Part shown: positions 1 through 64,000 of the stretch, piece by piece
How the letters are laid out: each line of letters starts with the position of its first letter
Position numbering within the stretch: the stretch's first letter is position 1
Source: Sediminibacterium sp.
GTDB lineage: Bacteria; Bacteroidota; Bacteroidia; B-17B0; Aurantibacillaceae
Length of the DNA: 64,000 bases
Direction: 5' to 3'
Assembly: GCA_030054095.1 (NCBI GenBank)
Contig: JASGCO010000004.1
Coordinates: 62,001-126,000, forward strand
The notes under the pieces: generated by a model
What the model saw: the letters and a program-made list of their open reading frames with translations, nothing else
The model's database searches: none
Told to the model about the DNA's origin: nothing
Translations under genes and position numbers: made by a program

Positions 1-806
1 ATGTAAACTACATCTGTAGCCGGATTCGGGTACACATAAAAAATGTTTTCGAAACCGTATTCCTTTACGCTTACTACACTTTGATGAATAACGCCCACCG
101 CATCCAGATCGAAACCGCCGCTGGCAAATGCTGTTGGATAGGGATCATTAACAGGGTGATTATTTTTATCGTAAGTGGCATAGGGTGCCTGCACTGCTCC
201 AACCACGTCCACTATTTTAACGTGTGTAATGGCACCAATATTTAAACCTTGCACTGTACTTAACTCCTGTAAATCAAACGGTGTTCCGTAATCTACTTTA
301 TACTTTCCTGCCAGATTATGCAACTTTGTCGCATCGCCAGAGGCATCAAAGGGACCTATCTGAGTAAGGGTTGATGTATTGGACACTGCCGGAAATCTTA
401 CATAGTGACTCCCATCGCTACTCACTTCTACAAATGCCAGTTCGAGAAACGCATTATCGAACGCATTTTCAAAAACGGCAAAATCGGGACCGGGGCCATT
501 ACTGATTGGTGGCTGAAATGTTAGAATGGCCACGCCTCCATCGCCAAGACTTACAACAGGATTATGTCCCACTTTTCCTGTTCCGTTGGTATCGGCACCC
601 ACGCTAACATATCCCGCACCAGCATTGGCTATATCCTGATATCCACGGTTTACCACACAGGTTTTAGCCCAATTCACAAAAGCGGCACTGTCCTTATACA
701 TGGCTGTTGTAGATAAGGCACCTACAGGGCCGGGAAACTGTGCCTTGCAACAAAGTACTGATATCAGCACCAAAATAAACATAATTCCTGTTTTCATGAT
801 TTTCAT
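1..806 (-). CDS. T9SS-exported surface protein in a cobalamin-riboswitch operon (3' end outside window)
   Basis: Read on the minus strand, 268 codons are visible before the window edge. The protein opens with a Sec signal peptide (basic start, hydrophobic core, cleavage near CKA-Q). A globular domain follows with the segment GPDFAVFENAF, then FLELAFVEVSSDG and GGFDLDAVGV. The last visible residues, VYPNPATDVVYI, are the start of a type A T9SS sorting domain, so the protein should be moved through the outer membrane and anchored or released. Its ATG overlaps the TGA of the upstream CWC/DUF5522 gene as ATGA (803-806), which suggests translational coupling; a second ATG lies at 797. From memory, similar domains occur in Bacteroidota vitamin B12 uptake loci. 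Binding of a corrinoid is an inference from the riboswitch and is not visible in the sequence. Confidence 0.85.
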   Translation of the reverse strand, partial: MKIMKTGIMFILVLISVLCCKAQFPGPVGALSTTAMYKDSAAFVNWAKTCVVNRGYQDIANAGAGYVSVGADTNGTGKVGHNPVVSLGDGGVAILTFQPPISNGPGPDFAVFENAFDNAFLELAFVEVSSDGSHYVRFPAVSNTSTLTQIGPFDASGDATKLHNLAGKYKVDYGTPFDLQELSTVQGLNIGAITHVKIVDVVGAVQAPYATYDKNNHPVNDPYPTAFASGGFDLDAVGVIHQSVVSVKEYGFENIFYVYPNPATDVVY

Positions 807-1159
807 TTTTTTGAAGAATTACCGTAGGCACAGTGCCTGCAACCATTTCCGCAGCATCTTCCTTTTAAATAATGATATAATTCCGTAAATACCAGATAAG
901 GTCCTTCCTTGTAATAGTGTCTGTTTTCTTCCAGATTACCGGCTGAAGGACTCATTCTTTGTCCGGCCGATTTCACCATTTCATTGAGTTGAATGAGGCA
1001 GTTTGAGCAAAGGCAGTCGTAACTGGTCTCTTTAAGATAGTGCCTGGTACTATCCATTACATCAACCTGCATACAAGCACAGGATGCAATTTCCTCCGAT
1101 TTGCATTCAAATGAACTACCACAACGGGCACACGTCTTTATCTTATGTTTTTCCTGCAT
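803..1159 (-). CDS. Cysteine-rich CWC / DUF5522 two-domain small protein
   Basis: 118 residues. The N-terminal part carries a CWC-type zinc-ribbon-like motif (CARCGSSFEC, then CAC and CLC-SNC further on). The C-terminal part has the DUF5522 signature GRCCGNGCRHCAYG. The two families often occur as separate neighbouring Bacteroidota genes; here they are fused. Thirteen cysteines suggest metal binding. The start chosen is the ATG at 1159 (MQEKHKIK); a longer reading to 1189 would run into the conserved riboswitch. It sits directly behind the cobalamin riboswitch and overlaps the surface-protein gene by four bases. Its function is unknown; a role in cobalt or corrinoid handling is inference from context. 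Confidence 0.85.
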   Translation of the reverse strand: MQEKHKIKTCARCGSSFECKSEEIASCACMQVDVMDSTRHYLKETSYDCLCSNCLIQLNEMVKSAGQRMSPSAGNLEENRHYYKEGPYLVFTELYHYLKGRCCGNGCRHCAYGNSSKK

Positions 1160-1164
1160 ACTTA

Positions 1165-1365
1165 CACTACCCCAGTCCGCGAGGGCCAATGTGTTTCAAT
1201 TCCGGCAGTTCTCCTGACTTGTTGCCTCACCGGGCGCCTTCTCATTCTGATGGGCAGAACAATGGCATTTGCCTGATGATATAACAACTTACAGTTGCGC
1301 GACAGTTAAGGATTTTCACCTTATTCTCTTTTCATCATTACACTAATGAACCGGAATCGGATCTA
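1165..1365 (-). promoter_or_regulatory. Cobalamin (adenosylcobalamin-type) riboswitch
   Basis: On the minus strand the conserved elements appear in the expected order. First comes GAATAAGGTGAAAATCC (near 1313-1330), then CTGTCGCGCAACTGTAA (near 1289-1306), then the B12 box GTCAGGAGAACTGCC at 1218-1204. The start codon of the CWC/DUF5522 gene follows about 45 bases after the B12 box. No run of T residues follows a hairpin there, so control of translation initiation is more likely than termination. Ligand class is inferred from the consensus match. Confidence 0.92.
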
Positions 1366-1461
1366 AAAGTATCCATTTATCCTTTTACAGACAAATTAAT
1401 TTACGTTAAAGGCCACTTTCTTTTGCCCGTACCTTTATGGCATAGCGTTACCCAAACAAAA

Positions 1462-1492
1462 AAAGCGGCCTTACTGAAAAGTAGGCCGCTTT
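1462..1492 (-). terminator. Intrinsic terminator after the DUF2341 T9SS gene
   Basis: A stem with arms aaagcggcct and aggccgcttt closes a short loop. Read on the minus strand it is followed by a run of T (plus-strand a-run at 1457-1464). It lies 23 bases after the stop of the 1515-3719 gene. Confidence 0.85.
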
Positions 1493-1514
1493 ATAAATTA
1501 AAACCTAAAAAGGG

Positions 1515-3719
1515 TTATTCTTTTATTAACCGTATCACCTCTGTTCTACCATTAGTGGTTACTTCGATCAGATATAAACCACTTGCATTCGAAGAAAGAT
1601 CAACACTATGCTGTCCCGCTTCTAATTTCTGGCTCATAATCATTTCGCCTATCAGATTGATAATACGCACCTGTGCTGCAGATTTTACATCTATGGTAAA
1701 CTGCGCTTTTGTTGGATTAGGGAAGATACTGACCATACCAGACTCCTGACCTTGCTTTACAATACCAAGACATGGGCTTACATTTTGGGTGATGGTAATT
1801 ACTTTGTTACAGCCATTGCTTGTGCCGGTTACTGTATAAGTGGTGGTAACACTCGGTGTAATTGCAATTGCAGAGGTTGATGCACCTGTACTCCACGAAT
1901 AGGTGGTAGCTCCCGAAGCTGTTAATGTTGCGCTGTTTCCGACACAAATTAAACTAGCCGTTGACGCTGCCGCTACATTTGGCAAAGGTGTTACAGTAAT
2001 GCTACTGTTTACCGGAGAAGAAGTACAGCCTACTGATGAAGTTCCGATTACACTAACTACCGTGCTGGATGCAAGAGCCGTTAAAACATTGCTACCACTG
2101 CTGTAAGTGTAAGTACTGGCCCCAGAAGGTGTGATAGTGTATGATTGTCCCTGACACACTGTCCCACTGTTAACAGTAATAACCGGGCTAGCGTTAACAG
2201 TAATCGTTGCTACTGCCGCCGAAGAGGATATACACCCCGCAGCACTGGTTCCGGTAACAGAATAGTTAGTAGTTACAGAAGGACTTACTACCGCTGAACC
2301 ACCACTGAAAGTATAGGAAGCAGCACCTGAAGGGCTAAGTGTATAGCTTTGTCCGTTACAAACAGCGCCACTGTTAACTGTAATAACCGGAATAGCGTTA
2401 ACAGTAACCGTTGCTATTGCTGCCGAAGTTGATACACAACCTGCTGTACTTGTTCCGGTAACAGAATAGTTAGTAGTTACAGAAGGGCTTACTACCGCTG
2501 AACCACCACTGAAAGTATAGGAAGCAGCGCCGGAAGGGCTAAGTGTATAGCTTTGTCCGTTACAAACAGCGCCACTGTTAACACTAATAACCGGTGCAGC
2601 ATTTACATTCAGCGAAACAGTAGCGGCAGGAAACGTCAGATTACATCCTGCCAAAGAAGCTGTCACCGTATAGGTAGTAGTAACGGAAGGCGTTACCGAA
2701 ACAGAAGCTCCGTTAAGAGAGCCGGGTGTCCAGCTATACGTTAATCCACCTGTTGAATTAGAGGCATTCAGTGTTGCCGAAGATCCCGCGCATAACGCCG
2801 ACGCACTTGCTGTTACAGTAGTAACCGACTGCTGCGAAAAATCGAAAGTATATGTTGGTGCCGGGGTAATTGTATTTTTTGTAAAATACCATAAATCAGG
2901 ATAACCATAATGAAAATTACTCAATACATTTGTTGGAAATGTATTAGCCGCACAACTGTTACAATAGCGCATATCGCCATACGTCATGTGTTGCCCGATT
3001 TGCGAAGATGTACCAAAGTAATAGCCATCTGCAGGGCCTTGATACAATGAAAGAATATACTGCGTACCATTTACCAACCAGATGGGATTAGTGAGCGTGT
3101 TATAATTATATTGCGCTGCTGCTCCGGTAACAGTGAATTGATTAACAATAGCCTGAGTCGCAAAGTCGAACAGTGTTACGGTACGTGGTGTACCATTTGG
3201 CTCGCGCTTTCCGAAATGCGTCACCAGCAAATCTTCGGTCGGAGTAAAACGGAAACCACGTTGAGAATTGGTTGCTCCGCCCGAAGCACCAGTAGCCACA
3301 CTATCGGTAGCAGAATGAGGGCCGTTGAAAACACCAACCACCGCGCTGGTAGCTGTTGCAGCAGCATTACCGTAAAACATATAAAATATACGGCTACCAC
3401 CTGCTGGAATGGTATCTATTTTTACCCAAATATTTGTAGTTGGCGTATTAATGCCATTCTCTATCCAGTAATTGTAAAGTGTAGCGCCATTACAGGTTTT
3501 CCCGAAACGGATATCGTCGCCGGTTGCCAGCATTTGAGAGGCAGCAATAAAACTTTGCGTATTGACGGTTAATTTTAACTGATAGTTAATAGCGCTGTTA
3601 GTAGCCGTATTAACCACTTTAATTTGTTTAACATACGACCAACCGGCAGGCTGCGCGTAAGCCAGAGTTGTTAAGAGCACCAATAAAGGTGTAATAATAA
3701 AGTAAATATGTTTCTTCAT
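1515..3719 (-). CDS. T9SS-secreted protein with DUF2341 and Ig-like repeats
   Basis: 734 residues. Signal peptide at residues 1-22 (cleavage after LAYA). Residues about 25-125 match DUF2341, with the segments GDDIRFGKTCNG and RIFYMFYGNAA. A linker of about 150 residues is followed by four to five Ig-like/PKD-like modules of about 65-80 residues, each with a conserved Cys and the theme SPSVTTxYxVTGTS. Two adjacent modules are nearly identical at DNA level (2199-2606). The C-terminus SIFPNPTKAQFTIDV...GLYLIEVTTNG...IRLIKE is a type A T9SS sorting domain. Expected role: a cell-surface or released adhesin or sugar-binding protein; the ligand is unknown. It is probably co-transcribed with the small gene five bases upstream and ends at a strong terminator. 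Confidence 0.9.
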   Translation of the reverse strand: MKKHIYFIITPLLVLLTTLAYAQPAGWSYVKQIKVVNTATNSAINYQLKLTVNTQSFIAASQMLATGDDIRFGKTCNGATLYNYWIENGINTPTTNIWVKIDTIPAGGSRIFYMFYGNAAATATSAVVGVFNGPHSATDSVATGASGGATNSQRGFRFTPTEDLLVTHFGKREPNGTPRTVTLFDFATQAIVNQFTVTGAAAQYNYNTLTNPIWLVNGTQYILSLYQGPADGYYFGTSSQIGQHMTYGDMRYCNSCAANTFPTNVLSNFHYGYPDLWYFTKNTITPAPTYTFDFSQQSVTTVTASASALCAGSSATLNASNSTGGLTYSWTPGSLNGASVSVTPSVTTTYTVTASLAGCNLTFPAATVSLNVNAAPVISVNSGAVCNGQSYTLSPSGAASYTFSGGSAVVSPSVTTNYSVTGTSTAGCVSTSAAIATVTVNAIPVITVNSGAVCNGQSYTLSPSGAASYTFSGGSAVVSPSVTTNYSVTGTSAAGCISSSAAVATITVNASPVITVNSGTVCQGQSYTITPSGASTYTYSSGSNVLTALASSTVVSVIGTSSVGCTSSPVNSSITVTPLPNVAAASTASLICVGNSATLTASGATTYSWSTGASTSAIAITPSVTTTYTVTGTSNGCNKVITITQNVSPCLGIVKQGQESGMVSIFPNPTKAQFTIDVKSAAQVRIINLIGEMIMSQKLEAGQHSVDLSSNASGLYLIEVTTNGRTEVIRLIKE
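2199..2606 (-). repeat. Two tandem 204-bp near-identical coding repeats
   Basis: Anchor tgtccgttac recurs with a spacing of 204 bases (2350 and 2554), equal to a 68-residue Ig-like module beginning VNAxPVIxVNSGAVCNGQ. The two copies differ at few positions, which suggests recent duplication or gene conversion. Such tandem identity is prone to copy-number change. Confidence 0.85.
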
Positions 3720-3723
3720 AATT

Positions 3724-3975
3724 TTAGTGTGTTTGTGGTTTAACCTGATTTTCTTTCATCTGTTTAAGTTGCTCCTTTTCCTTTTTAAGTTCTTCCGCCG
3801 GATACGTTGGATCCGTTTCATTTACAGCAATCTTTTGTTCAAGTTGCTTAATCTTTTCCTTTTCATCCGCCTGTACATTCTGTGTTTTGACAGATTTAGC
3901 AGATTTTTGTCTGGGTTCCTGAGCCATCAAACCGATCGATAAGAATAGGCCCGTAATTACAAAAACGTGTTTCAT
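3724..3975 (-). CDS. Small exported Lys/Glu-rich coiled-coil protein
   Basis: 83 residues. A signal peptide (MKHVFVITGLFLSIGLMA|Q) is followed by a highly charged stretch rich in K, E and Q (EKEKIKQLEQKI, KKEKEQLKQMKE) that should form a coiled coil. No family is recognised. It lies immediately upstream of the DUF2341 T9SS gene (4 bases between them) on the same strand, so the two are probably one transcript. Function unknown; the mature protein would be periplasmic or outer-membrane associated. Confidence 0.7.
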   Translation of the reverse strand: MKHVFVITGLFLSIGLMAQEPRQKSAKSVKTQNVQADEKEKIKQLEQKIAVNETDPTYPAEELKKEKEQLKQMKENQVKPQTH

Positions 3976-4150
3976 GAGTTATTATATTTATACTGTAAAC
4001 GTACTCCTTTTTTCTTATTAAACGGTCAGTATAAATACCTGTTTTGTAAAAACTGCTGTCCATTTTATGTTTCATAAACAAGAAACTAAAAAAATTTAAG
4101 GCTTGTTTTGGGTCTAAAAAAGCCCAATAATGCTAAGATGCAATTAAAAA

Positions 4151-4170
4151 GCCGGGAAGTTTTTCCCGGC
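4151..4170 (-). terminator. Intrinsic terminator after the receiver-Crp gene
   Basis: Perfect 8-bp stem gccgggaa / ttcccggc with a 4-base loop. On the minus strand it is followed by TTTTT. It lies about 28 bases after the stop of the 4199-5257 gene. Confidence 0.88.
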
Positions 4171-4198
4171 CGCAAATATTTTTACTTCGATTTAGATT

Positions 4199-5257
4199 TT
4201 ATCCCTTTAACTTTCTCAATTTTTCCTTGTTTAGTATTGTGATACTGCTTCCCTTCATTTCAATCCATCCTTCTTGTTTAAAATCACTCAATGTACGAAT
4301 AAGTGATTCCGTGGCTGTTCCGACTATATTGGCGATATCTTCGCGCGACATACTGATTGTAAACGGTTCCGGTTTATTTTTCCCATACCGCTCATCTAAC
4401 AACAACAATGCCTCAGCCACACGTTTCCTCACACTACTGTATGCCAATTTCAGTAATTGCTCTTCCCTTTCTTTAACATCTTTGCTCAGCAATTTGATAA
4501 ATGCTTTCATTGCTTCGGTGTCGCTATCTACCAAATGGTAAAAATCAGCCTTTGGAATAAGCGTTAATTCAGAATCTTCAAGACACTCCGCTGACTCTGT
4601 ATAATCCATACCTTCCAATAAAGGAACGTAGCCAAAGAACTCGTTCTGTGCTACCAAAGTATTGATATATTCCTTTCCGTAATCGTGTAGTTTAAAGGTT
4701 TTAACTTTTCCACTGTTTAAAAAATACAGATAGTTAGGCGTATGTCCTTCCTGATAAATCACTTCCCGTTTCTTATACTTTTTTGTTTTAGGCTCAGCGC
4801 TCAGCCATTTTAATTCCATCAGCTGCTCCATGTTACCACCTCCGCTTTGTAAACGTTTGGCAAAATCGGGGGCACCCGCTTTCAGGCTTTCCCGTTTTTT
4901 AAAACGGGTTTCTACGGCTTGCAACAGTTCCACATCATCAAACGGTTTAGTCAGGTAATCGTCTGCGCCTGCTCCCATTCCCTTTCTGAAATCAGATCGT
5001 TCCGCTTTAGCTGTTAAAAAGATAAACGGAATAGCAGCTGTTTTTTCCTGCTTGCTTAATAAATGGATAACACCATACCCATCCAGTCCAGGCATCATTA
5101 TATCACAAATAATAAGGTCTGGCGCGGCATGCAATGCTATTTCCACTCCCGTTTTACCATTATCAGCCTGTAAAACCTTATACCCCGCCAATTCGAGAAT
5201 CTCTGCCGCGTTCTCCCTTACCTCCTGATTATCTTCAATTAATAAAATTGTTTTCAT
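4199..5257 (-). CDS. Response regulator: receiver domain fused to a Crp/Fnr-type output
   Basis: 352 residues. The receiver domain spans about residues 1-120, with the phospho-acceptor Asp52 in LIICDIMMPG, acidic residues E8 and D9, and the conserved Lys in YLTKPFDD. After a linker, residues about 150-240 form a cNMP-binding-type beta roll (YQEGHTPNYLYFLNSGKVK). Residues about 270-345 are a Crp-type winged helix (SREDIANIVGTATESLIRTLSDFKQEGWI). No FNR-type cysteine cluster is visible. A phosphorelay thus feeds a Crp-type DNA reader instead of the usual OmpR or NarL output. The gene overlaps the 3' end of the upstream kinase by 23 bases, so the kinase is its likely partner. A strong terminator follows. 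Confidence 0.93.
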   Translation of the reverse strand: MKTILLIEDNQEVRENAAEILELAGYKVLQADNGKTGVEIALHAAPDLIICDIMMPGLDGYGVIHLLSKQEKTAAIPFIFLTAKAERSDFRKGMGAGADDYLTKPFDDVELLQAVETRFKKRESLKAGAPDFAKRLQSGGGNMEQLMELKWLSAEPKTKKYKKREVIYQEGHTPNYLYFLNSGKVKTFKLHDYGKEYINTLVAQNEFFGYVPLLEGMDYTESAECLEDSELTLIPKADFYHLVDSDTEAMKAFIKLLSKDVKEREEQLLKLAYSSVRKRVAEALLLLDERYGKNKPEPFTISMSREDIANIVGTATESLIRTLSDFKQEGWIEMKGSSITILNKEKLRKLKG

Positions 5258-6455
5258 TTGTATTTGTATTTGGTAGTATCACTGTAAATAATGTTCCCTT
5301 GTCTGTTTCGCTTTCAAACGTAATTCTTCCATTAAGTAGTTCTATGTATTTTGCCACAATATGTAATCCTAAACCTGTACCCTGAATATTCATGGCATTC
5401 CGCCCCCGGTAAAATCGTTCAAACAAGTGAGTTTGCTCGTCTTTGGGAATTCCGATACCTCCGTCTTTTACCCTTATCTCTATACCCTCATCATTCATAT
5501 AGGTACTCAAAAAAATAGATTTATTGACTTCCGAAAACTTAATTGCATTGGAGAGCAAATTCAGATAAATGTTCTTTACCATTTGTCTGTCGAGGTAAAC
5601 CTGTTTATCTTCCCCTTTAAAATCGGAAACGATTTGTTGCCCTTCCTTTTTAATGACACTGATTTCTGTTTCGCATTCTTCATGCAAGACTTTAATTGAA
5701 AAATAGGTGTAATTGGCAAAAATTTTCCCCTCCTCCAGTTTTCCAACTGACAAAAAATCATTCAGTATAAGTGTAAGATTGGCCACTGAAGACTTAATAC
5801 GGTTTACATGCTTTGTCCGTTTGTCTTCATCCTCCGGCTGATTGTATTTTCCGATCAATGACGCGGAAGACAGTATGGTGCTTAAAGGCGTTCTGAATTC
5901 ATGAGAAGCCATAGATACAAAGCGCGACTTCATTTCATTAATAGCCATCTCTTTCTCCAGCGACTTTGACAATTTTTCTTTGGACAATTCCAATTCATTT
6001 AACGCTTCCTGCAGAATCTGGGTGCGTTCTTCCACTTTTTTCTCAAGATCAGCATTTAGCTTTTTGATACGTTCCTCCGCTTGTTTTCGCTCCGTTACAT
6101 CTATAATAAATGCAATAACAAACAACTCTTCCGATCGCCTGAAATAAGACAGACTAACCTGCACCGGGAATTCAACTCCATTTTTCATCAAGCCCTTTAA
6201 GTCGTATTCTTTACCCATTGCTCTGGGATGCGGTTTTTGGTTGTACTCCGCGCGGTGCGCACGATGTCCATGCACAAAACGCTGTGGGATCAGGTCTTCT
6301 ACTTTCAGCATCAGCAATTCTTCCCTTTCATATCCAAAAAGAGCAGCCGCACTAGGATTACACCTCACAATGCTTCCTGAGGCATCTGTAATAATGATCC
6401 CCTCCGTAGTATATTCAAACAAAGCGTTTAAGCTTTCCTGCTGAAATTCCATCAT
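5235..6455 (-). CDS. PAS-domain sensor histidine kinase
   Basis: 406 residues with no membrane segment, so soluble. PAS domain at about residues 5-120 (TEGIIITDASGSIVRCNPSAAALFGY). A coiled coil follows at about 125-175, then the HisKA domain with phospho-acceptor His185 in ASHEFRTPL. The HATPase domain shows N, G1 and G2 boxes (NLLSNAIKFS, DGGIGIP, GTGLGLHI). It overlaps the receiver-Crp gene by 23 bases and probably phosphorylates it. It is clearly paralogous to the kinase at 11751-12920. The cytoplasmic PAS domain suggests sensing of redox, oxygen or a small ligand, but no cofactor residue can be named. Confidence 0.93.
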   Translation of the reverse strand: MMEFQQESLNALFEYTTEGIIITDASGSIVRCNPSAAALFGYEREELLMLKVEDLIPQRFVHGHRAHRAEYNQKPHPRAMGKEYDLKGLMKNGVEFPVQVSLSYFRRSEELFVIAFIIDVTERKQAEERIKKLNADLEKKVEERTQILQEALNELELSKEKLSKSLEKEMAINEMKSRFVSMASHEFRTPLSTILSSASLIGKYNQPEDEDKRTKHVNRIKSSVANLTLILNDFLSVGKLEEGKIFANYTYFSIKVLHEECETEISVIKKEGQQIVSDFKGEDKQVYLDRQMVKNIYLNLLSNAIKFSEVNKSIFLSTYMNDEGIEIRVKDGGIGIPKDEQTHLFERFYRGRNAMNIQGTGLGLHIVAKYIELLNGRITFESETDKGTLFTVILPNTNTNENNFIN

Positions 6456-6537
6456 GTATAATTAGTATTTAATAAGTCTTAAAATATTGACAAATATCAG
6501 TTTTTTGATTGATTTTTAATACACCGGCCTTTTATAC

Positions 6538-6570
6538 CGTTTAAGGAAAGGGCACATTTATTTACCTTTG
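6538..6570 (+). promoter_or_regulatory. Candidate Bacteroidota promoter of mnmD
   Basis: TACCTTTG at 6563-6570 matches the -7 consensus TAnnTTTG. TTTA at 6538-6541, 21 bases upstream, is a three-of-four match to the -33 TTTG. The ATG lies 8 bases after the -7 element, so the transcript would be nearly leaderless. Confidence 0.5.
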
Positions 6571-6578
6571 TTACAAAT

Positions 6579-7250
6579 ATGGAACTTGATATTATCACGA
6601 CACAGGACGGTTCTTTGAGCATTCTGAACAAGACGCTCAACACATCTTACCACTCAAAATTTGGCGCTTTTCAGGAAAGTCAGCACATTTTTATTAACCA
6701 TGGTTTCGAGTATGTTATGGCTGCATTTCCCGGGGAAAGAATTCATGTGCTGGAGGTGGGTTTTGGAACCGGTTTAAATGCACTGTTAACTTTACAAAAA
6801 GCGATTGAAAAAAATGTCATTGTAAATTATACCGGTATAGAAAAATACCCTTTACCAGCTGACATCAAAGATCAAATCAGTTACAGACACTTACTTCCTG
6901 AAGTAGAAAAGGAGTTATATTCTGCAGTAAATGATTCATTGTTTGAAACAGAACACGTTGTTCATCCAAACTTCTCGCTTCTGAAAAAAGAAATTGATAT
7001 TGCCGATTTTACACCGGAGAAACCTATACATCTGGTGTATTTCGACGCATTTGGGCCAGGTATTACACCTGACATGTGGCAACCGGTTATATTTGAACGC
7101 TTATACCAATCTATGCTTACTGGATCGGCTCTGGTTACATTCTGCGCGCAGGGAGTTTTTAAACGTTTACTAAAAACGACAGGGTTTACCGTTGAAACAT
7201 TGCCAGGGGCTCCAGGCAAAAGGGAAATGACCAGAGCTATAAAACCGTAA
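6579..7250 (+). CDS. mnmD: tRNA 5-methylaminomethyl-2-thiouridine methyltransferase MnmD
   Basis: 223 residues, the size of stand-alone MnmD (equivalent to the N-terminal half of E. coli MnmC, DUF752). It would methylate nm5s2U to mnm5s2U at tRNA wobble position 34 using S-adenosylmethionine. The SAM motif VLEVGFGTGLNAL is near residue 60. The family motif VYFDAFGPGITPDMW is near residue 155, and the C-terminus has GAPGKREMTRA. No FAD oxidase domain is fused, as usual in Bacteroidota. It stands alone, divergent from the kinase gene, with a candidate near-leaderless promoter. Confidence 0.92.
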   Translation: MELDIITTQDGSLSILNKTLNTSYHSKFGAFQESQHIFINHGFEYVMAAFPGERIHVLEVGFGTGLNALLTLQKAIEKNVIVNYTGIEKYPLPADIKDQISYRHLLPEVEKELYSAVNDSLFETEHVVHPNFSLLKKEIDIADFTPEKPIHLVYFDAFGPGITPDMWQPVIFERLYQSMLTGSALVTFCAQGVFKRLLKTTGFTVETLPGAPGKREMTRAIKP

Positions 7251-7399
7251 AATTCACAAATTCCAGGTGTTACTAATTGCATCACCACGAATTCCGATTA
7301 CATAATGTGAGTTTGAACAAACGTCCTGTTTATTCTCTTGTTATAAGAATACAGAAAACAGATGACAATCCCCCCTCCGTTAAAAAACAGGGAACAGTA

Positions 7400-7687
7400 T
7401 CAGGCGTATTTTTCTAATTTATCCTGAAAATGAAGATCTTGTGTTGCAGCATGGATTTTTATATTAATAAGTAATTCTTCACATCCGTTTGACAAGGTGT
7501 CTTTTCTGATATCTTCTATTAATGCGTAAACAGCCTCTGGTTCGCCCTCAACCACAGTTTCGAATGGGCATACTTTGTAAAGCAATCCACTATTATGAAT
7601 ACGAGCAATGGCATTATCTATCAATGCAATCCGATCGGCCGAACATTTTGTTGGCAACAGTTGTATAGCAGCATTAATTTTAGGCAT
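7400..7687 (-). CDS. MTH1187-family thiamine-binding protein
   Basis: 95 residues. The sequence INAAIQLLP, ALIDNAIARIHNSGL and CPFETVVEGE fits the small ferredoxin-fold MTH1187/YkoF-like family (PF01910, former DUF77), whose characterised members bind thiamine or related pyrimidines. The soluble protein should be cytoplasmic. Its start lies inside the end of the SRPBCC gene (8-base overlap), so it is the last gene of the pyrE-SIMPL-SRPBCC operon. Thiamine binding is family knowledge; no transporter is nearby. Confidence 0.85.
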   Translation of the reverse strand: MPKINAAIQLLPTKCSADRIALIDNAIARIHNSGLLYKVCPFETVVEGEPEAVYALIEDIRKDTLSNGCEELLINIKIHAATQDLHFQDKLEKYA

Positions 7688-8102
7688 CGGGTGTTAATTC
7701 TAATTCTGATAATTTCCTGCTCATGGTATTGATCAATTGCAACAATGGCTTTTCCGCCATCATTTTTATGATTGGATTCATATCCGCCAACAAATCTACC
7801 CGACACTTTCCTTGCTGTTCTGCAGCTCCATTGAACCAAACCGTTAATTCAAAATTAAATTTAGCCAGTCCTTCACTATTAAATACCAACTTAGAATGTG
7901 GTATATTTTCCTTGCGTACTATGCTCATTGCCGTCATGCCCTTTATGGTGAAACTGCACCTATCGCCACCATAATTAAAGTCCTCGACTTTATCTTCTGG
8001 CAGAATAGCTTCAAAATTTTTGAAATCGCTCAGGAAAAGAAATAAGTCCCTTATCCGGCTTTTGGTAGAATGTGTATCGCTGTTAAGTGTAAAGGCTGCC
8101 AT
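7680..8102 (-). CDS. SRPBCC (START-like) family protein
   Basis: 140 residues. The pattern DTHSTKSRIRDLFLFLSDFKNFEAILPE, a central beta-rich segment and a long C-terminal helix (PLLQLINTMSRKLSEL) fit the SRPBCC hydrophobic-pocket fold common in Bacteroidota. The ligand is unknown. The ATG shares a base with the TAA of the upstream SIMPL gene (TAATG), which suggests coupled translation, and the 3' end overlaps the thiamine-binding-protein gene by 8 bases. Confidence 0.8.
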   Translation of the reverse strand: MAAFTLNSDTHSTKSRIRDLFLFLSDFKNFEAILPEDKVEDFNYGGDRCSFTIKGMTAMSIVRKENIPHSKLVFNSEGLAKFNFELTVWFNGAAEQQGKCRVDLLADMNPIIKMMAEKPLLQLINTMSRKLSELELTPDA

Positions 8103-8830
8103 TACTTAATTTCATACTTTACAAAATAAGCTGACCTGATTTTAATTTTGGCCATGCTTATATTACTATCATCTCCTGAAAAAGATTCGCTGAGTGAATT
8201 CCCTCCCACATTACTATAACTTTGAGCCACGTTATTCGCTATACGGTAATTATAGCCATTAGACGGCATATTGTTCACGTAATTTTCACGTTCACTGATC
8301 TCCAGCGCTTTTCCTGTTGTTTGATTCACCGCTTGTGCAAGGTATTCTGCCTTTTCCTTAGCCGCTTTCACTGCCTTAATCCGGTTTTCCTTTGTAAACT
8401 CAATTAATTTTGAGTGATTTAATTTGGAAATATAAGCATCCTCTACTCCCATCTTATCCAACCGCTCATAAACTGTACTGAGTGTATTTACATCTTTTAA
8501 TTTCAGTGTATAGCTTTTAGATGTGATGACCTCTTTCTTTACTTTACGGTATCTGCTGTAATCGGCATACGCTTCGTTTAATACCAGCTGCTCTAATGGT
8601 ATGGAAAGGTCTTTGAGAATTTGCTTCAAGTCAGTTTCCAGTTTCGCGATCGTCAGTTTTTCTTTATCGTTCCGTTCTCTTAGTGTAATAGCTACATAAA
8701 TCTCATCTGGTGTTATTTCCATTTCACTTGTGCCTGTTACTTCGATAAAAGGCGAAGAAACCGTCTGTGCTTGCACCATAGAAAACAAGGTCATAAAAAT
8801 ACCTGTTAGTAATAAACCAATTTTTTTCAT
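8102..8830 (-). CDS. SIMPL-domain (DUF541) exported protein
   Basis: 242 residues. Signal peptide MKKIGLLLTGIFMTLFSMVQA. The body begins with FIEVTGTSEMEITPDEIYVAITLRE, the hallmark of the SIMPL/DUF541 family (BP26 and YggE relatives), periplasmic or outer-membrane proteins linked to oxidative or envelope stress in some bacteria. It is the second gene of the operon after pyrE (61 bases between them) and overlaps the next gene by one base. The molecular role is unknown for the family. Confidence 0.88.
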   Translation of the reverse strand: MKKIGLLLTGIFMTLFSMVQAQTVSSPFIEVTGTSEMEITPDEIYVAITLRERNDKEKLTIAKLETDLKQILKDLSIPLEQLVLNEAYADYSRYRKVKKEVITSKSYTLKLKDVNTLSTVYERLDKMGVEDAYISKLNHSKLIEFTKENRIKAVKAAKEKAEYLAQAVNQTTGKALEISERENYVNNMPSNGYNYRIANNVAQSYSNVGGNSLSESFSGDDSNISMAKIKIRSAYFVKYEIK

Positions 8831-8891
8831 CTGTTTAAATTTTAATATGCTTAAAAGTAAAGGTTTTTGCCTAACGTAACCCTTTTTAGTC

Positions 8892-9545
8892 TTATTTAAC
8901 TAACGGCTGCTGCCAGGTAGAAGGAGATAAGCGCCATTGTTTAAGACTTTCAACATCCTTTTCGGTAATGTAGCCTTTATTTAAGGCTTCGGTTATCAGA
9001 TGGTCATAGTCTGTTAAAGTTGCTGTAATGCATTTTGCTGCTGCCATATTTTTTACCGCTTCTTCGAATCCATAGGTAAAGATGGCCACCATACCTTTTA
9101 CCACGCATCCTGCTTCCCGCAGAGCCTGTACCGCTTTTAAGCTACTTCCCCCTGTGCTTATCAGGTCTTCTACCACCACCACACTTTGTCCGCTTTCTAC
9201 AACACCTTCTATCATGTTGGTTAAACCATGCTTTTTGGCTTCACTTCTAACATATACAAATGGAAGCCCCATGTCTTGCGCCACCAAAGCGCCCTGGGCA
9301 ATTCCGCCTGTAGCAACGCCTGCAATTACATCCGGTTTACCAAATTGATCCTGAATTGTATTTACAAACTGCTGACGGATATACGTCCGTATCTGAGGAT
9401 ATGATAAAGTCTTACGGTTATCACAATAAATTGGTGATTTCCAACCACTGGCCCATGTGAAGGGATTTTCGGGTTGTAGTTTAATTGCTTTAATTTGTAA
9501 AAGAAACTCCGCTATTTTAAATGCCGGATCGTCAAACGCTGTCAT
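8892..9545 (-). CDS. pyrE: Orotate phosphoribosyltransferase
   Basis: 217 residues, the family's usual size. It converts orotate and PRPP to orotidine 5'-phosphate in pyrimidine synthesis in the cytoplasm. Visible motifs: the PRPP loop VVVVEDLISTGGSS near residue 125, the flexible loop with VRSEAKKHGLTNMIEG, and the substrate region GWKSPIYCDNRKT near residue 30. First gene of a four-gene minus-strand operon with SIMPL, SRPBCC and thiamine-binding genes, and divergent from the NUDIX gene. Confidence 0.96.
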   Translation of the reverse strand: MTAFDDPAFKIAEFLLQIKAIKLQPENPFTWASGWKSPIYCDNRKTLSYPQIRTYIRQQFVNTIQDQFGKPDVIAGVATGGIAQGALVAQDMGLPFVYVRSEAKKHGLTNMIEGVVESGQSVVVVEDLISTGGSSLKAVQALREAGCVVKGMVAIFTYGFEEAVKNMAAAKCITATLTDYDHLITEALNKGYITEKDVESLKQWRLSPSTWQQPLVK

Positions 9546-9553
9546 ACTGATTA

Positions 9554-9561
9554 CAAATATA
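9554..9561 (-). promoter_or_regulatory. Candidate -7 element for the pyrE operon
   Basis: Minus-strand TATATTTG matches TAnnTTTG and ends 9 bases before the pyrE ATG. An A-rich run lies upstream. No convincing -33 TTTG was found. The transcript would have almost no leader. Confidence 0.4.
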
Positions 9562-9592
9562 TGGTTAAACTTTTTTTTAATGTGTGCTAATT

Positions 9593-10201
9593 ATGAACAA
9601 ACGAATTTATTATGGCTCTTCGTATATTGACTTTATAAATGAGTCTCAACTCCATCATAATCAAAATATTATAGATCTTACTATTTTAGATAATGGCCAA
9701 TTAACGGCGTTGTTACACTCTTTTATTAACGATTTGACCAAACACTTGGTTTTCAGTGAAAAAAAATTTGATTTAGTTGTTACTACCTTACGTTCGTTCT
9801 GCAAGTATATTGAATCGGCTGGTGGGTTTATTGAACAGGACGGATTTTGGCTTTGTATTCACCGCTTAAACAAGTGGGACTTACCAAAAGGTAAACTGGA
9901 CAAAGGAGAATCTCCTGAACAGGCAGCGATCAGAGAATGTGAAGAAGAGTGTGGTGTATTTGAACTAACAGTGCGACGCCCTTTACAATCTACCTGGCAT
10001 ATTTATCCTTTCAAAAATGGTTTTGCGCTAAAACAAACCTACTGGTTCGAAATGAGCAGTGGCTACAAAGGCGCTCTTATACCACAAACTGAAGAAGACA
10101 TTCTTGAAGCAAAATGGTTTACTCCGGAAGATATAAAGACGCTTGTATTGCCTCATACTTATTTCACTATTCAACAAGTGATTGAAGAAGCCTGGACCTG
10201 A
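9593..10201 (+). CDS. NUDIX hydrolase with N-terminal extension
   Basis: 202 residues from the ATG at 9593; an in-frame GTG at 9584 is possible. The NUDIX box GKLDKGESPEQAAIRECEEE with following CGV fits GX5EX7REUXEEXGU at about residues 100-122. About 65 residues precede the NUDIX fold and show no known domain. Substrate unknown; NUDIX enzymes split nucleoside diphosphates linked to another moiety. It is divergent from pyrE with 47 bases between the starts, which would allow shared control. Confidence 0.9.
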   Translation: MNKRIYYGSSYIDFINESQLHHNQNIIDLTILDNGQLTALLHSFINDLTKHLVFSEKKFDLVVTTLRSFCKYIESAGGFIEQDGFWLCIHRLNKWDLPKGKLDKGESPEQAAIRECEEECGVFELTVRRPLQSTWHIYPFKNGFALKQTYWFEMSSGYKGALIPQTEEDILEAKWFTPEDIKTLVLPHTYFTIQQVIEEAWT

Positions 10202-10305
10202 TTTACGTTTACTTTTTAATATCTTACATTTTTTAACAGTAAAAACGTGTACTAAGCCATCAAATGCACCATATTTGCTCATGTAAATCCATTAAATCCA
10301 TCATT

Positions 10306-10692
10306 ATGAAAAAAATACTTCTATCTGCATGCCTTATTTTAAGCTTATATTCCGTTAATGCTCAGCAAGCTGTTCCGACTGTAACTTATGAATATAAAAT
10401 GTTCTCTACTATTGAATCAGTTGTACCTGCCGGGCTTGGCCGTTCACGGGTTATTTCGACAGACAAGAATTCACAGATGCAGGAAAAAGATCTGGAAAAT
10501 ATTTTCAGTTTAATTGGGATAAATTTTAAAAATATTCAGAATAATGATCAGGTTATAACTGATAAAATTAATGAGTATGCTAAAGATGGATGGGTGCTTG
10601 ATCAGGTTGTAAACGGGGTTTACGGTCCAGAAAAAAGTGTGGGAATTTTTATCACGCGTTATATTTTCAAGAAAGCCCTTGCTAATCCATAA
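10306..10692 (+). CDS. Exported DUF4177-like protein
   Basis: 128 residues from the ATG at 10306, where a clean signal peptide begins (MKKILLSACLILSLYSVNAQ); upstream in-frame codons give no signal and are probably not translated. The mature protein contains VTYEYKMFSTIES and later DKINEYAKDGWVLDQVV...ITRYIFKK, which resembles the small DUF4177 fold (YEYK...LNxxGxxGWEL). Periplasmic location expected; function unknown. A separate unit between the NUDIX and Crp genes. Confidence 0.7.
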   Translation: MKKILLSACLILSLYSVNAQQAVPTVTYEYKMFSTIESVVPAGLGRSRVISTDKNSQMQEKDLENIFSLIGINFKNIQNNDQVITDKINEYAKDGWVLDQVVNGVYGPEKSVGIFITRYIFKKALANP

Positions 10693-10897
10693 AGGCAGAA
10701 CTTACAGCGGAACCATCCTTCCGTAAAACCAGACAATGTTCAGATAAGAGCGGTCTTAATTCCGGATGGGATGAATTTTCGCTTTGCCAAAACTGTAATG
10801 GGTCAGGATTCCTTAAACAGGAAATGACTATTAGCATATTTTTAACAAACAAATATCCTTCGCCAGTTTCATTTTAAACCATAACTTGAACTGCGTT

Positions 10898-11593
10898 ATG
10901 ACAATAAAAGAATCTTCGGAAATAAACGAAATGCTGTTTGCTGAGCTTCAGCGTATATACACTGTTATTGCCAAACATTCACTACCTGAAGCTAAAATTT
11001 ACAACAAAGGCGAACGCATTTTCCAGGAAGGCCAAATACCAAAAGGCGTTTATTATTTAAATAGCGGAACGGTAAAAATAACCCATCATACCGATAAAAA
11101 ACCGGTAACCGTCAGATTGGCCAGAGCGCATGACTTTGTTGGCTATTTATCACTGCTAAAACACTGGGATTACATTACTACCGCCACCGCTACTGAAAAC
11201 TCGGCATTGTTCTTTATTCCCAAACAGGTTTTTCTGAAAGCCGTTTACAGCGATAATCGTTTCACTAACGTTTTGCTGGATGTACTTTGTAACCAAATCA
11301 ACGAGAATTATAAACATGTGGTAGAACTGGTTAGTAAGCAGGTTAAACAACGTTTGGCCATTTTATTACTGAGCCTCGAACAATCCACTTTATTTAATAC
11401 ACCGCAACATGATAACCAGATTTACATATCAAAAAGGGATATTGCTGCTGTTCTTAACATCAAGCCGGAAACTTTAAGCCGAAATCTGGCGGATCTGAAC
11501 CGTCAAAATATTATCCGTCTTCATACGGATACAAACAGTATTGAAATACTGAACCGTAACCAACTGGTTAAAATCAGTAACATGAACGATTAA
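10898..11593 (+). CDS. Crp/Fnr-family transcription regulator
   Basis: 231 residues from the ATG at 10898 (a TTG at 10886 is in frame but less likely). Residues about 20-140 form the cNMP-binding-type beta roll (NKGERIFQEGQIPKGVYYLNSGTVK). Residues about 155-230 hold the Crp helix-turn-helix (SKRDIAAVLNIKPETLSRNLADLNRQNIIRL). No Cys cluster for an Fe-S centre. The fold and motif layout mirror the output half of the 4199-5257 response regulator, and a paralogous kinase follows 157 bases downstream, so the pair may work together without a receiver domain. Confidence 0.9.
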   Translation: MTIKESSEINEMLFAELQRIYTVIAKHSLPEAKIYNKGERIFQEGQIPKGVYYLNSGTVKITHHTDKKPVTVRLARAHDFVGYLSLLKHWDYITTATATENSALFFIPKQVFLKAVYSDNRFTNVLLDVLCNQINENYKHVVELVSKQVKQRLAILLLSLEQSTLFNTPQHDNQIYISKRDIAAVLNIKPETLSRNLADLNRQNIIRLHTDTNSIEILNRNQLVKISNMND

Positions 11594-11750
11594 ACAGGCT
11601 CAAAACATCGCTCCCGTATTACTGACCTGTAATTTAAGTTCACTTCATCCTTATCCCGTGCTTTTCTAATTCCGACTTTTTTAACAGGGATTGACCTGAG
11701 TCAACACGTCTATAGCTTTTTTAGGCTATTTTTGAACAGCACTGTCCCAA

Positions 11751-12920
11751 ATGGAAACACAAGTCTCTATTTTTAATAGCGAAGCTGGCTTTAAAGCACT
11801 TTTCAAACATGCCACAGTAGGTATTATCGTTGTTAATGCCAGTGGTGTAATTATCCTCTCTAACCCTTGTATAGAAAACATGTTAGGGTACCAGACAGGC
11901 GAGCTGGAGGGCCAGATGCTGAGTACTCTCATTCCCTCAGATAACATGCCTACGCATACCGCACATGTTTCAAGTTATTTTAAACGTCCGGTTAACCGCC
12001 CTATGGGCGTTGGACGCAATCTGAAAGCGCTCAAAAAATCTGGTGAAGAACTATATGTAGAAATCAGCCTGTGCCATTATACGTTTGATAGCGAAAAGCT
12101 GGCCGTTGCCTTTGTAACTGACATCAGTTTAAAAAAAGAAAAGGAAGATGAACTCGAAAAACACAAACAAGAACTGGAACATAAAATAGAAGAACGAACC
12201 TTATACCTTAATGAAGCTTTAGAACGAGAAAAAAATCTTAATGAAATTAAATCGCGTTTTGTCTCACTGGCATCACATGAATTCAGAACACCCCTTAGTA
12301 CCATTCTCTCTTCAGCCTCACTCATTTCTAAATATAATACGCAACCTGAAAACGAAAAAATTGACAGACATACTGAACGTATTAAGAATGCGGTTCATAA
12401 CCTCACTAGTATCCTTAACGACTTTTTATCACTCGACAAACTCGAACAGGGAATGGTTAACATTCAGGAAGAAACGTTCGTTTTAGAAAATGTTTTTGAT
12501 GAGATAACGGACGAACTAGAGACCTTTTTGAAAACAGGTCAGAAAATTGTTTTCACACAAACGGCAACATACACAATCACCACCGACAAGAAGCTGCTTC
12601 ATCACATCCTAACTAACCTTATTTCAAATGCCAGTAAGTATTCAGCAGAGGAAAAGATGATTTATGTTTCCAATGTAATTAATCATCAAACACTTGAAAT
12701 TTCTGTAAGAGACGAGGGAATTGGCATTCCAGAATCTGACCAGCAAAAACTTTTTGGATTATTTTTCAGAGCATCTAACGCTTCTGGAATAAAAGGCACT
12801 GGATTGGGATTAAGTATTGTCGCTAAATATGTTTCCATTCTTAAAGGCGAAATCACATTCAAAAGTGTTCAGGACGAAGGAAGTATTTTTACTGTAATTA
12901 TACCCATCCACATCGTTTAA
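11751..12920 (+). CDS. PAS-domain sensor histidine kinase (paralog of the 5.2-6.5 kb kinase)
   Basis: 389 residues, soluble. PAS domain at about 8-125 (ATVGIIVVNASGVIILSNPCIENMLGY), coiled coil at about 130-168, HisKA with phospho-acceptor His176 in ASHEFRTPLSTILSSASLI, and HATPase motifs NLISNASKYS, DEGIGIP and GTGLGLSI. The HisKA region is almost identical to that of the kinase at 5235-6455. It follows a Crp-type regulator in the same direction; no receiver gene adjoins it, so its phosphorylation target may be the receiver-Crp protein at 4199-5257. Confidence 0.92.
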   Translation: METQVSIFNSEAGFKALFKHATVGIIVVNASGVIILSNPCIENMLGYQTGELEGQMLSTLIPSDNMPTHTAHVSSYFKRPVNRPMGVGRNLKALKKSGEELYVEISLCHYTFDSEKLAVAFVTDISLKKEKEDELEKHKQELEHKIEERTLYLNEALEREKNLNEIKSRFVSLASHEFRTPLSTILSSASLISKYNTQPENEKIDRHTERIKNAVHNLTSILNDFLSLDKLEQGMVNIQEETFVLENVFDEITDELETFLKTGQKIVFTQTATYTITTDKKLLHHILTNLISNASKYSAEEKMIYVSNVINHQTLEISVRDEGIGIPESDQQKLFGLFFRASNASGIKGTGLGLSIVAKYVSILKGEITFKSVQDEGSIFTVIIPIHIV

Positions 12921-13100
12921 TCGGTAATATACACAGGCTCTGTGAAACAAAACCTAACAACTTAAATGTCCCTTCTGCCTGTTCTGGTAAATTGATCCTT
13001 TCTATCACAAATAATGAGCATTTTTATCAGGCCTGATCCATACGGAAGATTCAGATAATGTTCTCTCTTTTTACAAATCCTTGTCTCGGAGTATGAAATA

Positions 13101-14186
13101 CTACTTTGCAGGATACAGCTGCTTTAAACGACGGGTCAGCAAACGAACGGCGATTGTGGCCTCTTCGTTAAATACATTGACAAAAACGATATATGCCTGT
13201 TTACGGGTTCGGTCAATCGAAGCCATAGCATAGTATGTACCATCTGTGCCGGAATGCGACGAGTACCCATTCCCGTTTTCATAAACATTAAACCAGCCCA
13301 TCGCGTACCCTTCATAGGCCTCATGCAAAAACTGGTATGTTGTACTTTTGAGGTAATTATTCTCTCCGTTCAATCCTTTTAAATTTAACTGAATGTATCT
13401 GGCATAATCTTTAAGTTTAATGTTAATATCACCTGCTGGCTCAGCCAGATCAATACAAAAACTGGTATCTGAAGGAACCGGAATAAGCCCCTTTTCCGTG
13501 CTAAAATGCCCCCAGGTATCTTTCTGTTTTTGGTTTTCGGGCCACGAAAAACCAATACCCAGCTTAAGCAAATCATTACAATTTTTTTCCATCAGTAATT
13601 CCCAGCTCTTTCCCGTAACTTTTTCGAGCATTATGGCTGCAAGAGCGTAACCCGCATTGGAATAAATAAAAGGCGATGAACTGTCCATTTTAGCTGGGGG
13701 CAGACTTAAAACAAATCGTCCGAACGCCATGCGTTTTTGCTGACGATTACCTTTAAAAACGGGCAAAGGCGGATCATTTTCGCCCAAAAATGGCTGAATC
13801 CCGGCTCTGTGAGAAAGCAACATTTTAAGCGTAATAGTGTGATAAACCGGTATCGCGTTTTTCTTCCATTCCGGAAACAAGTCAAAAAAACGCGTATCCC
13901 ACGTTAACTTTCCAAGCTCTACATAATGTGCAATGACAAATGCCGTGAGGGCTTTTGTATTGGAACCCAGATGAAAACGATCGTTAAGATTCGCCTTATC
14001 GCTAAGATGAATGGCATGTTTACCCGTTACAGCTAACTCTAACACGCTATCGGCGCGAACCAAAGCGTAAGCCATTTCCGGCACATGAAAAACAGTTCTC
14101 AGGGAATCGGCGTAAGAGATGGCCAACTGGCAATTGCCGCTATTCCACACCCACAGAAGAAGTAAACTCAGACTAAACCTTACCAT
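13101..14186 (-). CDS. Serine hydrolase, beta-lactamase (class C / PBP-like) family
   Basis: 361 residues. The N-terminus looks like a signal peptide ending near GNCQ. Catalytic motifs of family PF00144: Ser75-x-x-Lys78 in HLGSNTKAL, the Tyr-x-Asn motif YSNAGYALA, and the third motif HSGTDGTYYA near the C-terminus. Relatives hydrolyse esters, D-amino-acid peptides or beta-lactams, so substrate cannot be called. Expected in the periplasm. Monocistronic, with 52 bases to the next minus-strand gene. Confidence 0.88.
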   Translation of the reverse strand: MVRFSLSLLLLWVWNSGNCQLAISYADSLRTVFHVPEMAYALVRADSVLELAVTGKHAIHLSDKANLNDRFHLGSNTKALTAFVIAHYVELGKLTWDTRFFDLFPEWKKNAIPVYHTITLKMLLSHRAGIQPFLGENDPPLPVFKGNRQQKRMAFGRFVLSLPPAKMDSSSPFIYSNAGYALAAIMLEKVTGKSWELLMEKNCNDLLKLGIGFSWPENQKQKDTWGHFSTEKGLIPVPSDTSFCIDLAEPAGDINIKLKDYARYIQLNLKGLNGENNYLKSTTYQFLHEAYEGYAMGWFNVYENGNGYSSHSGTDGTYYAMASIDRTRKQAYIVFVNVFNEEATIAVRLLTRRLKQLYPAK

Positions 14187-14238
14187 AATTTAATAAAACA
14201 ACAAGCTGAAACCTACACATATAAGGCATTTCAGGGTA

Positions 14239-14610
14239 TCAAATAACGCGTGTAACCGCAATTAAAAGGATTGTTAACAACGCCGGCAATGCCTGAACAA
14301 AGAATATACGGCGGCTGGCAGTGAGAGCGCCGTATATTCCCGCAACAGCCACACACGACAAGAAAAACAAAGCGACATTATCTTGCCATTCCCGGTTGCT
14401 GATAAAGAACGACCAGATTAAACCAGCCGCCAAAAACCCGTTATAAAGTCCCTGATTAGCCGCCAGTGTTTTGGTTTTTGGGAACAAATCTTCCGGGATA
14501 CTTTTAAACACCTTTTTTCCCCGGGTTTCCCAGGCAAACATTTCAAAATACATTATGTAAAGATGTAAAAGAGCGACTCCGCCCACTCCTATAGCTACTG
14601 GTATTGTCAT
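14239..14610 (-). CDS. DUF1304 family integral membrane protein
   Basis: 123 residues with four predicted membrane helices. The N-terminal helix and following AWETRGKKVF...LAANQGLYNGFLAAGL are typical of DUF1304 proteins. Inner membrane; function unknown. It is followed by the serine hydrolase gene and preceded by apaG on the same strand. Confidence 0.85.
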   Translation of the reverse strand: MTIPVAIGVGGVALLHLYIMYFEMFAWETRGKKVFKSIPEDLFPKTKTLAANQGLYNGFLAAGLIWSFFISNREWQDNVALFFLSCVAVAGIYGALTASRRIFFVQALPALLTILLIAVTRVI

Positions 14611-14665
14611 AACATTTATTTCTGAGGGTATTTTATCTACTACTATACAACTCCTTTAAATCCAA

Positions 14666-15052
14666 TCAATTTAATTTAGCGGGAACAACCATATCAAACC
14701 TTGGAATTTGTACATTAAACTGTTCATTATCCAGTAAACGCTTCATAGTGTAGTAGCCTTTCATATATCCTAACTCCCCTGTCAGATTACAACCACTATT
14801 GTACTTAAACACCTCGCCTGGCTCTAAAACCGGAGTTTCCCCAATTACGCCCTCGCCATCAACCGTTCGGTTTTCCCCCTGAGTATCCACTATATCCCAG
14901 TGACGATTCATCAATTGGACAGTGTACTCGCTCTTATTCTCAATGGTAATATAGTACACAAAAAAATAATGGTTTTCTTTTGGCAAACTTTGGTTGGGCC
15001 AATACTTTACCACTACCGATATGTGTATATTTTTAGTAACCGTTTTATACAT
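14666..15052 (-). CDS. apaG: ApaG protein
   Basis: 128 residues, full family length. Matches the all-beta ApaG fold with segments YYITIENKSEYTVQLMNRHW, VDGEGVIGETPVLEPGE and YNSGCNLTGELGYMKGYYTM. Bacterial ApaG is associated with Co2+ resistance and Mg2+ efflux phenotypes, but its biochemical role is unclear. Divergent from rpsA across a 272-base region. Confidence 0.93.
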   Translation of the reverse strand: MYKTVTKNIHISVVVKYWPNQSLPKENHYFFVYYITIENKSEYTVQLMNRHWDIVDTQGENRTVDGEGVIGETPVLEPGEVFKYNSGCNLTGELGYMKGYYTMKRLLDNEQFNVQIPRFDMVVPAKLN

Positions 15053-15223
15053 GTGTGCAAAAGAACAATTCTGGCTAATATTTAGCCGGATTAATTGTTA
15101 AAACATAAATTTAATAAAACGATTCCTTAAAGGGGATAATTATTTCATAAACAACTGAATATCAAAACTTTAAAATATTTTCAAAGGAGTCATAATTTTA
15201 ACAGAAAAAGCCTTTGAATTGCA

Positions 15224-15300
15224 TATATTTGTACCCCTGTTTCAGGTAAAGCTGAGCAGTCAAAAAAATAAATTAAGTAAAACCTCTTGGGTGGCTTTAC
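15224..15300 (+). promoter_or_regulatory. rpsA promoter element and leader hairpin
   Basis: TATATTTG at 15224-15231 matches the Bacteroidota -7 element. The implied leader of about 90 bases contains a hairpin at 15277-15300 (gtaaaacc ... ggctttac, one mismatch) that ends 24 bases before the ATG. A leader hairpin this close to a ribosomal protein gene could be an autoregulatory site, but no known motif was recognised. Confidence 0.4.
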
Positions 15301-15324
15301 ACATCCAATACAAGTAGTAAAAAA

Positions 15325-17115
15325 ATGGCAGATAAAGCCTTAGTAGGAAATCCTGATTTCGATTGGACCGCGATTGGGAAAAAACAAGATCATTATTCAA
15401 CCGACGAGAAATCGAAACTGGATGAGTTGTATGGTAAATCGTTAAACAGCATTACTGATCTTCAGATTATTGAAGGGACAGTAGTAGCTAAAAACAACCG
15501 TGAGGTGATCGTTAACATCGGTCACAAATCGGATGGGGTTGTTGCACTTTCTGAATTCCGTTATAATCCGGATTTAAAAGTTGGCGACAAAATTGAAGTT
15601 TTCGTTGAAACAGCCGAAGACGCTAACGGACAATTAGTATTGTCTCACAAAAAAGCCCGTGCTGGCAAAAGCTGGGATCGTGTTAACGATGCCCTTAACT
15701 CTGATGAAATCATTAAAGGTTTTGTTAAATGCCGCACTAAAGGTGGTTTAATTGTTGATGTATTTGGTATCGAAGCGTTTTTACCAGGTTCACAAATTGA
15801 TGTGAAACCAATCCGCGATTACGATATTTATGTTGGTAAAACCATGGAATTTAAAGTGGTTAAAATCAACAACGAATTCAAAAACGTAGTTGTATCTCAT
15901 AAAGCGCTTATCGAAGCTGAAATTGAGAACCAAAAACGTGATATCATTTCTAAACTTGAAAAAGGTCAGGTACTGGAAGGTACTGTTAAGAACATCACTT
16001 CTTACGGTGTGTTTATTGACTTAGGTGGTGTTGATGGATTAATCCATATTACTGACCTGTCATGGGGCCGTATCAATCATCCTGAAGAGATCGTTAAATT
16101 AGACGAGAAAATTCAGGTGGTAATCCTTGAGTTTGATGATGATAAAAAACGTATTGCTTTAGGTTTAAAACAATTAACCAAACATCCTTGGGAAGCTTTA
16201 AATCCGGATTTAAAAGTAGGAGATAAAGTAAAAGGTAAAGTTGTGGTAATTAACGATTACGGCGCGTTTATCGAAATCGCTCCGGGAGTTGAAGGCTTGG
16301 TTCACGTAAGTGAAATGAGCTGGAGCCAGCATTTACGTTCTGCACAAGAATTCGTAAAAGTAGGCGAAGAAGTAGAAGCTCAGGTGTTAACATTAGACCG
16401 CGAAGAGCGTAAAATGAGTCTGGGTATGAAACAACTGACTCCTGATCCTTGGAACATGATCATGGATAAATACGCTAAAAACTCTAAACATACAGGAACC
16501 GTTCGCAACTTCACCAACTTTGGTGTATTTGTTGAACTGGAAGAAGGTGTGGATGGTTTAGTACATATCTCTGACCTGTCTTGGAGTAAAAAAATTAAAC
16601 ATCCTAGCGAATTCTGCAAGGTAGGTGAAAAAATGGAAGTAGTAGTTCTGGAAATAGATGGCGAAAATCGTCGTTTATCTTTAGGTCACAAACAACTCGA
16701 AGAAAATCCATGGGATGTATTCGAAACCATTTTCACCGAAGGTTCAGTTCACAAAGGAACCATTACCTCTATGAACGATAAAGGTGCTACAATTGGTTTA
16801 CCTTATGGCGTAGAAGGCTTCTGCCCTGCCCGTCATTTAGCGAAAGCCGATGGCACTTCATCTAAAGTAGAAGATGTAATGGATTTCAAAGTGATTGAAT
16901 TCAGCAAAGACGCTAAACGTATTGTTGTGTCACATGCCCGTTTACACGAAGAAGTGAAAGATGAAGCACGTAAAGCCGACAAAGCGTCTAAAAAAGCTGA
17001 TGCTGAAGAAAGCAAAAAAGCCATTAAAAAGGTAAAAGACAGCGTAGAAAAAACCACTTTAGGTGATATCTCCGCTTTATCAAGCCTTAAAGACAAAATG
17101 GACGGCAAAAAATAA
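15325..17115 (+). CDS. rpsA: 30S ribosomal protein S1
   Basis: 596 residues. Six S1/OB repeats are visible, the later ones with the typical opening GxVKNITSYGVFIDLGGVDGLIHITDLSW (begins near residue 217), followed by repeats starting VVINDYGAFIEIAPG, VRNFTNFGVFVELEEG and ITSMNDKGATIGLPYG. The C-terminus is Lys/Ala-rich, as in other Bacteroidota S1 proteins. S1 binds mRNA and assists translation initiation. The A-rich segment before the ATG, without a clear Shine-Dalgarno, is typical for this phylum. Terminator-like hairpin at 17195. Confidence 0.97.
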   Translation: MADKALVGNPDFDWTAIGKKQDHYSTDEKSKLDELYGKSLNSITDLQIIEGTVVAKNNREVIVNIGHKSDGVVALSEFRYNPDLKVGDKIEVFVETAEDANGQLVLSHKKARAGKSWDRVNDALNSDEIIKGFVKCRTKGGLIVDVFGIEAFLPGSQIDVKPIRDYDIYVGKTMEFKVVKINNEFKNVVVSHKALIEAEIENQKRDIISKLEKGQVLEGTVKNITSYGVFIDLGGVDGLIHITDLSWGRINHPEEIVKLDEKIQVVILEFDDDKKRIALGLKQLTKHPWEALNPDLKVGDKVKGKVVVINDYGAFIEIAPGVEGLVHVSEMSWSQHLRSAQEFVKVGEEVEAQVLTLDREERKMSLGMKQLTPDPWNMIMDKYAKNSKHTGTVRNFTNFGVFVELEEGVDGLVHISDLSWSKKIKHPSEFCKVGEKMEVVVLEIDGENRRLSLGHKQLEENPWDVFETIFTEGSVHKGTITSMNDKGATIGLPYGVEGFCPARHLAKADGTSSKVEDVMDFKVIEFSKDAKRIVVSHARLHEEVKDEARKADKASKKADAEESKKAIKKVKDSVEKTTLGDISALSSLKDKMDGKK

Positions 17116-17194
17116 TTTGCTTAAATCCCACTCCCAAACTCCCGCCAGGAGCAAGGGCAACTAAAAATCCGCCATGGTTTTTAGTTTTTGAGAG

Positions 17195-17224
17195 CCAAAG
17201 CCTCGCAGCAATGCGGGGCTTTGG
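17195..17224 (+). terminator. Hairpin terminator after rpsA
   Basis: A 13-bp stem (ccaaagcctcgca with tgcggggctttgg, one G-T pair) and a 4-base loop; weak T-rich tract tatttt follows. A second smaller inverted repeat (ctaaaaa / tttttag) lies just upstream at 17161-17183. Confidence 0.75.
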
Positions 17225-17338
17225 TATTTTAAATGCATTCTATTATAGCAACGATTTTTTCCTCGTCGTATAACAGGAACTCATGCAAGTAATTACCACA
17301 TTATTTATTTAGTTCCTTACCTTTATCCGGATTTTTTT

Positions 17339-18463
17339 ATGTCTTTTTTTAAAAAATTATTTGGACGGGCCGGCAACGGAAAAACAGCAAAAATAGTCTC
17401 CTCTGAGTGTTATTGGATCGCACCGGAAGAAAATCCCTGGAAGCAAGCCATTGTGGATTTGCGGCCATTTACGCAAAGTATACTTTCCAGCTCTCCTGAT
17501 CCTCAAATGGCAGAGAACGCCATCTCCTACAACGGCGAAGACGGTACAGCTTTTTACGGTATAAATCCAAAAAAAACAAAAGAAACCGAAGGAAAAATCA
17601 CTTTTACCATTGACAAGAGACTGGAACCCGGTGTACTGTTTACTCCGGATACCATGGAACACAAATGGGCTATATACTTTGATGGTGCAAATCTTATTTT
17701 CATCAGAAGCTGGTTAAGAGAAGTAGTGGCTATTGCGCGTACGTCTCAGCGTCAAAATTTACTGATAATTGAAAGCATCACCGGTGAATTTTCTTCGGAT
17801 GAATCCCCTGATTTTACAAGTGCTACTTTAAACGCTATACTGACGACTCATGTGTTGAAAGATAACGTACCTTGTCCCTTGCCAGCCGATCTTAAAGACG
17901 ATCTTAAACAAGCCGCTTTATGGGCATTTTCGGTATATGGCAAGATGGCGCATTTCGGTACGTTTGATACCAAACTTTATCCCACATCAGATTCGCCTTT
18001 ACGAACACACTCATTACTGCATATTGCCGTTGCCCGTGGCGATAGTGATGCAATACATAAACAGATCCGGCTAGGAACAAATCCTGATTGCCTGGCTGGC
18101 GACGGGTTAGCGCCACTTCATTGGGCTATCGCCTGCGAAAACAATACGGTTATCTCCATACTTATAGATGCGGGCGCGAATCCAAACGTGAAGAGTTTAG
18201 AAGGTGCCACGGCCTTGATGAATGCTGTACAGTCAGACAAGATCGAAAAACTGAACCTGCTGGTGGCTGCCGGTGCTGAAATAAACATACAAGACAACAG
18301 AGGGTTTACTGCCTTACACAGGGCCGCGGAGATGGGACTGACAGCTATTACCCGACGCCTGTTAGAACTTGGTGCAGATAAACGTATTTCTGCGCAGGGA
18401 TATACAGCGCTCCAACTGGCGCAATTAAGCAAACACCAAGCTATTGTTAATCTATTAATCTAA
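17339..18463 (+). CDS. Ankyrin-repeat protein with uncharacterised N-terminal domain
   Basis: 374 residues, no signal peptide. Residues 1-215 form a domain without a recognised family (contains APEENPWKQAIVDLRPFTQS and FDGANLIFIRSWLREVVAIA). Residues about 222-374 hold five ankyrin repeats, e.g. DGLAPLHWAIACENNTVISI, GATALMNAVQSDKIEKLNLL and GFTALHRAAEMGLTAITRRL. A cytoplasmic scaffold for protein binding is likely; the partner is unknown. Confidence 0.85.
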   Translation: MSFFKKLFGRAGNGKTAKIVSSECYWIAPEENPWKQAIVDLRPFTQSILSSSPDPQMAENAISYNGEDGTAFYGINPKKTKETEGKITFTIDKRLEPGVLFTPDTMEHKWAIYFDGANLIFIRSWLREVVAIARTSQRQNLLIIESITGEFSSDESPDFTSATLNAILTTHVLKDNVPCPLPADLKDDLKQAALWAFSVYGKMAHFGTFDTKLYPTSDSPLRTHSLLHIAVARGDSDAIHKQIRLGTNPDCLAGDGLAPLHWAIACENNTVISILIDAGANPNVKSLEGATALMNAVQSDKIEKLNLLVAAGAEINIQDNRGFTALHRAAEMGLTAITRRLLELGADKRISAQGYTALQLAQLSKHQAIVNLLI

Positions 18464-18539
18464 CACCGGAAGAGTAACCTTATTTCGATAGTTCATAGGA
18501 GTGTTCATAACTATTTTTAATATAGTTTGCAATCCTAAC

Positions 18540-18547
18540 TATATTTG
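18540..18547 (+). promoter_or_regulatory. Candidate -7 element for the thioredoxin-like gene
   Basis: TATATTTG fits TAnnTTTG, 39 bases upstream of the ATG at 18587. No good -33 element at the usual distance. Confidence 0.4.
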
Positions 18548-18586
18548 CATTGGCAATATTGCCGTAAAACTATCAATCATTTAAAC

Positions 18587-18820
18587 ATGAAAAAATCAGT
18601 ATTTTATCATGCCGGTTGCCCGGTATGCGTCAGTGCGGAGCACGACATCATCTCCTTAATCGGAAATGAAAATGTGGAAATTGTTCATTTAGGCAATGCT
18701 AAAAACCGGATAGCGGAAGCGGAAACATTGGGTGTAAAATCGGTACCAGCCTTAATTACCCCAACCGGAAACGTACTCCATATTAATTTTGGTGCCAGTA
18801 TGGCTGATGTAAAAGGCTAA
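18587..18820 (+). CDS. Small thioredoxin/glutaredoxin-like protein with CPVC motif
   Basis: 77 residues from the ATG at 18587 (an upstream in-frame ATG at 18545 overlaps the promoter-like element and is rejected). The N-terminus VFYHAGCPVCVSAEHDI has a CxxC redox motif at the end of strand beta1. The later segment VKSVPALITPTGNVLHINFG provides the cis-proline (SVPA) of the thioredoxin fold. Likely a cytoplasmic thiol-disulfide or metal-binding protein. A strong terminator follows, and a Cys-rich MarR-type regulator lies downstream. Confidence 0.82.
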   Translation: MKKSVFYHAGCPVCVSAEHDIISLIGNENVEIVHLGNAKNRIAEAETLGVKSVPALITPTGNVLHINFGASMADVKG

Positions 18821-18834
18821 AAAAATTTATCAAA

Positions 18835-18868
18835 TAAAGTAAGGATTCCTAACATAATCCTTACTTTA
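18835..18868 (+). terminator. Terminator between the thioredoxin-like and MarR genes
   Basis: Perfect 13-bp inverted repeat (taaagtaaggatt / aatccttacttta) with an 8-base loop, followed by tagtttatt. It lies 15 bases after the stop. Confidence 0.82.
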
Positions 18869-18954
18869 TAGTTTATTCCTTCATAGAATTATCCGGGCTA
18901 ACCATCACAAATGAAAAGGATTGGTATATTTACGAAACGGAAAATAAGTAAATA

Positions 18955-19560
18955 ATGAAATCCGCATTTGATCCCGGACGCCAGAACAAGGCTATAGAAA
19001 GCAAAATAGTAGTTGCACTCGAAAAAATAGCCGAAGCATTCCGTGTATTGCTATGGAACGAAAGTAAAGAAAATGCGCTTAGCCCCATTCAAATACAGAT
19101 TCTTATTTTCCTTCTTTTTCATGAACAGGGGAAATGTAAAATCAGTTATCTTGCATCTGAATTCAACATGACTAAAGCTACTATCAGCGATAGTGTAAAA
19201 GTCCTTTTATTAAAAAAACTGATCAAAAAACACAACGACAATTCCGATACACGAAGTTACTCTGTAACTCTGAGTCCGGAAGGATATAAAACCGCGGCAA
19301 AAGCAGCCGCATTTGCAGGACGAATTGAAAAACCAATTTCGCATCTTGGTTCTGAACAAAAAATAATAGTATTAAATGGCTTGCTGAATGTTATTTACGA
19401 ACTCAATCGAAGCGGAATCATTACTATTCAGCGCATGTGCCTTAGCTGCACGCACCATAAAATTCATAACAATGCTCACTTCTGCGAACTTCTGCAAACC
19501 AAACTGGCTTCGCAGGATCTACGTATAGATTGTCCCGAACACAGCCCCGATAATGTATAA
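18955..19560 (+). CDS. MarR-family regulator with C-terminal cysteine cluster
   Basis: 201 residues. Residues about 35-125 carry the winged helix (CKISYLASEFNMTKATISDSVKVLLLKKLIKK, wing NSDTRSYSVTLSPEG). After the dimerisation helices the C-terminal 40 residues contain CLSCTHH, then HFCELL and DCPEH: four Cys and several His, arranged like a metal or Fe-S site. Ordinary MarR proteins end before this. The N-terminal DNA-binding role is family knowledge; redox or metal sensing by the cluster is inferred, supported by the thioredoxin-like gene upstream. Confidence 0.85.
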   Translation: MKSAFDPGRQNKAIESKIVVALEKIAEAFRVLLWNESKENALSPIQIQILIFLLFHEQGKCKISYLASEFNMTKATISDSVKVLLLKKLIKKHNDNSDTRSYSVTLSPEGYKTAAKAAAFAGRIEKPISHLGSEQKIIVLNGLLNVIYELNRSGIITIQRMCLSCTHHKIHNNAHFCELLQTKLASQDLRIDCPEHSPDNV

Positions 19561-19651
19561 ACAATTTGTGACTATTTTCAGAGTACCAGCTTAAAACAAC
19601 ATTTTATTCTCTACTCCGTTTCGCTGCACACTGCTTTATACACTAAACGAT

Positions 19652-20128
19652 TCAGATATATTCTTTAAACTGTAACACCTGATTAAATATCTTTTCATTA
19701 CTGGCGCCCGGGAAACCGCACTCATTAAAAATGTCACCAATAGTGGTGCATCGGAATAATTTTAATTTTTCACTCAATTCCTTTTCCAGACATAAGTTAC
19801 TGATTGGGACATGACATACTGGTTGTCGGCCCATCTTTAAAGCCAGGTCAAAGAAATACAACCAGAATTTCAATACCACCCAGTACTGATATTCCTGATA
19901 ATTTTGTTGTAATTTTTCTTCCAGCTTACCCGTCAACACTTCAATGATTTCATCTCTGTCGACGAACAATTCAAGATAATGGGTCTGCAATACAAAATTA
20001 CTTTCCCTGTAGCGTTCAATGGTGTAAACGTCGGTTTCAGTTAGCCCATTGTGCTCGTAGTATTTCCACTCATCCCAAAAATCTTCGTACAACAAGTACT
20101 TTTGTTTTAATTGTTCCAATACTAACAT
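19652..20128 (-). CDS. Hypothetical protein
   Basis: 158 residues, no signal peptide. Strongly acidic and aromatic N-terminal half (YEDFWDEWKYYEHNGLTETD). The C-terminal part LSEKLKLFRCTTIGDIFNECGFPGASNEKIFNQVLQF has a loop-helix look like helix-hairpin segments, but no family is recognised. Convergent with the MarR gene and divergent from the XRE regulator. Confidence 0.6.
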   Translation of the reverse strand: MLVLEQLKQKYLLYEDFWDEWKYYEHNGLTETDVYTIERYRESNFVLQTHYLELFVDRDEIIEVLTGKLEEKLQQNYQEYQYWVVLKFWLYFFDLALKMGRQPVCHVPISNLCLEKELSEKLKLFRCTTIGDIFNECGFPGASNEKIFNQVLQFKEYI

Positions 20129-20263
20129 ACAGATTGTATTATTTACGGTTGGTTCTCTTGCTTTATAAGACCAAAGCGTTCACTTCACTTTCAACAGATA
20201 TTGGCGTTATAAAGCAGAATTTGTTGATCAAATATACAGTTTTAATTCTAAAAAGACACTAAT

Positions 20264-20295
20264 ATGATACACTAAATATGTATGATTTGATACAT
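20264..20295. promoter_or_regulatory. Candidate operator in front of the XRE gene
   Basis: A palindrome ATGTAT-gatttg-ATACAT occupies 20278-20295. The half-site ATACA recurs in ATGATACA at 20264-20271, giving three half-sites within 32 bases and ending 38 bases before the start codon. Spacing of this kind suits a dimeric XRE repressor regulating itself; there is no direct evidence for which protein binds. Confidence 0.45.
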
Positions 20296-20333
20296 GGTAA
20301 CATATTCGGCGTTTTAGGTTAAAATTTGTAATT

Positions 20334-20597
20334 GTGAAAAAAAGAGAATCTAAAAAAACAGTACGCCTACCGCTTAAAAAAGAGGAGACGTTAAAGAAAC
20401 TGGGTGAACGGATAAAATCCCTTCGCATAAAAAGTGGTTATTCCAATTACGAGTATTTTGCTTATGAAAATGACATTTCGAGAGCTCAGTACGGGCGTTA
20501 TGAACGGGGTGAAGATATACGTTTTGGAACGCTCATCCGTATTATTAATGCACATGGCATTTCTATCAGTGATTTTTTCTCTGAGGGCTTTGAATAA
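20334..20597 (+). CDS. XRE-family helix-turn-helix protein
   Basis: 87 residues beginning at a GTG. Residues about 25-80 hold an XRE/Cro helix-turn-helix (LGERIKSLRIKSGYSNYEYFAYENDISRAQYGRYERGEDIRF, then LIRIINAHGISISDFF). The first 20 residues are very basic (KKRESKKTVRLPLKKEE) and may contact DNA. No toxin or phage gene adjoins it, so it may regulate itself or the divergent hypothetical gene. Confidence 0.82.
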   Translation: MKKRESKKTVRLPLKKEETLKKLGERIKSLRIKSGYSNYEYFAYENDISRAQYGRYERGEDIRFGTLIRIINAHGISISDFFSEGFE

Positions 20598-20833
20598 GTC
20601 CGGTGCCACAAAAAAGAATCTACAAAGTGATTATAAACAACAACCAACATTTCGACATCCTCTAATTTCACTTTATCATGCAAGTACCTCTGACCTGATT
20701 CAAATGTCCCTCATTGTGAAGCGCAGCCATTTCAAACGCTTCATTTAAAGTGCATAATCAGGTCATACTATTAATAAATCCTCTCGTACCATATTGCTTC
20801 AAATATTGTTTTAACAGAAAAATAACCGGAGTT
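20598..20833. other. Gene-free stretch after the XRE gene
   Basis: This first part of the 416-base gap before the oxidoreductase shows no open frame with coding character, no tRNA and no strong hairpin. Two TCAGGTCA/TGACCTGA-like segments (near 20691 and 20759) form a loose inverted repeat that could be a regulatory site. Confidence 0.4.
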
Positions 20834-20914
20834 TTGTTGACTGTAAGTATCATTATACTGATAGCTTGCGGAAAAGAAGTGCGCAGCCCATCGCCTTTAT
20901 TCCAAACATCCTAA
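20834..20914 (+). pseudogene. Possible tiny lipoprotein or remnant
   Basis: From TTG at 20834 the frame reads LLTVSIIILIACGKEVRSPS and ends at TAA 20912-20914 (26 codons). This is a lipoprotein signal with lipobox LIAC followed by a short polar tail. The in-frame codons just upstream (KITG) would extend a typical signal peptide, but no ATG precedes them. It could be a degraded gene, a TTG-started mini-lipoprotein or chance. Confidence 0.3.
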
Positions 20915-20983
20915 TCCCCCTCATAATTTGTATCGTTTTATCTGATATTAACCTAAGTTAATGTATCCCCCCTATTGTCAAAT

Positions 20984-20991
20984 TAACTTTG
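20984..20991 (+). promoter_or_regulatory. Candidate -7 element for the oxidoreductase gene
   Basis: TAACTTTG fits TAnnTTTG, 22 bases before the ATG at 21014. No matching -33 element at the usual spacing. Confidence 0.4.
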
Positions 20992-21013
20992 TATCAGTTA
21001 TAAAATACACGTT

Positions 21014-21973
21014 ATGAATACTATGAAAGCGGCACTATGCAAAGCCTATGGGCCTCCAGAGGTAATAAGCGTTAAGAATGTGGACAAACCCGTTCCCGGA
21101 AACAATGAGATACTAATAAAGATAATGGCCAGTGCGGTCAATTCGGGTGACACAAGGGTACGCGGTCTAAAAGCAGGTCAGGGTCTCAGATTTATTATGC
21201 GATTCGTCCTTGGTTTTTTCAGGCCCCGAAAACCCATTCTGGGAACCGTATTCTCTGGCATCGTTGAACAAACCGGAGACAAGCTTACAGGCTTTTCACC
21301 AGGCGATAAAGTATTTGGTTCTACTGGTTTTAAATTTGGCACACATGCCGAATACATTTGCCTGAATTCGAAAGCGGTAGTTTCCAAAATGCCTGAAAAT
21401 GCCACCTTTGAAGAGGCCACGGCTATTTTATTTGGAGGACAAACTGCCATATACTTTTTACAAAAAGCAGGAATCGGAAAAAAAGAACGGGCTAGTGTTC
21501 TTATATACGGTGCCGCCGGAGCGGTTGGAACGGCTGCCATTCAGATAGCGAAAAGCTATGGAGCAGATGTTACTGCCGTTTGCAGCAGCGCAGGAAAAGA
21601 AATAGCTGAAAAACTGGGAGCAGATTACGTTATTGCCTACGACAGGGAAGACTTTACGCAATATGACAGACACTTTGATATAATTTTCGACGCGGTAGGA
21701 AAAACCAGCAAAAAACAATGTGCCCCGCTATTAACTCCCCACGGAAGCTACCTTAATGTTAACAGTCTCGATTTTGCAGATGAAAAAGTAGAACAACTGA
21801 AACTTCTGAAATCACTGTTTGAACAAGGTCACTACACCGCTGTGATTGACAAAATTTTTCCTCTGAATAAAATTGTGGAAGCTCACCGCTATGTAGATAA
21901 TGGCAGGAAGAAAGGAAATGTAGTTATAAAAATTTTTGATACAACCGTGCCTCTGAATCAACTATCGCGTTGA
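21014..21973 (+). CDS. Zinc-less medium-chain NAD(P)-dependent alcohol dehydrogenase / quinone oxidoreductase
   Basis: 319 residues; the start may be the ATG at 21023 (MKAALCKAYG). GroES-like domain at about residues 5-125, and a Rossmann domain with VLIYGAAGAVGTAAIQIAKSYGADV near residue 160. No structural or catalytic zinc cysteine pattern is present, as in quinone oxidoreductase/crotonyl-CoA reductase-like MDR enzymes. It probably reduces an enone or quinone with NADPH. Single gene, convergent with the next gene (10 bases between stops). Confidence 0.88.
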   Translation: MNTMKAALCKAYGPPEVISVKNVDKPVPGNNEILIKIMASAVNSGDTRVRGLKAGQGLRFIMRFVLGFFRPRKPILGTVFSGIVEQTGDKLTGFSPGDKVFGSTGFKFGTHAEYICLNSKAVVSKMPENATFEEATAILFGGQTAIYFLQKAGIGKKERASVLIYGAAGAVGTAAIQIAKSYGADVTAVCSSAGKEIAEKLGADYVIAYDREDFTQYDRHFDIIFDAVGKTSKKQCAPLLTPHGSYLNVNSLDFADEKVEQLKLLKSLFEQGHYTAVIDKIFPLNKIVEAHRYVDNGRKKGNVVIKIFDTTVPLNQLSR

Positions 21974-21983
21974 TACGTTTTAC

Positions 21984-22475
21984 TTAATCCATTAATTGCA
22001 TCAAAAGCACATACAGTTTATCGTAATGTAACTGCTTTCCGGAAAGCTTTATAACCACGTATTCTTGCTCAAGACGAAAACTGATCATATAGTGATATTT
22101 CAAATGAACAACATGAAAGGTTCTGGTCCAGGTTTGCCCAGTCACAATCAAATCTAACAATGGCTTAAGGGTTGATTTATAAAGCAGGACTTCAGAAGGG
22201 AACTCGGCCGTAAGCCATACAAAATCGTTTTCGAGTACGTCACTTATAAATTTTTCCAACACATCTGTTTTCACCCCTATTTCCTCGCATGTAATGCTCT
22301 TCCACCAATTACTAAAAACAGTTGTTTGATTGTTTAATTCGTAATAAGATGCGGGACGTTTAATAAATTCCGTTTCTATTTTCCGGAAAATCTGCTTACG
22401 GTTTACATGCGGTACCAGAAACTGCGTGGCCGCATATCGCTTCTTAATCAGATCTATCTTCTCATTCCACAACAT
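21984..22475 (-). CDS. Hypothetical protein, weakly DUF6756-like
   Basis: 163 residues, soluble. The layout NWWKSITCEEI, then DFVWLTAEFPSEVLLYKSTL and YHYMISFRLEQEYVVIKLSG vaguely resembles DUF6756/SUKH-type proteins, but the match is from memory and weak. It lies 15 bases downstream of the end of the interrupted membrane-protein frame and may share its transcript. Confidence 0.5.
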   Translation of the reverse strand: MLWNEKIDLIKKRYAATQFLVPHVNRKQIFRKIETEFIKRPASYYELNNQTTVFSNWWKSITCEEIGVKTDVLEKFISDVLENDFVWLTAEFPSEVLLYKSTLKPLLDLIVTGQTWTRTFHVVHLKYHYMISFRLEQEYVVIKLSGKQLHYDKLYVLLMQLMD

Positions 22476-22490
22476 ACTACAATTTTCAAT

Positions 22491-22583
22491 TTACCTTCTC
22501 CTCGTCTCCGGTACAAAAAACGATTTTATATATAAAGCCAGATGCAGACACATTCCTGCAATACTACCAGCAATGAGCATTCC
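22491..22583 (-). pseudogene. Detached C-terminal segment of the membrane protein, beyond an in-frame TGA
   Basis: Past the TGA at 22586-22584 the same frame continues for 30 more codons to a TAA at 22493-22491. It reads GMLIAGSIAGMCLHLALYIK and ends FFVPETRRR, a clean membrane helix with a basic tail. Helix number rises from three to four if the TGA is read through or was once a sense codon. Confidence 0.5.
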
Positions 22584-22850
22584 TCACAGGTAGCTATGAA
22601 CAAAGACTAAACCAATACCCCCAAATAAAAGCCCTGTCATTAACTGATATACCACCTTGAGTCTTGGCATTAAAAGCGAAAACACAACTGTCAGGGTTAT
22701 ACCATAAAACAGAATACCTCCAATAAAACCACCTTTATCTTCCTTTACAAGTGGATATGCGTTCCATTTGCCAGCTATGACCATTAAAACAACAGGCGCA
22801 TATAGCATTAATGCAATAAGGGCATTTATTTTCTTTATAATTAAACTCAT
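22584..22850 (-). CDS. Small membrane protein, probably truncated by a nonsense codon
   Basis: 88 residues with three predicted membrane helices (about 10-28, 40-60, 65-87). The third helix ends abruptly at ...GLVFVHSYL before TGA. In the same frame 30 more residues with a fourth helix follow (22583-22491). No family recognised. It is the last gene of the operon, 21 bases after the beta-mannosidase stop. Confidence 0.6.
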   Translation of the reverse strand: MSLIIKKINALIALMLYAPVVLMVIAGKWNAYPLVKEDKGGFIGGILFYGITLTVVFSLLMPRLKVVYQLMTGLLFGGIGLVFVHSYL

Positions 22851-22871
22851 TAAATGTTACTTATAATCAGG

Positions 22872-25373
22872 CTATTTAAAGAAAACCGAATTCAAGGATC
22901 TGACACGTAGTGTTTTTCCATTTACTGATCCTTTCATGATTTTGATAGTTCTGCGTTCTCCCGGTAATACCGTAAAAAAATTATCTTCTAACCACACCTC
23001 TCCCTCGGACGTATATACCTGAACATCTTTAGCCAACACATCACTGCTCAATACAATCGTATTTTTAATAGTATCCACTTTTAAGTGAATGGTGGCTGGT
23101 TTCAATGCAAGATCCAATGCCTTTACAAAAAAGAAATCATCTCTGGCCAGCAATTCACCACCTTCAGAATGCAATTCACTATTTAAGACTAATTCACGTA
23201 GCAGATACCCCTTTAATACAGACTTTGGAATTTTAAAATAACTCCCCGAAGACCTATGGGGCACTATTACTCTTTTATCCATTCTCCATGCTACTTTTCC
23301 AGTTGCATCCAAAATTCTTAAGCTCAACGTTCCTTTTAATCCCGTGGGACGGTCAGAAATGATATAAACCGCATAAGTAGAATCTTCTTCAGTCACTGAA
23401 ATCAACACTTCCCTGAAACTCCGTTTCACTTCATAATACAAAGCTTTAGGGCTGTTACTTCCATCTATCGCGCTCCATGATGCTACCGGCCAGCAATCGT
23501 TCCATTGCCAGAAAAGTGTTCCCATACAATACGGCATAGCCCGCCGGTGTGCCTGAATAGCCGTTTTCATCCCCCCTGCCTGCAACAACTGCGACACATA
23601 CGCATAATCTGAAAAAGAAGAAGGCTTTTTATACTCGCGTTCCATATATGCTTTAATCGTTTCGAAGCCTCTGGGGTGCTTTTGGTGCCATTTAACGGAT
23701 ACAGCATTCAAACTTGTATCTGAACAAAACGTGCTATAATAATACGAAGATGGCATACTCTGGAATCCATACTCACTCATAAAACGCCCCACTTTCTGTT
23801 TATACACCTCAAATGGCTCCATGCCCCACCATACGCCCCAATAATGCGCATCGCCCTGTAAAAGACTCTCCTTTCGGCCCCAACCAATGGATGGAGAGGA
23901 AGGCCAGTAGGCATTTTGAGGGGCATACATTGCTACCAATTCCGGCAATTCCTTATGAAAAAGACGGAGGTAATCATTCCAGATTTTTCCGGAATCCTGA
24001 GGTGTGTAGTGGTATTGCTTTTGCCAACCCCAGTTTTTCCACCCCTCATCGTTTTCGTTATTACCGCACCATAGTGCTAACGAAGGATGATTCGTTAGCC
24101 GCTTAATCGCTTCTGCTGCTTCTTGTTTTACATTTTCAACAAATGCCGTATCACCCGGATACATGGCACAGGCAAACATAAAATCCTGCCATACCAAAAT
24201 ACCATACTGATTACATAACTGATAAAAAATATCGTCTTCATACATCCCGCCACCCCACACGCGCAGCATATTCATATTGGCTTCTGCTGCTTTTTTAATC
24301 AGAAGTTCGTACTCCTGCTTATTAACCCTTGTTACAAAATTATCAGCGGGAATCCAGTTAGCGCCTTTCATAAACACCGGTACCCCATTCAATTTAAAAT
24401 AAAACTGCTTTCCTTTAGCGTCCGGTTTCTGAATCAATTGAATGGTACGCAAACCGGTGGTGAGTGTGATGGCATCTTCCTGTTTACTTCCTTTCACGCT
24501 GCATTGAAATGTATAAAGCGTTTGAGGTCCCATGCCATTACACCACCATAAGCGCGGGTTCTTAACTACAAATGGCACCTTTACCGTTTGCAAACCTTCG
24601 GTTAAAGTCATTATTTGCGTAGTAATGATTCGCTGTGTAACAGGTTCCGTTATATTTACGGTGTATGTTCCGGCAGTTGTGCAATTAACCTCCAGTATTG
24701 CGGTAAGATCCGCTTTTTGCGAAGATAACTTCTGCGATCCGATATAAAACCGTTCTATACGGATGGCATCCCATGCCACACATTCTACTTTTTTCCATAT
24801 TCCACAAGTCACCAGGCGCGGTCCCCAATCCCATCCATACTGATACTGAGCCTTTCTTGTAAACACCCGTTCATCGCCGGGTAATGTATATGGCAGGTGT
24901 TTCGCCATTTCTCTTCCGCGTTTTACAGCTGCGTCAAACCGAACCAATACGGTATTTTTTCCGGAGGTCAGATATCGCTTTACATCAACAGTCCAGCTTC
25001 TGAACATGTTATTGGTTGTCAGAATTTTTACGCCATTCAGGTAAACAGTGGCATAAGTATCTAATCCATGAAATAGCAACTGTATGTTTTGTCGTTTCAA
25101 GAACGATTCATCTACCTCTAAAACACTTGTGTATTCCCAATCCGTCTCCTCCACCCACTGCATCTTTTGCTCGTTGTCTTCCAAAAACGGATCAGGTATA
25201 AGGTGTTGACTCAACAAATCTGTGTGAACCGTACCGGGAACGGACGCTTTATGCCAGACCGAATCTCCACTTTTACGAAACTGCCAATTTATTTTCCATT
25301 CCAGCCGGGAAACCATTTGTGCTTTTAGCTGAAACAGAAATAAACACCCTATAATAAAACGAACCACTTTCAT
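22872..25373 (-). CDS. Beta-mannosidase, glycoside hydrolase family 2
   Basis: 833 residues from the ATG at 25373, where a signal peptide begins (MKVVRFIIGCLFLFQLKA); a longer reading to 25400 overlaps cutC more and has no signal. Sugar-binding jelly roll at about 20-190, Ig-like domain, then a TIM barrel. Acid/base Glu is in CGNNENDEGW and the nucleophile Glu in SEYGFQSMPSS. The N-terminal ...PGTVHTDLL and YGWDWGPRLVTCG are typical of GH2 beta-mannosidases, which remove non-reducing beta-mannose, including the Man-beta-1,4-GlcNAc core of N-glycans. Its ATG overlaps the cutC TGA (ATGA at 25370-25373). Periplasmic location expected. Confidence 0.93.
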   Translation of the reverse strand: MKVVRFIIGCLFLFQLKAQMVSRLEWKINWQFRKSGDSVWHKASVPGTVHTDLLSQHLIPDPFLEDNEQKMQWVEETDWEYTSVLEVDESFLKRQNIQLLFHGLDTYATVYLNGVKILTTNNMFRSWTVDVKRYLTSGKNTVLVRFDAAVKRGREMAKHLPYTLPGDERVFTRKAQYQYGWDWGPRLVTCGIWKKVECVAWDAIRIERFYIGSQKLSSQKADLTAILEVNCTTAGTYTVNITEPVTQRIITTQIMTLTEGLQTVKVPFVVKNPRLWWCNGMGPQTLYTFQCSVKGSKQEDAITLTTGLRTIQLIQKPDAKGKQFYFKLNGVPVFMKGANWIPADNFVTRVNKQEYELLIKKAAEANMNMLRVWGGGMYEDDIFYQLCNQYGILVWQDFMFACAMYPGDTAFVENVKQEAAEAIKRLTNHPSLALWCGNNENDEGWKNWGWQKQYHYTPQDSGKIWNDYLRLFHKELPELVAMYAPQNAYWPSSPSIGWGRKESLLQGDAHYWGVWWGMEPFEVYKQKVGRFMSEYGFQSMPSSYYYSTFCSDTSLNAVSVKWHQKHPRGFETIKAYMEREYKKPSSFSDYAYVSQLLQAGGMKTAIQAHRRAMPYCMGTLFWQWNDCWPVASWSAIDGSNSPKALYYEVKRSFREVLISVTEEDSTYAVYIISDRPTGLKGTLSLRILDATGKVAWRMDKRVIVPHRSSGSYFKIPKSVLKGYLLRELVLNSELHSEGGELLARDDFFFVKALDLALKPATIHLKVDTIKNTIVLSSDVLAKDVQVYTSEGEVWLEDNFFTVLPGERRTIKIMKGSVNGKTLRVRSLNSVFFK

Positions 25374-26041
25374 ACGCGTAAAGCCTGTTTTAAAGCCCAA
25401 ACCTCGGCCTCGCTTGCCATTTCTCCCTGTACAATTGCCGATGAATGAAATTCCGACGCGCCGGTTATGCTCTGTAACTCTCTGATATTACCCGAACGGA
25501 CAGATCCACCGGGCATAATACTGATACGGTTTCCCGCCCTTGTCACCAAATATTGCAATACATTTGCACCTTCCATAGCCGTAGACGCTGTGCCTGAAGT
25601 TAATACCTTCGTAAACCCGCATTTTATCACCTGCTCCAATGCCTCCGAAATATTCACACATTCATCAAACGCTCTGTGAAATGTACATGGTAAGGGATAG
25701 GCCTTTTTTACAAGTTCGGTGCTCCGCTCCACATCTATGATCCCATCCTCTGTCAGTATTCCAAACACAAAACCACTAATACCGCTGTGCTTACGTTTTT
25801 CTATCTCTGAGCACATTTGTAAAAACTCGTGGTTGGTATAACTAAAATTTCCACCACGAGGACGTACCATTATCTGAACCGGAATATGAACCGCCGCCAC
25901 AACTGCCTTTAACAATTCATCGTCGGGGCTAACGCCACCTTCTCTGGCATTACTGCACAACTCAATACGGTCGGCACCTCCTGACTGAGCAATAAGAGCC
26001 GACTCAAAATGAAACACCGCTATCTCGAGCAGAGCAGTCAT
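25370..26041 (-). CDS. cutC: CutC family protein
   Basis: 223 residues, a TIM-barrel of the CutC family. The N-terminus LEIAVFHFESALIAQSGGADRIELCSNAREGGVSP and the middle IMVRPRGGNFSYTNHE are family hallmarks. E. coli CutC was named for copper homeostasis, but the real activity is uncertain. Here it is coupled by ATGA overlap to a beta-mannosidase and lies 3 bases behind glycosylasparaginase, a context that suggests sugar metabolism more than copper. Confidence 0.92.
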   Translation of the reverse strand: MTALLEIAVFHFESALIAQSGGADRIELCSNAREGGVSPDDELLKAVVAAVHIPVQIMVRPRGGNFSYTNHEFLQMCSEIEKRKHSGISGFVFGILTEDGIIDVERSTELVKKAYPLPCTFHRAFDECVNISEALEQVIKCGFTKVLTSGTASTAMEGANVLQYLVTRAGNRISIMPGGSVRSGNIRELQSITGASEFHSSAIVQGEMASEAEVWALKQALRV

Positions 26042-26044
26042 TTT

Positions 26045-27028
26045 CTATAAAATACTTTTAGCTTCAAACAATTGATTAGGAATAACCGGAGAATACACGG
26101 CATAGTTAAATCCTTTTTGTAAACAATACGCACCATGCTCCCCCTTTTTATTAATAGCAATAAAACCCACCTGAATATCTTTCAGATCTTTTCCTTTCCG
26201 CATTTTAATAATACGTTCTACCGCTTTACGGCAAGCTTCTGAGGGTGAATAACCGTGCCGCATATACTCCACTACTGTATGACTTCCGGCAATACGAATA
26301 ACCTCTTCGCCGTGTCCTGTGGCAGCAGCGGCTCCCACTTCATTATCAACATACAAGCCCGCACCGATTATGGGTGAATCGCCGATACGTCCATGCATTT
26401 TAAATGCCATACCACTGGTAGTGCACGCGCCGGACAAATTTCCATGCGCATCCAAAGCCACCATACCGATGGTGTCATGATTTTCTATATTTATGATTGG
26501 TTTATACTCCGATTTACGCAACCACTCCCTCCATTCCGCTTCCGATTCTGGCGTTAAGAGCGTTTCCTTTTTAAATCCCTGCGACAAAGCAAATTGCAAG
26601 GCACCTTCGCCTGTCAGCATTACATGTGGTGTTTTTTCCATCACCGCTCGGGCTACAGAAATGGGATGCACAATATGTTCAAGACAAGCAACAGATCCTA
26701 TATTTGCAAACTCGTCCATTATACACGCGTCGAGTGTTACCCGCCCATCGCGGTCGGGGCGGCCTCCCAAACCAACACTTCTCTCTTTAGGATCCGCTTC
26801 CGGAACCTTTACGCCCTGTTCTACTGCATCCAGAGCGCGGCCATTAGCGCTTAATACTTTCCAGGCCTCTGCATTGGCCTGTATTCCGAAATTCCAAGTG
26901 GAAAGAACAACAGGTTTAACCGTTGGCCCACCCAACGTCAGCAGGTTGACTGCTTTACTCTTGTTAAACGAAAAAAGAGCCGCTGAGAGAGCGGATAACT
27001 TTAAAAAATCACGTCTGCCGTTTTTCAT
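26045..27028 (-). CDS. N4-(beta-N-acetylglucosaminyl)-L-asparaginase (glycosylasparaginase)
   Basis: 327 residues. Twin-arginine-like signal (NGRRDFLKLSALSAALF) suggests export folded. The Ntn-hydrolase precursor self-cleaves before the Thr of NHDTIGMVA (about residue 182), which becomes the nucleophile; GRIGDSPIIGAGLYVDNEVG and ATGHGEEVIR are substrate-binding segments. The enzyme splits the GlcNAc-Asn bond left after N-glycan and protein breakdown. It adjoins cutC and beta-mannosidase in one operon, which supports a glycoprotein-scavenging role. Confidence 0.93.
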   Translation of the reverse strand: MKNGRRDFLKLSALSAALFSFNKSKAVNLLTLGGPTVKPVVLSTWNFGIQANAEAWKVLSANGRALDAVEQGVKVPEADPKERSVGLGGRPDRDGRVTLDACIMDEFANIGSVACLEHIVHPISVARAVMEKTPHVMLTGEGALQFALSQGFKKETLLTPESEAEWREWLRKSEYKPIINIENHDTIGMVALDAHGNLSGACTTSGMAFKMHGRIGDSPIIGAGLYVDNEVGAAAATGHGEEVIRIAGSHTVVEYMRHGYSPSEACRKAVERIIKMRKGKDLKDIQVGFIAINKKGEHGAYCLQKGFNYAVYSPVIPNQLFEAKSIL

Positions 27029-27059
27029 TGTATCGCTTTATCTACATTAATTAGATCCC

Positions 27060-28967
27060 TTATACCATCATCTCCTGTATTTCTAACCACCGCATACTTT
27101 TATCATCCAACGTATGAGTCAGTTGTTGTAATTGCGCTGTCAATTCCTGTATAATAGCGTAATCGGTTAATCCACTACTCAATTTTGCTTCCAGTTCCGC
27201 TTTCTTAGCTTCCAATTGCGGAATTTCCTTTTCCAATTCTTCCAACTCTCGCTGTGTTTTATAACTTAATTTCTTACCTGCGTTTCCGGCTGGCTTTACC
27301 TCTTCTTTCACTTCCGGTTTGGTAACGACCACTTCCGTTTCCTGACGGGACTGCTGCGGGGCCGCTTTTTGCGACTGCTTCCATTCTCTGTAATCGGTAT
27401 AATGACCAGGAAAGTCCTTTATTTCTCCGTTTCCTTCAAAGGCAAATAAATGATCTACCAGACGATCCATAAAATAACGGTCGTGACTTACAATAACAAC
27501 GCATCCTTTAAACTCATCCAAAAATTCCTCAAGCGTTTGAAGCGTGACAATATCCAAATCATTAGTAGGTTCATCGAGAATCAGGAAATTGGGGTTCTTT
27601 ACCAAAACAGTTAACAAGTACAGACGACGTTTTTCACCTCCGCTCAATTTACTGACATAACTGTACTGTACATCGGGTGGAAAATTAAAACGCGTGAGTA
27701 ACTGCGAAGCTGATAACGATGTGCCATTGGCCAAAGGAATAAACTCAGCAATATCTTTAACCACTTCTATGAGGCGCTTATCTTCATTCAACTGAATTCC
27801 ACCCTGAGAGTAGTAACCGAACGATACGGTATCCCCTACCTGAACCTTTCCGCTATCGGGAGTTAATAAGCCCTGAATAATATTTAATAATGTACTTTTA
27901 CCGGCACCATTCTTACCCACAATTCCTATCTTCTCGCCATGAACAAAAGTATAAGTAAAGGGATTAAGAATCACTTTATTTCCAAAAGCCTTGGTTATTT
28001 TGTGGAGTTCTACGATTTTAGAACCAAGACGTTCCATTTTAACACTCAGTTCAATTTTTTTATCAATCCGCTTTTGTTTAGCTTTTTCTTCTACATCATA
28101 AAACGCATCTACGCGGGCTTTGGCCTTTGTGCCACGCGCCTTTGGCATTTTACGAACCCATTCCAATTCACGTCGGTATAAGTTCCGGGCTTTATCTATT
28201 TCCGCATTTTTAATTTGTTCCCGCTCCGCCTTCTTGATCAGGTAATTTTCAAAATCACCTTTGTACTCTACCAGTTCTCCGCTATCCAGTTCAATAATAC
28301 TGTTACATACTTCATCCAGAAAATACCGGTCGTGTGTAACCAGTAACAGGCTCAGTGCTGAACTTTGCAAATAATGTTCCAGCCACTCTATCATTTCCAC
28401 ATCCAGGTGATTGGTGGGCTCATCCATAATCACCAGATCGGGCTTATTGATTAGTACAAGCGCTAATGCCACGCGTTTCTTTTGTCCGCCACTAAGCGTT
28501 TTGATAATTTGTTGCGTATCGCTTATTTCGAGACGCGATAAAATTTCGTTTGCTTCGTTCTCATACTCCCAGGCGTTCAGATCATTCATCTGCAATAAAG
28601 CGTTATCCAGTTTTTGTGCAACTTCACCGCCATGATCATGCTCCGCAGCCTTTAGAGCTTCGTCGTACTGCTTAATACATTTTACATACTTATTATCAGC
28701 ATTTTGAAGCAAGTCTGCTATACTTTGATTTTCATCAAAAGTGATATCCTGATCGAGAAAAGCAACAGAAATATCTTTCCGGAATACTACTTCTCCCTCA
28801 TCAGCAATTTCTTTTCCTTTTAGTATTTTAAACAAAGTAGATTTGCCCGAGCCATTCTTGGCCACCAGTGCTACTTTGTCGCCATAGTTTAATCCGAAAC
28901 TAATCTTTTTAAACAGTACTTTAGGCCCGTAAGCCTTTGATAATTGATGTATAGATAATAAGTTCAC
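27060..28967 (-). CDS. uup: ABC-F family ATPase, Uup-like
   Basis: 635 residues with two ATPase domains and no membrane part. Walker A: NGSGKSTLFKIL and NGAGKSTLLNII. Signatures: LSGGQKKRVALA and LSGGEKRRLYLL. Walker B: DEPTNHLD and DEPTNDLD. The C-terminal coiled coil (TQRELEELEKEIPQLEAKKAELE) is typical of Uup. ABC-F proteins act on ribosomes or, for Uup, on DNA/ribosome stress responses. Ten bases behind panB and 31 ahead of the glycosylasparaginase gene. Confidence 0.92.
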   Translation of the reverse strand: MNLLSIHQLSKAYGPKVLFKKISFGLNYGDKVALVAKNGSGKSTLFKILKGKEIADEGEVVFRKDISVAFLDQDITFDENQSIADLLQNADNKYVKCIKQYDEALKAAEHDHGGEVAQKLDNALLQMNDLNAWEYENEANEILSRLEISDTQQIIKTLSGGQKKRVALALVLINKPDLVIMDEPTNHLDVEMIEWLEHYLQSSALSLLLVTHDRYFLDEVCNSIIELDSGELVEYKGDFENYLIKKAEREQIKNAEIDKARNLYRRELEWVRKMPKARGTKAKARVDAFYDVEEKAKQKRIDKKIELSVKMERLGSKIVELHKITKAFGNKVILNPFTYTFVHGEKIGIVGKNGAGKSTLLNIIQGLLTPDSGKVQVGDTVSFGYYSQGGIQLNEDKRLIEVVKDIAEFIPLANGTSLSASQLLTRFNFPPDVQYSYVSKLSGGEKRRLYLLTVLVKNPNFLILDEPTNDLDIVTLQTLEEFLDEFKGCVVIVSHDRYFMDRLVDHLFAFEGNGEIKDFPGHYTDYREWKQSQKAAPQQSRQETEVVVTKPEVKEEVKPAGNAGKKLSYKTQRELEELEKEIPQLEAKKAELEAKLSSGLTDYAIIQELTAQLQQLTHTLDDKSMRWLEIQEMMV

Positions 28968-28976
28968 AGTAAAAAA

Positions 28977-29792
28977 TTAGTACGATTCTTGTTCGTTTGG
29001 AAAATCTTTAGCCTTTACATCACCGATGTATTGCTTAAAAGCCTGCCCCATACTTTCGTATAGGTTAAGATAACGGCGTAAAAAACGCGGGCTAAATTCA
29101 TGGGTCATGCCCAACATGTCGTGTGTTACCAGAACCTGACCATCCACGCCTCCGCCAGCGCCTATCCCTATAACAGGAATAGTAAGCGTTTCAGCCACTT
29201 TTTTAGCCAAGGCTGCCGGAATTTTTTCGAGTACAATAGCGAAGCAACCGTATGCTTCCAGTAATTTAGCATCTTCCAGTAAGCGTTCAGCCTCCTCTTC
29301 TTCTTTTGCCCTCACCGTGTATGTACCAAATTTATAAATACTCTGGGGTGTAAGTCCAAGGTGCCCCATAACCGGAATACCCGCTGTAAGTATGCGTTCT
29401 ATGGAATCTTTAATTTCCTTTCCTCCTTCCATTTTTACGCCATGCGCGCCGCTTTCCTTCATAATGCGGATAGCAGAATTTAACGCTTCTTTACTGTTAC
29501 CCTGATAGGTTCCGAATGGCAGATCAACGACTACCAGTGCCCGGTTTATAGCTCGTATTACACTACTGGCATGATAAATCATTTCATTAAGTGTAATAGG
29601 GAGTGTTGTTTCGTGTCCGGCCATTACATTACTGGCACTGTCACCCACCAACACCACATCAATACCGGCGCTGTCAATAATCTTTGCCATTGTATAATCA
29701 TAAGCGGTAAGCATGGCTATTTTCTCACCTTTACGCTTCATTTCCTGTAACACATGCGTGGTTACTTTTTTAACTTCTTTATGTACTGACAT
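28977..29792 (-). CDS. panB: 3-methyl-2-oxobutanoate hydroxymethyltransferase
   Basis: 271 residues, full length. It makes ketopantoate from alpha-ketoisovalerate and methylenetetrahydrofolate, the first step to pantothenate and coenzyme A. Motifs: [47 protein letters not shown] and [12 protein letters not shown]. First gene of a tightly packed minus-strand run ending at about 22.5 kb. Confidence 0.96.
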
Positions 29793-29962
29793 GAAAAGCC
29801 TTTTAATAGGTTATAAAGGTCAAAAAAAGGAATGAAAGAAACTAATATTGTAAGGATTTTGGTTTTGATTAATTTCGTTATCCTTTTTATGTAACGGGTT
29901 CCACATTGATTCTTGCACTGGCAGTATCAGATACCGACACTTAATCTTCCCTTATTAAACAT

Positions 29963-29998
29963 AAAAAGGGCCATTTCCGTTTGAAAATGGCCCTTTTT
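29963..29998 (-). terminator. Terminator of the giant T9SS gene
   Basis: Perfect 14-bp stem aaaaagggccattt / aaatggcccttttt with an 8-base loop. On the minus strand it lies 15 bases after the stop and ends in TTTTT. Confidence 0.88.
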
Positions 29999-30013
29999 CA
30001 CATTAGACTGGAA

Positions 30014-33000
30014 TTACTCCTTTATAATTTTAATAACCCCGGTTTTATTGCTTTGCGTTGAAAGTTTAAGGAAATACACCCCATTCGCTACATCCGATAA
30101 ATCAATTTCTACTGCATGTGCAGCCTTATTAGCGTCTATTACTTTGCGGGCATGTATTTTACCAAGCACATCTGCTACTTCTATACTGATGGTTGTATTA
30201 TAGGCCCCAAGACCATCTACCATTATTTTTCCAGAAGTTGGATTCGGATAAACAATAGCCTGAAGCATATTACCTGCCTCATTTAATCCGGTGCAGGTTA
30301 CCACATTCACAGACGCTACAGCGTTACCAGAGCAAGCTGACGAGGTACCGGTAACCGTGTAATTAGTTGAGACAGACGGCGTATAAACAGCAACAGATGT
30401 AACAATACCACCAGCACTCCAGTTATACGAAGTTGCTCCGCTGGCACTGAACGTTACTGCACTACCGGCGCAAATAGTTTGACTGGCGTTAGCTATAGTA
30501 ACCGTTGGCGTTGGGTTAACATTTACGTTGGCTACTGCCATTGATGAACAGGATCCATTACTACCCGTAACCGTATAAGATGTGTTTGAAGAAGGGTTAT
30601 AGGTTGCACTGCTACCAGATCCGCCACCATTTGACCACACATAAGCCGATGCCCCACTGGCATTAAAGGTTACAGCATTACCCGAACATATTGTTTGATT
30701 TGAATTGCTGACACTAACCGTTGGCGTTGTATTTACTATCACGCTTACAACAGCGTTTGATGAACAACCGGTTGATGTTCCGGTAACTGTGTAAGATGCA
30801 TTGGATGATGGATTATACGTTGCACTACTACCCGTTCCGCCACCATTTGACCACACATAAGCTGACGCCCCACTGGCATTAAAGGTTACCGCATTTCCTG
30901 AACAAATAGTTTGATTTGGATTGCTGACACTGACCGTTGGGGTTGTATTTACCACAACATTAACAACCGTATTTGAAGAGCAGCCCGCGGTAGTTCCGGT
31001 TACTGTATAAGATGCACTAGATGCAGGATTGTAAGTTGCACTGCTACCTGTTCCACCACCATTAGACCATACATAAGCCGATGCCCCACTGGCATTAAAG
31101 GTAACGGAGTTACCAGAACATATTGTTTGGTTAGGATTACTTACGCTAACAACCGGGCTTGGATTTACAACAATATTTCTAACAGAAGTACCCACGCAGC
31201 CGTTAACATCTCTTCCTGTTACGGTGTAAGCAGTATTAACAGACGGATTCACGCTTACAGGGTTTCCAACAACAGAACCTGGCATCCAGGTATAAGAAAC
31301 AGCCCCACTGGCACTTAAACTTGTACTTTGTCCATTACAGATACTGGTATTACTGGCTGTAGTATTTAGTGCTGGTAACGGATTTACAATCACACTCCGG
31401 ATAGCCGAATTAGTACATCCATTAGCGTCAGTAGCGTTTACAGTATAAGTGGTATTTGAAGAAGGTGTAGCCGTTACATTCGATCCAATCAGGTTGCCTG
31501 GCATCCAGGTGTAAGTTGACGCACCACTGGCAACCAATGATGCATTAGAGCCCACACACACCGCCGTACTGCTAAGTGCCGTACTGATTACCGGTAACGG
31601 ATTAACACTTACGGTTTTTACAGCCATATTCACACACCCATTAGATCCTGTTCCTGTTACTGTATAAGAAGTAGTTGATGATGGGGAAACAGAAACTGTA
31701 GAAGTTGTAGCCGATGTATTCCATACATAACTGGTAGCCCCCGAAGCGGCAAGAATAGCAGATGCGCCGGTACAAATAGCATTTGCCCCACTAACAGCAA
31801 CACTTGGCAAAGCCTTAATACTAACGTTGGCTATAGCTGAAGAAGAACAACTGCCATTGCTTCCTGTTACTGTGTAAGATCCGGCAGCAGAAGGCGTATA
31901 GGTTACGCTGGCTCCTGTTCCACCACCCGTCCAGCTATAGGCTGTGGCTCCTGAAGCATTGAAAGTCACCGGTGAACCAACACAAACTGTTTGATTTGCA
32001 TTTGAAACAAGAACTGTGGGTGTGCTGTTAACGGTTATGGTTTGTGAACTTAATGTTCCTGGTCCTCCTGCGTTACTGGCTATCATAGAAACCACATACG
32101 TTCCACCATTTGAAAAACTGACCGTAGGATTTTGTGAAGCTGAAGTGTTAATGGTTACCCCCGCTGAAGGTGTAACGCTCCAACTCCAGGCCGTAGGTGT
32201 ATTGGTTGACTGATCGTTGAATACTGCATTTTGCCCGGAGCAAATACCCGCAGAGGCAACAGAAAATCCGGATACTGGCGCAGGTGGCGTTCCTGAAATA
32301 ACGTCCACTACCCATACACCTCTTCCATACGTAGCTGCAATAAGTTTGGTTGGATCGGCAGGAGAAATTTCCATATCCGAAACAGCCGTATTAGGTAAAC
32401 CCGTGTTATAAAGTGTCCAACTGGTCATACTTGCATCGCGGTAATACACACCCACATCCATACCTACATATATTCTGTCACTTGAACCCACCTGATAAAC
32501 TGAACAGTTGGCCGGTAAATTGGGCAAGTTGGATGTATAATTAGTCCAAGTAGTTCCACCATTGGTGCTCATAAATACTTTATTACCTGCTGAATAACCA
32601 CTTAGCGTTACCCACAATTTATTGGCATCTGTTGGCGACACTGTAATAAATGTTGGTGCTCCGCTTCCTGTAGGAACAGTGCCTGTGATATTGGTCCATG
32701 TGGCGCCACCATCCGTAGTTTTAAACAGCGTTGTTCCTTTAATAACATACAACACCTGATTATTAGACGGTGCAATAGCAAATTCAACAATGCCTGCGGT
32801 TCCGGCCATTGATCCAGTAGTCATAACAAAACTGGTTCCGGAATTGGTAGATTTAAACATTTGTTGTTTACCTGCCCATATAACAGTAGCTGTTTGAGGA
32901 TCTTGTTTCCAAGGTGAAACCCAGTTACCGGTTCCTGAAAAACCCGTTGGCGTTGACCAGGAAGTTCCACCATTGGTAGATCTTTGAAACTGTCCGCTGT

Positions 33001-34573
33001 AATACGAAGCAAACACATTGTTATTATTTGTGCGGTCAATAAAACAATCCATACCATCCCCTCCCATACGCGCGGCGTAGGTTGTACCATTCCACCAACT
33101 AGTTCCGTTATCCTGATGTCCGGTAAACCAATAATTGGCAGTTAAGGCCGAAGTGCCGATTTTATAGATCTGAGAAATATTCATTAGTCCGGAAATTTCC
33201 TGCCAGCTGGTCGCGCTTGGGGTTCTTCTATATACTGTCCCATCATTACAATCGAACAAATTACCAGAAGCATCGTATTCCAAATCATGATGATCGGCAT
33301 GTGTAAACGGAGCGCCTGAACCGGTCCAATGCCCATAAATTGACCAATTTGTTCCTCCATTTGTAGAACGCCAAACATTTACGCCACCCACCACTACTTC
33401 ATCTTTATTAAGTGGCGATGCTGCCACACACAAATCATACCATCCTTGTCCACCGGTATCTCCGCCGGTATTACTCCAACCTAAAAGATTGGGAGAAGTG
33501 GCCATTGTAGTGAAACCTGTTCCGCTGTTTATTGAACGGTAAAGTCCTTGAAAGCCATCATCGGCGCTAGATGAAGCCAGTACATATACATAATTGGCAT
33601 CATTTGGCGTTACTGCAATAGCCATACGGTTAACACCTGTTGTTGGGATACCGGTACTAATTGTAGTCCAGGTTACACCACCATCTATTGACTTTCTGAA
33701 TGTTGTTCCACCTGCGTAAACAGTATTCGGATCACCAGGTTTAAATTCGAGATCGTATGTACTACTGGTAAAAACCTGAGTCCAGTTTGTTCCCCCATTG
33801 GTGGTTCTGTAAATACCGATGTTGGTAGCCGCCAAAATAATTTGAGGGTTTGACGGATTAATAAGTAAGCGTCTGATTAAACGCCCCTGATTAACCGTCC
33901 ATGCTAATCCGGTTGATACCCAGGTAGTGCCACCATCAGTAGATTTTAAAACGCCTATAGAATAATCATCTCCTGCGTCTCCATCCCCTGTAGCCAAATA
34001 CATGGTATTGTTATTGGAAGGGTCTATAACCAGATCAGAACAACCAGTTACCGTTAGAAAGTCCGTGTTCGTAGTCCAGCTTGTTCCTCCATTGACCGAT
34101 TTCCATAAACCACCCGCCGGTGCTCCAACAAAAAGCGTATTTGATCCGGCAGGATGAATCGTTATAAAATTCAGACGTCCTGACTTAAGAAATTGCCCAC
34201 CAGCATTACCATTAATTGCACCAAAAGGCCCAACTGCGGTCCAGGTAGAAGAGGCAATCATGTTAGAACTGGAATTAGCCAACTTTTGTGTAGAATAGGT
34301 TTGAAGAAATGTCTCAAAATTTTGCATATTCTGAGAAGGCAATGTTAAATCGCCGGAAGGGTACACTCTTGGTTCCATAAAATACTCCCATCGTTTAAAT
34401 TGCTTCCATCCTTTGCCCTTTTCTGTAGAGTCGTGTGTGGCAAAATAATTATTAAACCCCGTTCTAACTGTATAAAAATTAGCGCCTGGCTGTTCCAGTA
34501 ATGTTGACCAATGCTGCGCAAAGAATCTTACACTGAAAAAAGTCAGAATAAAGAAAGTATTTAATCTTCTCAT
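30014..34573 (-). CDS. Giant T9SS-secreted protein: BNR/sortilin-like propeller plus Ig-like repeats
   Basis: 1519 residues. Signal peptide at 1-20 (ends FFAQ). Residues about 105-760 carry many BNR/VPS10-like turns of the form STDGGTTW, SVNGGTSW and TTDGGATW, as in sialidase-like propellers. A PKD-like domain follows at about 765-850 (SWSVTPSAGVTIN). Then eight Ig-like modules of 72-80 residues, three nearly identical in DNA (30503-31150). The end is a type A sorting domain (VYPNPTSGKIMVDGL...VYFLKL...IKIIKE). Large surface or secreted protein; target unknown. BNR repeats alone do not show sialidase activity, and no RIP/catalytic motif was found. A strong terminator follows. Confidence 0.92.
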   Translation of the reverse strand: MRRLNTFFILTFFSVRFFAQHWSTLLEQPGANFYTVRTGFNNYFATHDSTEKGKGWKQFKRWEYFMEPRVYPSGDLTLPSQNMQNFETFLQTYSTQKLANSSSNMIASSTWTAVGPFGAINGNAGGQFLKSGRLNFITIHPAGSNTLFVGAPAGGLWKSVNGGTSWTTNTDFLTVTGCSDLVIDPSNNNTMYLATGDGDAGDDYSIGVLKSTDGGTTWVSTGLAWTVNQGRLIRRLLINPSNPQIILAATNIGIYRTTNGGTNWTQVFTSSTYDLEFKPGDPNTVYAGGTTFRKSIDGGVTWTTISTGIPTTGVNRMAIAVTPNDANYVYVLASSSADDGFQGLYRSINSGTGFTTMATSPNLLGWSNTGGDTGGQGWYDLCVAASPLNKDEVVVGGVNVWRSTNGGTNWSIYGHWTGSGAPFTHADHHDLEYDASGNLFDCNDGTVYRRTPSATSWQEISGLMNISQIYKIGTSALTANYWFTGHQDNGTSWWNGTTYAARMGGDGMDCFIDRTNNNNVFASYYSGQFQRSTNGGTSWSTPTGFSGTGNWVSPWKQDPQTATVIWAGKQQMFKSTNSGTSFVMTTGSMAGTAGIVEFAIAPSNNQVLYVIKGTTLFKTTDGGATWTNITGTVPTGSGAPTFITVSPTDANKLWVTLSGYSAGNKVFMSTNGGTTWTNYTSNLPNLPANCSVYQVGSSDRIYVGMDVGVYYRDASMTSWTLYNTGLPNTAVSDMEISPADPTKLIAATYGRGVWVVDVISGTPPAPVSGFSVASAGICSGQNAVFNDQSTNTPTAWSWSVTPSAGVTINTSASQNPTVSFSNGGTYVVSMIASNAGGPGTLSSQTITVNSTPTVLVSNANQTVCVGSPVTFNASGATAYSWTGGGTGASVTYTPSAAGSYTVTGSNGSCSSSAIANVSIKALPSVAVSGANAICTGASAILAASGATSYVWNTSATTSTVSVSPSSTTSYTVTGTGSNGCVNMAVKTVSVNPLPVISTALSSTAVCVGSNASLVASGASTYTWMPGNLIGSNVTATPSSNTTYTVNATDANGCTNSAIRSVIVNPLPALNTTASNTSICNGQSTSLSASGAVSYTWMPGSVVGNPVSVNPSVNTAYTVTGRDVNGCVGTSVRNIVVNPSPVVSVSNPNQTICSGNSVTFNASGASAYVWSNGGGTGSSATYNPASSASYTVTGTTAGCSSNTVVNVVVNTTPTVSVSNPNQTICSGNAVTFNASGASAYVWSNGGGTGSSATYNPSSNASYTVTGTSTGCSSNAVVSVIVNTTPTVSVSNSNQTICSGNAVTFNASGASAYVWSNGGGSGSSATYNPSSNTSYTVTGSNGSCSSMAVANVNVNPTPTVTIANASQTICAGSAVTFSASGATSYNWSAGGIVTSVAVYTPSVSTNYTVTGTSSACSGNAVASVNVVTCTGLNEAGNMLQAIVYPNPTSGKIMVDGLGAYNTTISIEVADVLGKIHARKVIDANKAAHAVEIDLSDVANGVYFLKLSTQSNKTGVIKIIKE
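30503..31150 (-). repeat. Three tandem 216-bp near-identical coding repeats
   Basis: The anchor cattaaag recurs at 30661, 30877 and 31093, exactly 216 bases apart, corresponding to a 72-residue Ig-like module (VSVSNPNQTICSGN...). High identity across copies points to recent amplification or gene conversion. Confidence 0.85.
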
Positions 34574-34786
34574 AATTGGGAGGTTAAAGTTTATACAATG
34601 GTAATCACCTAAATCGAAAAAGTCAATATTAAACTTTGTTTAGATCAAGTAAAATACAACTAAATTAAATACGAAATTGGCAAGCTACCTACGCACACCG
34701 TGTTAAAAGGTTTTTTTTACGGTTAAACGGAAATAACAGCCCTACAAACGAGAAAAATTATGCCAAAACAAATTAAAGTTCCCGGG

Positions 34787-35896
34787 TTACGCACCATAAA
34801 AAGAGTAATCTGTGTACCCCCTACTTCCTCTTCCTCCAAATAAAGTATGTGTATCAATAATCGTATTCATTGGCAAATCATATTTTACTCTATCGGGATA
34901 ATCGGGGTTAGCAATAAATTTACGTCCAAAGCCAATTATATCAGCCAACCCTGCCTCAAGCAACGCCTCCCCTTCTTCTGGCGTTTTATTTCCCGTAACT
35001 ATTAGTGTATTGCTGAAATTTGTTCGTAATGCTTTCCTGAATGAAAGCGGTATTTCCGGAGCGTCATCCCAATCTGCCTCACACAAATGAATATATGCTA
35101 TACCCACTTCGTTTAGCTTTCTGGCAGCCAAAAGAATCGTATCTGGCATCTCAGGATCATCCATGTCCTTAAATTTGATGTAGGGCGATAGCCGCACCCC
35201 TGTTCGTTCTTTTCCGATAACATCTGCTACCGCGTTCACAATTTCCATTAAAAACCGGATCCGATTATATGCATTCCCACCATACTTATCTGACCGGATA
35301 TTTGAATTTTTACGCAAAAACTGATCAATCAAATAGCCATTTGCCGCATGTACCTCTACTCCATCAAATCCTGCCAGAATAGCATTAGAAGCAGCCACTG
35401 CAAATTCCTGTACCACCCCCAAGATGTCTGAATCAGACATCTCTCGTGGTTCATCTACTGGCACAAAAACAGCATCAGTACTATCATCTGAATCAAAAAT
35501 ATAAACGAACGTATCATTGGCAATCAACGCCGATGGCGCTATTGGTTGTAATCCATTTACCTTTGCGGAACTAACTCTCCCTACATGCCATAGTTGCGCC
35601 ACTATTCTCCCCCCCGACAGGTGTACCCGATTTGTTACCTCACTCCAACCCGCTACCTGTTCGGGGGTGTATATTCCGGGAGTAGCAGCATATCCTTTTC
35701 CCTGCAATGAAATTTGCGTGGCCTCCGATATTATTAAACCTGCCGAAGCCCGCTGAGCATAATACTCGGCCATTAATGCCCACGGGACATCTCCAGGTTG
35801 CTGCGACCGGCTCCTCGTCATTGGAGCCATCAAAATCCTGTTTTTTAATTCGATGTTTTTTAATTTATAGGGGCTAAACAATAGTGGATACTTCAT
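34787..35896 (-). CDS. nemA: Old Yellow Enzyme-type alkene reductase
   Basis: 369 residues. FMN-dependent NADPH reductase of enones, nitro-esters and maleimides (NemA-like). Motifs: LKNRILMAPMTRSRS near the start, QLWHVGR, the substrate pair His-Asn in VEVHAANGYLIDQFL, and C-terminal GFGRKFIANPDYPDR plus YTDYSFYGA. Last gene of a seven-gene minus-strand operon, 9 bases after the nitroreductase. The NemA name rests on family resemblance only. Confidence 0.92.
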   Translation of the reverse strand: MKYPLLFSPYKLKNIELKNRILMAPMTRSRSQQPGDVPWALMAEYYAQRASAGLIISEATQISLQGKGYAATPGIYTPEQVAGWSEVTNRVHLSGGRIVAQLWHVGRVSSAKVNGLQPIAPSALIANDTFVYIFDSDDSTDAVFVPVDEPREMSDSDILGVVQEFAVAASNAILAGFDGVEVHAANGYLIDQFLRKNSNIRSDKYGGNAYNRIRFLMEIVNAVADVIGKERTGVRLSPYIKFKDMDDPEMPDTILLAARKLNEVGIAYIHLCEADWDDAPEIPLSFRKALRTNFSNTLIVTGNKTPEEGEALLEAGLADIIGFGRKFIANPDYPDRVKYDLPMNTIIDTHTLFGGRGSRGYTDYSFYGA

Positions 35897-35905
35897 TGTT
35901 GTGTT

Positions 35906-36562
35906 TCATTTCCAGGTTACCATTTGATTCAAAGGTCTTCTTGTTTTCGCTTTGGGTTCCATTACCCTATACCCAAATGCGACCATGTACGAAACTCCAA
36001 ATTTATCCGTATCAATACCAAAACTATTCCTGAGAATTGCTTCTGTTTCCTTTTGTTCAAATCCTTCCATAGGGCAGGAATCTATACCTATCAGAGCTGC
36101 CGCTGTCATCATATTTCCCAACGCAATATAATTTTGCTTCGCGGCCCAGTCAAACAGCTTTCTATCGTCGGTTAAATCAAAATCTGACTTTTGAAATGTT
36201 TCAAAAAATTTTCCCTTCCCTTTTACAACTTCTTCGGGTAATTTTTGAATCTCCCTCATAAAATACTGAATGTATTCTGCATCCCATCTCATAAGGGGGC
36301 TTTTCATTGTTAAACCAATTACAATGTGGCTGGCTGTATCCAATTTCTTAGTAACTCCCCAGGCTTTAGATCTTAACTGCTCTCTTAAATTTTTGTCTTG
36401 AACCACTAAAAAATGCCAGGGTTCAAATCCAAAAGAGCTGGGTGAAAGCCTCGCTGTTTCTAATATAAATTCAAAATCCTCCTCTGGAATTAGTCTATTC
36501 ACATCAAATTCCTTACAGGCATGACGAAAATTAAAAGCGTTTAATAATTGTTCTTTGTTCAT
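35906..36562 (-). CDS. NAD(P)H-dependent nitroreductase
   Basis: 218 residues. Nitroreductase fold with FNFRHACKEFD near the start, SPSSFGFEPWHFLVVQD, and DSCPMEGFEQKETE followed by VAFGYR. FMN enzyme, probably reducing nitroaromatics or quinones with two electrons. Between DoxX (45 bases upstream) and the Old Yellow Enzyme gene. Confidence 0.92.
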   Translation of the reverse strand: MNKEQLLNAFNFRHACKEFDVNRLIPEEDFEFILETARLSPSSFGFEPWHFLVVQDKNLREQLRSKAWGVTKKLDTASHIVIGLTMKSPLMRWDAEYIQYFMREIQKLPEEVVKGKGKFFETFQKSDFDLTDDRKLFDWAAKQNYIALGNMMTAAALIGIDSCPMEGFEQKETEAILRNSFGIDTDKFGVSYMVAFGYRVMEPKAKTRRPLNQMVTWK

Positions 36563-36607
36563 TTTATAAATTTTATGTTACTTCATACCATGTTGTTCGT
36601 ATGCTAT

Positions 36608-37015
36608 CTACACTAGCTTACGGTATCCTAAAAAAAACGTGTTATTCTCCAGATGCGTTAAAAGTATAAAAAAGCTGATGGCATAAATCATCTGGAAACC
36701 GACAAATTCCCATTTTTCAATAAGACAGGACCCTAAAATCAGAAAAGCCATCATCACCGCTCCCGCTATTAATGTTTGTCTGGTTAAAATTCCGAATATT
36801 AAACATAAGCCAAGCGCGAATTCCAGAAATGGAAGTGCTGTGGCAAAAACAGAAGTCAGAACCGGAGGCAGAATGGAGTACTGAAACGTTCCGGTTATCC
36901 ACTCTCTGAAACCGTTTATTTTTGGGAGGCGAACCAATCCGTGTCCCAAAAAATTTATCCCCTGCGTTACACGGAACAGTAAATAGGCTAACTGGTGTGA
37001 TGTCAATTTACGCAT
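36608..37015 (-). CDS. DoxX family membrane protein
   Basis: 135 residues, four membrane helices. LLFRVTQGINFLGHGLVRL near the start and LEFALGLCLIFGILTRQTL in the second half match DoxX/TQO small-subunit-like proteins. Inner membrane; possible quinol partner of reductases in the operon. 4 bases after the SMP-30 gene. Confidence 0.87.
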   Translation of the reverse strand: MRKLTSHQLAYLLFRVTQGINFLGHGLVRLPKINGFREWITGTFQYSILPPVLTSVFATALPFLEFALGLCLIFGILTRQTLIAGAVMMAFLILGSCLIEKWEFVGFQMIYAISFFILLTHLENNTFFLGYRKLV

Positions 37016-37019
37016 ACTA

Positions 37020-37886
37020 CTACTTTATTAACTTATATGCTTCTATCTTGTTATCATTCATTAATGGAATATACACGATTCTCTCTTTTTCATCAAACTC
37101 CAGATCAGCGCTGCCCTGTGGTAAATCAATCAGTTCTGTGGCAGTATTACCGTTATAATAAAACAACTTACCTGCCAGCCAGTCTGTTATCACATAACCG
37201 TGGAGCGTTTTTTCCAAACCATCTAGGTTACCGATGGGGCTGGACAAAACAGTGATCTTCTTGCTTTTCATGTTTACACTTAACAGCGATCCTGGCGTTT
37301 TGGTTTGGTATGTAGCAGGATCGAATCCCATACCCCAGGGTGCTATCAAAAGTTTATCTCCATCCACACATAAACCATTTGGCATTTGTAGCTGCTCATC
37401 TTTCAGGAAAGTTTCTATTGTATTGTTTTTACTCAGTTTATAAATGGCACTAAATCCGAAAGTATTACTTACATATACATTCCCCTTCTGATCGGTTGCT
37501 ATGTCATTCAGAAATGTAGAACCTTCAACGGCAAAACGGTTCGTTATTTTTGCCTGAACGATATCAACAACAACAATGTCATTAATATCCGCTATGTACA
37601 ATTTTCCTTTATAAATAGCCATTCCTTTGGGGGCATGTAGTCCTTCTATCCATTTTTGTGAAACGACTTTACCGTCAACAGACACTTTAGAAATATATCC
37701 ATTGTTGTCCTTATCAGCTGGATTTCCATTCACACATGAAACATAGAGTACATTATTTGCATCATCTTTTATGATGCTTTCCGGGTTATTAAATCCTGAA
37801 AGTTCCCATTTTTTTTCTACCTGAGGTACTTGTGCAACAGCTAATGTTGTTATAAACACACCGATTGCTAAAACTACTTTTTTCAT
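37020..37886 (-). CDS. Exported SMP-30/gluconolactonase-like beta-propeller
   Basis: 288 residues, signal peptide ending VAQ (residue about 19). Propeller repeats such as NNGYISKVSVDGKVVSQKW, GLHAPKGMAIYKGKLYIADINDI and GNVYVSNTFGFSAIYKL are SMP-30/LRE-like. Catalytic gluconolactonase residues cannot be assigned with confidence, so it may be binding rather than enzymatic. Third of three propeller genes in a row. Confidence 0.85.
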   Translation of the reverse strand: MKKVVLAIGVFITTLAVAQVPQVEKKWELSGFNNPESIIKDDANNVLYVSCVNGNPADKDNNGYISKVSVDGKVVSQKWIEGLHAPKGMAIYKGKLYIADINDIVVVDIVQAKITNRFAVEGSTFLNDIATDQKGNVYVSNTFGFSAIYKLSKNNTIETFLKDEQLQMPNGLCVDGDKLLIAPWGMGFDPATYQTKTPGSLLSVNMKSKKITVLSSPIGNLDGLEKTLHGYVITDWLAGKLFYYNGNTATELIDLPQGSADLEFDEKERIVYIPLMNDNKIEAYKLIK

Positions 37887-37904
37887 TTTTAAAATTATTA
37901 TGGT

Positions 37905-39029
37905 TTACAATTTGATTCGATAAATATAGTAGGGAGGATTCCCCAAATCTGTTGTACCCGAAAACGCAGGCGTTGTATTAAGTTGATTGATGGCTATATA
38001 AAGATACCCTTGCGGCGATAAAGCCACATTATCGGGAAATTTTAACCGCCCATCTGCTATTACCACAGTTAACTTACCGTTGGCATCCAGCTTATTAATA
38101 CTATGCGCTCCTGGATTGGTTATATAATGGTTTCCGAATTGATCAGTAGCAATACCGTCACTTACCGGTTTATTCCCAAATTTCTGAATGGCTTTACCAA
38201 TAGTAGTATTGTCGGCGTTATTACGAAATAATTCTGCGGGAACCTTATACCAAACGGTGCCGTTCATTGCTCCGAAAAAAATTGTTTCTCTGTCGTCGGA
38301 AAGTGTAATGGGGTTTATTGCCACCCGGGCGGGAGCACCCTTAAAATTTACAATACTACCATCTATAACCATGTTCACATTTTCGGCCTGCAACGCAGGA
38401 TGACCACTAAAGCGCCTGGCGGCCAGCGTTTTTAAATCAAGCGCTATTATTCCCGGATTTGCGATGTCTGCCAGATAAACCCACTCCCTTGTTTCATCCA
38501 CGGCAAAATCCTGAATAAAACTACCTTCAGGTGCTATTTCTTTTGAAAGTTCAATTTTCATCAAAACAGTGTTTGTATTCAGATCGAAACACCAAAGCCG
38601 AGTTTTCCCTAATTCTAACCCCATGTCTATCATCCACAAACGGTTCTTTTTATCAACAGAAATACCCAACGGCGTATCAAAAGTTTTATCACTGGCTTTA
38701 TTCCCATTCTTTTGCATTTCGTTATCAGGAAATGGCAGGGCTTTTCCCTTTTTAATCTCCATTAATTGCTGCCTTGGATTTCCTAAAGGGTGCATCGTAG
38801 TAAATACGCGTTCATCCCTGCTAACCGCGACGTTACCGGGACGCGCGTCTCCGAATTGCGCAACTATTTCTAAACGATTTCCCCCGGAATTCTTCCTCTT
38901 CACCTCTTGCCGGGTCTTTTCCGGTACACCTTCTGATACAGGGGTAACGGATTGTCCGGAAGTAACTCCTGATGCCAGGATTGTTGCGAATACTATCAGA
39001 ATCTTTAGTCTAAACTTTTGCATATACAT
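37905..39029 (-). CDS. Exported L-dopachrome tautomerase-related / major royal jelly-like protein
   Basis: 374 residues. Signal peptide ends near TSGQ. Contains GDARPGNVAVSRDERVFTTMHPLGNPRQQLMEIKKG, LGISVDKKNRLWMIDMGLELG and VYLADIANPGIIALDL, the pattern of the MRJP/yellow family six-bladed propeller. Insect relatives act on dopachrome; bacterial members are mostly uncharacterised. Lies between two SMP-30-type genes. Confidence 0.87.
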   Translation of the reverse strand: MYMQKFRLKILIVFATILASGVTSGQSVTPVSEGVPEKTRQEVKRKNSGGNRLEIVAQFGDARPGNVAVSRDERVFTTMHPLGNPRQQLMEIKKGKALPFPDNEMQKNGNKASDKTFDTPLGISVDKKNRLWMIDMGLELGKTRLWCFDLNTNTVLMKIELSKEIAPEGSFIQDFAVDETREWVYLADIANPGIIALDLKTLAARRFSGHPALQAENVNMVIDGSIVNFKGAPARVAINPITLSDDRETIFFGAMNGTVWYKVPAELFRNNADNTTIGKAIQKFGNKPVSDGIATDQFGNHYITNPGAHSINKLDANGKLTVVIADGRLKFPDNVALSPQGYLYIAINQLNTTPAFSGTTDLGNPPYYIYRIKL

Positions 39030-39040
39030 GAAGGATTTAG

Positions 39041-40084
39041 TTATTGTACATTTAAACGCTTAATATCATAGGTTGCCTGTGTTTTATCACCCGATAAGAG
39101 TTTTCCCAACCATGAATGCAGTACATATAATTTGCCATTAGGAGTGGTAACAGCCGTGGTTGGAAATTCATTCTTTCCTACAACAAACTCTTCACTTTGT
39201 ACAACGGAGGCCCAGTTATCGGTACTTTTCAGAATATGTACTTTCCCATCGCTGAGTCCGTTTTCAACTACGGCCAGTTTGCCATTAATCCACTCTAAGC
39301 CATCGGGTGTTTTTAGATTAGCTGATGTTGCAGAAACTTCTGTTATTTGTTTACTGGCAATATTAACTTTAAACAACTTATTGCCTTGCGTGTGCGCTAC
39401 CAGCAAGAATCCATTACTATCGTAAACAATTCCGTTAAGACCAAACGAACCGGCGGGAACAGAAAATTGCGGGTCGTTTATGAAAACAGACGCGTTATAA
39501 TTCGTATCAATTTTGTAAAGAACAGGAGAAAAGGAATCTGTAATGTAAACATTACCGTCTTTGTCTACCGCTATGTCGTTAGGAAATACAGCGCCATTTG
39601 GCACAAGCAGCTTAAGGTCAATGCTCTTCATTAAAACTCCTGTTAGAGCATTATAAAACGCCAGATATCCCTTTTTACCCACGTTTGCCGCAGCTGCCGC
39701 ACTTTTTTCAGATGCGCCCGCGTCTCCACTAACCACGATAATACGATCATTTGCTTCATCAGTAAAAACGCCTGTAGCTGCTATCAGGTTATTGTCGTTA
39801 ATTAACTGGTTAAACGTTTTACCATCAGAAGATAAGGTATAAACAGCCCCTTTATTAAAAGAGGAGATTACAAAGCGGTTGTTTTTCGTATCATAATCAA
39901 TGCCTTCAGGGTAAAGAGCGGACAATGATACGGCATAGTTATCAGTTAGCTCTGCTGAGACAGATGGAGGAACTGGTGCAGCCGGTTGGCTGTTCTTTTC
40001 TTTCTTCTTGCACGCTGTTACTACAAGAGTTGATGCTGCAATAAATGCAAACGTGTTTACCAGTAATTTTGATTTCATTTTCAT
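39041..40084 (-). CDS. SMP-30-like beta-propeller lipoprotein
   Basis: 347 residues. Lipoprotein signal with lipobox VTAC (residue about 25) followed by a lysine-rich tether (KKKEKNSQPAAPVPP). Propeller-type repeats: YPEGIDYDTKNNRFVISSFNKGAVYTL, NDIAVDKDGNVYITDSFSPVLYKI. Envelope-anchored. Second gene of the operon. Function unknown; similar proteins are often annotated as gluconolactonase. Confidence 0.85.
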   Translation of the reverse strand: MKMKSKLLVNTFAFIAASTLVVTACKKKEKNSQPAAPVPPSVSAELTDNYAVSLSALYPEGIDYDTKNNRFVISSFNKGAVYTLSSDGKTFNQLINDNNLIAATGVFTDEANDRIIVVSGDAGASEKSAAAAANVGKKGYLAFYNALTGVLMKSIDLKLLVPNGAVFPNDIAVDKDGNVYITDSFSPVLYKIDTNYNASVFINDPQFSVPAGSFGLNGIVYDSNGFLLVAHTQGNKLFKVNIASKQITEVSATSANLKTPDGLEWINGKLAVVENGLSDGKVHILKSTDNWASVVQSEEFVVGKNEFPTTAVTTPNGKLYVLHSWLGKLLSGDKTQATYDIKRLNVQ

Positions 40085-40111
40085 AATTGTATTTGGATTA
40101 GTTTTGATTGA

Positions 40112-41080
40112 TTATTGATTGTATTTATTTTCACTATTATCTACCGGTGTATCCGGGTCGTTAAGCACCAGTTTCGCAATTTCATCTTTGCGCATAAAGA
40201 CAACACCGGGTTTTGTCTTTACATAAGCGATAAAGTCATCGAGTACCTTTACCATTGCAGGTTGGCCGCCTATCCGATCGTGTAAACTAATGCTCATCAT
40301 GCGCCGTTTATGGGTCCCCTCGGCATATAACTGATCAAATTCGGTTTTCAACTGAACATAAAACTGGTCGGGACTCCAATGACTGCCTGATATCTGAACA
40401 ATATCATTGTTACGGAGGGTATAAGGCATTACCACAAAATTTTTATTCCGAACTTTAGTTATGAACGGCTCATCCCTGCTCAAATCATCTATATGATAGA
40501 GAAAGTTCAGATCCTGTAACACTTTAAGGGTGTTGGGGCTTCTTCGCATCCAGTTACAATTGTATCCCACCGCACGTTTACCCGTTATTTTTTCAACTAC
40601 CTCTACTCCTTCTCTTACAAATTTTAACTCGTCGTCATAACTTTTATCCCACTGATTGGTCCACGCCATGCCATGTGCCGCAATTTCGTGTCCTTCATCG
40701 GCAATGGCTTTGGCTACTTCCGGATAGGCAAGCGCTGCCGCGCCCACTACGTGAGAGGTTACTTTAATATTATGCTTTTTCCATACATTGAGCATTCTGT
40801 AAATCCCCTCTCTGGCTCCATAACGAAACCAGGAGTCTGCCGGCAAATCCGGTTGTCCATCGGGAAGTGGCGAACCGGAAAACGGGCTTTCTGCACCTTC
40901 GGGTTGGCCCCCGGTTTCAAATTGCATGGAAATTGAGATAACCAATTGAGCAGCGTTAGGCCATTTTTTAAGGAGGGGTACTTTGTGCTGATTAGGTACC
41001 GCCTCCTGAGTGTTGTTTTTACAAGCCCCGAAAAAGAATAACACAACGAAAAAAAGGAAGGTATTACAAATTAATTTCAT
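40112..41080 (-). CDS. Polysaccharide deacetylase-family lipoprotein, PuuE-like
   Basis: 322 residues. Lipoprotein signal (lipobox FGAC). NodB-fold features: GIYRMLNVWKKHNIKVTSHVVG, IADEGHEIAAHGMAW (metal-type motif GHEIxxHG), ISLHDRIGGQPAMVKVLDDFIAY. The usual first motif with an Asp pair is replaced by ISMQFETGGQPE, so the classical deacetylase centre is incomplete; PuuE/allantoinase-like members also diverge. First gene of the operon, divergent from the AraC gene. Confidence 0.85.
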   Translation of the reverse strand: MKLICNTFLFFVVLFFFGACKNNTQEAVPNQHKVPLLKKWPNAAQLVISISMQFETGGQPEGAESPFSGSPLPDGQPDLPADSWFRYGAREGIYRMLNVWKKHNIKVTSHVVGAAALAYPEVAKAIADEGHEIAAHGMAWTNQWDKSYDDELKFVREGVEVVEKITGKRAVGYNCNWMRRSPNTLKVLQDLNFLYHIDDLSRDEPFITKVRNKNFVVMPYTLRNNDIVQISGSHWSPDQFYVQLKTEFDQLYAEGTHKRRMMSISLHDRIGGQPAMVKVLDDFIAYVKTKPGVVFMRKDEIAKLVLNDPDTPVDNSENKYNQ

Positions 41081-41101
41081 GTTTAATCATTTATTACATT
41101 A

Positions 41102-41155
41102 CAAAAGTAAAGGGAGCACCCCTTCTATAAGTTGTAATAATTAATTATACATTTG
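41102..41155. promoter_or_regulatory. Divergent promoter region between the operon and araC-type gene
   Basis: Minus-strand TACTTTTG (41109-41102) and plus-strand TACATTTG (41148-41155) both match the -7 consensus. Between them are an inverted repeat AAGGG-agcac-CCCTT (41110-41124) and a 12-bp palindrome ATAATTAATTAT (41137-41148). These are candidate sites for the divergent AraC regulator. Confidence 0.5.
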
Positions 41156-41195
41156 TAAAAATCCATCTAACAAAAAACTTTAACAGTGTTTTAAC

Positions 41196-42047
41196 ATGAA
41201 GCGTTTTAATAGTTTTCAATCCATCAATGTATTTGAACTGGTTACGAGTAAATGGCCATACGAAACACATAAACATAATTTTTATGAGCTTATTTTTGTT
41301 GTATGCGGTTGTGGTAAACATCTGGTTAACGGATTAAAATATACATATAAAGACAGAGACATTTTTTTACTGACGCCCAACGACGCGCATAGTTTTGAGA
41401 TAGAAAGCAAAACCACATTTATTTACCTGAAATTTACAGAGGCCATATTCCTCGAAAAATTAAGCAGTAACCGGAAAACATTCTGGGAAGCCTCTCTTAA
41501 AAACATTCTGGAGCATTATAAAGTACAGGAAGGATGCTTTGTGAAAAATAAGCAGGATAAAGCACATCTTTTTGCTCTTATAGGAATTTTACTAACCGAG
41601 TTTAATACAAGAAATATGCTGTTCAACACCGAAGTAGTGCTTGAATTATTTGGCGCCATCATGGCTTTGGTGACTCGGAATCTGAATCACCACAAAACAG
41701 AAAAATGTTGTATAGACAAAGACTCGGAGCGGGTCAACAGCATTCTTTCCTATATACGTTTAAACGCGATTGAAAACGATAAAATGCAAATCCGGAATAT
41801 AGCCGCTCATTTTAATCTCTCTCCAAACTACATCAGTATTTTTGTAAAAAAACATACAGGCTTACCAATACAACAACATATAATACAAGCAAAATTAAAA
41901 ACAGCAGAACGCTTGCTAAAGCAAAAACGTTTAAACATCAACGAAATAGCACTGCGTTTGGGCTTTAATGATGCCAGTCATTTTAATAAACTATTTAAAA
42001 AATACAAAGGTACTGCCCCTTTAAAATTCCGGTTCGATGGCAATTAA
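41196..42047 (+). CDS. AraC-family transcription regulator
   Basis: 283 residues. N-terminal cupin-type sensor domain, residues about 10-110 (YETHKHNFYELIFVVCGCGKHLVNG). The C-terminal two-helix-turn-helix domain begins near residue 180 (LNAIENDKMQIRNIAAHFNLSPNYISIFVKKHTGLPIQQHI, then INEIALRLGFNDASHFNKLFKKYKGTAPLKFR). Likely regulator of the adjoining divergent operon at 34787-41080 and of itself. Confidence 0.93.
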   Translation: MKRFNSFQSINVFELVTSKWPYETHKHNFYELIFVVCGCGKHLVNGLKYTYKDRDIFLLTPNDAHSFEIESKTTFIYLKFTEAIFLEKLSSNRKTFWEASLKNILEHYKVQEGCFVKNKQDKAHLFALIGILLTEFNTRNMLFNTEVVLELFGAIMALVTRNLNHHKTEKCCIDKDSERVNSILSYIRLNAIENDKMQIRNIAAHFNLSPNYISIFVKKHTGLPIQQHIIQAKLKTAERLLKQKRLNINEIALRLGFNDASHFNKLFKKYKGTAPLKFRFDGN

Positions 42048-42350
42048 AATACGATTATCCATCCCTTGGCCTTACTAAAGTTCTTCTAATTAACGATTTG
42101 CTTCTCACTTTTCATTTCCAAAATCCGTCACGTACTACAAAAAACAAATCATACAGAACGTTGTTTTCGTTTTACTACACTGTATAGGGGTCATTACTTA
42201 CAGAAACATCCTATTTGTTTTTAAACGCATAAACACAAAAGACGGATATTCATTCCTTTCTTACGAATTTTCGGCCAGCGGGCACGCACAATCATTTAGA
42301 GTACTTAGTTAATTCGTGCAGACTACCTTTATTCAGCAAATAATTATCTT
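42048..42350. other. Intergenic region upstream of the FG-GAP T9SS gene
   Basis: A 303-base stretch with no coding frame, RNA gene or strong hairpin. TACCTTTA at 42327-42334, about 17 bases before the ATG, is a near match to the -7 element TAnnTTTG and may be the promoter of the T9SS gene. Confidence 0.45.
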
Positions 42351-44321
42351 ATGGAAAAATTACTACTTATTTTCTTATTCCTAATCAGCCATGTAAAAGC
42401 GCAACCCATCTGTTTTAATCTGGCAGGAACGTATTCTGTGGGAAATGTACCGACAACATTAACCATTGGTGATTTTAATAATGATGGAAAGAAAGATATT
42501 GCTACTGCAAATCAGGGTTCTAATTCTATCTCCATTTTACTGGGATTGGGCAATGGTAGTTTTTCTGCTGCTACGCATTTTACCGTTGGAAATGGTCCAT
42601 CCGGAATAACAAGCGCCGATTTTAATAATGACGGTAACATGGATATTGCGACTTCGAATCAGAATGCTAATACCGTATCCGTTCGTATGGGATTGGGAAA
42701 TGGTTCGTTTAGCGCTCCGGCTAATTATGCGACGGGCTCAATGCCACTCCGGATTATCAGTACTGACTTTAACAATGATTCCAGACCTGATTTGGCCGTT
42801 ACCTGTTATAACTCAAACAATGTAAGTGTATTGCTATGTTCCGCGACGGGAACATTTTCATCTGCGGGAAATTTTAGTGTTGGTAATTCGCCGCATTCGT
42901 TAGCCTTTGGTGATTTTAATGCCGATGGCAAAAAAGACATTGCTGTTTCACACTTTATCTCGACGTTTGTTTCCGTTTTACTCGGGAACGGTGCCGGTGG
43001 TTTCTCGGCAGCATCCAATTACGCCATAGGTTTTAATAATGGTACCAGCGTAGTTTGCAAAGATATGGATGCTGACAATAAAACGGATATTCTGGTTTCG
43101 ACCACGGGCCGGATAAGTTTCTTTAAAGGCACTGGAGTAGGAACCTTTTCTCCAGCCATTCACGCTATCGCTTCCAATCAACCGTATGACATGGAAGTAA
43201 GGGATTTTAACAACGATGGGTTCGATGATCTGGTACACTCCACAGGCTCTATTCACTTTAATACATACACCATTTCTCCTACTGTTGCATTCACTCCTAT
43301 GGGAACATATACTGTTACTACTCCGGGGGACGATTATTACAGCGTGGAATCGGACGATTTTAATAACGATGGCAAATATGATTTAGCTATTACCAATTAT
43401 TCGTTCGGGAAAGTAACCCTATTCCTGAACGGGTTACCAAATGTATCGGTAGCATCAAGCGCAAGTGTAACGTGCATTGGTTCGGCAGTTACATTAAGCG
43501 CGTCGGGAGCAACCAACTACAGCTGGAGTAACGGCGCTACGACAAACAGCATTTCAGTTAGCCCTACAGTTAGCACCACTTATACGCTTACCGGGAATAC
43601 GCTAAATGGGTGTTCTAACACAAACAGCATAACCATTAATATAGATACACCAACTATCAGTGTCAACAGTGGAACAATATGCAACGGTCAATCGTTTACC
43701 ATTACTCCTTCGGGTGCCGTTTCGTACACCTATCCGGGAGGGAGTAACGTTGTGAGTCCATCCTCTAACCAATCTTACTCTATAACCGGATCCAGTACAA
43801 CTGGTTGTATCGCTTCGGCCATCAGTAATGTTACGGTCAATGCTTTACCCTCACTAAGTATTACACCGGCGCATACGCTAATTTGTACTGGTCAAACCAC
43901 CAGTTTAACGGCCAGTGGCGCTATTACCTACACATGGAGTACGAATAGTGCAAGCAATTCCATTAGCATATCACCTGCCACTACCACTACTTACACTGTT
44001 ACGGGATCATCTGTAAATGGGTGTACCAACTCCGCCTCGTTTGCACAATCTGTTTCCGCTTGTACGGGCTTAGCTGACCAGACTGCTATTCAAAGCGTTG
44101 ATCTGGTTGTTTATCCAAATCCCACTAACGATGTAGTTTATTTAACTTTAAATAAAGTAAGTACTATTGCGATATTTAATATGATGGGGGAAACTGTTCT
44201 AACAATTGAAACTGTAAATGGAGTGCAACGTATTGATTTAAGTCGTTTGCCACACGGGGTTTATTTTATCAGGGCTGAAGATGGAGTTATACAGCTATCG
44301 GCAAAAGTATTGAAGCAATAA
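42351..44321 (+). CDS. T9SS-secreted FG-GAP/VCBS-repeat protein
   Basis: 656 residues. Signal peptide MEKLLLIFLFLISHVKA. Residues about 25-355 form a propeller of FG-GAP/VCBS repeats with DFNNDGKKDIA, DFNNDGNMDIA and DFNADGKKDIA calcium-binding loops. Residues about 365-565 carry three Ig-like modules. The end VYPNPTNDVVYLTL...GVYFIRAEDG...KVLKQ is a type A sorting domain. The Ig-like modules resemble those of the proteins at 1.5 and 30 kb, so the three may be parts of one surface repertoire. Convergent with the SUKH gene. Confidence 0.92.
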   Translation: MEKLLLIFLFLISHVKAQPICFNLAGTYSVGNVPTTLTIGDFNNDGKKDIATANQGSNSISILLGLGNGSFSAATHFTVGNGPSGITSADFNNDGNMDIATSNQNANTVSVRMGLGNGSFSAPANYATGSMPLRIISTDFNNDSRPDLAVTCYNSNNVSVLLCSATGTFSSAGNFSVGNSPHSLAFGDFNADGKKDIAVSHFISTFVSVLLGNGAGGFSAASNYAIGFNNGTSVVCKDMDADNKTDILVSTTGRISFFKGTGVGTFSPAIHAIASNQPYDMEVRDFNNDGFDDLVHSTGSIHFNTYTISPTVAFTPMGTYTVTTPGDDYYSVESDDFNNDGKYDLAITNYSFGKVTLFLNGLPNVSVASSASVTCIGSAVTLSASGATNYSWSNGATTNSISVSPTVSTTYTLTGNTLNGCSNTNSITINIDTPTISVNSGTICNGQSFTITPSGAVSYTYPGGSNVVSPSSNQSYSITGSSTTGCIASAISNVTVNALPSLSITPAHTLICTGQTTSLTASGAITYTWSTNSASNSISISPATTTTYTVTGSSVNGCTNSASFAQSVSACTGLADQTAIQSVDLVVYPNPTNDVVYLTLNKVSTIAIFNMMGETVLTIETVNGVQRIDLSRLPHGVYFIRAEDGVIQLSAKVLKQ

Positions 44322-44355
44322 GGTTTTCATAAACGTATCGGATAATCTTTACAAT

Positions 44356-45072
44356 TTACCAGAACTTCCATGGAAATGATTTTCCTTTTCCATTCGTAGT
44401 AATTAAAGTGCCAGTTTCCTCAACTTTCGCTTTTTGTTTATGCTGAATTTCGTTAATGGAATTATCTAACCATAGTTCATACCAGTCTAAAAATTTCACC
44501 TTTTGTTTATTCCCCAATTCAAACGAGGGATAAATACCGTTGTCATTTGTCCTGTCATCCGTCCAAATATGGCCATATTCCGCTCCGTTTACTACTAAGT
44601 TTAACCTGACACCACACCCATAATTACAGATTGAAATTACACCATTCATATACTCCGGATTAAAATATTTACTATCAAACCCATCCAGTTCTGAATTATA
44701 CTTATCCAGATCCTGTTCCCCGGCTTCGGAAACTTCAAAATTTATATTCCAAGGTTCAGTCAGAAGAAAAGGCACAGAAGGATTCAATAACATTTCCTGA
44801 TGTTTATAATCCAAGTCACAAAACAAGGCATTCTCTATAGGCTCAAGTCCATAAAAGGGGCCAGCACCTCCATTTCCTATTTCGGTCAGAAACATTTTGT
44901 ACTCAATAGGCAATGTTATGTTATGTGCTTTCTCAAATTGTAAAATGGTTTCTTGGGACACTACTGGATTTAGCATATACCGATGTGTAGAAGCACCAAA
45001 CAATATCAGATTAGCATCTAGGACTTTCAACTGTTCCAGTTTCCCCTTTATTCTATGTAGTGACTTAATCAT
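44356..45072 (-). CDS. SMI1/KNR4 (SUKH) family protein
   Basis: 238 residues. SUKH core: LQFEKAHNITLPIEYKMFLTEIGNGGAGPFYGLEPI, then VISICNYGCGVRLNLVVNGAEYGHIW. SUKH proteins often act as immunity proteins against polymorphic toxins or as scaffolds. No toxin gene adjoins it. It is 46 bases downstream of the anti-sigma gene on the same strand, so it may be part of that transcript. Confidence 0.87.
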   Translation of the reverse strand: MIKSLHRIKGKLEQLKVLDANLILFGASTHRYMLNPVVSQETILQFEKAHNITLPIEYKMFLTEIGNGGAGPFYGLEPIENALFCDLDYKHQEMLLNPSVPFLLTEPWNINFEVSEAGEQDLDKYNSELDGFDSKYFNPEYMNGVISICNYGCGVRLNLVVNGAEYGHIWTDDRTNDNGIYPSFELGNKQKVKFLDWYELWLDNSINEIQHKQKAKVEETGTLITTNGKGKSFPWKFW

Positions 45073-45118
45073 TGAGTTAGTTTTTATTATATAGTTTTCG
45101 CTCTATTAATTTAAAGAT

Positions 45119-47521
45119 CTAATTACCCTCATACGCAACAGAATCGGTAACGCTATTTCCTCCACATGGAAAAACAACAGGCCATAACTTTTGCCGGATT
45201 TCTTCCTTCTTTCTGATCTTTTCCTGTTTAATGGATTCATTTTGAGAAAATATCTGAAATTCTATTTCCTCCCATAAGTTACGAGTTGAAGCTATATTCT
45301 GCTGTTTTAATACCTCCTGTTCTTTAAGCGACAACTCGGCTAAGTTGACTTTATGTTGCCCCGTTTTAATATTCGTTAAGGTTTGTGCATAAAGTTTATT
45401 CCCTTTAAATCCGAGTACAAACGCATCATAAGTTACCAATTCATTCAGTTTTTCACTAAATTCTGAACCTGTTTGTGACATAAGTTGAAAACTTAGACCT
45501 TTTCCGGGCAATAAGTAAGCTATTACTCTATCGTATTCTTTTTCATGTTCCAGTTTAAGCGTTACAGGATTGTATATGATGATAGCCTGTTTACCGCTTT
45601 GCTGATCTTTATAATTAAGTGTTTCTCTGTTTGCCGTAGAAGTAAGCACATACGCGTCCAGATTTTTCCAGCCGGTACTCACTATGGTTGCGTTTAAATA
45701 ACGATCAGCCGGAGGGGGCGTTGGTTTGTACTCTTTACCCACCTGCCTGTAGGCTTCTTTTAGATTTAACTCCAGTTCTTTTGAAATGTTATCGTTGATA
45801 CGATCAAACTCTGACCATTCGTGCTTCTGAAATACTTCACGGGCTCTTTCTTTCTCTACTTGTTCTTTCGCATAGCTATCTTGCATAGTTTGAATTGCTG
45901 CTTGTTTAAACAAGGTTTGCTTGACGTGAAGGTATTGCGCTAATTTCTGCATTCGTGTATCGCTTATTTCAACGCCTCCATCGTGTCTTAAGTAGAATTT
46001 TTGAAATACGTTAGCCAGTTCCGGATTAATTCCCGACAACATTTCAGCAGCCATACTATCTAACTGGTACATTTTTTTATCAAGGTTACGGGTGTAGAGT
46101 TCTAATAGTGATGGGTTACAGGTTTTAAATATACTTTGTAAACGTTCTTCAAATGCTTTGGTAGCTAACAGGGTGCTGTTAAACTGACGATTATGAATCG
46201 CTTTAATCCGGTATGGCGCAATCTCACAGGTTTGTTGTCCCTTATCTGGAAACGACTCTGCTGAATTATTATCTATATATGCAATTATCGTATTTACATC
46301 TGTTTCTGTTAGCTGACCTTCAAATACAGTCATAGCCGCTTTACCATATTGCCGGTAAATTCTATTGGCGTATTCATCTCCGCTTTTGATGAGTTTTTCA
46401 TTATTGAGTATGAATTTAACCAGCCAATCACCTTTGGGAGCCCGTTGCGTAACACCTGCCAATCCGGGCCCTGTAAGCATTTGCGTACCGGCGCTATGGC
46501 AAACAGAACAATTTTGCCGGAATAGTTTTTCTCCTCGCATCAACTGTTGAGTGTTATTCCACGGCTGATCCCAATACTCCACATCATTAAAATCTACAGT
46601 TTTTGCTGAATCACCTGGTGCAGAGGGGGACGCTCCACATACATAAGAATAATAAATACTATCGGTTAACTGTTTGTTTTTGATATCAAAGCCCATTTTT
46701 TGCAATGTATCAAGAAAATGTGGCGGGTAAAAATTCAAGCTCATGATATCAACGGTGTGTAATGCGTTTTCCAGCTGACGCGGATTTATCCAGTTAATTT
46801 CACCGTTGGGTAAGCGCTGTCCGTCAAAGAGAAGCATGGGTTTACCTGGATTTATTTCCGGAATGCTGGCATGAATACCCTTACTTTGGTCTATGTCCAG
46901 GTTTTTAGCATTTTGCCGGGCGTTAACATAGAACATACCGCCTGTTTCCAGCAAACGGCCATTACTGAAGGTCGTTAACCCAGCTTTCATAATATCTAAC
47001 GGATTCAGGGCTTCTTTCACTTCTAGTTCTATTTCACCGGAGACAGCTTCAGCGGTGGCATTTAAAAAATTTTTAGCGGGAATGCTCAATAGTATTCCTC
47101 CTTTTGTTTCGATCACGGTATCTTTGCTTCCATCAATGGAAAAGATCTGAGATTCGAGGTACTTATCGGCGTTAGCCCATTGGCGTTGATTGCGTTCGTT
47201 TAGCTCGTAACGCAAATGGGTAGAGCTGTTGCCGGAAACGATCTGTTGTTTTATAACAACTATTATTCCTACTACAGCAATAGTTACAAGTGTAGTTAAG
47301 ACTATTTTTCTAATAATGGATTTAGTGCGGCCGGTTTTCAATCCTTTTTTAATGGCTTCTTTTTGTCCACTTCGAACAGCTCCCTGCATTAGCTCCTTAT
47401 AATCATCTAGTTGCTGACGCAAGTTTCTATCGTGTGCTAATTGTTTTTCAAATTCTGCTCTGGTCTTTGGATCCATCTGATTATTCAGATAATCCAGTAT
47501 ATACTGTGTTGTTTTATTCAT
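45119..47521 (-). CDS. Membrane anti-sigma factor with a c-type cytochrome domain
   Basis: 800 residues. The N-terminal 65 residues are a short cytosolic anti-sigma-type domain (YILDYLNNQMDPKTRAEFEKQL). One membrane helix lies at about 70-92 (IVLTTLVTIAVVGIIVVIKQ). Periplasmic part: a ZU5-like beta domain at about 120-220 (IETKGGILLSIPAKNF, GEIELEVKEALNPLDI). A class I cytochrome c then follows, with heme motif CSVCH at residues 338-342 and a probable axial Met in AAMTVFEGQLTETDVNTIIAYI. The remaining 370 residues are helical and unknown. It overlaps the ECF sigma gene by 8 bases, the usual sign of an anti-sigma partner. The heme domain in this position is unusual and suggests sensing of heme, redox state or a gas. 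Confidence 0.85.
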   Translation of the reverse strand: MNKTTQYILDYLNNQMDPKTRAEFEKQLAHDRNLRQQLDDYKELMQGAVRSGQKEAIKKGLKTGRTKSIIRKIVLTTLVTIAVVGIIVVIKQQIVSGNSSTHLRYELNERNQRQWANADKYLESQIFSIDGSKDTVIETKGGILLSIPAKNFLNATAEAVSGEIELEVKEALNPLDIMKAGLTTFSNGRLLETGGMFYVNARQNAKNLDIDQSKGIHASIPEINPGKPMLLFDGQRLPNGEINWINPRQLENALHTVDIMSLNFYPPHFLDTLQKMGFDIKNKQLTDSIYYSYVCGASPSAPGDSAKTVDFNDVEYWDQPWNNTQQLMRGEKLFRQNCSVCHSAGTQMLTGPGLAGVTQRAPKGDWLVKFILNNEKLIKSGDEYANRIYRQYGKAAMTVFEGQLTETDVNTIIAYIDNNSAESFPDKGQQTCEIAPYRIKAIHNRQFNSTLLATKAFEERLQSIFKTCNPSLLELYTRNLDKKMYQLDSMAAEMLSGINPELANVFQKFYLRHDGGVEISDTRMQKLAQYLHVKQTLFKQAAIQTMQDSYAKEQVEKERAREVFQKHEWSEFDRINDNISKELELNLKEAYRQVGKEYKPTPPPADRYLNATIVSTGWKNLDAYVLTSTANRETLNYKDQQSGKQAIIIYNPVTLKLEHEKEYDRVIAYLLPGKGLSFQLMSQTGSEFSEKLNELVTYDAFVLGFKGNKLYAQTLTNIKTGQHKVNLAELSLKEQEVLKQQNIASTRNLWEEIEFQIFSQNESIKQEKIRKKEEIRQKLWPVVFPCGGNSVTDSVAYEGN

Positions 47522-48062
47522 GGCTGTTGTTCTTTAGTGTTTGTAAATAGGTTCTTGCATTTTCGAGACAACGGTACTTTTGATTCTTCGCCACTTTTTC
47601 ATTGGCAAATCCCATTTTTTGAGCGATGGTTTTCAGATCAACCTTACCGTAGTAAAACAGTTGCAATAGTTGCTTACAACGCTGCCCCAGCCTATTAACA
47701 GCTCGCTCTGCCAACTTTATCTTTTCCTCCTGTTCTTCCCAGATTGTATCATTTCCTGCTATTTCGTTGGTATCTGTATGAACCTTGGTGTTTATTTTCC
47801 GTTTTTTGAGCACATCGCTCCATAAGTACCGGCAAACACTGTACAGGTAGGTATTTATGGAACTGGTAAGTATAAACTCCGGATTCTGTATCTTTCGGAA
47901 AAAAACGATCAATGCTTCCTGGTAAATATCTTCGGCATCTTGTCGGCTGCCACTATTTGCCAAAATTTGTTTTCTGACTACAGGAAAATAAGCGTATAAC
48001 TTTTCACTGGCTTTTGTATAATTTTCCTTCTTTAATAAGGTTAATATATCTTCATCTTTCAT
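47514..48062 (-). CDS. ECF-type RNA polymerase sigma factor
   Basis: 182 residues. Region 2 contains SRQDAEDIYQEALIVFFRKI and SINTYLYSVCRYLWSDVLKKRK; region 4 contains LGQRCKQLLQLFYYGKVDLKTIAQKMGFANEKVAKNQKYRCLENAR. Size and layout match Bacteroidota ECF sigmas. Overlaps the cytochrome-bearing anti-sigma gene by 8 bases. Its promoter is not evident in the 540-base repeat-rich region upstream. Confidence 0.93.
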   Translation of the reverse strand: MKDEDILTLLKKENYTKASEKLYAYFPVVRKQILANSGSRQDAEDIYQEALIVFFRKIQNPEFILTSSINTYLYSVCRYLWSDVLKKRKINTKVHTDTNEIAGNDTIWEEQEEKIKLAERAVNRLGQRCKQLLQLFYYGKVDLKTIAQKMGFANEKVAKNQKYRCLENARTYLQTLKNNSHE

Positions 48063-48242
48063 TCGTTTTTTACATTAATGGAAAAAAAACAAAAAGGTCA
48101 TCACTGACTTTTTATTTTAGTTCACTAATGTACTATCAAATTCAAATATAACACGACAACAACATATTAAACCCATTGTTTTCTGGCAACTCTTATGGTA
48201 CATAAACCCCTGCGCCAGGGATGGAACGGTCTGTCTGAGCTC

Positions 48243-48272
48243 TTTTACCGGCTTTTGTTCCTGCCGGTAAAA
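48243..48272. other. Hairpin next to the structured repeat
   Basis: Perfect 10-bp inverted repeat ttttaccggc / gccggtaaaa with a 10-base loop. It has a T tract upstream and A tract downstream, so it could act as a terminator on the minus strand in front of the sigma gene. Confidence 0.6.
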
Positions 48273-48312
48273 AGCGAGTAGTGACAGCCCGGCTTTTTAG
48301 AAGGGTCGTTAA

Positions 48313-48515
48313 ACCCAGATCGTGCATTAGAAATCCTATTACGAACAAAAAGGCCGATAAAATCTGAAGCTTCGCATCCTGGCACCAGCCCGCTCATAAA
48401 CCCACTGGCTTTATGCCGTTCATTCACCATAGTGGTGACTATGACTCAATCGCAAAAGTTCAAATTTTATCGGCCTTTTTGCTCTCACTACATATTTCTA
48501 ATGCACGATCTGGGT
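48313..48515. repeat. 203-base structured palindromic element (MITE-like or structured RNA)
   Basis: Perfect 22-bp terminal inverted repeats (48313-48334 and 48494-48515) enclose a second perfect 18-bp inverted repeat (48346-48363 and 48464-48481). The about 100-base apex has smaller hairpins: 48396-48414 (ATAAA..TTTAT, loop ACT) and 48424-48438 (TCACCA/TGGTGA). A diverged relative lies at 51298-51440. It has no coding content worth calling; short frames through it are by-products of symmetry. It could be a non-autonomous mobile element or a conserved RNA. Confidence 0.8.
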
Positions 48516-48517
48516 CA

Positions 48518-48553
48518 AATCTTTTCCAAAGTTCTTAAACTTTGGAAAAGATT
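48518..48553. terminator. Strong hairpin downstream of rseP
   Basis: Perfect 15-bp stem (aatcttttccaaagt and its complement) with a 6-base loop, 50 bases after the rseP stop. No T tract follows, so it may terminate with help of a factor or protect the 3' end. It ends 2 bases from the structured element. Confidence 0.55.
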
Positions 48554-48602
48554 GCGGGCGGGAAAAAGAGTGCCCTGAATTTACTATGGCCAGCTACCGC
48601 TT

Positions 48603-49946
48603 TTATTTCATGAACATGTCGCGTAACCAGTCGGTATTGGCGAAGAGCATAAGGGCCAATACAATGTATAAGCCTACGTTGTTGGCTACATAAATAATCT
48701 TATCGCTTACTTTTTTGCCGGTAATCATTTCCCAAAGAATAAACATTACGTAACCGCCATCTAACATAGGGATTGGTAAGAAATTCATAAACGCTAATGC
48801 CAGTGACAGGAATCCGGTAAACATCCAGAAATTTTCCCAGTCCCACTCAGAAGGCATGGCTTTGGTCATGGTGGCAAAACCTCCAATTTGCAAATACGCG
48901 TCTTTTACCGTGAAAATAACTACCAATTGTTTTACCTGCATTACCACTTTTTCCCAGGCATCTTTAGAACCTTGTACAATGGCTTCAACAAAGCCGAAAG
49001 ATTGATGATGTATTACATAGGTTTCTTTTCCATCTACTACTATTCCCAGTGTACCTTTAGTGGTCAGCTTATTTACACTTTTAATAGTGTCGGTGCCACG
49101 TAAAAGGGTAAGACTTACTTCTTTTCCGCGGTTAGGATACAACTGCGCTTTTAATTCGTCCTGATATTTAACAGGAACACCATTTACCGCGATGATGTAA
49201 TCTCCCTTCTTCATGGGAGTGTTAGCGGCAAAGGAGCCCGCTTCGATGCTGTCAATTTTGGTAATATTACGTGGTGCAATAAATGGCGATACTTTCAGGT
49301 TTTTTAAGATAATGCTACGGTCGCGATCGGTTACCGGAATGCTGAATGGTTGACCGTTGGCATGCACCCCTTCGATGGTAGCTACTTTATTCATAATAAT
49401 TTCGACAGGAATACGGTTAATGGATTTTACCGGAATGTGATCGAGTGATGTAATGTAATCGCCATTGCGCAATCCCATTTTATAAGCAACGCTGTCTACC
49501 TGCAAGCCGTATTTTAAGCCGGTTACGGGCTGAGTGTTTTTACCCCATACCCATAGTACCATCCAGAAGATCAGAAAACCTAAAATGAGGTTAACAATAA
49601 TCCCCCCCAACATAACCAACAAGCGTTGCCAGGCTGGTTTACTGCGTAGTTCCCATGGTTCAGCCGGACGGTCAATCATGTCTTTATCCATTTGCTCATC
49701 TACCATGCCGGCAATTTGCACATAGCCCCCAAACGGGAACCACCCCAAACCGTATTCTGTATCCCCTATTTTTTTCTTGAAAAGTGAAAATGGCAGAAGG
49801 TTGGCAAAGGGAAACAGAAAATCAAAAAACAGGTAAAACTTATCTACCCGGGTTTTAAAGCGTCGGGCAAACCAGAAGTGACCAAATTCGTGAAGGGTAA
49901 TAAGGATGGTTAGACTTAAAAAGAGTTGAGCAATTTTAATGAACAT
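48603..49946 (-). CDS. rseP: Site-2 protease RseP (M50 family)
   Basis: 447 residues. Zinc motif HEFGH at 19-23 in the first membrane helix; the second metal ligand is in the C-terminal NFLPIPMLDGGYVMFILWEMITG (LDG motif). Two PDZ domains between (about 120-300). It cuts anti-sigma factors and other membrane proteins inside the membrane. 15 bases downstream of dxr, a common pairing. The ECF/anti-sigma pair lies 540 bases further on the same strand and could include a substrate. Confidence 0.95.
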   Translation of the reverse strand: MFIKIAQLFLSLTILITLHEFGHFWFARRFKTRVDKFYLFFDFLFPFANLLPFSLFKKKIGDTEYGLGWFPFGGYVQIAGMVDEQMDKDMIDRPAEPWELRSKPAWQRLLVMLGGIIVNLILGFLIFWMVLWVWGKNTQPVTGLKYGLQVDSVAYKMGLRNGDYITSLDHIPVKSINRIPVEIIMNKVATIEGVHANGQPFSIPVTDRDRSIILKNLKVSPFIAPRNITKIDSIEAGSFAANTPMKKGDYIIAVNGVPVKYQDELKAQLYPNRGKEVSLTLLRGTDTIKSVNKLTTKGTLGIVVDGKETYVIHHQSFGFVEAIVQGSKDAWEKVVMQVKQLVVIFTVKDAYLQIGGFATMTKAMPSEWDWENFWMFTGFLSLALAFMNFLPIPMLDGGYVMFILWEMITGKKVSDKIIYVANNVGLYIVLALMLFANTDWLRDMFMK

Positions 49947-49961
49947 GACAGGATTTTAAAT

Positions 49962-51137
49962 TTATAAATGTGAAGAATAATGTTGCTGAATAATAGCTTG
50001 TGCTAACTGCCTTGTATCGGCATCGGAGGCAATGTACTGTTCGTAATCCGGTATAGCTATAAAGTGAGCTTTGGCAAGCGCTTGTTCAACCACTTCGCCA
50101 ATTTGTAAAAACCGGATTTTATCTTTCAGAAACGCGTCCACTGCAACTTCGTTGGCCGCATTAATAATACAGGGGGCATTTCCTCCTTTTTTTAATGCTT
50201 CGTAAGCCAGAGCTAAGTTAGTAAATGTTTCAAGGTCGGGCTTTTCGAAAGTGAGTTGCGGGTAGTTAAAAAAATCAAAACGCGGAAAAGGCGTAGTTAT
50301 ACGGTAAGGATACGTGAAAGCATAGTGAATGGGTAACTTCATATCCGGAAGTCCCATCTGGGCTTTCATGCTACCATCGTTAAACTGTACAATACTGTGC
50401 AGAATACTTTGCGGATGCACAATAACATCAATCTGTTCGGGTTGAAGATTAAACAGCCATTTTGCCTCAATTACCTCGAGGCCTTTGTTCATGAGTGTAG
50501 CCGAGTCAATGGTAATTTTAGCCCCCATGCTCCAGTTGGGATGTTTCAGCGCCTGTTCGCGGGTTACACTTGCCAGATCGGAACGGGTTTTCCCACGAAA
50601 AGGCCCTCCACTGGCAGTAAGGTAAATTTTCTCAATACTGTTTTCCCACTCACCGGTCAGACATTGAAAGATAGCCGAATGTTCGCTATCTACCGGGTAA
50701 ATGTTCACGCCGTTTTCCATGGCCAAACGGGTTACCAGATCGCCCGCCACTACCAACGTTTCTTTATTGGCCAGAGCAATGGTTTTTTTATGGCGGATGG
50801 CATTTAGCGTACTGGCAAGTCCCGCATATCCTACAATAGCGGCCAGCACAATGTCAATGCTTTCCATTTCCACAATTTGTTCTACTGAACGCGCCCCGGC
50901 ATACACTTTTATATCGTGTGGCTGTAAAGCTTCCTTTACTTCCTGATATTTACTTTCGTCGGCAATAACTACGGCATTGGGTTGGGTAGCCATAGCCTGC
51001 TGTATCAATAATGCGGCATTGCTATTTGCCACCAGCACTTCTACCTTAAAATGTTCCGGATTAGCCGCTATTACATCAAGTGCCTGAGTTCCAATACTTC
51101 CCGTACATCCAACAATTGCTATATGCTTAATTTTCAA
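49962..51137 (-). CDS. dxr: 1-deoxy-D-xylulose 5-phosphate reductoisomerase
   Basis: 391 residues. Second step of the MEP isoprenoid pathway: DXP to MEP with NADPH. NADPH loop GCTGSIGTQALDVI at the start; metal/substrate region PVDSEHSAIFQCL and ASGGPFRG; NWSMGAKITIDSATLMNKGLEVIEA is the conserved catalytic loop region. First gene of the dxr-rseP pair. Confidence 0.97.
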   Translation of the reverse strand: MKIKHIAIVGCTGSIGTQALDVIAANPEHFKVEVLVANSNAALLIQQAMATQPNAVVIADESKYQEVKEALQPHDIKVYAGARSVEQIVEMESIDIVLAAIVGYAGLASTLNAIRHKKTIALANKETLVVAGDLVTRLAMENGVNIYPVDSEHSAIFQCLTGEWENSIEKIYLTASGGPFRGKTRSDLASVTREQALKHPNWSMGAKITIDSATLMNKGLEVIEAKWLFNLQPEQIDVIVHPQSILHSIVQFNDGSMKAQMGLPDMKLPIHYAFTYPYRITTPFPRFDFFNYPQLTFEKPDLETFTNLALAYEALKKGGNAPCIINAANEVAVDAFLKDKIRFLQIGEVVEQALAKAHFIAIPDYEQYIASDADTRQLAQAIIQQHYSSHL

Positions 51138-51297
51138 AGTTATATGTTAATACAAGGTTGCAAAATACAGCATTATTTTTTGATAATAAAAGGATAGCAA
51201 AGGGTTTTTATACACAGCAATGCAGCTAATTATGGGCAATGCCAGATTTGGTGGTTATGCGGCATTACCAAAACTTCTCCGCTATGATTAACAACAA
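51138..51297. other. Upstream region of dxr
   Basis: First part of the 608-base gap between dxr and the TlpA-like gene. It presumably holds the minus-strand dxr promoter, but no clear element was recognised, and no coding frame is seen. Confidence 0.35.
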
Positions 51298-51440
51298 ATC
51301 ACGCATTAGTGATGCTATTACGAACAGTAAGTATCTATGCCTGAGACTCCATTTCTTTACATCTGCCCACTCATAAAGTTACTAACTTTAGGCCATTACC
51401 TTGGCGGTTACTGCCTCTCTCTTGTGTCTGATCCGGGCTA
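51298..51440. repeat. Diverged second copy of the structured element
   Basis: Shares with 48313-48515, in the same orientation and near-equal spacing: GCATTAG, CTATTACGAACA and GCCC(A/G)CTCATAAA, then CTTTA(T/G)GCC. The distance from GCATTAG to CTCATAAA is 75 bases here and 77 there. The hairpin at 51374-51390 (TAAAGTT-ACT-AACTTTA) has the same ACT loop as its partner at 48396-48414 with different but still paired stem bases. The right terminal repeat is not recognisable. Confidence 0.7.
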
Positions 51441-51745
51441 TACAAATTGTTCCGTTTTGTTTTGAGGTAACTGATGGATTCCATTTTAACATTATTACAA
51501 AACCATTTTAAACATATTCCTCTAAAATTTTAAACCATTCATCGGCAGTTAAATTTTAGAACTTACCTTAATGAGCTGCCTCTTGAATTGCTCAAATACA
51601 AGAGTAATAAGCATTGCAGCCACTTGGAATATAATGATAAAACAAAGAGAGCGAATAGGGTTCCAATTCTGTTAAGAAAACCTAAATCCATTTTATCATT
51701 TTATTTCCTTATCATTGCGGCATAATTAATGCAAGTAATACAAAC
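51441..51745. other. Gene-free stretch before the TlpA-like gene
   Basis: 305 bases, AT-rich, without coding frame, RNA gene or strong hairpin. A repeated ttatcattt motif lies at 51697-51715, 30-50 bases before the ATG; its role is unknown. Confidence 0.35.
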
Positions 51746-52261
51746 ATGAAAAAATTGATTATTCTTTTATCGTCGGTGGTACTGTTAGCCAGCTTCGTAT
51801 TATCGGGTGACGGGGATAAAATCCCTTCGGCAGTTGTAAAAAAACTGGATGGTTCAAAAGTAAACACCAGCACATTCAGTAATAATGGAAAACCTATTAT
51901 TATCAGTTTCTGGGCTACCTGGTGTAAACCTTGTAAAAAAGAACTGGATGCTATCGCTGAAGATTACGATACATGGGTAAAAGAAACAGGTGTAAAATTA
52001 ATTGCTATCAGTATAGATGATGCCCGCAGCAGCGGCAAAGTGGTTACCGATGTAAAAACCAAAGGCTGGGCGTATGATGTTTATATTGATGAAAATCAAG
52101 ATTTTAAACGTGCCATGAATGTAAACAATGTTCCTTTCACATTTATTGTAGATGGTAACGGCAAAATTGTGTATTCGCATAATTCCTACAGCGAAGGCGA
52201 TGAAGAAAAACTGTATGAAGCAGTGAAAAAAATTGCTTCAGGAGAAAAAGCAGCACACTAG
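51746..52261 (+). CDS. TlpA-like thioredoxin-fold exported protein
   Basis: 171 residues. Signal peptide MKKLIILLSSVVLLASFVLS. Redox motif Cys60-Lys-Pro-Cys63 in SFWATWCKPCKKEL; cis-proline in NNVPFTFIVDGNG. Periplasmic thiol-disulfide oxidoreductase of the TlpA/ResA group. First of a probable three-gene operon with DUF6029 and Omp28-like genes. Confidence 0.93.
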   Translation: MKKLIILLSSVVLLASFVLSGDGDKIPSAVVKKLDGSKVNTSTFSNNGKPIIISFWATWCKPCKKELDAIAEDYDTWVKETGVKLIAISIDDARSSGKVVTDVKTKGWAYDVYIDENQDFKRAMNVNNVPFTFIVDGNGKIVYSHNSYSEGDEEKLYEAVKKIASGEKAAH

Positions 52262-52288
52262 TTTTATTAAAAATTGTTATTTTTACGT

Positions 52289-53956
52289 ATGCAAGTTTCG
52301 TTTTTAAAAAGTAGCGCGGCTACTTTTTTCTTTTTATTTATTCTAAATGCTTTTAATTCAGTTGCTCAAACAGCAAGTGAAGAGTTAAACTCCGTTCATG
52401 GCAATTTCCAGATTGATGCGCAATATTATAATGAGGATTCGTTAATTGGCGCGCCTAAGGTTCCCGAAAAGATGTTAAGCAACGCGTTTGGTAACATCAT
52501 GTATAACAAAGGCAAATTCAGTGCAGGTATACGTTATGAAGCTTATAATAATGTTATGCAAGGTTTTAATCCTTCGTATAAAGGACAAGGTATTGTAAAC
52601 CGCTTTGCCCGTTATCAGGATAAATTGCTGGACGTGACGGTGGGTAATATCTACGATCAGTTTGGTATGGGGTTAATGTTCAGAACCTATTATGAACCCG
52701 GCTTACTGTATGATAACTCGCTGGATGGGGTTCGTGTTATTTCTAATCCACGTAATGGTATTACCCTGAAAGGGCTGGTTGGTAAACAAAGAAGTTTTTT
52801 CACCGTTGGGCAAGGGATTGTACGTGGGGTGGATGGCGAAGTAAACATCAATGAATTATTTGATTCAGCTCTGGTAAACATGAAGACCAAGATTATTATT
52901 GGTGGTAGTTTTGTAAGTAAAAATCAGACGGATAATGATCCAAAACTTTTACAGCCCGAAAACGTTGGTTGTTACGGCGGACGTTTAACCGTTATTAATG
53001 GCGGTTTTAATTTTAGTGGTGAATATGCTTATAAAATGAATGACCCTTCATTCGATAATGGGTATAGTTATAAATTCGGAGAAGCTTTGTTTATTTCGAG
53101 TAGTTATGCCACCAAAGGGTTCTCATTTTTGTTACAGGGAAAACGTATTGACAACATGAGTTTCAGAAGTGACCGTGATGCCAATATTCAAAACCTGCTG
53201 ATTAATTATCTGCCGGCTACTACCAAACAGCACACGTACCTGATGCCTGCCTACTATCCTTATGCCACACAGATTAATGGCGAAATAGGCGGTATGGCGG
53301 AAATGCAGTTTAAAATCCCGAAAGATACCTGGCTGGGTGGCAAGTATGGTACAGAAATTACCTTAAACTATTCACACGCATCGGATCTGAAACGTAAACC
53401 GTTTAACGATAGTTTAGCGGAGCGCTTTTTCTACAGTACAGCATGGGATCAGATAGGACGTAATTTTTATCATGATTTTTTTGTTGACATTAGTAAAAAA
53501 ATTAATAAACGCTGGAAATTTACCGCCATGTATTGCAACCAGTTCTATGACAAAGCGCTCGCCGCTCAGATTACCTCTACTAAACTGACAGGCAATATAG
53601 AAAGTCATATAGGCGTTCTGGATATTACTTATAAATATAAAACCGGATCGGCTATCCGTTTAGAAACACAAGGATTGTTTACCAAACAGGATAAAGGCGA
53701 CTGGGCTACTGCCATGATTGAGTGGACACCAAGCAGTCATTGGTTTGTAGCTGTTCTGGATCAGTACAATTATGGTAATTCTGTAGAAAAACTACGATTA
53801 CATTATTTTCTGGCCAGCGCAGGTTATACAAAAGATGCGCACCGCATCAGTATTAGTTATGGTAAACAACGGGCCGGTGTATTTTGTGTTGGAGGGGTTT
53901 GCCGTAACGTACCTGCCAGTAATGGTTTAGCTATTAGCATTACCAGTACTTTTTAA
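52289..53956 (+). CDS. DUF6029 family outer-membrane beta-barrel-like protein
   Basis: 555 residues from the ATG at 52289 that opens a signal peptide (FLKSSAATFFFLFILNAFNSVAQ region); an upstream ATG at 52274 is possible. Contains alternating beta-rich segments (FGNIMYNKGKFSAGIRYEAYNN, VTVGNIYDQFGMGLMFRTYYEPGLLYDN) and ends in F, as outer-membrane barrels do. Cargo or function unknown. 27 bases behind the TlpA gene. Confidence 0.87.
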   Translation: MQVSFLKSSAATFFFLFILNAFNSVAQTASEELNSVHGNFQIDAQYYNEDSLIGAPKVPEKMLSNAFGNIMYNKGKFSAGIRYEAYNNVMQGFNPSYKGQGIVNRFARYQDKLLDVTVGNIYDQFGMGLMFRTYYEPGLLYDNSLDGVRVISNPRNGITLKGLVGKQRSFFTVGQGIVRGVDGEVNINELFDSALVNMKTKIIIGGSFVSKNQTDNDPKLLQPENVGCYGGRLTVINGGFNFSGEYAYKMNDPSFDNGYSYKFGEALFISSSYATKGFSFLLQGKRIDNMSFRSDRDANIQNLLINYLPATTKQHTYLMPAYYPYATQINGEIGGMAEMQFKIPKDTWLGGKYGTEITLNYSHASDLKRKPFNDSLAERFFYSTAWDQIGRNFYHDFFVDISKKINKRWKFTAMYCNQFYDKALAAQITSTKLTGNIESHIGVLDITYKYKTGSAIRLETQGLFTKQDKGDWATAMIEWTPSSHWFVAVLDQYNYGNSVEKLRLHYFLASAGYTKDAHRISISYGKQRAGVFCVGGVCRNVPASNGLAISITSTF

Positions 53957-54013
53957 CAATCCTACAAATGTTAACTTATAAAAACAATACGTAATAATAT
54001 TTAACTTTAAGAT

Positions 54014-54895
54014 ATGATGTTTATGAATCGTATTTTCACCCTTTCTATAACTTTGTTTGCATTAGCCTGGGTTGCTTGTGATAAGGTTTCTAATCCGCTT
54101 CCCAAAAAAGATGCCTCGTCTACGGCGTTGGTTGATACTACTAAAACGGTTACCAAAACAATAACCAATAATACTTTTAAAAAGGTTCTTATTGAGGATT
54201 ATACCGGTCATAAGTGTGGTAATTGTCCGCAAGCTGCCACAGAAGCGGAAAACATTAAAAATAGCATGAAAGATTCTGCGCTTATTCTGGCAGTACACGC
54301 TGGTTTTTTTGCTAAAACCGATCTTAATTATCCAACCAATTATACTACGAAAGCCGGAAACGACTGGGACGCGTCAACCGGATTCGGGGTTGGGTTAGCA
54401 GGAAATCCGAATGGCATGGTTAACCGGATCAATTATCCTTCTGGTCATGTTAAAGGTTATACCACCTGGAAAAATCTGGCGCAACTGGAAGTAAAAAAAC
54501 CAATGAAAGTAAAAATTGACCTTACCACCAAATACGATAGTACATCTAAGGGTATTAACGCCTATATTAAAACTACATTCCTGCAATCGTTAAGCGGTAG
54601 TTATTTTTTGAATGTTGTGTACTTTGAAGATGATATTGTTGGTAAACAAAAATTCTATACCCCCGCTAAAGACTCGGTTGGTTATATTTTTAACCACGTA
54701 TTGAGAGGGGATATGAATGGTAGTTGGGGAGAATCAATTGCCACGAATCCTATTGCAGGTACAACCTTTTCGAAAACCTACCTTAATAATGCCCTTCCTT
54801 CTAATGTAAACGATAAAAAAACCCACGTTTTGGTATTTGTTTATGATAATACCAGCAAGGAAATTATTCAGGCCGAAGAAGTTAAAATCCGGTAA
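54014..54895 (+). CDS. Omp28-related lipoprotein with CxxC motif
   Basis: 293 residues. Lipoprotein signal with lipobox WVAC near residue 22. The mature part starts a thioredoxin-like fold: KVLIEDYTGHKCGNCPQAATEAE with CGNC. Later DWDASTGFGVGLAGNPNGMVNR is typical of Omp28-type outer-membrane proteins (named from Porphyromonas). Likely a periplasm- or surface-facing redox lipoprotein working with the TlpA-like protein. Confidence 0.88.
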   Translation: MMFMNRIFTLSITLFALAWVACDKVSNPLPKKDASSTALVDTTKTVTKTITNNTFKKVLIEDYTGHKCGNCPQAATEAENIKNSMKDSALILAVHAGFFAKTDLNYPTNYTTKAGNDWDASTGFGVGLAGNPNGMVNRINYPSGHVKGYTTWKNLAQLEVKKPMKVKIDLTTKYDSTSKGINAYIKTTFLQSLSGSYFLNVVYFEDDIVGKQKFYTPAKDSVGYIFNHVLRGDMNGSWGESIATNPIAGTTFSKTYLNNALPSNVNDKKTHVLVFVYDNTSKEIIQAEEVKIR

Positions 54896-55103
54896 GCACT
54901 TTTCCGATAGGTTCATATTATCTATCGCCCATCAACATATTGCGTTAAGTTCGTATTGATTTTCAACAATTTCTGTTACGTAAAAGCGGGTGAATGCCCG
55001 CTACGGACAGATCAAGGTTAAAAACTGTTAATAACTTCGTTACCTGGTTTGATACAGAGCAAGGAAAATATCTTTTCTTTGCGGGAAACTAATTAAAAAA
55101 AAC

Positions 55104-55517
55104 ATGGAACAAACTACTCCGACATCAAATCCTAAAGCTGGTAAAGCTCTAGGTATCGCAGGTATGGTACTTGGTATTGTAGCTGTATTATTTTCATTTA
55201 TCCCTTGTTTAGGTGTTTATGCACTTATTCCGGGAATTATAGGTTTAATCTTATCTGTCATCAGTTTTGTACAGGCCAATAAGGCAGGAGCTGCCAAAGG
55301 CATGGCTATTGCCGGGATAGCTTGTTCAGTAGTTGGTTGCGGTATTGCTGGTTACCAGTGGAAAAAATTAAACGATCTGAGCCATGCTATTCAGGATTCA
55401 GGTGCTTTGGATTCTTTAAACAAAGCCATGGATCAGTTGAAAAACATGAACATTACTGATTCTTTAAACAGTGCTGTTGAACAAATGCAAAATGCAGATT
55501 CAACTGCATCGCACTAA
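55104..55517 (+). CDS. DUF4190 domain membrane protein
   Basis: 137 residues. Two membrane helices with GKALGIAGMVLGIVAVLFSF and GMAIAGIACSVVGCGIAGYQ (DUF4190). The C-terminal 45 residues are a polar segment with three SLN repeats (ALDSLNKAMDQLKNM, ITDSLNSAVEQMQNA). Function unknown. 5 bases before the DUF2752 gene. Confidence 0.82.
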   Translation: MEQTTPTSNPKAGKALGIAGMVLGIVAVLFSFIPCLGVYALIPGIIGLILSVISFVQANKAGAAKGMAIAGIACSVVGCGIAGYQWKKLNDLSHAIQDSGALDSLNKAMDQLKNMNITDSLNSAVEQMQNADSTASH

Positions 55518-55522
55518 TATAC

Positions 55523-55909
55523 ATGCGATTAAGCACGTATAACGCATTAAATTTTTTTATAATCATTACAATAGGAATAGTTTTTAGCTATTCCTATTTT
55601 TTTTATCCCAATTCGCATCCGGTTGGCTGTCTTGTTAAAAAAGTAACAGGGAAAGATTGCTCTGCCTGTGGCTTATCGCGTGCCTTTAGCGCTTTTACAC
55701 ATGGAAAATGGGAACAGGGTAAAAACTACAACCCGTTAGCCCTGAACGTATTTTTATTTTTTCTGATTCAGGGATGTTACCGGGCCATTGCCGTTCTATA
55801 TGAGCGTTTAAAAAAACAACCCATTCCTCAAAAAATTATTTATCTGGATGCGTTTTTAACTATTCTTTATTTTCTCTATTGTTTTTCTCCGTTTATTTTA
55901 GTTATTTAG
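55523..55909 (+). CDS. DUF2752 family membrane protein
   Basis: 128 residues. The motif GCLVKKVTGKDCSACGLSRAFSAFTHGKW is the DUF2752 hallmark (CxxCGxxRAF). Three membrane helices. Function unknown. Likely coupled to the DUF4190 gene. Confidence 0.86.
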   Translation: MRLSTYNALNFFIIITIGIVFSYSYFFYPNSHPVGCLVKKVTGKDCSACGLSRAFSAFTHGKWEQGKNYNPLALNVFLFFLIQGCYRAIAVLYERLKKQPIPQKIIYLDAFLTILYFLYCFSPFILVI

Positions 55910-56059
55910 CTTATCTTGATTAAGATCAACTGGTATATGGAGTCCAGAAACCATTATCAGGCGCCTGTTGCACAAGTTACTCCTTTCTGAGCAATAGCGT
56001 GTAAGTAAACGGGGTCTATCCGAAAAACCATAAGAGTAGGAAACTAAAAAAACAACACT

Positions 56060-56434
56060 ATGGCTGGCTTAGCAATTATTTTTATTGTTTTAATTTATCT
56101 GGGCATTTTAGCCCTGTTAATTGTATCGAACTGGAAAATTTACACAAAGGCCGGGAAACCCGGATGGGCGTGCATCATTCCGATCTACAATTTTATTATA
56201 TTACTTGAAATTATTGGAAAACCCTGGTGGTGGCTGCTTCTGATGATGATTCCTCTTGCTAATATTGTATTTGCCATTTGGGCTGTTAATTTACTATCAA
56301 AAAGTTTCGGGAAAACGGAAGGTTTTACCGTAGGGCTTCTTCTTCTTCCGATTATTTTTTATCCTATACTGGGATTAGGCGATGCCACTTATAAGGGGCC
56401 CGCAGGAGATTATAAACCTCAGACTGTCGCCTAA
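56060..56434 (+). CDS. DUF5684 family membrane protein
   Basis: 124 residues, three helices. KIYTKAGKPGWACIIPIYNFIILLEIIGKPWWW is the family's characteristic block. Role unknown; sometimes next to signal peptidase-like or small-membrane genes. Confidence 0.85.
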   Translation: MAGLAIIFIVLIYLGILALLIVSNWKIYTKAGKPGWACIIPIYNFIILLEIIGKPWWWLLLMMIPLANIVFAIWAVNLLSKSFGKTEGFTVGLLLLPIIFYPILGLGDATYKGPAGDYKPQTVA

Positions 56435-56594
56435 CTCACCTTCCTGTTAGCACCACAGGCATACTAACTGAAGGGTAAATACAATTGCCGTTGGTTCGTA
56501 ATGCACCTAAAGAGAAGAAAGATAACAGGCAGTATTAAAAACGTTTGCTTTTTTACATTGTTATTACTTAATTCGTACAAACTAATTTAAGATT

Positions 56595-57119
56595 ATGGAA
56601 AACACTTTAGACAACACCTTTAACAACGACCTTTCGGCGGCGCCCAAACGTCCTCAATTTTTAACCGTGTTATGTATTTTAACATGGACTATGTGCGGCA
56701 TAATGCTAATCTTTTCGATAATAGGCTTGGTGGCTACGCCTTCGGCTGATGCGCAGAAAGAACAGATTGAACAAATCCGGCAGTTCAATCCGGAGGCAGC
56801 TGAACAAATGGAAGCGGCCATGGGCAATCAGGGCTCTCAGATGCTAAGTACTGTTTTAGGTCTGTTAGCAATTGGTCTTTCTGGCTTTGGCGCTTATTGG
56901 ATGTGGAATTTAAAGAAAAATGGATTTTACCTTTACATTGTAGGCGAACTCTTACCTTATATCGGTATGATTGCCGGAGGTGCTGCCGCTATGAGTGCAC
57001 TCAGTGCTTTTGGAGGTGCCGCGCAAACAGCTGGTGTTATTATGATGGCACTAATGGTTATTGTGGATATCGTTTTTATTGTCCTTTACGGATTAAACCT
57101 AAAACACATGAACAAATAG
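56595..57119 (+). CDS. Membrane protein of unknown function (first of tandem paralogs)
   Basis: 174 residues, four membrane helices (about 20-45, 88-107, 110-135, 140-167). Shares RPxxLxxLCILxxxMxGIML and YxxxLxxVxFIxLYGLNxK with the next gene, so the two arose by duplication. No named family recognised. Confidence 0.72.
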   Translation: MENTLDNTFNNDLSAAPKRPQFLTVLCILTWTMCGIMLIFSIIGLVATPSADAQKEQIEQIRQFNPEAAEQMEAAMGNQGSQMLSTVLGLLAIGLSGFGAYWMWNLKKNGFYLYIVGELLPYIGMIAGGAAAMSALSAFGGAAQTAGVIMMALMVIVDIVFIVLYGLNLKHMNK

Positions 57120-57122
57120 GGT

Positions 57123-57641
57123 ATGAATGGTCTTTTACCCGACAACGGTAAACTGTTGTTAGCAAAGGTCTCTGAAAAGAGGCCTTTGTTGTTAAGTATT
57201 CTGTGCATTCTCTCTTTTATTATGAGTGGGATAATGCTGTTAACCTTTGGTTCGGGCATCGTAGCGTTATTTCTAAGTGAATCAACTATTAATGGTGTAT
57301 GGGCTGGTGTAATGGAAACTCAGCCTCAGATGGGCGGTGTTGATCCGCATAGTTTCTTCAGGTCAGCCGGAATTTATAGTATTATAGCTTTTGCATTCCA
57401 GTGTGTTTCACTATGGGGCGTTATCTGGATGTGGAAACGACGCTGGCAGGGGTTTATTATTTATGTGCTGGCCGAACTTTTGTTTTATGCTATTGGTAGC
57501 CTGGTAAACTTTAATGGTGAGGCCAATGGTATTAGCGGCGCTTTGGTTTACATTCTGGTGGATCTGGTGTTTATAGGTCTATATGGGCTAAACTGGAAGT
57601 ATTTAAGAAACAACCGGGAAGATAAACCCATCGTAACGTAA
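57123..57641 (+). CDS. Membrane protein of unknown function (second of tandem paralogs)
   Basis: 172 residues, four membrane helices. Begins 3 bases after the stop of its paralog at 56595-57119 and shares its start (KRPLLLSILCILSFIMSGIML) and end (VDLVFIGLYGLNWKYL). Probably co-translated with it; the two could form a hetero-oligomer. A bidirectional terminator follows. Confidence 0.72.
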   Translation: MNGLLPDNGKLLLAKVSEKRPLLLSILCILSFIMSGIMLLTFGSGIVALFLSESTINGVWAGVMETQPQMGGVDPHSFFRSAGIYSIIAFAFQCVSLWGVIWMWKRRWQGFIIYVLAELLFYAIGSLVNFNGEANGISGALVYILVDLVFIGLYGLNWKYLRNNREDKPIVT

Positions 57642-57688
57642 ACAATGCTTAATTCCATCTACTCACTTCTTTCTTGCATCATATAAAA

Positions 57689-57725
57689 CAAAAGCGGATG
57701 ATGGATCATCCGCTTTTGTTTTTTT
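57689..57725. terminator. Bidirectional terminator
   Basis: 12-bp stem caaaagcggatg / catccgcttttg with a 6-base loop, followed by ttttttt on plus and TTTT on minus. It separates the converging small membrane genes and phaC. Confidence 0.88.
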
Positions 57726-57744
57726 ACGTTTGTAGTCTGACAGT

Positions 57745-58812
57745 TTATTTATCTCTTTTACGTAACCATTCCACTACTGCAGGAGCCAGTTCTTTTTGAG
57801 ATTTTCCACCTACAAATACGCCAATATGCCCGCCTTTAAAGCTATACAGTTCTTTATCAGAAGAACCCACATAATCGTTTAAAGGTTTCGTTGCCGCCGG
57901 AGGAACCAGATGATCTTCCGTAGCATAAATATTTAACAAGGGTGAGGTCAGATTTTTCAGGTTTACCCGCTTCCCTCCTACTTCCAACTCACCTTTTACC
58001 AGTTTGTTTTGCTGATACAGATCCTTCATAAACTGACGGAAACATTCCCCGGCCTGGTCTGGACTTTCGCTGATCCATTTTTCCATACGTAAAAAGTTCA
58101 GCAACTTATCTTTATCATCCAAGGCATTAACCAAAGCCTGTTGTTTCTGAACTTTCATCATTGGCTTCAGCATATCGAAGCCCTGGTTCAAAAATTCACC
58201 GGGAATAAGTCCATTGTTGCCTTCTACCAGTTTATCAAAATCCATGTCTTTGCTCCAACGAAACAATAAACCATCGTTTGTATCAAAATCAATTGGCGTA
58301 ACATGTGTTACCAGATTTTTTACTTTATTGGGGAAAAGCGACGCATAAATCACACTCAGTGTACCTCCCTGACAAATACTAAGTATGTTTACTTTATCAA
58401 TACGGTGCTTTTTACGAATAAAATCCACACAGTTATTGATATAGCCGTTTACATAATCATCCATGCTCAGGTAACGATCGCCTTTAGCCGGAAATCCCCA
58501 ATCAATAAGATATACATCTAAACCGTTATTCAACAGATTTTTAATGTAACTCCGGTCTGGCTGCAAATCCAGCATTTTGTAAGTGTTTACAAGCGCGTAC
58601 ACTATCAACACCGGTGTTTTAAAAGACGCATCCGTTTCCCTATCATAGCGGTAAAGGGTTAACTTATCCTCGTTATATACGGCGGTTTTAGGAGTTGTTG
58701 CAATATCAACCTCCTGAATCTGGTTCAGGGTTTCGTAACTCTTCATGAGTTTGGTACTCATGTCGTTCAGTTCTTTTAATACTGTATTTTCCATTACTTT
58801 AAATGTACTCAA
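57745..58812 (-). CDS. phaC: Class III polyhydroxyalkanoate synthase catalytic subunit PhaC
   Basis: 355 residues, the size of class III PhaC. It polymerises hydroxyacyl-CoA into polyester granules. Catalytic Cys147 in the lipase-box-like SICQGGTLSV (the usual first Gly is Ser). Asp in YATEDHLVPP and His in FKGGHIGVFVGG. The conserved VTPIDFDTNDGLL follows. Start could be Met7 (MENTVLKE). Downstream of phaE with 65 bases between them containing a hairpin. Confidence 0.93.
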   Translation of the reverse strand: MSTFKVMENTVLKELNDMSTKLMKSYETLNQIQEVDIATTPKTAVYNEDKLTLYRYDRETDASFKTPVLIVYALVNTYKMLDLQPDRSYIKNLLNNGLDVYLIDWGFPAKGDRYLSMDDYVNGYINNCVDFIRKKHRIDKVNILSICQGGTLSVIYASLFPNKVKNLVTHVTPIDFDTNDGLLFRWSKDMDFDKLVEGNNGLIPGEFLNQGFDMLKPMMKVQKQQALVNALDDKDKLLNFLRMEKWISESPDQAGECFRQFMKDLYQQNKLVKGELEVGGKRVNLKNLTSPLLNIYATEDHLVPPAATKPLNDYVGSSDKELYSFKGGHIGVFVGGKSQKELAPAVVEWLRKRDK

Positions 58813-58823
58813 TTCGGTTAAAT

Positions 58824-58860
58824 AAAAAAGCCGCCCCTAAACACAAAAAAACGGGACGGC
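58824..58860 (-). terminator. Hairpin with T-run between phaE and phaC
   Basis: On the minus strand, GCCGTCCC and GGGCGGC (one bulge) close a 16-base loop and are followed by TTTTTT. It lies 18 bases after the phaE stop and 12 before the phaC start, so it may attenuate transcription into phaC. Confidence 0.65.
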
Positions 58861-58877
58861 CTTGTTGCTACAAGTAA

Positions 58878-60245
58878 TTACTTTTTCTTGTTTTTCAGAG
58901 TCTTTTCATCATCAAACAGTTCCACATTGGCCGCATTATTAATGGCAAGTTTTACCTGCAATTCTTTTACCTGCTTTTTAAGTTCGTAAACTGTTTTATG
59001 TAATTCATCTATTTCACTTTTAAATACCAAAGGGTAGTTTTCAAACATACCTTCGAATTGCTTTTCGAAATGTTTTTTAACATCCATGCTAAGGTTCAGC
59101 GTTTCGCCTTTGATTTTACTGAATTCTTCGCTGGCAAATAATTCAGTAAAAAGCGCCTCGTTATTTTTAACCCATTCGTTATATAATTCCTGCGCGTTAG
59201 GCATTTGCGTAAACGCTTCGGGCTTATTGTAGCGTTCTGCATACTGCTTGGCTAAGGACTCAACACTTTTTTGAGTGGTTGTTTGTAAATGGAACTGTAA
59301 TTCCGCTTGTTTAATAGAATATTCAGCCAGTTTATCCATTAAGGCAATGGTTGCCTCTACGTTTTCTTTTTCTTTACCTGGATTAACCAATTTCAAAAGT
59401 GGTTCAAACGTTTTGCCAAACACATTATTAACCTCTCCGTAAAGATCTTTCATTTTTGAAAGGTTACCACTAAACAAGTTAGGATACTCGCTGGCCATAT
59501 TCTGGATTTGCGCGTAATATTCCTTACTCAGATTATTCTGACTTGTAAAGAAATTCTGCACTTGCTTCATGCCTTGTTCATAAACATCCTTAAGGTTACC
59601 ACCATTGTAAAGATTTCCGAACAACTGTTGCGCAATCGTTTTGTAGTGCTCCGCATTGAAATAATTTTTAAACGCGTCGTAACTAAACTGTCCCTTTTGG
59701 ATGGCTTCAGCCATTGGCTGGAAAAACTCCTGCATCTTCAGATACACTTGATTTCCCTGCATATAATTGGCAAACACATCCTTATTAAAGGAACCGTTCA
59801 TGTTTTTCATCATAGTATCGTACGATGTATTTAAGGTATGCATCCACGAATTGTAAATATTGGTCCAAGCGTTGTTTGCAGTATTAAAACTACTCATGTA
59901 TTCGTTGGCTGGTTTTCCGTAATTGGCAAAACTGTTATAAATACTTTGATTAAAATCGGTCATTTGCTTTACAGCGTTCATTTGCTGGTTGTACCAATTT
60001 TTAAAAAATTCCTGCGGCTGCTGTTGCGCGTTTGCCTGATTATAAAACGAACCTGCATTCCCCTGCATTGCGTTCAGTATGGTCATTTGCTTATCCAGCC
60101 ACTCTTTATAAATCCCCTGTCCTTCATGCACCATATTTCCGTTGGTAAAAGCTGACTGCATTTTTTTTGCACTTTCCATGAAATTATTCATAACATGAGA
60201 TTGCGTTTCTACTATGCTGTCAATAAAAGGGTTGTTCGTTTTCAT
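58878..60245 (-). CDS. phaE: Class III PHA synthase subunit PhaE-like
   Basis: 455 residues, alpha-helical, Asn/Gln-rich N-terminal half with repeated short aromatic motifs (FFKNWYNQQMNAVKQM, YNSWMHTLNTSYD). Helical C-terminal end with coiled coil EIDELHKTVYELKKQVKELQVKL. PhaE proteins activate PhaC but vary greatly; identification rests on the neighbour and general resemblance. Confidence 0.82.
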   Translation of the reverse strand: MKTNNPFIDSIVETQSHVMNNFMESAKKMQSAFTNGNMVHEGQGIYKEWLDKQMTILNAMQGNAGSFYNQANAQQQPQEFFKNWYNQQMNAVKQMTDFNQSIYNSFANYGKPANEYMSSFNTANNAWTNIYNSWMHTLNTSYDTMMKNMNGSFNKDVFANYMQGNQVYLKMQEFFQPMAEAIQKGQFSYDAFKNYFNAEHYKTIAQQLFGNLYNGGNLKDVYEQGMKQVQNFFTSQNNLSKEYYAQIQNMASEYPNLFSGNLSKMKDLYGEVNNVFGKTFEPLLKLVNPGKEKENVEATIALMDKLAEYSIKQAELQFHLQTTTQKSVESLAKQYAERYNKPEAFTQMPNAQELYNEWVKNNEALFTELFASEEFSKIKGETLNLSMDVKKHFEKQFEGMFENYPLVFKSEIDELHKTVYELKKQVKELQVKLAINNAANVELFDDEKTLKNKKK

Positions 60246-60435
60246 TACTTATGTTATTTAAAAGTTAATTTACCTTTAAACTTCCATCATTTTGTAAATT
60301 ACTGTAATACAGTTATTTACGTGATTTTGGAAATTTTCTGCAAATATCGTCAATTTATCGCAAAAAACGACAAAATGATTGAAGAAAAATTGTTAAATGT
60401 TGATTAAACTTCGATTTTGTTAATAAAATTAGTTC

Positions 60436-61788
60436 TTACAGCATAATGTACAGCAAGCGCCCTACCAGGAAATAAATCGTAATTCCAATAATATCGTTCA
60501 GGGTAGTTACAAAAGGACCCGTTGCCAAAGCGGGATTAATTTTAAAACGGTTCATAGTAAGCGGTACAAAAGTACCTAAAAAAGAGGCGCATAAGATAAC
60601 GGTAAATAAAGCGACACTTACAGTAGCTGCCAGTTTCCAGTCTTCAACAAGCAAAGAATAGCCACATATAATGATCGAACATATAAAGCCATTAATCATG
60701 CCCACACCCAATTCTTTCAACAATTTAGGCGTAATGGCATTTCCCAACAATGTATTGTTAGCCAGGCCCTGTACAATAATGGCACTGGACTGCACCCCCA
60801 CGTTCCCTCCCATCGCGCCAATCAGGGGAATAAAAAACGCCATTTCCGGGTTCATCTGTAATTGCGCTTCGTAGGTACTGATAATGCGCGAACCTATAAT
60901 TCCTCCACACATCCCCACCAACAACCAGGGAATCCGGGCTCTGGATAAACGCCAGAGTTTGTCATTACTATCCACATCATCACTAATACCACTCATACGC
61001 TGAATGTTTTCATCAGCCGTTTCCCGGATTACATCTACCACATCATCAATAGTGATTCGTCCTACCAGGCGTCCCAACTGATCTACTACCGGCAATACTA
61101 CCAAATCGTACTTCTGCATAATTTCGGCCACTTCTTCACTGGGCGTGCTTGTTTTCACATACTGCACATCTGACTCAAAGATTTCACTCACTTTAGCCAA
61201 AGGGTGAGAAATAATCAGCTTCTTCAGGGATAACATTCCTATGAGCTTTTCGTTCTGATCCACCACATATACGGCATACATCACATCCACATCCTCCGCC
61301 TGACGACGTATTTCATCAATACACGCATTCACGCTTTCAAACGCGTAAACACTCACCAACTCCTTGGCCATTAAAGAGCCTGCTGTACCTTCCTCGTAAT
61401 TCAGTAATTCCGCAATGTCTCCCGCTTGCTCAATATCTTCAATTTGCGCTAATACCTCTTCCTGTATCTCTTCGGGCAATTCATTAATCACGTCAGCAGC
61501 ATCGTCGCTATCCATGTTATCTAACTGCTCCGCTATTTCTTTGGTACTAAACGTAGCCAGCAACTCTTCCCGCTTCTCCTCATCCAGTTCAAGTAATACA
61601 TCGGCGGCTATATCGTCATCGGTTAATTCGTATATATAACTGGCTTCCGCAATGTTTAACTGATTGATGATAATAGCGATATCAGCGGCATAAAGTTCCT
61701 GAAGACGTGTTTTGATGAGTTCATCGTTCCGTGCTTCAATATCACTTCTTAATTGATCAATATACTGCGATGTGAGTTCGAATTGCAT
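60436..61788 (-). CDS. mgtE: Magnesium transporter MgtE
   Basis: 450 residues from the ATG at 61788 (MQFELTSQYIDQL), the usual MgtE beginning; a longer reading to 61824 is unlikely. N domain at about 10-125 (acidic helices with DDAADVINELPEE), CBS pair at about 130-255, then five membrane helices with GNVGVQSSAIIVQGLA and NPALATGPFVTTLNDIIG. Inner-membrane Mg2+ channel gated by Mg2+ binding to the cytosolic domains. Confidence 0.95.
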   Translation of the reverse strand: MQFELTSQYIDQLRSDIEARNDELIKTRLQELYAADIAIIINQLNIAEASYIYELTDDDIAADVLLELDEEKREELLATFSTKEIAEQLDNMDSDDAADVINELPEEIQEEVLAQIEDIEQAGDIAELLNYEEGTAGSLMAKELVSVYAFESVNACIDEIRRQAEDVDVMYAVYVVDQNEKLIGMLSLKKLIISHPLAKVSEIFESDVQYVKTSTPSEEVAEIMQKYDLVVLPVVDQLGRLVGRITIDDVVDVIRETADENIQRMSGISDDVDSNDKLWRLSRARIPWLLVGMCGGIIGSRIISTYEAQLQMNPEMAFFIPLIGAMGGNVGVQSSAIIVQGLANNTLLGNAITPKLLKELGVGMINGFICSIIICGYSLLVEDWKLAATVSVALFTVILCASFLGTFVPLTMNRFKINPALATGPFVTTLNDIIGITIYFLVGRLLYIML

Positions 61789-61989
61789 AACCGCCAAAAA
61801 CCATGCAAAAGTAAGTTTATTCACGTAGATATTACAACGAAAGACGAATTATTTACAGAAGCGTAACCTGAAACTACTGTTGCTGTGATAATTCTCCCTT
61901 TACAACAAACAGTGTTTACATTCACTGACAGTCCTCTTATTTCTCCTCAGCTCCTGGTCAATCTAACCTTAATTTCATATTTTTACAAT

Positions 61990-63726
61990 ATGCGATTACT
62001 CCTGAAAATTCTCACTTTACTGGGCATGACATCGCAGATAATCATTGCCCAAAATGCACTAATCGCTACCATTAAAGACAAAAACGATCTTTTACCTATC
62101 TCCTTCTGCGCTATTGGCGTTAAAAACAAATCATTATCCACTATATCCAACGAAGACGGTGTATTTACATTTAAAAACCTTTCGGATACCGACACTCTGG
62201 TATTCAGCTATCTGGGATACACCAAACGACAACTATCCGTAAAAGAACTGGCGGCCCAACCGCTTGTGCTTTTAAGTCCAAAAATGAATCTGCTTCAGGA
62301 AATTGTCATCAGTTCTGACAATAGTTTCCTTTACGAACTAATACTTAAAGCCCGTAAAAAACTACTTGAATCTGCCGAATACACTTCCAAAACCTATTTT
62401 ACCCTTGAAACAGAAGTAGAAAAACAGCCCACCGAACTTATTGAATGTTATTATAACTCCTCTTTTACCAATTCCGGAATAAAAGAAATGAAATTTAAAA
62501 ACGGAAGGATAGGTATGGCTGGCTACAAAGGTCATTACTTCATCAACACAAACATATCCCGGGTTTTAATAAACAGCAATCTGATTTATAATTACGACGC
62601 TATCCCTTTGCCTTACAATCCGCTCCAATTAAGTAAACGGGAATTAAAACGTGCTTACCTACTTCAACTCAAAAGTGTTAACGGAACAGATGCGCCTGAA
62701 TATCAGATTGAATTTATACCCCGAAATACTACCGGTGAGTATTACAAAGGTTACATCTGGATCAATACAAAAACATACCAGATCAGCGCCGTCATACTCA
62801 CTATTGACAAAGCAAAACGTCATCCGTTTTTACCGTTATTTCCGGATGGAAAAATTGAACAGGCGAGTTTCAGTATCAATCACTACTTTAATCTTCAGGA
62901 CAACAGACCGGAACATATCAGCTTTAAACTGAATTTTTCATACAGAAATGATAGCATCGCCACTGTTATGCAATCAAAAGGTATCTTGTTCTTTTACGAC
63001 TACGGACAATTATTCAGTCCGCTCTATTTTAATTATCCAGACGAGATGAGTGATTACTGGCGGATAGTGTCGCTATCATATAACGACAATTTCTGGATGA
63101 ATAATAAAGGCCTTGTTTACTCTGATAAAATGAAAAAAGGTATTCAGTACTTTAAAAACCATGGACAACTTATTAATTACAATGGTAAAATAACCCTTCG
63201 CAAAGGCGACAGCACCAATCTCTTTGAAAACAACTACCTGATGTGGGACTCCGTAAAACGTATAGCAGTAAAAAAGGATCTGAAATTAGGTAAAAAGGAA
63301 AACCCAAAGTTAAATGCGTTTCATGCTGAATTTATCAGCGATCTTTATCGCATAAAAGCACAAATATTTATGGATGTAAATCCCTCAGGCGACTCTCTGC
63401 ATATTTTTACCAAAACGGTTCTTGACGTATATGACACCTATGTAAACCTAACGGAGACCCCGGAGTTTAACTGCTACATTAACATCTACTTTGATTTGTA
63501 CGAAACAGGACGGCGACAACTCGTAACCACTTGCCGAAAAGTAAAGTCAACGGATGAAATAGACAAGCTGTACAAAAAAATAATCTCTGACACTGAAGAA
63601 AGGGTTGCCCGCTTTTCAAGAGAAGTGCAATCCGGAAAAAACAAAAAAGCACTTCAAAAATGGAGCGACATCATTTTATATGAACTCCATATTGACAATA
63701 TAAAACTATTTAACATTCAGCCCTAA
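61990..63726 (+). CDS. Exported CarboxypepD_reg-like (DUF5686-type architecture) protein
   Basis: 578 residues from the ATG at 61990, where a signal peptide starts (MRLLLKILTLLGMTSQIIIAQ); an upstream in-frame ATG at 61885 is not supported. Residues about 22-105 form a carboxypeptidase regulatory-like beta sandwich (ATIKDKNDLLPISFCAIGVKNKSLSTISNEDGVFTFKNL, then YLGYTKRQLSV). The rest, 470 residues, is beta-rich, with IWINTKTYQISAVILTIDKAKR as in outer-membrane-associated Bacteroidota proteins. Function unknown. Confidence 0.85.
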   Translation: MRLLLKILTLLGMTSQIIIAQNALIATIKDKNDLLPISFCAIGVKNKSLSTISNEDGVFTFKNLSDTDTLVFSYLGYTKRQLSVKELAAQPLVLLSPKMNLLQEIVISSDNSFLYELILKARKKLLESAEYTSKTYFTLETEVEKQPTELIECYYNSSFTNSGIKEMKFKNGRIGMAGYKGHYFINTNISRVLINSNLIYNYDAIPLPYNPLQLSKRELKRAYLLQLKSVNGTDAPEYQIEFIPRNTTGEYYKGYIWINTKTYQISAVILTIDKAKRHPFLPLFPDGKIEQASFSINHYFNLQDNRPEHISFKLNFSYRNDSIATVMQSKGILFFYDYGQLFSPLYFNYPDEMSDYWRIVSLSYNDNFWMNNKGLVYSDKMKKGIQYFKNHGQLINYNGKITLRKGDSTNLFENNYLMWDSVKRIAVKKDLKLGKKENPKLNAFHAEFISDLYRIKAQIFMDVNPSGDSLHIFTKTVLDVYDTYVNLTETPEFNCYINIYFDLYETGRRQLVTTCRKVKSTDEIDKLYKKIISDTEERVARFSREVQSGKNKKALQKWSDIILYELHIDNIKLFNIQP

Positions 63727-63787
63727 CCGTGTCTTCATCTACTTTAAGCGCTACTAGCTGCCTAGCAAACGAAACGCACCATTTGGG

Positions 63788-64000
63788 TTATGGCTTATTT
63801 ATCCTGACTGTACGGTTACGTATCTGAAGATCGGCATCCGAATTACTATATAATTCCTTTTCCTCTCCAATTCCATACACCTGCATTGCGGAATTACTTA
63901 CACCTCTCCGGTGCAATTCATTCTTAACGTATTCCGCCCGTTTATAAGATAAAATCTTATTATACTCCTCGCTTCCCTTATTACAGGCATACCCTGTAAT
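63788..64000 (-). CDS. C-terminal OmpA-like domain protein (5' end outside window)
   Basis: Seventy codons before the stop at 63788-63790. They read ITGYACNKGSEEYNKILSYKRAEYVKNEL, then GIGEEKELY...DADLQIRNRTVRI: the OmpA C-terminal peptidoglycan-binding fold (GHTDNxG-like start here GYACNKG, then LSxxRAxxV and RNRxVxI). Probably an outer-membrane OmpA/MotB-domain protein; the rest lies beyond the window. Confidence 0.85.
   Translation of the reverse strand: MTGYACNKGSEEYNKILSYKRAEYVKNELHRRGVSNSAMQVYGIGEEKELYSNSDADLQIRNRTVRINKP

Follow-up and report, generated by a model that had tools for sequence, protein, structure and literature searches.

What does a bacterial cell monitor with an anti-sigma factor whose periplasmic part carries a cytochrome c domain? 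This question is raised by a locus in the stretch of Sediminibacterium sp. DNA analysed here, 64,000 nucleotides in length (contig JASGCO010000004.1, positions 62,001 to 126,000) and hereafter called the window, in which the gene of an ECF sigma factor overlaps with that of a large membrane protein. Most sensor domains of ECF anti-sigma factors have yet to be characterised, and the original prediction for this locus, which was made from the sequence alone, proposed the pair as a candidate sensor of heme supply, redox state, O2 or NO. The features on which the following analysis is based are listed with their window coordinates:

48075-48102, minus strand: predicted autoregulatory ECF promoter, GATGACCTTT-N12-CATTAA, upstream of the sigma gene
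47514-48062, minus strand: ECF sigma factor gene, 182 aa
45119-47521, minus strand: gene of the anti-sigma-like membrane protein with periplasmic cytochrome c, 800 aa (the partner)
47312-47521, minus strand: predicted cytosolic anti-sigma domain, residues 1-70 of the partner
47240-47308, minus strand: single membrane helix, residues about 72-94
46646-47167, minus strand: beta domain, distantly ZU5/GAIN-like, residues 119-292
46268-46540, minus strand: cytochrome c domain, residues 328-418
46496-46510, minus strand: CSVCH heme c attachment motif, residues 338-342
46331-46333, minus strand: Met397, predicted axial heme ligand
45743-46216, minus strand: helical module, residues 436-593, including a predicted 72-residue helix
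45173-45619, minus strand: C-terminal beta domain and long helix, residues 635-783

The two open reading frames and their overlap of 8 bases (47514-47521, both on the minus strand), as described originally, were confirmed. In profile searches, the product of the sigma gene was matched above cutoff by TIGR02937 (3.6e-16) and by the Pfam family Sigma70_r2 (1.6e-5), and weakly by a sigma region 4 profile (E 0.04). With regions sigma2 and sigma4, neither sigma1 nor sigma3 and a length in the range of about 180-200 aa, the 182-aa protein is, judged by its sequence, an ECF sigma factor. The partner is predicted to be a membrane-anchored anti-sigma factor by its architecture, namely the helical N-terminus ahead of the sole membrane helix and the overlap of its gene with the sigma gene. 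Its N-terminus showed no significant family match, the NCBIfam antisigma match being weak (E 0.085). The single membrane helix claimed in the original prediction corresponds to the sole strong hydropathy peak at residues about 72-94, with a value of 2.67 as compared with 0.88 for the next-best 19-residue window away from it.

An AlphaFold model of the 800-aa partner (mean pLDDT 69.7) consists of a helical N-terminus, a beta domain, a class I cytochrome, a helical part, a second beta domain (about residues 635-725) and a final long helix, in this order. The region behind the cytochrome, at first described as a long unknown helical tail, is indeed predicted to be helical at residues 436-593 and in the final long helix, but the second beta domain lies between them. 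When the full 800-aa model was compared with the folds in the PDB, the cytochrome dominated the result, and the first beta domain, which is conserved in the alignments, was searched separately. Modelled alone, it had among its best structural neighbours the ZU5 domain of ZO-1, the GAIN domains of adhesion GPCRs and the FIIND of NLRP1, with Z scores of 4.2 to 2.9 only. Neither a Pfam ZU5 match nor a PDB sequence match was found for this domain. The label “ZU5-like” given to it originally thus lacks sequence support and, in view of structural neighbours of these kinds at low Z, is plausible but weak. The autoproteolytic ZU5/GPS signature is a C-terminal CxH (Zhang et al. 2012, PMC3482391) or an H-L/F-S/T cleavage motif; neither H[LFVI][ST] nor CxH occurs anywhere in the 800-aa partner.

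The cytochrome domain itself stands on firmer ground. Residues 328-418 were matched above cutoff by the cytochrome c family PF00034 (E=1e-9), and M397 is located at +59 from the CSVCH motif. The predicted fold could be aligned to a cytochrome c of R. marinus with a VIA-align Z of 10.6 and an rmsd of 2.5 over 94 residues. By its CxxCH motif, its downstream Met and its predicted class I fold, the domain is a class I cytochrome c, as the original prediction had recognised, and we infer that it is loaded with heme. Far from being absent in close homologues, the CSVCH domain is retained there, since the seven closest ones show no variation at C338, C341, H342 and M397; a CxxCH motif with a Met 57-64 residues downstream is kept in 22 of the 22 family members that have a cytochrome at this site.

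What is the origin of this cytochrome? The best PDB sequence match of the domain is 6btm_A, which is ActA of the F. johnsoniae Alternative Complex III (ACIII), and the closest relationship leads back to the host cell. Over about 88 aa, the domain shares 73-75% identity with the monoheme domain at the N-terminus of the genome's own six-heme ActA, which is encoded elsewhere (L002), and the similarity of the partner to this ActA ends at the domain edges. The partner as ActA itself was considered and rejected, as only the monoheme domain is common to both and the layout of monoheme domain, membrane segment and five-heme part is missing. In a 10 by 10 identity table of lineage representatives, the own ActA was the closest of the ten ActAs in all ten cases. 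The mean identity to the own ActA was 53% in these ten lineages, as compared with 31% among the slot cytochromes (for the slot, see below), and none of 100,000 permutations gave a pairing as good as the one observed. In trees of ActA and slot domains, slot cytochromes from divergent hosts pair with the ActA of their own genome; own-genome sister pairs were recovered for 7 of 11 slot/ActA pairs, six of them strongly. Furthermore, a single clade of slot cytochromes was rejected with a p-AU of 1.07e-6 for 16 slot rows, and with a far lower value in the reduced set.

When all 55 ActAs were ranked, the own ActA came first for 13 of 20 members. Most of the remaining ranks fall in the genus of the window, where the ActAs of sister species are nearly as close; the own ActA of the window ranks 4 of 55, and those of L034 and L037 rank 14 and 21. 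A clear exception is L047, the own ActA of which ranks 32nd among 55. By these sequence comparisons, self-pairing holds at the level of lineages; inside the genus, the closest ActA frequently belongs to a sister species. The slot copies are not decaying: differences between the window copy and its own ActA are concentrated at third codon positions (20/16/51 for the three positions), and 77% of the residues invariant in the ActAs of the genus are kept. The ActA-invariant residues K32, F35, D36 and W47 (excerpt numbering) are altered in most slot copies of the genus, so the docking face of ActA may not be fully kept. Taken together, the comparisons identify the cytochrome of the window as a copy of the monoheme domain of the host's own ActA, which the original prediction had missed. 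At another locus (L154, genome G127), two neighbouring sigma/anti-sigma pairs with cytochrome slots were observed and no ActA was found in this genome at E 1e-15; the donor or the partner may differ in this case.

The site occupied by the cytochrome turned out to be exchangeable, which the original prediction had likewise overlooked. In an alignment of 42 members, a slot can be delimited between the beta domain, ending with TDSIYYSF, and the C-terminal module, starting with EINPSRIKAIW. The slot holds a cytochrome c in 22 members and is a short linker, i.e. empty, in many relatives. In two families (L148 and L152), it contains a PpiC-type parvulin (PF13616, 1e-21 and 2e-12). The slot of L159 is DsbD_N-like by a weak Pfam match only (E 0.009), and L158 has a beta-rich insert that looks DsbD-N-like by eye and was assigned to no donor in the donor search. 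A TonB_C match at the C-terminus was seen in L155, L160 and L161, which belong to one genus, and was below cutoff in L155. On a backbone tree calculated without the slot, the cytochrome state changes 10 times by the fewest-changes count, and at least six times if well-supported branches alone are considered. The slot state differs even between two species of a single genus (g21): the slot is empty in one of them, and a cytochrome is present in the other (L151), the gene of which is truncated and may be a pseudogene. Three of the other inserts resemble the host's own proteins as well. The parvulin domains of L148 and L152 match the PpiD of their own genomes best (52% identity, 100 bits vs 89 for the next genome, and 43%, 101 bits vs 55, respectively), and the insert of L159 matches its own-genome DsbD best (74 bits vs 57). 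With three donor proteins (ActA, PpiD and DsbD) and a dozen lineages, the slot domain thus usually resembles an envelope protein of its own genome best. Both the exchange and the origin of the domains are evident at the sequence level, and relatives appear to carry copies of other envelope proteins of their hosts at this site.

Relatives turned up within the window's genus and family and in further Bacteroidia, the contigs being scanned with the conserved C-terminal alignment. The family shows a patchy distribution in Bacteroidia, with members in 14 of 87 genomes of the window's family, 10 of 40 genomes of its genus and 36 of 395 sampled genomes of the class. Sigma genes homologous to that of the window adjoin most full-length members, and members without any slot domain still keep the sigma pair. 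At one locus (L040) the gene order differs and a separate third gene, accompanying the sigma gene, carries the anti-sigma domain. Free-standing modules, membrane-anchored or lipoprotein-like, without anti-sigma domain and sigma gene were also detected (L037, L042, L043, L054, L150 and L164). L042 and L043 look like lipoprotein versions, and in L037, L054 and L150 the periplasmic module is present, cytochrome included, without an adjacent sigma gene or anti-sigma domain, so the module may act in other ways than in sigma control. With the recurring architecture, the adjacent sigma genes in most members, the invariant heme ligands and the conserved promoter described below, the predicted pairing of an ECF sigma factor with an anti-sigma factor that bears a putative periplasmic heme c domain finds good support in the sequences.

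Upstream of the sigma genes, the family shows the pattern TGACCTTT-N12-CATTAA, mostly 36-43 bases before the start codon, and a motif of the ACCTT type precedes about 29 of 34 family sigma genes, including those of members with parvulin, DsbD-like and empty slots. The exact pattern occurs once per genome, ahead of the sigma gene, in six member genomes (G000, G030, G026, G069, G072 and G099), which are the window's genome and five relatives, and is absent from six non-member genomes. In the genome of the window, 48075-48102 is the sole promoter match at up to 1 mismatch; this uniqueness, too, had escaped the original prediction. At the same threshold, the remaining matches in the member genomes were no more numerous than those of the reversed control pattern, and a control scan with an 11-base spacer gave matches at background level only. 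Autoregulation of the sigma gene from this promoter is suggested by its conservation. No regulon beyond the own operon, respiratory target genes included, was found at up to 1 mismatch. As the sole strong promoter match lies before the sigma gene, the sigma factor seems to control chiefly its own operon, perhaps together with weaker targets. In L082 (4715-5989; the same gene as L048 3396-4670), the open frame of the sigma gene runs 244 codons further upstream; the family promoter lies inside this extension, which is therefore probably an open frame only.

The surroundings of the pair were inspected as well. Directly downstream of the partner gene, the window contains a gene of the SMI1/KNR4 (SUKH) family (44356-45072), a typical immunity family of polymorphic toxins. 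Upstream and on the same strand, an rseP-type site-2 protease gene (Peptidase_M50 with PDZ) and dxr are located at 48603-51137. The rseP-type product is a candidate protease for the anti-sigma factor, and rseP is not syntenic in the relatives. Between rseP and the sigma gene lies a structured intergenic element with nested inverted repeats (48313-48515), the outer arms of which form a perfect 22-nt inverted repeat (48313-48334/48494-48515) and the inner arms a 33-nt inverted repeat of 85% (48343-48375/48452-48484); it looks like a small non-autonomous mobile element. An Rfam search found no riboswitch or other Rfam element. No conserved gene neighbourhood was found across the family loci. The neighbouring genes were therefore dismissed as functional partners, the SUKH gene and rseP/dxr looking like local context.

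How might the cassette work? A tentative reading, whose chance of being right we place slightly below even, is that the sigma/anti-sigma cassette is autoregulated and taps the envelope machines of the host by means of a self-derived slot domain, the ActA copy of the window reporting the state of the ACIII branch. The sigma factor would transcribe its own operon from the conserved promoter, and the N-terminus of the partner would hold it at the membrane, as the architecture suggests. In the periplasmic part, the ZU5/GAIN-like domain, the helical module and the beta domain form a conserved scaffold, the slot of which accommodates the host-copied domain, as the sequences show. In the window, the slot holds the copy of ActA's mobile monoheme domain, the putative electron carrier between Alternative Complex III and the terminal oxidase. 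This copy would most likely exchange electrons or dock with the partners of ActA. The anti-sigma factor could thereby follow how the ACIII branch is assembled or what its redox state is, and might be released or destroyed upon a change, setting the sigma factor free. Replacement of the slot domain by the host's own copy in each lineage could keep the sensor matched to its co-evolving partners, also after transfer of the gene to a new host. We infer four parts of this scheme, namely sigma binding, heme loading, the signal and the release step. As regards the ligands proposed originally, a six-coordinate Met-His heme makes sensing of O2 or NO less likely. A Met-ligated domain derived from ActA suggests that the respiratory chain is sensed, through electron-transfer redox or through a partner.

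The same data can be read in other ways. The slot might serve as an integrated bait (decoy). It would then present a copy of an envelope domain of the host against which a toxin, protease, phage or competitor is directed, be it for attack or for hijacking, and damage to this copy or its binding would free the sigma factor, chiefly to replenish the cassette. Such a function would need copies of the host's own proteins and their frequent exchange, both of which are seen, and it agrees with the strong promoter solely ahead of the cassette, with the patchy occurrence within the genus and with the existence of sigma-less modules. However, no known attacker of the ActA, PpiD or DsbD domains was identified, no PADLOC match to a known anti-phage defence system was obtained, the cassette was found neither on phages nor on plasmids and a conserved defence neighbourhood is missing; moreover, both heme ligands are strictly kept, as would be expected of a working redox centre. 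We regard this explanation as unlikely. The idea that the domain reports on maturation, since it depends on the envelope machinery that also serves the host protein, we hold to be quite unlikely: failed attachment of heme c, or failed folding or disulfide supply in the case of other inserts, would let the domain unfold and be proteolysed, whereby the sigma factor is released. The slot types (cytochrome c, PPIase and DsbD-N-like) all concern envelope redox or folding, and the RseP-type homologue encoded upstream could supply the protease; but any cytochrome c would serve here, so the repeated match to the own ActA is not predicted, and the adjoining RseP is not conserved at other loci.

Two further explanations were considered. 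If the periplasmic module were the effector itself, e.g. a backup electron carrier or a chaperone scaffold, the sigma/anti-sigma pair would merely autoregulate its amount. The strong promoter unique to the operon and the six free-standing modules without anti-sigma domain and sigma gene would fit, but the identity of the slot domain varies widely while the scaffold stays, and members without a slot domain keep the sigma pair, which makes this a very unlikely explanation. Least of all do we expect non-adaptive ectopic recombination, in which the slot merely tolerates insertions and the likeness to ActA results from gene conversion with similar genomic sequence; we consider it highly improbable. 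That the slot is a variable linker, empty in many relatives, is in line with it, whereas the different donors at one site, the in-frame insertions, the intact heme ligands in all 22 cytochrome-bearing members and the third-position bias of the changes speak against it. Beyond the window, a bolder generalisation can be framed, to which we attach no great likelihood: a class of anti-sigma factors with a dedicated slot, refilled by the host's own envelope domains (ActA cytochrome, PpiD parvulin and DsbD-N) as integrated self-derived baits, by which the cell would monitor its own machines or their attackers and the sigma factor would mainly renew the bait.

To return to the preferred reading, a sensor that taps the ACIII branch: should the slot domain indeed be copied from a host protein, one could tell from its identity which pathway is watched, and the sequence would reveal the sensed machine. 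The host-copied slot domains suggest an undescribed way of building sensors (or baits) from the cell's own parts. If true, the window encodes an anti-sigma factor whose covalent-heme periplasmic domain is linked to Alternative Complex III, and the cassette may be a bacterial counterpart of integrated-decoy receptors. As a kind, the cassette is an ECF sigma/anti-sigma system, found in uncultured Bacteroidota. No description of an anti-sigma factor with a cytochrome c domain was found in searches of the open-access literature, and to our knowledge an exchangeable slot that receives envelope domains of the host itself is undescribed.

Among known systems, ActA of the F. johnsoniae ACIII (PDB 6btm, PMC8552683) has the homologous N-terminal monoheme cytochrome domain; its sixth heme, at the N-terminus, is in a mobile domain proposed as an electron shuttle to cytochrome aa3 (PMC8552683). 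The partner differs in that it has no five-heme part, is fused to an anti-sigma-like scaffold and has several ActA-invariant residues altered. In two reports on RsiV (PMC4183432, PMC5014341), an anti-sigma factor is described as capable of binding an extracytoplasmic ligand directly. The systems RsiV/sigV (lysozyme receptor) and RseA/DegS/RseP, in which regulated proteolysis of the membrane anti-sigma factor activates the ECF sigma factor, share with the window pair the cytosolic N-terminus, one membrane helix, an extracytoplasmic sensor and the sigma-first operon. In contrast to them, the sensor of the window carries a predicted covalent-heme cytochrome c, and some of its relatives carry other host-copied envelope domains.

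Anti-sigma factors of the FecR/HasS type act in cell-surface signalling and respond to heme or siderophore signals. They resemble the partner as one-helix anti-sigma factors of Gram-negatives, with a link to heme in HasS, but no TonB-dependent transducer was recognised next to the window locus, and the heme would, as predicted, be bound covalently by the anti-sigma factor itself. Integrated-decoy immune receptors are known from plants (NLR-ID) and mammals (NLRP1 with ZU5-UPA/FIIND). The likeness, an analogy only, lies in the copy of a host domain within a signalling receptor, its repeated exchange and a distantly ZU5-like domain. In contrast to these receptors, the cassette concerns the regulation of a bacterial sigma factor, with no known attacker and with no autoproteolysis motif found.

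Follow-up and report, generated by a model that had tools for sequence, protein, structure and literature searches.

A nested inverted repeat lies at 48313-48515 of the window (the whole stretch of 64,000 nucleotides of Sediminibacterium sp. DNA that was analysed), and the question it raises is whether this symmetry belongs to a mobile element, to a structured RNA or to both. We consider it very probable that the locus is a non-autonomous transposon (MITE) with IS1380-family ends, whose inner hairpin has probably been selected as a single strand, most likely RNA.

Geometry and insertion site of the palindromic element

The original prediction described a perfect palindrome of 203 bases. Its parts are real: the outer arms (48313-48334 and 48494-48515; 22 nt) are 100% complementary, the inner arms (33 nt at 85%) hold a perfect 18-bp core formed by CAAAAAGGCCGATAAAAT at 48346-48363 on the plus strand and its partner at 48464-48481 on the minus strand, and an apex of 100 nt (48364-48463) separates the two cores. 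They do not, however, make up one perfect palindrome of 203 bp; the two arms, each perfect, are nested and split by an asymmetric internal loop. Within the window the outer arm is found at just these two sites, and its occurrence by chance is not expected. Folded as RNA, 48313-48515 reaches -89.4 kcal/mol, compared to -42.4 ± 4.2 kcal/mol for shuffled sequences (z -11), a stability attained by 0 of 200 shuffles.

Elements of this family are flanked by 5-bp repeats on either side of CCC...GGG, and the outermost A/T pair of the palindrome (48313/48515) is part of such a target duplication. Here TTAAA at 48309-48313 is matched at four of five positions by TCAAA at 48515-48519, so that the earlier statement that no target-site duplication was present has to be withdrawn. 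The element proper therefore spans 48314-48514 (201 bp), with its left terminal inverted repeat, CCCAGATCGTGCATTAGAAAT, at 48314-48334 on the plus strand and the complementary right one at 48494-48514 on the minus strand. The family's folding strand is the minus strand here: with the covariance model described below, the minus strand scores 116.8 bits and the plus strand 68.1 bits (match C3:110314-110514, minus).

When the flanks of the element are joined across it, they align over the junction to another locus of the same genome (L022) without a MITE. A dispersed repeat makes up both flanks, with its left part at 48206-48293 (14 further matches in this genome) and its right part at 48518-48553. 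In at least four of its copies (L248, L249, L251 and L253) these parts adjoin without interruption, hence the target of the MITE was itself a copy of a different repeat. This host repeat is GC-rich, has many copies in the genome and ends in a perfect 16-bp hairpin, CTTTTCCAAAGTTNNNNAACTTTGGAAAAG. At L008, likewise, a MITE is inserted into a second dispersed repeat. This second repeat, GATTGAAGCGGCAGCC..., which lies at L008, L004 and L099, has thereby also served as a MITE target. The empty site is thus intragenomic and paralogous, while no orthologous one could be resolved: downstream of rseP, the relatives checked have no element, and the divergence of their intergenic regions prevents alignment (rseP at most 77% identical), and G044, a copy-rich genome, has a different neighbour.

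Two minus-strand genes flank the element, one for an M50 protease (rseP-like) and the other for a protein with sigma-70 region 2. Beside the sigma gene, 45119-47521 on the minus strand encodes a protein of 800 aa that has a cytochrome c domain; elsewhere in the window, a cobalamin riboswitch (RF00174, 112 bits) occupies 1187-1370 on the minus strand. Nested inverted repeats resemble retron RNA in outline, but none of the three neighbouring genes (sigma factor, RseP-like M50 protease and cytochrome-domain protein) is a reverse transcriptase, and the copies of the family are scattered, carry IS1380 ends and are flanked by duplications. We dropped a retron-type or other reverse-transcriptase-linked RNA on account of these neighbours and give it practically no weight.

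The folding strand of the element is co-directional with rseP, and the 3' end of the rseP mRNA would carry the hairpin if transcription runs through; an effect on this mRNA is conceivable. Across the family, the element shows a weak tendency to share the orientation of the upstream gene (45/72, p=0.04), which is absent from the Campylobacterota elements described below (13/30), so we claim no host regulatory role. A 3'-UTR role deduced from gene-orientation bias was rejected on the same grounds.

Copies of the family and their IS1380-type ends

The genome that contains the window (4.63 Mb in 74 contigs, 99.9% complete) gave dozens of matches to the element by sequence search, and 51 matches to the terminal motif AACCCAGATTATGCATTAG at three mismatches or fewer, compared to 0 for the reversed control. 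A covariance model made from 21 copies and used for genome scans found the element in at least 25 distinct places of this genome once both-strand duplicates were merged, in 14 of 40 genomes of the same genus and in 20 of 395 genomes of an evenly drawn class-wide sample. The most copy-rich genome is G044, with at least 70 copies among the matches listed. The element is therefore not single-copy; it is short (201 bp), multicopy and dispersed, as a MITE should be, and it has relatives in other genomes. Together with the intragenomic empty site and a related autonomous insertion sequence, these observations bear out the suggestion of a MITE-like mobile element.

A typical copy is about 166 bp long. 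The window copy is longer: besides the conserved apical hairpin, its apex holds an extra insert of roughly 35 nt that most copies lack and that L013 shares, and three other copies carry a different insert. No frame is open consistently through most copies, and the element has no transposase gene inside. Nearest-neighbour identity between copies reaches 96% in the window's genome and 100% in G044, from which the former look older.

Complete insertion sequences of the IS1380 family with the same ends as the element, CCCAGATTATGCATTAG, are present in two genomes. One of them, in the same-genus genome G049 (L081, 1088-2488), is a 1.4-kb element with the same 17-bp ends and TTCAA on both sides, and its 437-aa protein, at 268 bits against a cut-off of 180, is a transposase of the IS1380 family. 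The second (L228; 267 bits against the same cut-off of 180) comes from a Cytophagales genome in which MITEs with these ends occur as well, and its flanking 5-mers differ. In G044 a transposase gene, 91% identical, lies beside such an end. No recognisable IS1380 transposase turned up when the window's own genome was searched, hence its copies are probably stranded.

We collected 110 distinct elements bounded by these ends, taken as CCC...GGG, from this genus and a scan of public genomes. Perfect 5-bp target duplications flank 73 of the 110, compared to 0-2 of 110 at shifted control positions, and the commonest are TTAAA and TTTAA. The same IS1380-type ends surround unrelated interiors at L114, L119, L128, L132, L138 and related loci, in Cytophagales, Ignavibacteria, Omnitrophota, Campylobacterota and Methylacidiphilum. 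Some elements are barely more than two terminal repeats, at 39-52 bp (L083, 506-544; L092, 524-562; L049, 1503-1553; L134, 6251-6292; and L135, 3053-3104). All of these have perfect 5-bp duplications, they come from more than one phylum, and they are possibly collapsed hairpins.

From these ends and duplications we infer mobilisation in trans. A DDE transposase of the IS1380 family would have recognised CCCAGATTATGCATTAG at both ends and moved the MITE into AT-rich, mostly intergenic targets (TTAAA, TTTAA, TTCAA), duplicating 5 bp. The window copy would have landed in an older dispersed repeat between the rseP-like gene and the sigma-factor gene, and the transposase was probably lost from the genome later.

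Covariation and strand bias in the hairpin

The original prediction also held that the internal hairpins suit a structured RNA. For the Bacteroidia set, the 21 copies were aligned in the orientation that corresponds to the window's minus strand. Standard pairs fill 94.1% of cells in the fold, compared to 38-47% when the partners are slid, and compensatory change on both sides is seen at 32 of 55 pairs; none of 500 shuffles reached any of these measures. A larger alignment agrees on covariation, yet it weighs less, having been fitted to the structure. Unpaired segments and the apical hairpin are also conserved, and recur in class-wide relatives. The element evolves over its whole length as one hairpin, the shape of which seems to be maintained on one strand only. 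In 42 of 42 copies the minus strand folds more stably than the plus strand.

Strong folding and covariation are also what a structured RNA that belongs to the host, be it a riboswitch, a terminator or a small RNA, would display without being mobile. This explanation is nevertheless very improbable in view of the scattered copies, target duplications, transposon ends and interrupted host repeat, and Rfam, at gathering and relaxed thresholds alike, gave no usable match to the element, nor any near threshold. Compensatory change, and the strand-biased G-U pairs described next, are better seen as a second property of the same mobile element, so that the hint of a structured RNA is borne out in part.

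Because shared ancestry inflates the number of pair changes, these were counted on a tree, over those register positions where most copies have a Watson-Crick pair. This choice is independent of the strand read, although the register itself began from the fold of the strand tested. In the inner stems, changes from Watson-Crick to G-U outnumber those to A-C by 77 to 30 (p=6e-6; by column, p=5e-4), whereas the outer terminal stem shows no bias (28 vs 29). The double-stranded site for the transposase lies in the outer stem, so this contrast is consistent with a second constraint, on a single strand, that acts on the inside only. At unpaired sites of this set, on the strand tested, C->T changes occur at 37 per 1000 and G->A changes at 18 per 1000, and such a mutational bias could be the source of part of the G-U excess.

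A still stronger strand bias is found in Campylobacterota elements, with the same ends and unrelated interiors. A model built from seven of them matches 36 of 298 genomes of that order, and 25 of 35 elements have perfect duplications. Arm-to-arm alignments of the 35 elements, strand ignored, contain 301 G-U and 25 A-C pairs, and events counted on a tree number 67 and 13 respectively (p=6e-10). The modelled strand folds better in 35/35 elements, a figure to be read knowing that the strand of each was picked by the model, which favours the better-folding one. Individual elements give counts such as 10:0 and 12:0, and by our estimate, which is not a simulation, these far exceed the bias to be expected from picking whichever strand folds better.

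Could an ordinary MITE, devoid of any RNA or single-strand function, look like this? Its arms would be alike through the need of the transposase for matching ends, together with template switching by DNA polymerase, which is described as copying one arm of a quasi-palindrome onto the other (PMC3820800, PMC8604942). The window copy offers an example. In the copies compared with it, a patch of the inner stem is mismatched, while the left inner arm of the window copy reads GGCCGAT where the family has GTCCTTC: four changes within seven bases make it match its own right arm exactly, in complement. Template switching may well have made this perfect inner stem, to judge from this single copy. Families from Cytophagales and Ignavibacteria with the same ends, moreover, show no consistent strand bias. 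Yet template switching yields Watson-Crick pairs on both strands and no strand-specific excess of G-U, and unpaired segments and the apical hairpin are conserved in class-wide relatives. We regard an ordinary MITE as possible, if distinctly less likely than an element with a selected inner hairpin.

A further alternative is that the selected form is a hairpin of single-stranded DNA, such as a recombination strand, loosely like integron attC sites. The bias in Campylobacterota is independent of the orientation of neighbouring genes, which suits DNA, and G-T is better tolerated than A-C in DNA, as G-U is in RNA. The related transposase, however, is a DDE enzyme of the IS1380 family, a class that acts on double-stranded DNA, and the 5-bp duplications fit such an action; we find this alternative rather unlikely. 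We thus prefer RNA as the folded form. The interior is maintained as one long hairpin with a G-U bias on one strand, so a single-stranded form, most likely RNA, was probably selected. A broader proposition is that in IS1380-ended palindromic elements of at least two phyla, with unrelated interiors, selection acts on the full-length hairpin in single-stranded form, be it RNA or DNA. Such an element would be more than a deleted transposon: a structured nucleic acid that is mobile and whose fold matters for its own spread or persistence. On this we are evenly divided.

Comparison with known elements

Folding is frequently claimed for the transcripts of MITEs, but palindromic ends make it trivial, and selection on the fold is accordingly hard to show. 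A comparison is provided by the unrelated interiors between the same ends: strand-specific retention of G-U is seen in two families but not in two others, and single-strand selection can thereby be told apart from mere symmetry. The cross-phylum set of IS1380-ended MITEs is defined here; neither this set nor any IS1380-derived palindromic MITE was found in the literature searched, which consisted of open-licence papers.

The closest parallels in form are ERIC / RU-1 and NEMIS (Correia) elements, MITEs of 100-200 bp that are intergenic and multicopy, with terminal inverted repeats and long stem-loop transcripts; RNase III cuts NEMIS RNA, and ERIC changes mRNA stability depending on its orientation (PMC2229807, PMC10969869). 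The present element is like them in size, terminal inverted repeats, intergenic location and copy number, but belongs to neither: sequence, hosts and ends differ, the ends here being those of a complete IS1380 element and the duplication being of 5 bp, while theirs is of the TA type. YPAL / RU-2 of Yersinia is similarly a palindromic intergenic repeat, of ~168 bp, yet its inverted repeats are internal, it is not A+T-rich and it has no assigned transposase (PMC2229807). MITEPye1 of Paracoccus yeei is likewise a MITE that has inverted and direct repeats and is predicted to form a long stem-loop as RNA, attributed to an IS family by its ends; it differs in being assigned to IS1182 rather than IS1380 and in its low copy number, and the available portion of that paper reports no covariation test (PMC11578231). 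As for the IS1380-family insertion sequences themselves, the element has no transposase gene and no relation to their interiors was seen, but it shares its 17-bp ends with both complete copies, L081 and L228, and its 5-bp duplication with L081.
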